NCBI GenBank assembly: GCA_946410505.1
Contig: CAMKAP010000083.1
Coordinates: 1 to 8,462, forward strand
Reading direction: 5' to 3'
Length of the DNA stretch: 8,462 nucleotides
Source: an uncultured Clostridia bacterium
GTDB lineage: Bacteria; Bacillota_A; Clostridia; Oscillospirales; Oscillospiraceae
Shown here: piece after piece, positions 1 through 8,462 of the stretch
Numbering within the stretch: position 1 is the stretch's first letter
Layout of the letters: every line of letters begins with the position of its first letter
Notes under the pieces: model-generated
What the model saw: the letters and a program-made list of their open reading frames with translations, nothing else
Databases searched by the model: none
Told to the model about the DNA's origin: nothing
Made by a program: the position numbers and the translations under genes

Positions 1-57
1 GGCTACATCGTCCCCGGTCTGGGCGACGCGGGCGACCGTATCTTCGGCACCAAGTAA
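1..57 (+). CDS. upp: Uracil phosphoribosyltransferase, C-terminal end (partial)
   Basis: Only the last 18 codons and the TAA stop are inside the window; the gene begins upstream. The visible peptide, GYIVPGLGDAGDRIFGTK, is the highly conserved C-terminus of uracil phosphoribosyltransferase. In this family the GLGDAGDR stretch helps form the uracil-binding pocket. The enzyme is a cytoplasmic pyrimidine-salvage protein that makes UMP from uracil and PRPP. The tail ends at the family's usual place, so the 3' end looks intact. The following 290 bases contain two terminator-type hairpins, so upp is probably transcriptionally separated from the next gene. Confidence 0.93.
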   Translation, partial: GYIVPGLGDAGDRIFGTK

Positions 58-75
58 CAATCTGTTTTCTGACGG

Positions 76-109
76 ATCGGCAGGGCGTTTGCACTGCCGC
101 TTGCAGTGT
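76..109 (+). repeat. Imperfect hairpin, first copy of a duplicated terminator-like unit
   Basis: A stem forms between 78-86 and 91-99 around a GTTT loop, with one G/A mismatch in the middle. The sequence from 76 is about 80% identical to 255-288 and has the same loop. Unlike that second copy it is not followed by a T run, so as a terminator it looks weaker or decayed. It lies 20 bases after the upp stop codon and may still help end the upp transcript. Confidence 0.55.
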
Positions 110-141
110 TTCGACAAAGTCTGCACAAGCGAAAACAGAAT

Positions 142-228
142 TGTCATTCTGAGGAACGAAGTGACGAAGAATCTCTTTTTACTCCTAAAACGATCTTTTT
201 GAGATCCTACGCTGCGCTCAGGATGACA
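142..228. repeat. 87-bp short interspersed palindromic repeat (REP/MITE-like)
   Basis: The ends are inverted copies of each other: TGTCATTCTGAG at 142-153 and CTCAGGATGACA at 217-228, with one mismatch in 12. Between them the arms carry GAAGAATCTC and GAGATCCTACGCTGCG. This is the widely dispersed bacterial intergenic repeat whose plus-strand translation gives HSEERSDEES and, at the other end, AALRMT. I recognise it as common in Faecalibacterium and related Clostridia. It is too short to encode a transposase and would be mobilised in trans, if at all. It is more AT-rich than its surroundings. Copy number in this genome cannot be seen from the window. Confidence 0.8.
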
Positions 229-251
229 GGAGCGAGGTTTGTCAACAGTCT

Positions 252-290
252 GCAATCGGCAGGGCGTTTGCCCTGCCGATTGCATTTTGT
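252..290 (+). terminator. Rho-independent terminator-like hairpin (second copy)
   Basis: A perfect 14-bp stem pairs 252-265 with 270-283 around a GTTT loop and is followed by ATTTTGT. This is a good intrinsic terminator on the plus strand, most simply the terminator of upp, although it lies about 195 bases after the upp stop. It shares its core with the weaker hairpin at 76-99. The candidate -35 box of the next gene overlaps its 3' arm. Confidence 0.65.
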
Positions 291-308
291 GCCGGAAAGG
301 CTTACAAT
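280..308 (+). promoter_or_regulatory. Candidate sigma-A promoter for the CARF gene
   Basis: TTGCAT at 280-285 and TACAAT at 303-308 are separated by exactly 17 bases. The -10 box matches the consensus at five of six positions, the -35 at only three of six. Transcription would begin near 315, giving a leader of about 35 bases before the ATG at 349. It is the best candidate between the upp terminator and the next gene. It is a reading of short motifs and not a proven start. Confidence 0.42.
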
Positions 309-330
309 ACCCGCAGAGACAGAATCTCCC

Positions 331-337
331 GAAAGGA
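331..337 (+). promoter_or_regulatory. Ribosome binding site deciding the ATG at 349
   Basis: GAAAGGA lies 11 bases before the ATG at 349. Together with the start of family similarity directly after that ATG, it supports initiation here. The reading frame stays open back to about 106, but that stretch runs through the interspersed repeat and the terminator hairpin and shows no conserved protein sequence. Confidence 0.6.
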
Positions 338-348
338 CGCGTACCGAC

Positions 349-1524
349 ATGGAAACCTTGATCGAACTCTATGACCAACGGCCGCTGGAAAATGTGCTGG
401 GCGTGGAGATGTTCCGCCCGAAGCGCGCGGTCTATATCTGCCCGGAGAGGGCCGCCCGGGACACGGCGCTTCAAAAGAAGATGCGGGCCTATTTCAGCCA
501 CAGGCAGCAGCGCACGGAGCTTATTTTTTTCAAGGCCGACGTCTATGACGCCTCCTCCGTGCTGACGCTGCTGCAGAGCATCGTCTCCCGCTATCCCGAC
601 TGTGCCATAGACATCACCGGCGGCACCGACGCCGTCCTGTTCGCGGCCGGTCTTCTCAGCGCGGAGACGCCTATTCCGGTTTTTACTTACAGCCGGAAAA
701 AGAACTGCTTCTACAACATCCGCAATGCGGATTTTGCCGACGGCGTCGTCTGCTCCCTCCGCTATCCGGTGGAGGATTTCTTTCGGATGGCCGGCGGCTC
801 CGTGCGGGAAGGGCGCGTGAGTAACGCGCTGCTGGAGCGCTATCTGCCGGACTTCGACCCCTTCTTCGAGGTGTATCTCCGGCACCGGAGGGACTGGGTG
901 AAGATCGTCACCTATCTGCAGCGGCTCTCCCCTGCCTCCGACGAGGGGGTCTTTTCCCTGGAGGTCAGCGGACCCTATACGGTAAAGGGAGAGCGCGGCG
1001 CCCGGATCGACGCGCCGGAGTCCGCTCTGCGCGCGCTGGAGGAGATCGGCTTTCTCCGCGCCCTGCGCATCACGCCCGAGAGCGTCTCCTTCCGTTTCCG
1101 GGACGGGCAGATCCGCGCCTGGCTGCGGGACGTGGGCAGCGTACTGGAGACCTATGTGTACAAAGCCTGCCTGGATACGGGCCTCTTTGACGATGTGCGC
1201 CTGAGTGTGATCGTGGACTGGGAGGGTGAAAACAATGCAGGCTCCGTCTCCAACGAGCTGGACGTGATGTGCTCCCGGGGCGTGGTGCCGCTCTTCATCA
1301 GCTGCAAGACCTGCGACGTGAAGACTGAGGCGCTCAACGAGCTGGCCATCCTGCGGGACCGCTTCGGCGGCCAGATGGCCCGGGCCGCCATCGTCACCGC
1401 CGAGCGTGCAAACGCCCTGGTTCGCAGCCGGGCCTCCGAGCTGAACATCCAGGTCATCGACCTGAGCGATCTTGCATCCGAGAAGCTGCAGGCACGCCTG
1501 AAGCGCTGCATGAGCGCAAACTGA
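349..1524 (+). CDS. CARF-DUF1887 protein, Card1/Can2-like putative cyclic-oligonucleotide-activated nuclease
   Basis: 391 residues, predicted cytoplasmic. The N-terminal half (about 1-140) fits a Rossmann-like CARF domain: it opens with PLENVLGVEMFRPKRAVYI and carries the ligand-loop motif DITGGTD at 88-94. A linker or winged-helix-like middle follows (about 150-255). The C-terminal part (about 260-385) matches the DUF1887 PD-(D/E)XK nuclease fold: LETYVY near 266-271, NELDVM at 302-307 with candidate catalytic D305, and FISCKT at 316-321 with candidate K320, then LNELAILRDRFGG. Known relatives (Card1, Can2) bind cyclic tetra-adenylate from type III CRISPR Cas10 and then cut nucleic acid. No cas gene or array is visible here, so the activator is unknown. 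The position two before K320 is S318, where many PD-(D/E)XK enzymes have Glu. The ATG at 349 is preferred because the upstream open frame only translates repeat DNA. It probably shares a transcript with the hydrolase 27 bases downstream. The family is secure; activity is inferred. Confidence 0.85.
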   Translation: METLIELYDQRPLENVLGVEMFRPKRAVYICPERAARDTALQKKMRAYFSHRQQRTELIFFKADVYDASSVLTLLQSIVSRYPDCAIDITGGTDAVLFAAGLLSAETPIPVFTYSRKKNCFYNIRNADFADGVVCSLRYPVEDFFRMAGGSVREGRVSNALLERYLPDFDPFFEVYLRHRRDWVKIVTYLQRLSPASDEGVFSLEVSGPYTVKGERGARIDAPESALRALEEIGFLRALRITPESVSFRFRDGQIRAWLRDVGSVLETYVYKACLDTGLFDDVRLSVIVDWEGENNAGSVSNELDVMCSRGVVPLFISCKTCDVKTEALNELAILRDRFGGQMARAAIVTAERANALVRSRASELNIQVIDLSDLASEKLQARLKRCMSAN

Positions 1525-1540
1525 AATCTTGTTTATTTGT

Positions 1541-1554
1541 GAGGCATCGCATTG
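1541..1554 (+). promoter_or_regulatory. Ribosome binding site and TTG start of the hydrolase
   Basis: TGTGAGG ends at 1544, seven bases before a TTG at 1552. No ATG lies in frame nearby until residue 15, which falls inside the first hydrophobic segment. TTG followed by Lys-Tyr-Tyr and a membrane helix is therefore the sensible start. Confidence 0.6.
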
Positions 1555-2349
1555 AAATATTATCTTCTCTGCGCACTCGCTCTGCTCCTGTGTATGGGGC
1601 TCGGTGCGGTCATAGTCTTTCCCCTGCAGCGGAAAAGGCGGAGGGTCCTTCCCAAGCTGCTGCTTTCTCTGCTTCTTGGCCTCATTCTGGCCGTGGCGGC
1701 AGTCTTTGGCTTCCTCTCCGTCTATTATCACGCCGCTCCGGAAGCCCTGCGCGCTCTGGACTCTGAGGAGAGCGTGCAGGTCTCCGAGATCGAAAAAGGT
1801 TATTTCTTCGACGGCCCCGGTGAAAAGGCCGCACTGGTCTTCTATCCCGGCGCCAAGGTAGAAAGCGAAGCCTATGCCCCCCTGCTGCAGATTCTTGCCC
1901 GTGAAGGTCTGGACTGCTTTCTGGTGAAGATGCCGCTGCACATGGCGGTGCTGGACATGGACGCCGCCGAAGAGCTTCGGACGGCATACGACTATGACAG
2001 CTGGCTGCTGGCGGGGCACTCCATGGGCGGAGCCGTGGCCGCGAATCTGGTCGGCGACGGCGCAGGCTTTGACGCGCTGGTTCTGTTGGCCTCCTATCCC
2101 ACGAAAGCCCTGCCCGAGAGGCTGCGTCTGCTCTCCGTCTACGGTAGCGAGGACGGCTGCCTCGACCGGGACCAATATGAGGCCGGGCGGCAGTTCTGGC
2201 CGGAGCAGGCCACAGAACTGGTGATCTCCGGCGGAAATCACGCCTCCTTCGGAAACTACGGCGCCCAGCGCGGCGACGGCGCAGCCGTTATCGACGCCTG
2301 GGAGCAGCAGGCCCTGACCGCCGGTGCGATCCTGGATCTGCTGGGGTAA
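1552..2349 (+). CDS. Membrane-anchored alpha/beta hydrolase
   Basis: 265 residues from a TTG start. Two hydrophobic segments (about 4-23 and 34-56), separated by the basic stretch QRKRRRVLPK, form an N-terminal membrane hairpin. The hydrolase domain follows: a conserved LVFYPGAKVE strand-turn at 95-104, the nucleophile elbow GHSMG at 155-159 (S157), YGSEDG at 197-202 (candidate D201) and GGNHASFGNYG at 227-237 (H230). The triad is complete, so an active esterase, lipase or related enzyme is likely, with the domain probably on the outer face. This matches the Abhydrolase_5-type (PF12695-like) proteins common in Firmicutes. The substrate is unknown. It lies 27 bases behind the CARF-DUF1887 gene with no terminator between them, suggesting co-transcription. 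The stop codon overlaps the edge of the palindromic element that follows, but the C-terminus looks complete. Confidence 0.82.
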   Translation: MKYYLLCALALLLCMGLGAVIVFPLQRKRRRVLPKLLLSLLLGLILAVAAVFGFLSVYYHAAPEALRALDSEESVQVSEIEKGYFFDGPGEKAALVFYPGAKVESEAYAPLLQILAREGLDCFLVKMPLHMAVLDMDAAEELRTAYDYDSWLLAGHSMGGAVAANLVGDGAGFDALVLLASYPTKALPERLRLLSVYGSEDGCLDRDQYEAGRQFWPEQATELVISGGNHASFGNYGAQRGDGAAVIDAWEQQALTAGAILDLLG

Positions 2350-2397
2350 AAGTATACGATTGTTTTCGACCGCCCAGAGGCGGCAGGCAGCGTATAT

Positions 2398-2439
2398 CAG
2401 GAAACTTTTCTTTCCTTTCGCGGAAAGAAAGGTTTCCTG
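2398..2439. repeat. 18-bp hairpin with purine/pyrimidine-rich arms
   Basis: Positions 2398-2415 pair with 2422-2439 around the six-base loop TTTCGC, with a single G-T wobble. The arms carry GGAAAGAAAG on one strand. There is no T run after it on the plus strand, so it does not look like a normal terminator. It is part of the proposed element at 2348-2906. Confidence 0.75.
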
Positions 2440-2457
2440 GCCTTCAAAGAAAGGCGA

Positions 2458-2477
2458 CCAGAGGAGGTCTCCTCTGG
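2458..2477. repeat. Short perfect palindrome
   Basis: CCAGAGGA at 2458-2465 pairs with TCCTCTGG at 2470-2477 around a GGTC tetraloop. It lies 18 bases after the preceding hairpin, inside the proposed element. This compact stem-loop probably forms in RNA or single-stranded DNA. Confidence 0.7.
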
Positions 2478-2809
2478 ACTCCACTGCCTGATCGGGGAGT
2501 CTAAGGGCAGATCCGGGGTCGCCGCTAAAGCAGGAACGCGTGGAGGCTTGCCCCGCATACCGCTGCCGCTCCCCGGCACTCCTGACGAAGAATGCTGCCC
2601 GCTCCGGGCCGCGGCTCGCAGAGAGGGTTATTTTGGGCCGTCGAGCCGCCGTTTGGTGCTTTTGAGCGCCGCGAACTGCACAGCATAGCGGCAGCGGACA
2701 CCCGGGCGAACAGGGCTGTCCAACATTCGGACGGCGGTGACCCACGCTCAGACCTCGTGTTCCCCTCTCTGACAAGCGCCTTTTTCTTTCTTACACCGGG
2801 CGCGACGCG

Positions 2810-2844
2810 TTCTTTCTTTTTGGGCAAGCTCCAAAAAGAAAGAA
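2810..2844. repeat. 14-bp perfect inverted repeat with a 7-base loop
   Basis: TTCTTTCTTTTTGG at 2810-2823 is the exact reverse complement of CCAAAAAGAAAGAA at 2831-2844; the loop is GCAAGCT. It mirrors the purine/pyrimidine style of the hairpin at 2398-2439 and sits near the opposite end of the proposed element. Confidence 0.75.
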
Positions 2845-2960
2845 TGGGGGGCGCGCATTACGCCGTGTCGCCTCTCTGAACAGATTGGAGATAATAGTAT
2901 ACTTTTTTCTCGAGCCGCTGCACTGTGTTTCTGCGCACAGGCAAACACATGCGAGCACAA

Positions 2961-3013
2961 CAAAAACATAACCCCCGGGGAGGTGACAAGCATGTCTTTC
3001 ACCTCCCCGGGGG
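2961..3013 (-). terminator. Strong rho-independent terminator of the minus-strand operon
   Basis: A perfect 15-bp GC-rich stem pairs 2972-2986 with 2999-3013 around a 12-base loop. Read on the minus strand it comes 18 bases after the stop codon of the cysteine desulfidase gene and is followed by TTATGTTTTTGTTG, a classic intrinsic terminator. On the plus strand it is followed by ATTATTAAGCGTTTTTC, so it may also stop transcripts arriving from the hydrolase side. Confidence 0.88.
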
Positions 3014-3031
3014 ATTATTAAGCGTTTTTCG

Positions 3032-4306
3032 TCAGTCGTTGCCCATCATCAGACGGATGACCTCTTTGTCAGTGCCGCGCATACCCTCACGAGCAATGGT
3101 GCTGACAGCCTTGATGGTGTTTTCCACACCCTTGACCACGATGCCGTCGCCGCCGTAGAACTGGCTGTCATGCATATACATGCGCATGCCCAGCATGCCC
3201 GCCTCCACCGCGGAGGCGATCTTGGCCGCGCAGCTGGCTTTGGCCCCGTCACAGATCATGCCGGAGTTGATGGCCAGGGCGTTGACGATGGTGTGGGCGA
3301 TCTCCCGGTATCGGCCGCCGTAGAGGTAGCAGACGCCGGCGCCCGCGCCGGCTCCGGCGGAGGTGGCGCCGCAGTAAGCCGAGAGGCTGCCGATGCCGGT
3401 CTTCAGATGGATCGTCACCAGATTGGAAACCGCCAGCGCCCGGTAGAGCGTTCCATCCGAGACGCCCATTTCGCGCCCGTAGATGATGACGGGCACAGAG
3501 GCGGTCAAACCCTGGTTGCCGCTGCCGGAGTTAATGACCACCGGCATCTCACATCCGTCCATGCGGGCGTCGGAGCCCGCAGCGGCCCAGGCTTTGGCCC
3601 GGTTATGGACGGAATTGCCGTAGGAGCGCAGCAGGATCTTGCCGATCTCCGCGCCGTAGCCGCCCTTGAGGCCGGTCTCCGCGATGGCCATGTTGTATTC
3701 GATCTGCCGCTGCAGGATGGGTCGCAGACGCGCTACCTCCACCGTGTCGGCAAAACGCACAATGTCCTCTACGTTCAGCTCCGCCCGGTTCTCCGGCACC
3801 GAATCGGCCGCGGCGGACCAGGGCTTCTCCAGAAGCGTCTCGCCGTTCTTTCGGATGCACACCACGTTCGTGTGGTGGGAGACGATATGCACATAGGCAC
3901 TCTCCCCGCCGGAAAACAGCTCTACCGCCAGATCGAAGGGCAGCTCGGACTGGGCCTCGCAGATGCTGATGTCCGCCGCGGCGAGCCAGGTGTCCATGGC
4001 CTGCAGTTCCTCCGGTCCCGCCTCCGAGATGACCTCCAGCTCACGCTCGGATTTTCCGAAGCACAGCCCTGCGGCAACGGCGCTGCGCATTCCCTTGCGG
4101 CCGCCCGTGTTGGGGACCACGACGCTCTTGACGTTCTTCACAATGTTCCCGCTGACGGTGAGGACCGTGCGCTCCGGCATGGCGCCCAGCGTGTCGCGGG
4201 CCAGGGCTGCGGCATAGGCGATAGCAATGGGCTCGGTGCAGCCCATCGCGGGCACCAGTTCCTCCCGCAGGATGTCCAGATAGCTTTCCATCTTACTCTG
4301 TTCCAT
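3032..4306 (-). CDS. cyuA: L-cysteine desulfidase / serine dehydratase-like iron-sulfur enzyme (UPF0597, CyuA family)
   Basis: 424 residues, cytoplasmic, about the family's full length. It belongs to the UPF0597 group related to the alpha subunit of iron-sulfur L-serine dehydratase. The characterised archaeal member splits L-cysteine into sulfide, ammonia and pyruvate using a [4Fe-4S] cluster. Visible hallmarks are MGCTEP at 21-26 (C23), VVVPNTGGRKG at 62-72, NSGSGNQG at 259-266, YCGATSAGAGAGAG at 311-324 (C312), and C352 and C359 in MICDGAK and ASCAAK. The 312/352/359 spacing matches my recollection of the cluster ligands in that enzyme. The ATG is preceded by AAGGGGAG (4313-4320 on the plus strand) seven bases away. 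It is the last gene of the minus-strand series, 36 bases after the DUF1015 gene and just before a strong terminator. Cysteine versus serine preference cannot be read from sequence alone. Confidence 0.88.
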   Translation of the reverse strand: MEQSKMESYLDILREELVPAMGCTEPIAIAYAAALARDTLGAMPERTVLTVSGNIVKNVKSVVVPNTGGRKGMRSAVAAGLCFGKSERELEVISEAGPEELQAMDTWLAAADISICEAQSELPFDLAVELFSGGESAYVHIVSHHTNVVCIRKNGETLLEKPWSAAADSVPENRAELNVEDIVRFADTVEVARLRPILQRQIEYNMAIAETGLKGGYGAEIGKILLRSYGNSVHNRAKAWAAAGSDARMDGCEMPVVINSGSGNQGLTASVPVIIYGREMGVSDGTLYRALAVSNLVTIHLKTGIGSLSAYCGATSAGAGAGAGVCYLYGGRYREIAHTIVNALAINSGMICDGAKASCAAKIASAVEAGMLGMRMYMHDSQFYGGDGIVVKGVENTIKAVSTIAREGMRGTDKEVIRLMMGND

Positions 4307-4342
4307 CTTTGACTCCCCTTTCCGGCGTGATGCAGCTTGTCT

Positions 4343-5551
4343 TTACCGAATCCTTCTCGCTTCCAGATAATAGCGCTTCTCCCGGGCTTCACCCATGGAG
4401 AAGGTCTTGCGCGGCAGCACGCCGCCCGCTGCGACGGCGGGAAACAGCGCCTCCTTTTCCATGGCGGGCAGCAGGAAGCCCACGGCGTTCTGTGCTGCGG
4501 ACAAACTCCTCAGCGCCTCGGCCCCGTGGATATAGTCGATGCTTCCGCCGTGCGTCTGCAGCCAGGCATCCAGCGCCGCCTGCAGCGCTGCCACCGGGAG
4601 CTGTCCGTCCCCGGTTTTTATGTGCAGAACGGACTTCCGCCCGCCGCTCAGGCAGGTGACGGCCGGTCCCTCGCCGCAGTCCAGCCGCTCCTTGAGAAAG
4701 CCCAGCAGGGCCTTCGCGTCACAGCCGGTGATCACGCGGTGGATGGGCTCCCATCTCTGTCCCGGGCCGTGCAGGTTTTCGAGCTCCACCAGCGCCCAGC
4801 GGGCCGGGTGGCCGGAGAGATCTTCACCGGGATGCTCGCGCTTCGTCTTCTCCCAGCAGGCCTTGGCCGTGGCCAGAGAATGGTTCCCGTCGCCCACGGT
4901 AAAGCAGAGCTCCCGTCCCGAGGCGTAGGCGTCCAGCCGCTCCCGCAGCCTCCGCAGTACCACGCCCTCCAGCAGCCAGCCGCTCACACGGCCGCCGCCC
5001 TGCATCAGCTCAAAATCGTAGAGCTTGGGGAAGGCGGCCTTCTGCCGGGAAAGCAGGCCGATCAGCAGATCGTCCGGATCGTCGCAGAGGAGCAGGGCAT
5101 GCGGCAGCTCCAGCGCCGCGCCCTGGCGAAGCGCCATCCGCGGCGGGATGCGCTCGGCCACGGTCTCCTCTGTCGCGCGCACGGGCGTTTTCGCATCCGG
5201 TGCGAAGTCGTAGGCTTCCAGATCCACCATGCCCATCACGCCCTGACGGTATGATCCGTCGGCAAAGCGGCGCTCCACATAGATAAAGGCGTTTTTATAT
5301 TCCCGAAAGAGGCCCCTGTGCAGGTAAGCCTCCATCGCGGCATGGGCAGTGCCGATCTTCTCCTCATCCTGCCCGCCCAGCTCCGCCTCCGGCAGGATCA
5401 GGTGCAGCGCGGAGGGAGCGTCTCCCACGATGCGCCGCGTCTCCTCCCAGTATTCGGGCTCGGAGGAAAACTGATCGCAGGCGATCACCGCCCACTTTTC
5501 CAGGTCCTCCTCCCGGGGGATCAGAATGTCCGCAGGCTGAAAAACACTCAT
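4343..5551 (-). CDS. DUF1015 family protein
   Basis: 402 residues, cytoplasmic, with no signal peptide or membrane segment. The family (PF06245, COG4198) is widespread in Clostridia but its biochemical role is not established. Diagnostic motifs are ACDQFSSEPEYWEE at 24-37, FTVGDGNHSLATAKA at 217-231 (an invariant-looking DGNHS core), EPIHRV at 268-273 and the C-terminal LPRKTFSMGEAREKR at 379-393. Length and both ends fit the family, so it appears complete. Its ATG overlaps the stop of the sortase gene by four bases (ATGA), with GGGAGG about 11 bases upstream inside the sortase coding sequence, which points to translational coupling. In other Firmicutes DUF1015 genes often sit by serine-biosynthesis genes. 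Here the partner downstream is a serine/cysteine-degrading enzyme, a weak hint of an amino-acid link. Confidence 0.88.
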   Translation of the reverse strand: MSVFQPADILIPREEDLEKWAVIACDQFSSEPEYWEETRRIVGDAPSALHLILPEAELGGQDEEKIGTAHAAMEAYLHRGLFREYKNAFIYVERRFADGSYRQGVMGMVDLEAYDFAPDAKTPVRATEETVAERIPPRMALRQGAALELPHALLLCDDPDDLLIGLLSRQKAAFPKLYDFELMQGGGRVSGWLLEGVVLRRLRERLDAYASGRELCFTVGDGNHSLATAKACWEKTKREHPGEDLSGHPARWALVELENLHGPGQRWEPIHRVITGCDAKALLGFLKERLDCGEGPAVTCLSGGRKSVLHIKTGDGQLPVAALQAALDAWLQTHGGSIDYIHGAEALRSLSAAQNAVGFLLPAMEKEALFPAVAAGGVLPRKTFSMGEAREKRYYLEARRIR

Positions 5552-6330
5552 GGCGTCTTCGCCCTCCCTTCGTCGATCACTTCGGTCAAGAGGCCCAGTA
5601 CCAGGCGCCGGTTCTCCGGCGCGTCGTCCACACAGGTGCTGAGCGTGAGGATGTGGTCCTCCAGTGCGATGGCCGTGTCCCCGGGGACTACGGTGCCGGG
5701 GGCCGTGCTGTTGATGATGCGCTGGAGATAGTCGATGCGGTCCTGCATCACAGTCTCGTCGTAGACGGCGTCGATCAGCACGTCCTCAAAGATGGTGCTT
5801 GCGAAAATTTTGTAGTGATATTCTGCCTCCGGCGTGTAAACAACGATCTCCCTGTGGCTCATAAAGAAGTCCCGGTCCGCATAATCCCGCAGGGCGCCGA
5901 ACATGCTCCCGTCCGCCATGTTGTGGGCATAGAGGATCGTATTGAAGCGGGAGAAATCCCGCGCCACGCCTGAGAAGGAGAACACGCAGCCGGGAAGTCC
6001 CTCGCTGCCGTCCAGATTCCGGTTGAGATAATACTCGTCGTCCCCGGGGCGCTGCAGCACAGGATAGCTCACCCCGGTGCCGGGGATCTCCAGCCAGGCA
6101 TAGATGTCCTCGTTCACGGTTTTGAGCGCGTCAAATTCAATGGGCGAAACGTAGGGGATGGGGGTGGGCGTGGGTGAAGGGGTCGGCTCGGGACTTGGTT
6201 CGGGCGTCGGCTCTGCGGCGGCAGTCTGCGCCGCCATGCGTCGGGCGTCCAGCTGCTGGCCCAGCAGGATCATCCCCAGGGCCAGCGCCAGGAGAAAGAG
6301 AATGGAGAGCAGTTGCAAAGGCTTCTTCAT
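5548..6330 (-). CDS. Class B sortase
   Basis: 260 residues. An N-terminal signal anchor (about 5-24) is followed by a Pro/Thr/Glu/Ser spacer at about 40-59 (EPTPEPSPEPTPSPTPTPIP), then the extracellular sortase domain from about 65. Catalytic elements are present: His136 in TILYAHNM, Cys233 in LTLSTC and Arg241 or Arg242 in PENRRLVL. The spread of His before a long insertion and the LSTC context assign it to class B. Sortases are membrane transpeptidases that cut a C-terminal sorting motif and join the protein to the cell wall or to another protein. No sorting-signal substrate is visible in the window, so its target is unknown. GGGAGGG lies about 10 bases before the ATG. A 25-codon ORF overlaps its start, and its stop overlaps the DUF1015 start. 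I give no gene symbol because the subgroup cannot be fixed. Confidence 0.9.
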   Translation of the reverse strand: MKKPLQLLSILFLLALALGMILLGQQLDARRMAAQTAAAEPTPEPSPEPTPSPTPTPIPYVSPIEFDALKTVNEDIYAWLEIPGTGVSYPVLQRPGDDEYYLNRNLDGSEGLPGCVFSFSGVARDFSRFNTILYAHNMADGSMFGALRDYADRDFFMSHREIVVYTPEAEYHYKIFASTIFEDVLIDAVYDETVMQDRIDYLQRIINSTAPGTVVPGDTAIALEDHILTLSTCVDDAPENRRLVLGLLTEVIDEGRAKTP

Positions 6331-6404
6331 GCCGCGCAGCCCTCCCGCTCCGGGGCGCTGGACTTCCCGGTCCGGCCGGCAGAAACGTTTATGCAGATTC
6401 TCAT
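6327..6404 (-). CDS. Possible 25-residue small protein ahead of the sortase
   Basis: In the gap between the alpha-galactosidase and the sortase an ORF reads MRICINVSAGRTGKSSAPER and then EGCAA before TGA. AAAGGA lies seven bases before its ATG, a better site than many real genes here have. Its stop overlaps the sortase ATG as ATGA, the same junction style as sortase and DUF1015. It has two cysteines and several basic residues but no membrane segment or known domain. It could be a translated leader that couples ribosomes to the sortase, a real small protein, or chance. I do not recognise it. Confidence 0.35.
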   Translation of the reverse strand: MRICINVSAGRTGKSSAPEREGCAA

Positions 6405-6433
6405 ATTCAAATCCTTTCGGGCTTCTCCCGGGC

Positions 6434-8023
6434 TCACTCGATCTTCAGGCTGACGCGGCGGCCGTTGAGCTCATAGCTGAGGCTGTAGTTCTGCAGATCC
6501 TTCTGCACCTCGATATTGACGGCGTCCCGGTTGCGCAGAAGCTGGGCGTACTGCGCCTTTGCCACAGGGCCGTACTGCGCCATGTTGTCCGAGTGCAGCA
6601 GCACGCCGCCCAGCACGCTGTTGACCGTGGCCAGCACGTATTTCTGCTCGTCCGAGAGCTTGAGGTTCCCCTCCCGCAGGAAAAACACGTCCGGGTCGTT
6701 GAGCCAGGCGCGGCCGTTGAGCTGGCGGCGGAAGACGGTGTTGTTGATGGACTGGCGGGTGGAGACGCGCTCCCGGTGGGCAAGGCGCATATGGGGCTTG
6801 TCGTCCCAGTCCAGGCCCACGTCGCAGCCGATGCGGCAGTAATCCACCAGGCCGAAGGCGGGCATCAGCGGCACGCCGCAGCCGAGGATGAGCTTATCTC
6901 CGCAGAGCCTGCGCAGCAGCTTCATCGCGCGGATCATGCGCCCCGCGCGTGTTTCGTCCGCCGTTCCGAAGGGGGCCGCGGCGTAGAGGAAATCGAGCTT
7001 TACAAGATCGTAACCCCATTCATTGAGCACCCGGTCGAAGACCTTCTCCAGATAAGCGACGACCTCGGGATGGTCGATGTCCAGGCCGTAGAAGCCGCCC
7101 CAGTTGCTGCCGGCCTTCCAGGGTCTCCCCTTTTCGTCGCGCAGGAACCAGTCCTGATGCTCGCGGTAGAGGCTGGAGGCTTTATTCGCCGCAAAGGGCG
7201 CCAGCCACAGCCCCGCCCGGAAGCCCGCGGCGTGGATCGCATCGGCCGCCTGCTTCATTCCCTCGGGGAACTTCGCGGGATCGGCGTCCAGCCAGTCACC
7301 CACGTTGGGCTCCCAGCCGTCGTCGATCTGGAAGAGGTCGCCCGGCTGCAGGTTGCCGATGCAGCCCTGCAGATCCTCCCGGATGCTCTGGGCGCTGATG
7401 TTTTCATAGCGGTTATACCAGCTGGTATAGCCTGCGATCTTCTCCTGTGTCCGGGCCTTCACGCCGAGCGCGCCGAACCACGCGTCAAAAACATTATCCT
7501 CCCGGCCGTGGGCAAAGTAGAGGTCAAAGGCGTGAAATTCGCCCTTGCAGCGCAGGCCCGCGCAGTCGCGCTCGATACGCAGCTCATGGCTCTCGCAGTC
7601 GTAGCGGAAGAGGGTGTAGCCGGGCGTCTCGTCCAGCGAGCCGATCAGGCGGAAATCCTCCCCCTCGCGGAAGTAGCAGTAGCTCTCGCCGTGGGTAATG
7701 CCCGGCTTCTCCGGGTAGCTGACCCAGCCGTAGTCGCCGTAGCGGTCCAGACCGTAATGGTCAATGACCGCCCTCGGCAGGCGCCCGATGCCGTGCGTGC
7801 GCCCGACGCGCGAATGCTCCGTGCTGTAGGTCCAGCTCTGATAGCCGTTCATGAACACGCGGCCCTCGGCGCTCATGGGCACGTTCATCGAGGCCTCCAC
7901 CTTCACGATCTCATCCTCCGGCAGGTCCACCGTCAGATGCAGCGCTCCATGAGGCCGGACGATGCTGCCCAGGATGGGCGGGTGATTCTTCAGTGTGATC
8001 TTATAATTGAATCGGTTGGCCAT
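6434..8023 (-). CDS. Alpha-galactosidase, glycoside hydrolase family 36
   Basis: 529 residues with no signal peptide, so cytoplasmic. An N-terminal beta-sandwich (about 1-190; note FMNGYQSWTYS at 57-67) precedes a (beta/alpha)8 barrel and a short C-terminal beta domain. Family 36 hallmarks are FQIDDGWE at 231-238, GLWLAPF at 271-277, the nucleophile motif VKLDF at 341-345 (D344), LGCGVPLMPAFG at 380-391, and RIGCDVG at 397-403 with D401 as the probable acid/base. The enzyme removes terminal alpha-galactose from raffinose-type or other galactosides with retention. At about 530 residues it belongs with the shorter GH36 enzymes. The ATG lies nine bases after the stop of the GH2 gene, and its TGAGGG binding site overlaps that stop codon, so the two are almost certainly co-transcribed. 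Exact substrate is not readable. Confidence 0.9.
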   Translation of the reverse strand: MANRFNYKITLKNHPPILGSIVRPHGALHLTVDLPEDEIVKVEASMNVPMSAEGRVFMNGYQSWTYSTEHSRVGRTHGIGRLPRAVIDHYGLDRYGDYGWVSYPEKPGITHGESYCYFREGEDFRLIGSLDETPGYTLFRYDCESHELRIERDCAGLRCKGEFHAFDLYFAHGREDNVFDAWFGALGVKARTQEKIAGYTSWYNRYENISAQSIREDLQGCIGNLQPGDLFQIDDGWEPNVGDWLDADPAKFPEGMKQAADAIHAAGFRAGLWLAPFAANKASSLYREHQDWFLRDEKGRPWKAGSNWGGFYGLDIDHPEVVAYLEKVFDRVLNEWGYDLVKLDFLYAAAPFGTADETRAGRMIRAMKLLRRLCGDKLILGCGVPLMPAFGLVDYCRIGCDVGLDWDDKPHMRLAHRERVSTRQSINNTVFRRQLNGRAWLNDPDVFFLREGNLKLSDEQKYVLATVNSVLGGVLLHSDNMAQYGPVAKAQYAQLLRNRDAVNIEVQKDLQNYSLSYELNGRRVSLKIE

Positions 8024-8032
8024 ACTGTTCCC

Positions 8033-8462
8033 TCACTTTACGGCAAATTCCACGGTGACCGGCTCGCAGCCCTCGGCGCTGAGCGTCAAGCTCGCCTTGC
8101 CGCGCCGACCTGCGGTTTTCACATAGCAGCCGCACATGCCGCCCTCGGCGGTGACCGTGTCCGGTCCCACCAGCTGCAGCGCGCCGCGCGTTTTCAGCTT
8201 CACGGGAACCTGGGCATAGGGGGCGGGATTGTTGTTCTCGTCCAGCACGCGCACACGCACGGCGGCCATGTCATAGCTCTCGCCCTCATGCAGCTCCGTC
8301 TGGCTCACGCGCACTTCCAGGTGCAGCCGGCTTCCCGGGCAGCGGGTCTGAGACACCACGCTCACGCCGTCCTTCACACCCTCAAAGCGCCAGCGGGTGG
8401 CTTCGCCGCCCCAGTTGCCCACATACTTGCCGTAGAGCGCCACGCCGTCTTCAAACTTCATG
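8033..8462 (-). CDS. Glycoside hydrolase family 2 (beta-galactosidase-like), C-terminal part (partial)
   Basis: The gene enters from beyond the right edge; about 142 C-terminal residues are visible. The ATG at 8459-8461 is most likely an internal methionine, because the sequence begins mid-domain. After a short beta-rich stretch (YGKYVGNWGGEATRWRFEG) comes an Ig-like domain with SQTELHEGESYDMAAVRVRV and DENNNPAPYAQVPVKL, then VGPDTVTAEGGMCGCYVKT. This arrangement is what I recognise at the C-terminus of many clostridial GH2 beta-galactosidases. It ends VEFAVK with no LPXTG-type sorting motif or membrane anchor, so it is not an obvious substrate of the nearby sortase. The catalytic barrel is outside the window, so specificity (beta-galactosidase, glucuronidase or other) is uncertain. 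It precedes the GH36 gene by nine bases. Confidence 0.75.
   Translation of the reverse strand, partial: MKFEDGVALYGKYVGNWGGEATRWRFEGVKDGVSVVSQTRCPGSRLHLEVRVSQTELHEGESYDMAAVRVRVLDENNNPAPYAQVPVKLKTRGALQLVGPDTVTAEGGMCGCYVKTAGRRGKASLTLSAEGCEPVTVEFAVK

What the first reader, a model, noticed from the sequence alone, without database searches (positions are those of the whole stretch)
349..1524. Card1/Can2-like CARF nuclease with no CRISPR system in view
The protein has a CARF ligand motif (DITGGTD) joined to a DUF1887 nuclease domain. Characterised relatives are activated by cyclic tetra-adenylate from type III CRISPR complexes. Here it sits after upp in a two-gene unit with a hydrolase, and no cas gene, Cas10 or repeat array is seen within 8.4 kb. 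It may be served by a distant type III locus, use a signal from another cyclase, or have a housekeeping role.
Basis: partly seen in the sequence, partly recalled or inferred. Interest (0 to 1): 0.7.

Follow-up and report, generated by a model that had tools for sequence, protein, structure and literature searches.

The report
CRISPR-free CARF nuclease, moved active-site acid
A gut-bacterium gene encodes a small-molecule-sensing nuclease of the kind used by type III CRISPR immunity, but its relatives mostly live without such a CRISPR system, have a changed sensor pocket, and appear to have moved a catalytic acid to a new place.

Summary

Two changes were not in the finding. (1) The Lys of TGGTK, a cA4 contact in Can2, is Asp in 164 of 164 close homologues, Lys/Arg in 78 of 78 Can2 relatives. 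(2) The ExK glutamate, essential in Cdn1, is Ser; a Glu appears on the next helix in 66 of 68 Ser proteins and 0 of 79 Glu proteins, like the acid migration of Cfr10I/NgoMIV.

Best reading: an active stand-alone ligand-gated nuclease, ligand probably not Cas10 cA4. Ligand, activity and role are untested. Orphan DUF1887 proteins were known (VC1899); this is a new variant.

The parts
349..1521 (+). 391-aa CARF--PD-(D/E)xK (DUF1887/Card1_endonuc) protein; stop codon 1522-1524
349..723 (+). N-terminal CARF (Rossmann) domain, about residues 1-125; CARF structures (Csm6, Cam1, Csa3) align to 1..125-128
   Evidence: boundary approximate
610..630 (+). DITGGTD ligand-loop motif, residues 88-94; D94 replaces the Lys of TGGTK
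   Evidence: codons placed by arithmetic from ATG 349
694..696 (+). R116, at the alignment position of Can2 Ser121 (a cA4 contact)
1135..1476 (+). PD-(D/E)xK nuclease domain, Pfam stretch residues 263-376
1147..1149 (+). E267, aligned with a conserved Glu of the family
1252..1263 (+). N302-E303-L304-D305, metal-binding acids (Can2 E276/D278; Cdn1 E308/D310)
1300..1308 (+). S318-C319-K320, variant of the ExK half-motif (ECK in Can2, Card1, VC1899)
1339..1341 (+). E331 on the following helix (model helix 326-339), proposed relocated catalytic acid
251..284 (+). perfect 15-bp inverted repeat followed by TTTT between upp and the CARF gene; terminator-like, so the gene is probably transcribed apart from upp
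   Evidence: reading as terminator is inference

Best explanation
A stand-alone, ligand-gated nuclease of the CARF-DUF1887 family that works outside CRISPR. Shown: CARF plus PD-(D/E)xK architecture and whole-length fold; invariant catalytic-type residues; purifying selection; no RAMP gene in 51 of 52 orthologue genomes tested and no SMODS match in the carriers among 400; solitary gene without shared neighbours. Inferred: (a) the protein is a homodimer whose two CARF domains enclose a nucleotide-like ligand, as in Can2, but the pocket (D9, D94, R116 at the places of D20, K99, S121 of Can2) is tuned to something other than Cas10-made cA4, made by an enzyme not yet identified; (b) binding closes the nuclease dimer; (c) the nuclease cuts nucleic acid with a permuted PD...K...E site, in which S318 gave up the acid of ExK and E331 on the next helix supplies it; (d) the outcome is a dormancy, stress or anti-phage response. 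My weights: CARF-nuclease family 0.97; not dependent on type III 0.9; still a metal nuclease with the relocated Glu 0.75; ligand not cA4 0.6; defence or stress rather than core metabolism 0.6.
For: Fold and family. Independence from CRISPR: RAMP family PF03787 in 1 of 52 orthologue genomes, 4 of 14 controls ringing; csm3 0 of 28; in 400 family genomes csm3 matches in 11 (4 over cut-off), none among the 30 close-orthologue genomes; SMODS in 7 of 400, none among the 50 genomes with any match. Solitary: no immediate-neighbour cluster in more than 3 loci (43 upstream and 45 downstream neighbours of 47 orthologue loci). Selection: dN/dS 0.069-0.223 in five pairs, a sixth saturated. Relocated acid: among 147 aligned proteins 79 of 79 with E318 have no Glu at 328 or 331, and 66 of 68 with S318 have one, 53 at 331 and 13 at 328 (unweighted for relatedness, a few near-duplicates included); on a 144-row tree built without these columns 4 changes at 318 and 4 of the helix acid, the same way in 2 or 3 of 3 supported independent pairs, never the opposite way. 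The Glu that S318 replaces is essential in Cdn1 (E323A abolishes activity; PMC12825302 section 22), and CCGG-family restriction enzymes carry the acid on the next helix (passages of PMC6344858, PMC4652773, PMC551604). Pocket: position 94 Asp in 164 of 164 close homologues, Lys/Arg in 78 of 78 Can2 relatives.
Against: No activity, ligand or metal binding is shown. The Ser/helix-Glu variant also occurs with a basic residue at position 94 and in 6 of 78 Can2 relatives, so it is no mark of CRISPR independence. One orthologue genome (G407) has a real type III locus, which the csm3 model missed, so csm3 counts are low estimates. Completeness of the searched genomes is not told. Three independent pairs cannot reach significance. 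VC1899, an orphan relative and the best fold match, has only weak RNase activity not regulated by cA4 (PMC7969007). The link to defence rests on family resemblance: neighbours are not a defence island.
Confidence: 0.55

Rival explanations
1. An ordinary type III ancillary effector acting in trans: cA3/cA4/cA6 from a Cas10 elsewhere in the genome activates it.
For: Whole-length relationship to Can2, Card1 and Cdn1. One orthologue genome, G407, carries a type III locus with arrays and a Cas10 palm2 domain on another contig.
Against: 51 of 52 orthologue genomes (1.2-4.8 Mb) show no RAMP match; the TGGTK Lys is Asp. The Cas10-like ORF of G407 shows no GG[DE][DE] tetrad by pattern, while those of G551 and G718 do; but that of G537, beside its own CARF gene, shows none either, so this is weak. 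Only two ORFs of the G407 locus were profile-scanned; whether it holds its own CARF gene was not tested.
Confidence: 0.1
2. A degenerate relict cast adrift from CRISPR, as proposed for VC1899, with no present catalytic function.
For: Ser in place of the essential ExK Glu and lost Lys in the pocket; VC1899, its best fold match, is nearly inactive.
Against: D88, D94, E303, D305, S318, C319 unchanged in 164 of 164, E267 and K320 in 163 of 164; low dN/dS; 2902 homologues at E<=1e-3 among the 7998 candidates scored; helix Glu present where the strand Glu is lost.
Confidence: 0.15
3. A non-nuclease: the site binds metal or nucleic acid for regulation, or the protein acts as a ring nuclease on its own ligand.
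For: CARF ring nucleases appear among the fold matches of the CARF part; the C-domain motif is altered.
Against: All residues of a permuted PD...K...E site are kept.
Confidence: 0.12
4. A metabolic or housekeeping partner of upp or the hydrolase (nucleobase salvage).
For: Adjacent to upp and an alpha/beta hydrolase in the window; UPRTase in 2 of the 71 neighbour proteins of set A3.
Against: No recurring immediate neighbour; patchy presence (42 of 81; 50 of 400); hairpin between upp and the gene.
Confidence: 0.05

Closest known systems
VC1899 (PDB 1XMX), orphan DUF1887 protein of Vibrio cholerae
   Different: VC1899 keeps ECK and has Lys at the helix position, and its pocket is described as unfit for cA4; ours has SCK with helix Glu and an internally invariant pocket
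Can2 / Card1 / Cdn1 (7BDV, 6WXW, 9U49)
   Same: CARF plus PD-(D/E)xK, NELD acids, catalytic Lys; dimeric ligand-gated mechanism inferred by homology
   Different: TGGTK Lys is Asp; ExK Glu is Ser with a Glu on the next helix; no RAMP genes in 51 of 52 carriers tested; Pfam CARF_Card1 model does not fire
CCGG-family restriction endonucleases (Cfr10I, NgoMIV, BsaWI)
   Same: Acid of (D/E)xK relocated to the helix after the Lys strand, with two alternative helix positions about a turn apart (NgoMIV E201; BsaWI D175, overlaying NgoMIV N197; here 331 and 328)
   Different: Related at most through the common nuclease core; spacing KX12-13E there, K+11 or K+8 here; known to me only from passages of papers
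Kinase--DUF1887 fusions of about 1400 aa in the same bacterial family (L078, L080, L082)
   Same: C-terminal DUF1887-type nuclease; their active-site pairs obey the same Ser/helix-Glu or Glu/Lys rule
   Different: N-terminal protein kinase (PF00069) matching PD-T4-6 defence profiles; middle part looked RyR-like by eye only, no Pfam match there

Membership tests
CARF--PD-(D/E)xK effectors (Can2/Card1, DUF1887) | N-terminal CARF fold | tested here: met
   PADLOC CARF4 profile over 1-388; structural alignment to Can2, Cdn1, Card1 and to Csm6 CARF. Pfam CARF_Card1 not reported at E<=0.1
CARF--PD-(D/E)xK effectors (Can2/Card1, DUF1887) | C-terminal Card1-like endonuclease domain | tested here: met
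   PF09002 46.7 bits, cut-off 26.4
CARF--PD-(D/E)xK effectors (Can2/Card1, DUF1887) | Canonical ExK half-motif | tested here: not met
   S318 in 164 of 164 close homologues; Glu in 72 of 78 Can2 relatives
Type III-dependent Can2/Card1 | TGGTK lysine contacting cA4 | tested here: not met
   D94 in 164 of 164; K/R in 78 of 78 Can2 relatives; contact list from PMC7969007 section 21
Type III-dependent Can2/Card1 | Gene linked to a type III CRISPR locus | tested here: not met
   no cas gene among six other window ORFs, no array
Type III-dependent Can2/Card1 | Type III locus in the same genome | tested here: inconclusive
   own genome not held; in relatives RAMP genes in 1 of 52 orthologue genomes
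Type III-dependent Can2/Card1 | Activation by cyclic oligoadenylate | not testable with these tools
   needs purified protein
Orphan DUF1887 proteins (VC1899-like) | DUF1887 architecture without CRISPR association | tested here: met
   at the level of the family, own genome untested
Permuted PD...K...E nucleases (CCGG type, by mechanism not by descent) | Lys kept, strand acid lost, Glu on the next helix | tested here: met
   sequence level: S318, K320, E331, helix 326-339 in the model
Permuted PD...K...E nucleases (CCGG type, by mechanism not by descent) | Relocated Glu lies at the metal site | not testable with these tools

The most novel reading that the evidence does not exclude
A large clostridial family of single-gene, CRISPR-free, second-messenger-gated nucleases: the CARF pocket has been re-tuned (Lys to Asp) to a ligand that is not a Cas10 cyclic oligoadenylate, and the nuclease uses a permuted active site in which the glutamate has moved from strand to helix, an exchange that arose more than once in DUF1887. 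It would imply an unknown messenger and synthase in gut Oscillospiraceae.
Probability: 0.35. Interest if true: 0.78.

Novelty: new variant of a known kind. Interest (0 to 1): 0.55.

Why it matters
CARF proteins are usually explained by type III CRISPR signalling. Here is a widespread group that keeps an invariant sensor pocket and an invariant, re-wired nuclease site while mostly having no type III system to serve, which makes the question 'what do orphan CARF nucleases sense?' directly testable with one 391-aa protein. The coupled Ser/helix-Glu rule also predicts which DUF1887 proteins may be active although they lack the textbook ExK motif, and would stop them being written off as dead.

Tried and rejected
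Type III in trans: searched with PF22335, TIGR02582 and PF03787. PF22335 matched in 7 of 28 genomes, 1 over the cut-off (G020). Of the eight loci returned, six hold a GGDEF-type motif by pattern in one of their three longest ORFs; L029 and L035 do not, and L029 of G020 is an unresolved palm-domain protein. TIGR02582 misses the G407 type III locus that PF03787 finds.

SMODS (PF18144) as alternative signal source: 7 of 400 genomes, none overlapping; other cyclase families were not searched.

SCK as a mark of CRISPR independence: rejected. In the class sample S with K is found in 26 of 29 proteins, two of its carriers (G551, G718) hold RAMP genes on other contigs, and it occurs in 6 of 78 Can2 relatives.

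Operon partner or defence island: 143 neighbour proteins (positions -2 to +2) of 42 of the 47 orthologue loci gave no Pfam family in more than 3 members and no PADLOC family in more than 2 (only the 25 commonest Pfam families are listed per set). Five loci were left out (window, near-duplicates, a fragment); the script kept only proteins of 70 to under 1300 aa, 147 in all, and I left out four more for length. Within 8 genes of 67 loci, remote relatives included, the largest cluster recurs in 10 loci at scattered places.

Vertical core gene: distances of the protein and of rpoB correlate only in part over 24 genomes (Spearman 0.38, Mantel p 0.01; rpoB found in 27 of 30 genomes, 24 used), with clear conflicts (G407/G013).

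Phage or plasmid carriage: no match in 50,697 phage and 72,556 plasmid records.

A first gene caller lost many genes of the GC-rich loci and was replaced, which still lost the focal gene in L015 and L091. Rfam: no match in the window. A pattern of the intergenic segment: no match in 216 loci.

Not held: Makarova 2020 CARF classification and Burroughs 2015. I therefore cannot say that the Ser/Glu exchange is unpublished; the listings did not show it.

Full report

Distribution. 2902 proteins reach E<=1e-3 among the 7998 candidates scored. Of the 120 listed, four bear a name: three are DUF1887 family proteins of Oscillospiraceae bacteria, one a hypothetical protein. 28 GTDB genomes gave loci, by their titles Oscillospiraceae, Ruminococcaceae and other Clostridia, many from sheep, goat and other animals. 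In the family of the nearest genome (G024, 88% identity) 50 of 400 genomes have a match, 30 of them close orthologues at 46% identity or more; in its genus 42 of 81. Completeness is not told, so absence is overcounted, but half presence inside a genus seems more than incompleteness would give (inference). No phage or plasmid record carries it.

CRISPR. The window's own genome is not held. csm3 (TIGR02582): 0 of 28 orthologue genomes; in 400 family genomes 11 matches, 4 over the cut-off, none among the 30 close-orthologue genomes; G316 (over cut-off) and G394 (weak) have remote matches to the protein, G316's being a kinase fusion. RAMP superfamily PF03787, more sensitive: of 108 genomes that I listed, 80 could be given; 1 of 52 orthologue genomes (G407) and 3 of 28 class-sample genomes matched, with 4 of 14 controls ringing. 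G407 has a true type III locus: CRISPR arrays, Cas10 palm2 (E 3.5e-10) and RAMP; its orthologue is on another contig. Cas10 palm2 itself (PF22335) matched in 7 of 28 genomes, 1 over the cut-off, six of eight loci holding GGDEF-type motifs. SMODS cyclases: 7 of 400, none with any match to the protein. So type III is not the family's usual partner; a rare meeting is possible.

Neighbourhood. Among the immediate neighbours of 47 orthologue loci no cluster recurs in more than three; a same-strand gene within 60 nt or overlapping is upstream in 12 of 43 and downstream in 4 of 45. Within 8 genes of 67 loci, remote relatives included, the largest cluster is in 10 loci at scattered places. 143 proteins at positions -2 to +2 of 42 loci match no Pfam family in more than three members, mostly metabolic and transport families; PADLOC matches at E<=1e-10 never exceed two members per family. 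UPRTase is in two of the 71 proteins of set A3. A perfect 15-bp hairpin followed by T's lies between upp and the gene. The gene is solitary. Gene and rpoB distances agree only in part over 24 genomes (Spearman 0.38, Mantel p 0.01), which with the patchiness suggests transfer and loss (inference).

Constraint. dN/dS (Nei-Gojobori) is 0.069-0.223 in five close pairs, a sixth being saturated; both domains are constrained. In 164 proteins (the query and 163 homologues) D88, D94, E303, D305, S318, C319, E327, A328 and E331 never vary and E267, K320 and R116 vary once each.

Pocket. In Can2 the side chains that touch cA4 are S19, D20, T42, K99, Y118 and S121 (PMC7969007 section 21). By the alignment these fall at Y8, D9, about C31/P32, D94, T113 and R116 here (read off by eye). 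K99 is Lys/Arg in 78 of 78 Can2 relatives and Asp in 164 of 164 close proteins. All 30 members of alignment A1 are Asp or Glu there; the class sample is mixed. A conserved but altered pocket argues for a conserved but different ligand (inference).

Active site. Cdn1 needs E308, D310 and E323, with E274 and K325 in the same network (PMC12825302 section 22). I equate these with E303, D305, S318, E267 and K320; E303/D305/S318/K320 follow the motif, E267 is by analogy. The Glu of ExK is thus gone. In 70 aligned C-domains Ser at 318 goes with Glu at 331 (49) or, where 331 is Lys (13), with Glu at 328; the 8 with Glu at 318 have Lys or His at 331. I then looked at 78 Can2 relatives fetched afterwards: 72 have E318 and none of them has Glu at 328 or 331; 6 have S318 and 5 of them have E331. 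In all 147 proteins: E318 without helix Glu 79 of 79; S318 with helix Glu 66 of 68; the exceptions are L194, which also lacks the Lys and whose helix column shifts with the alignment, and P0238, with Asp 328 and Gln 331. These are counts of sequences, not of events. On a 144-row tree built without these columns both traits change 4 times; independent pairs never disagree in direction but are too few for significance. The same relocation defines the CCGG-family restriction enzymes: PD...K...D/E, PDX21-53KX12-13E, with BsaWI using a helix position about a turn from NgoMIV's (passages of PMC6344858, PMC4652773 and PMC551604). I conclude that the nuclease is more likely active than dead; geometry and activity are untested.

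Place among known things. VC1899 was already described as an orphan CARF protein not associated with type III and perhaps cast adrift (PMC7969007 discussion), and a 2025 CRISPR classification notes the abundance of CARF homologues outside CRISPR (PMC12669027, passages). So the orphan state is known. What I did not find in the listings named is a CRISPR-free family with an invariant altered pocket, or the Ser/helix-Glu exchange in CARF nucleases; Makarova 2020 could not be read.

Side lead. Remote relatives in the same bacterial family are about 1400-aa proteins with an N-terminal protein kinase (PF00069 in L078, L080, L082; PD-T4-6 profiles by PADLOC) and the DUF1887-type nuclease at the C-terminus; both active-site variants occur among them. 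This is the only domain context I found that points toward defence.

Noticed in passing
L078:6956-11194, L080:6800-11014, L082:3350-7537 (and L079:3353-7531, not profile-scanned): About 1400-aa fusions of an N-terminal protein kinase (PD-T4-6-like) with a C-terminal DUF1887-type nuclease, the middle looking RyR-like by eye; a candidate defence architecture.
   Followed up: partly
L081:6659-9547, L083:6908-9802: About 960-aa proteins with a C-terminal DUF1887-like domain; L081 (only Pfam match a weak Card1_endonuc) has S-A-K instead of S-C-K.
   Followed up: partly
L211 (G407), L212 (G537): Type III loci with fused RAMP ORFs and Cas10 palm domains in which no GG[DE][DE] tetrad was found by pattern; in L212 a CARF_Card1 gene lies directly upstream, with S-C-T where ExK should be.
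   Followed up: partly
L029 (G020) 826-2379: 518-aa protein whose only Pfam match is the Cas10/Cmr2 palm2 domain, just under the cut-off, in a genome without a RAMP match; possibly a minimal Cas10-like polymerase.
   Followed up: no
window 76-105 and 255-284: Two 30-nt copies (93% identical) in the segment between upp and the CARF gene, the second a perfect hairpin; perhaps a small intergenic element.
   Followed up: partly
P0189, P0194, P0200, P0229, P0233, P0238: Can2 relatives with Lys at position 94 but Ser at the ExK Glu, five with Glu at 331: further occurrences of the acid relocation among Can2-like proteins.
   Followed up: partly
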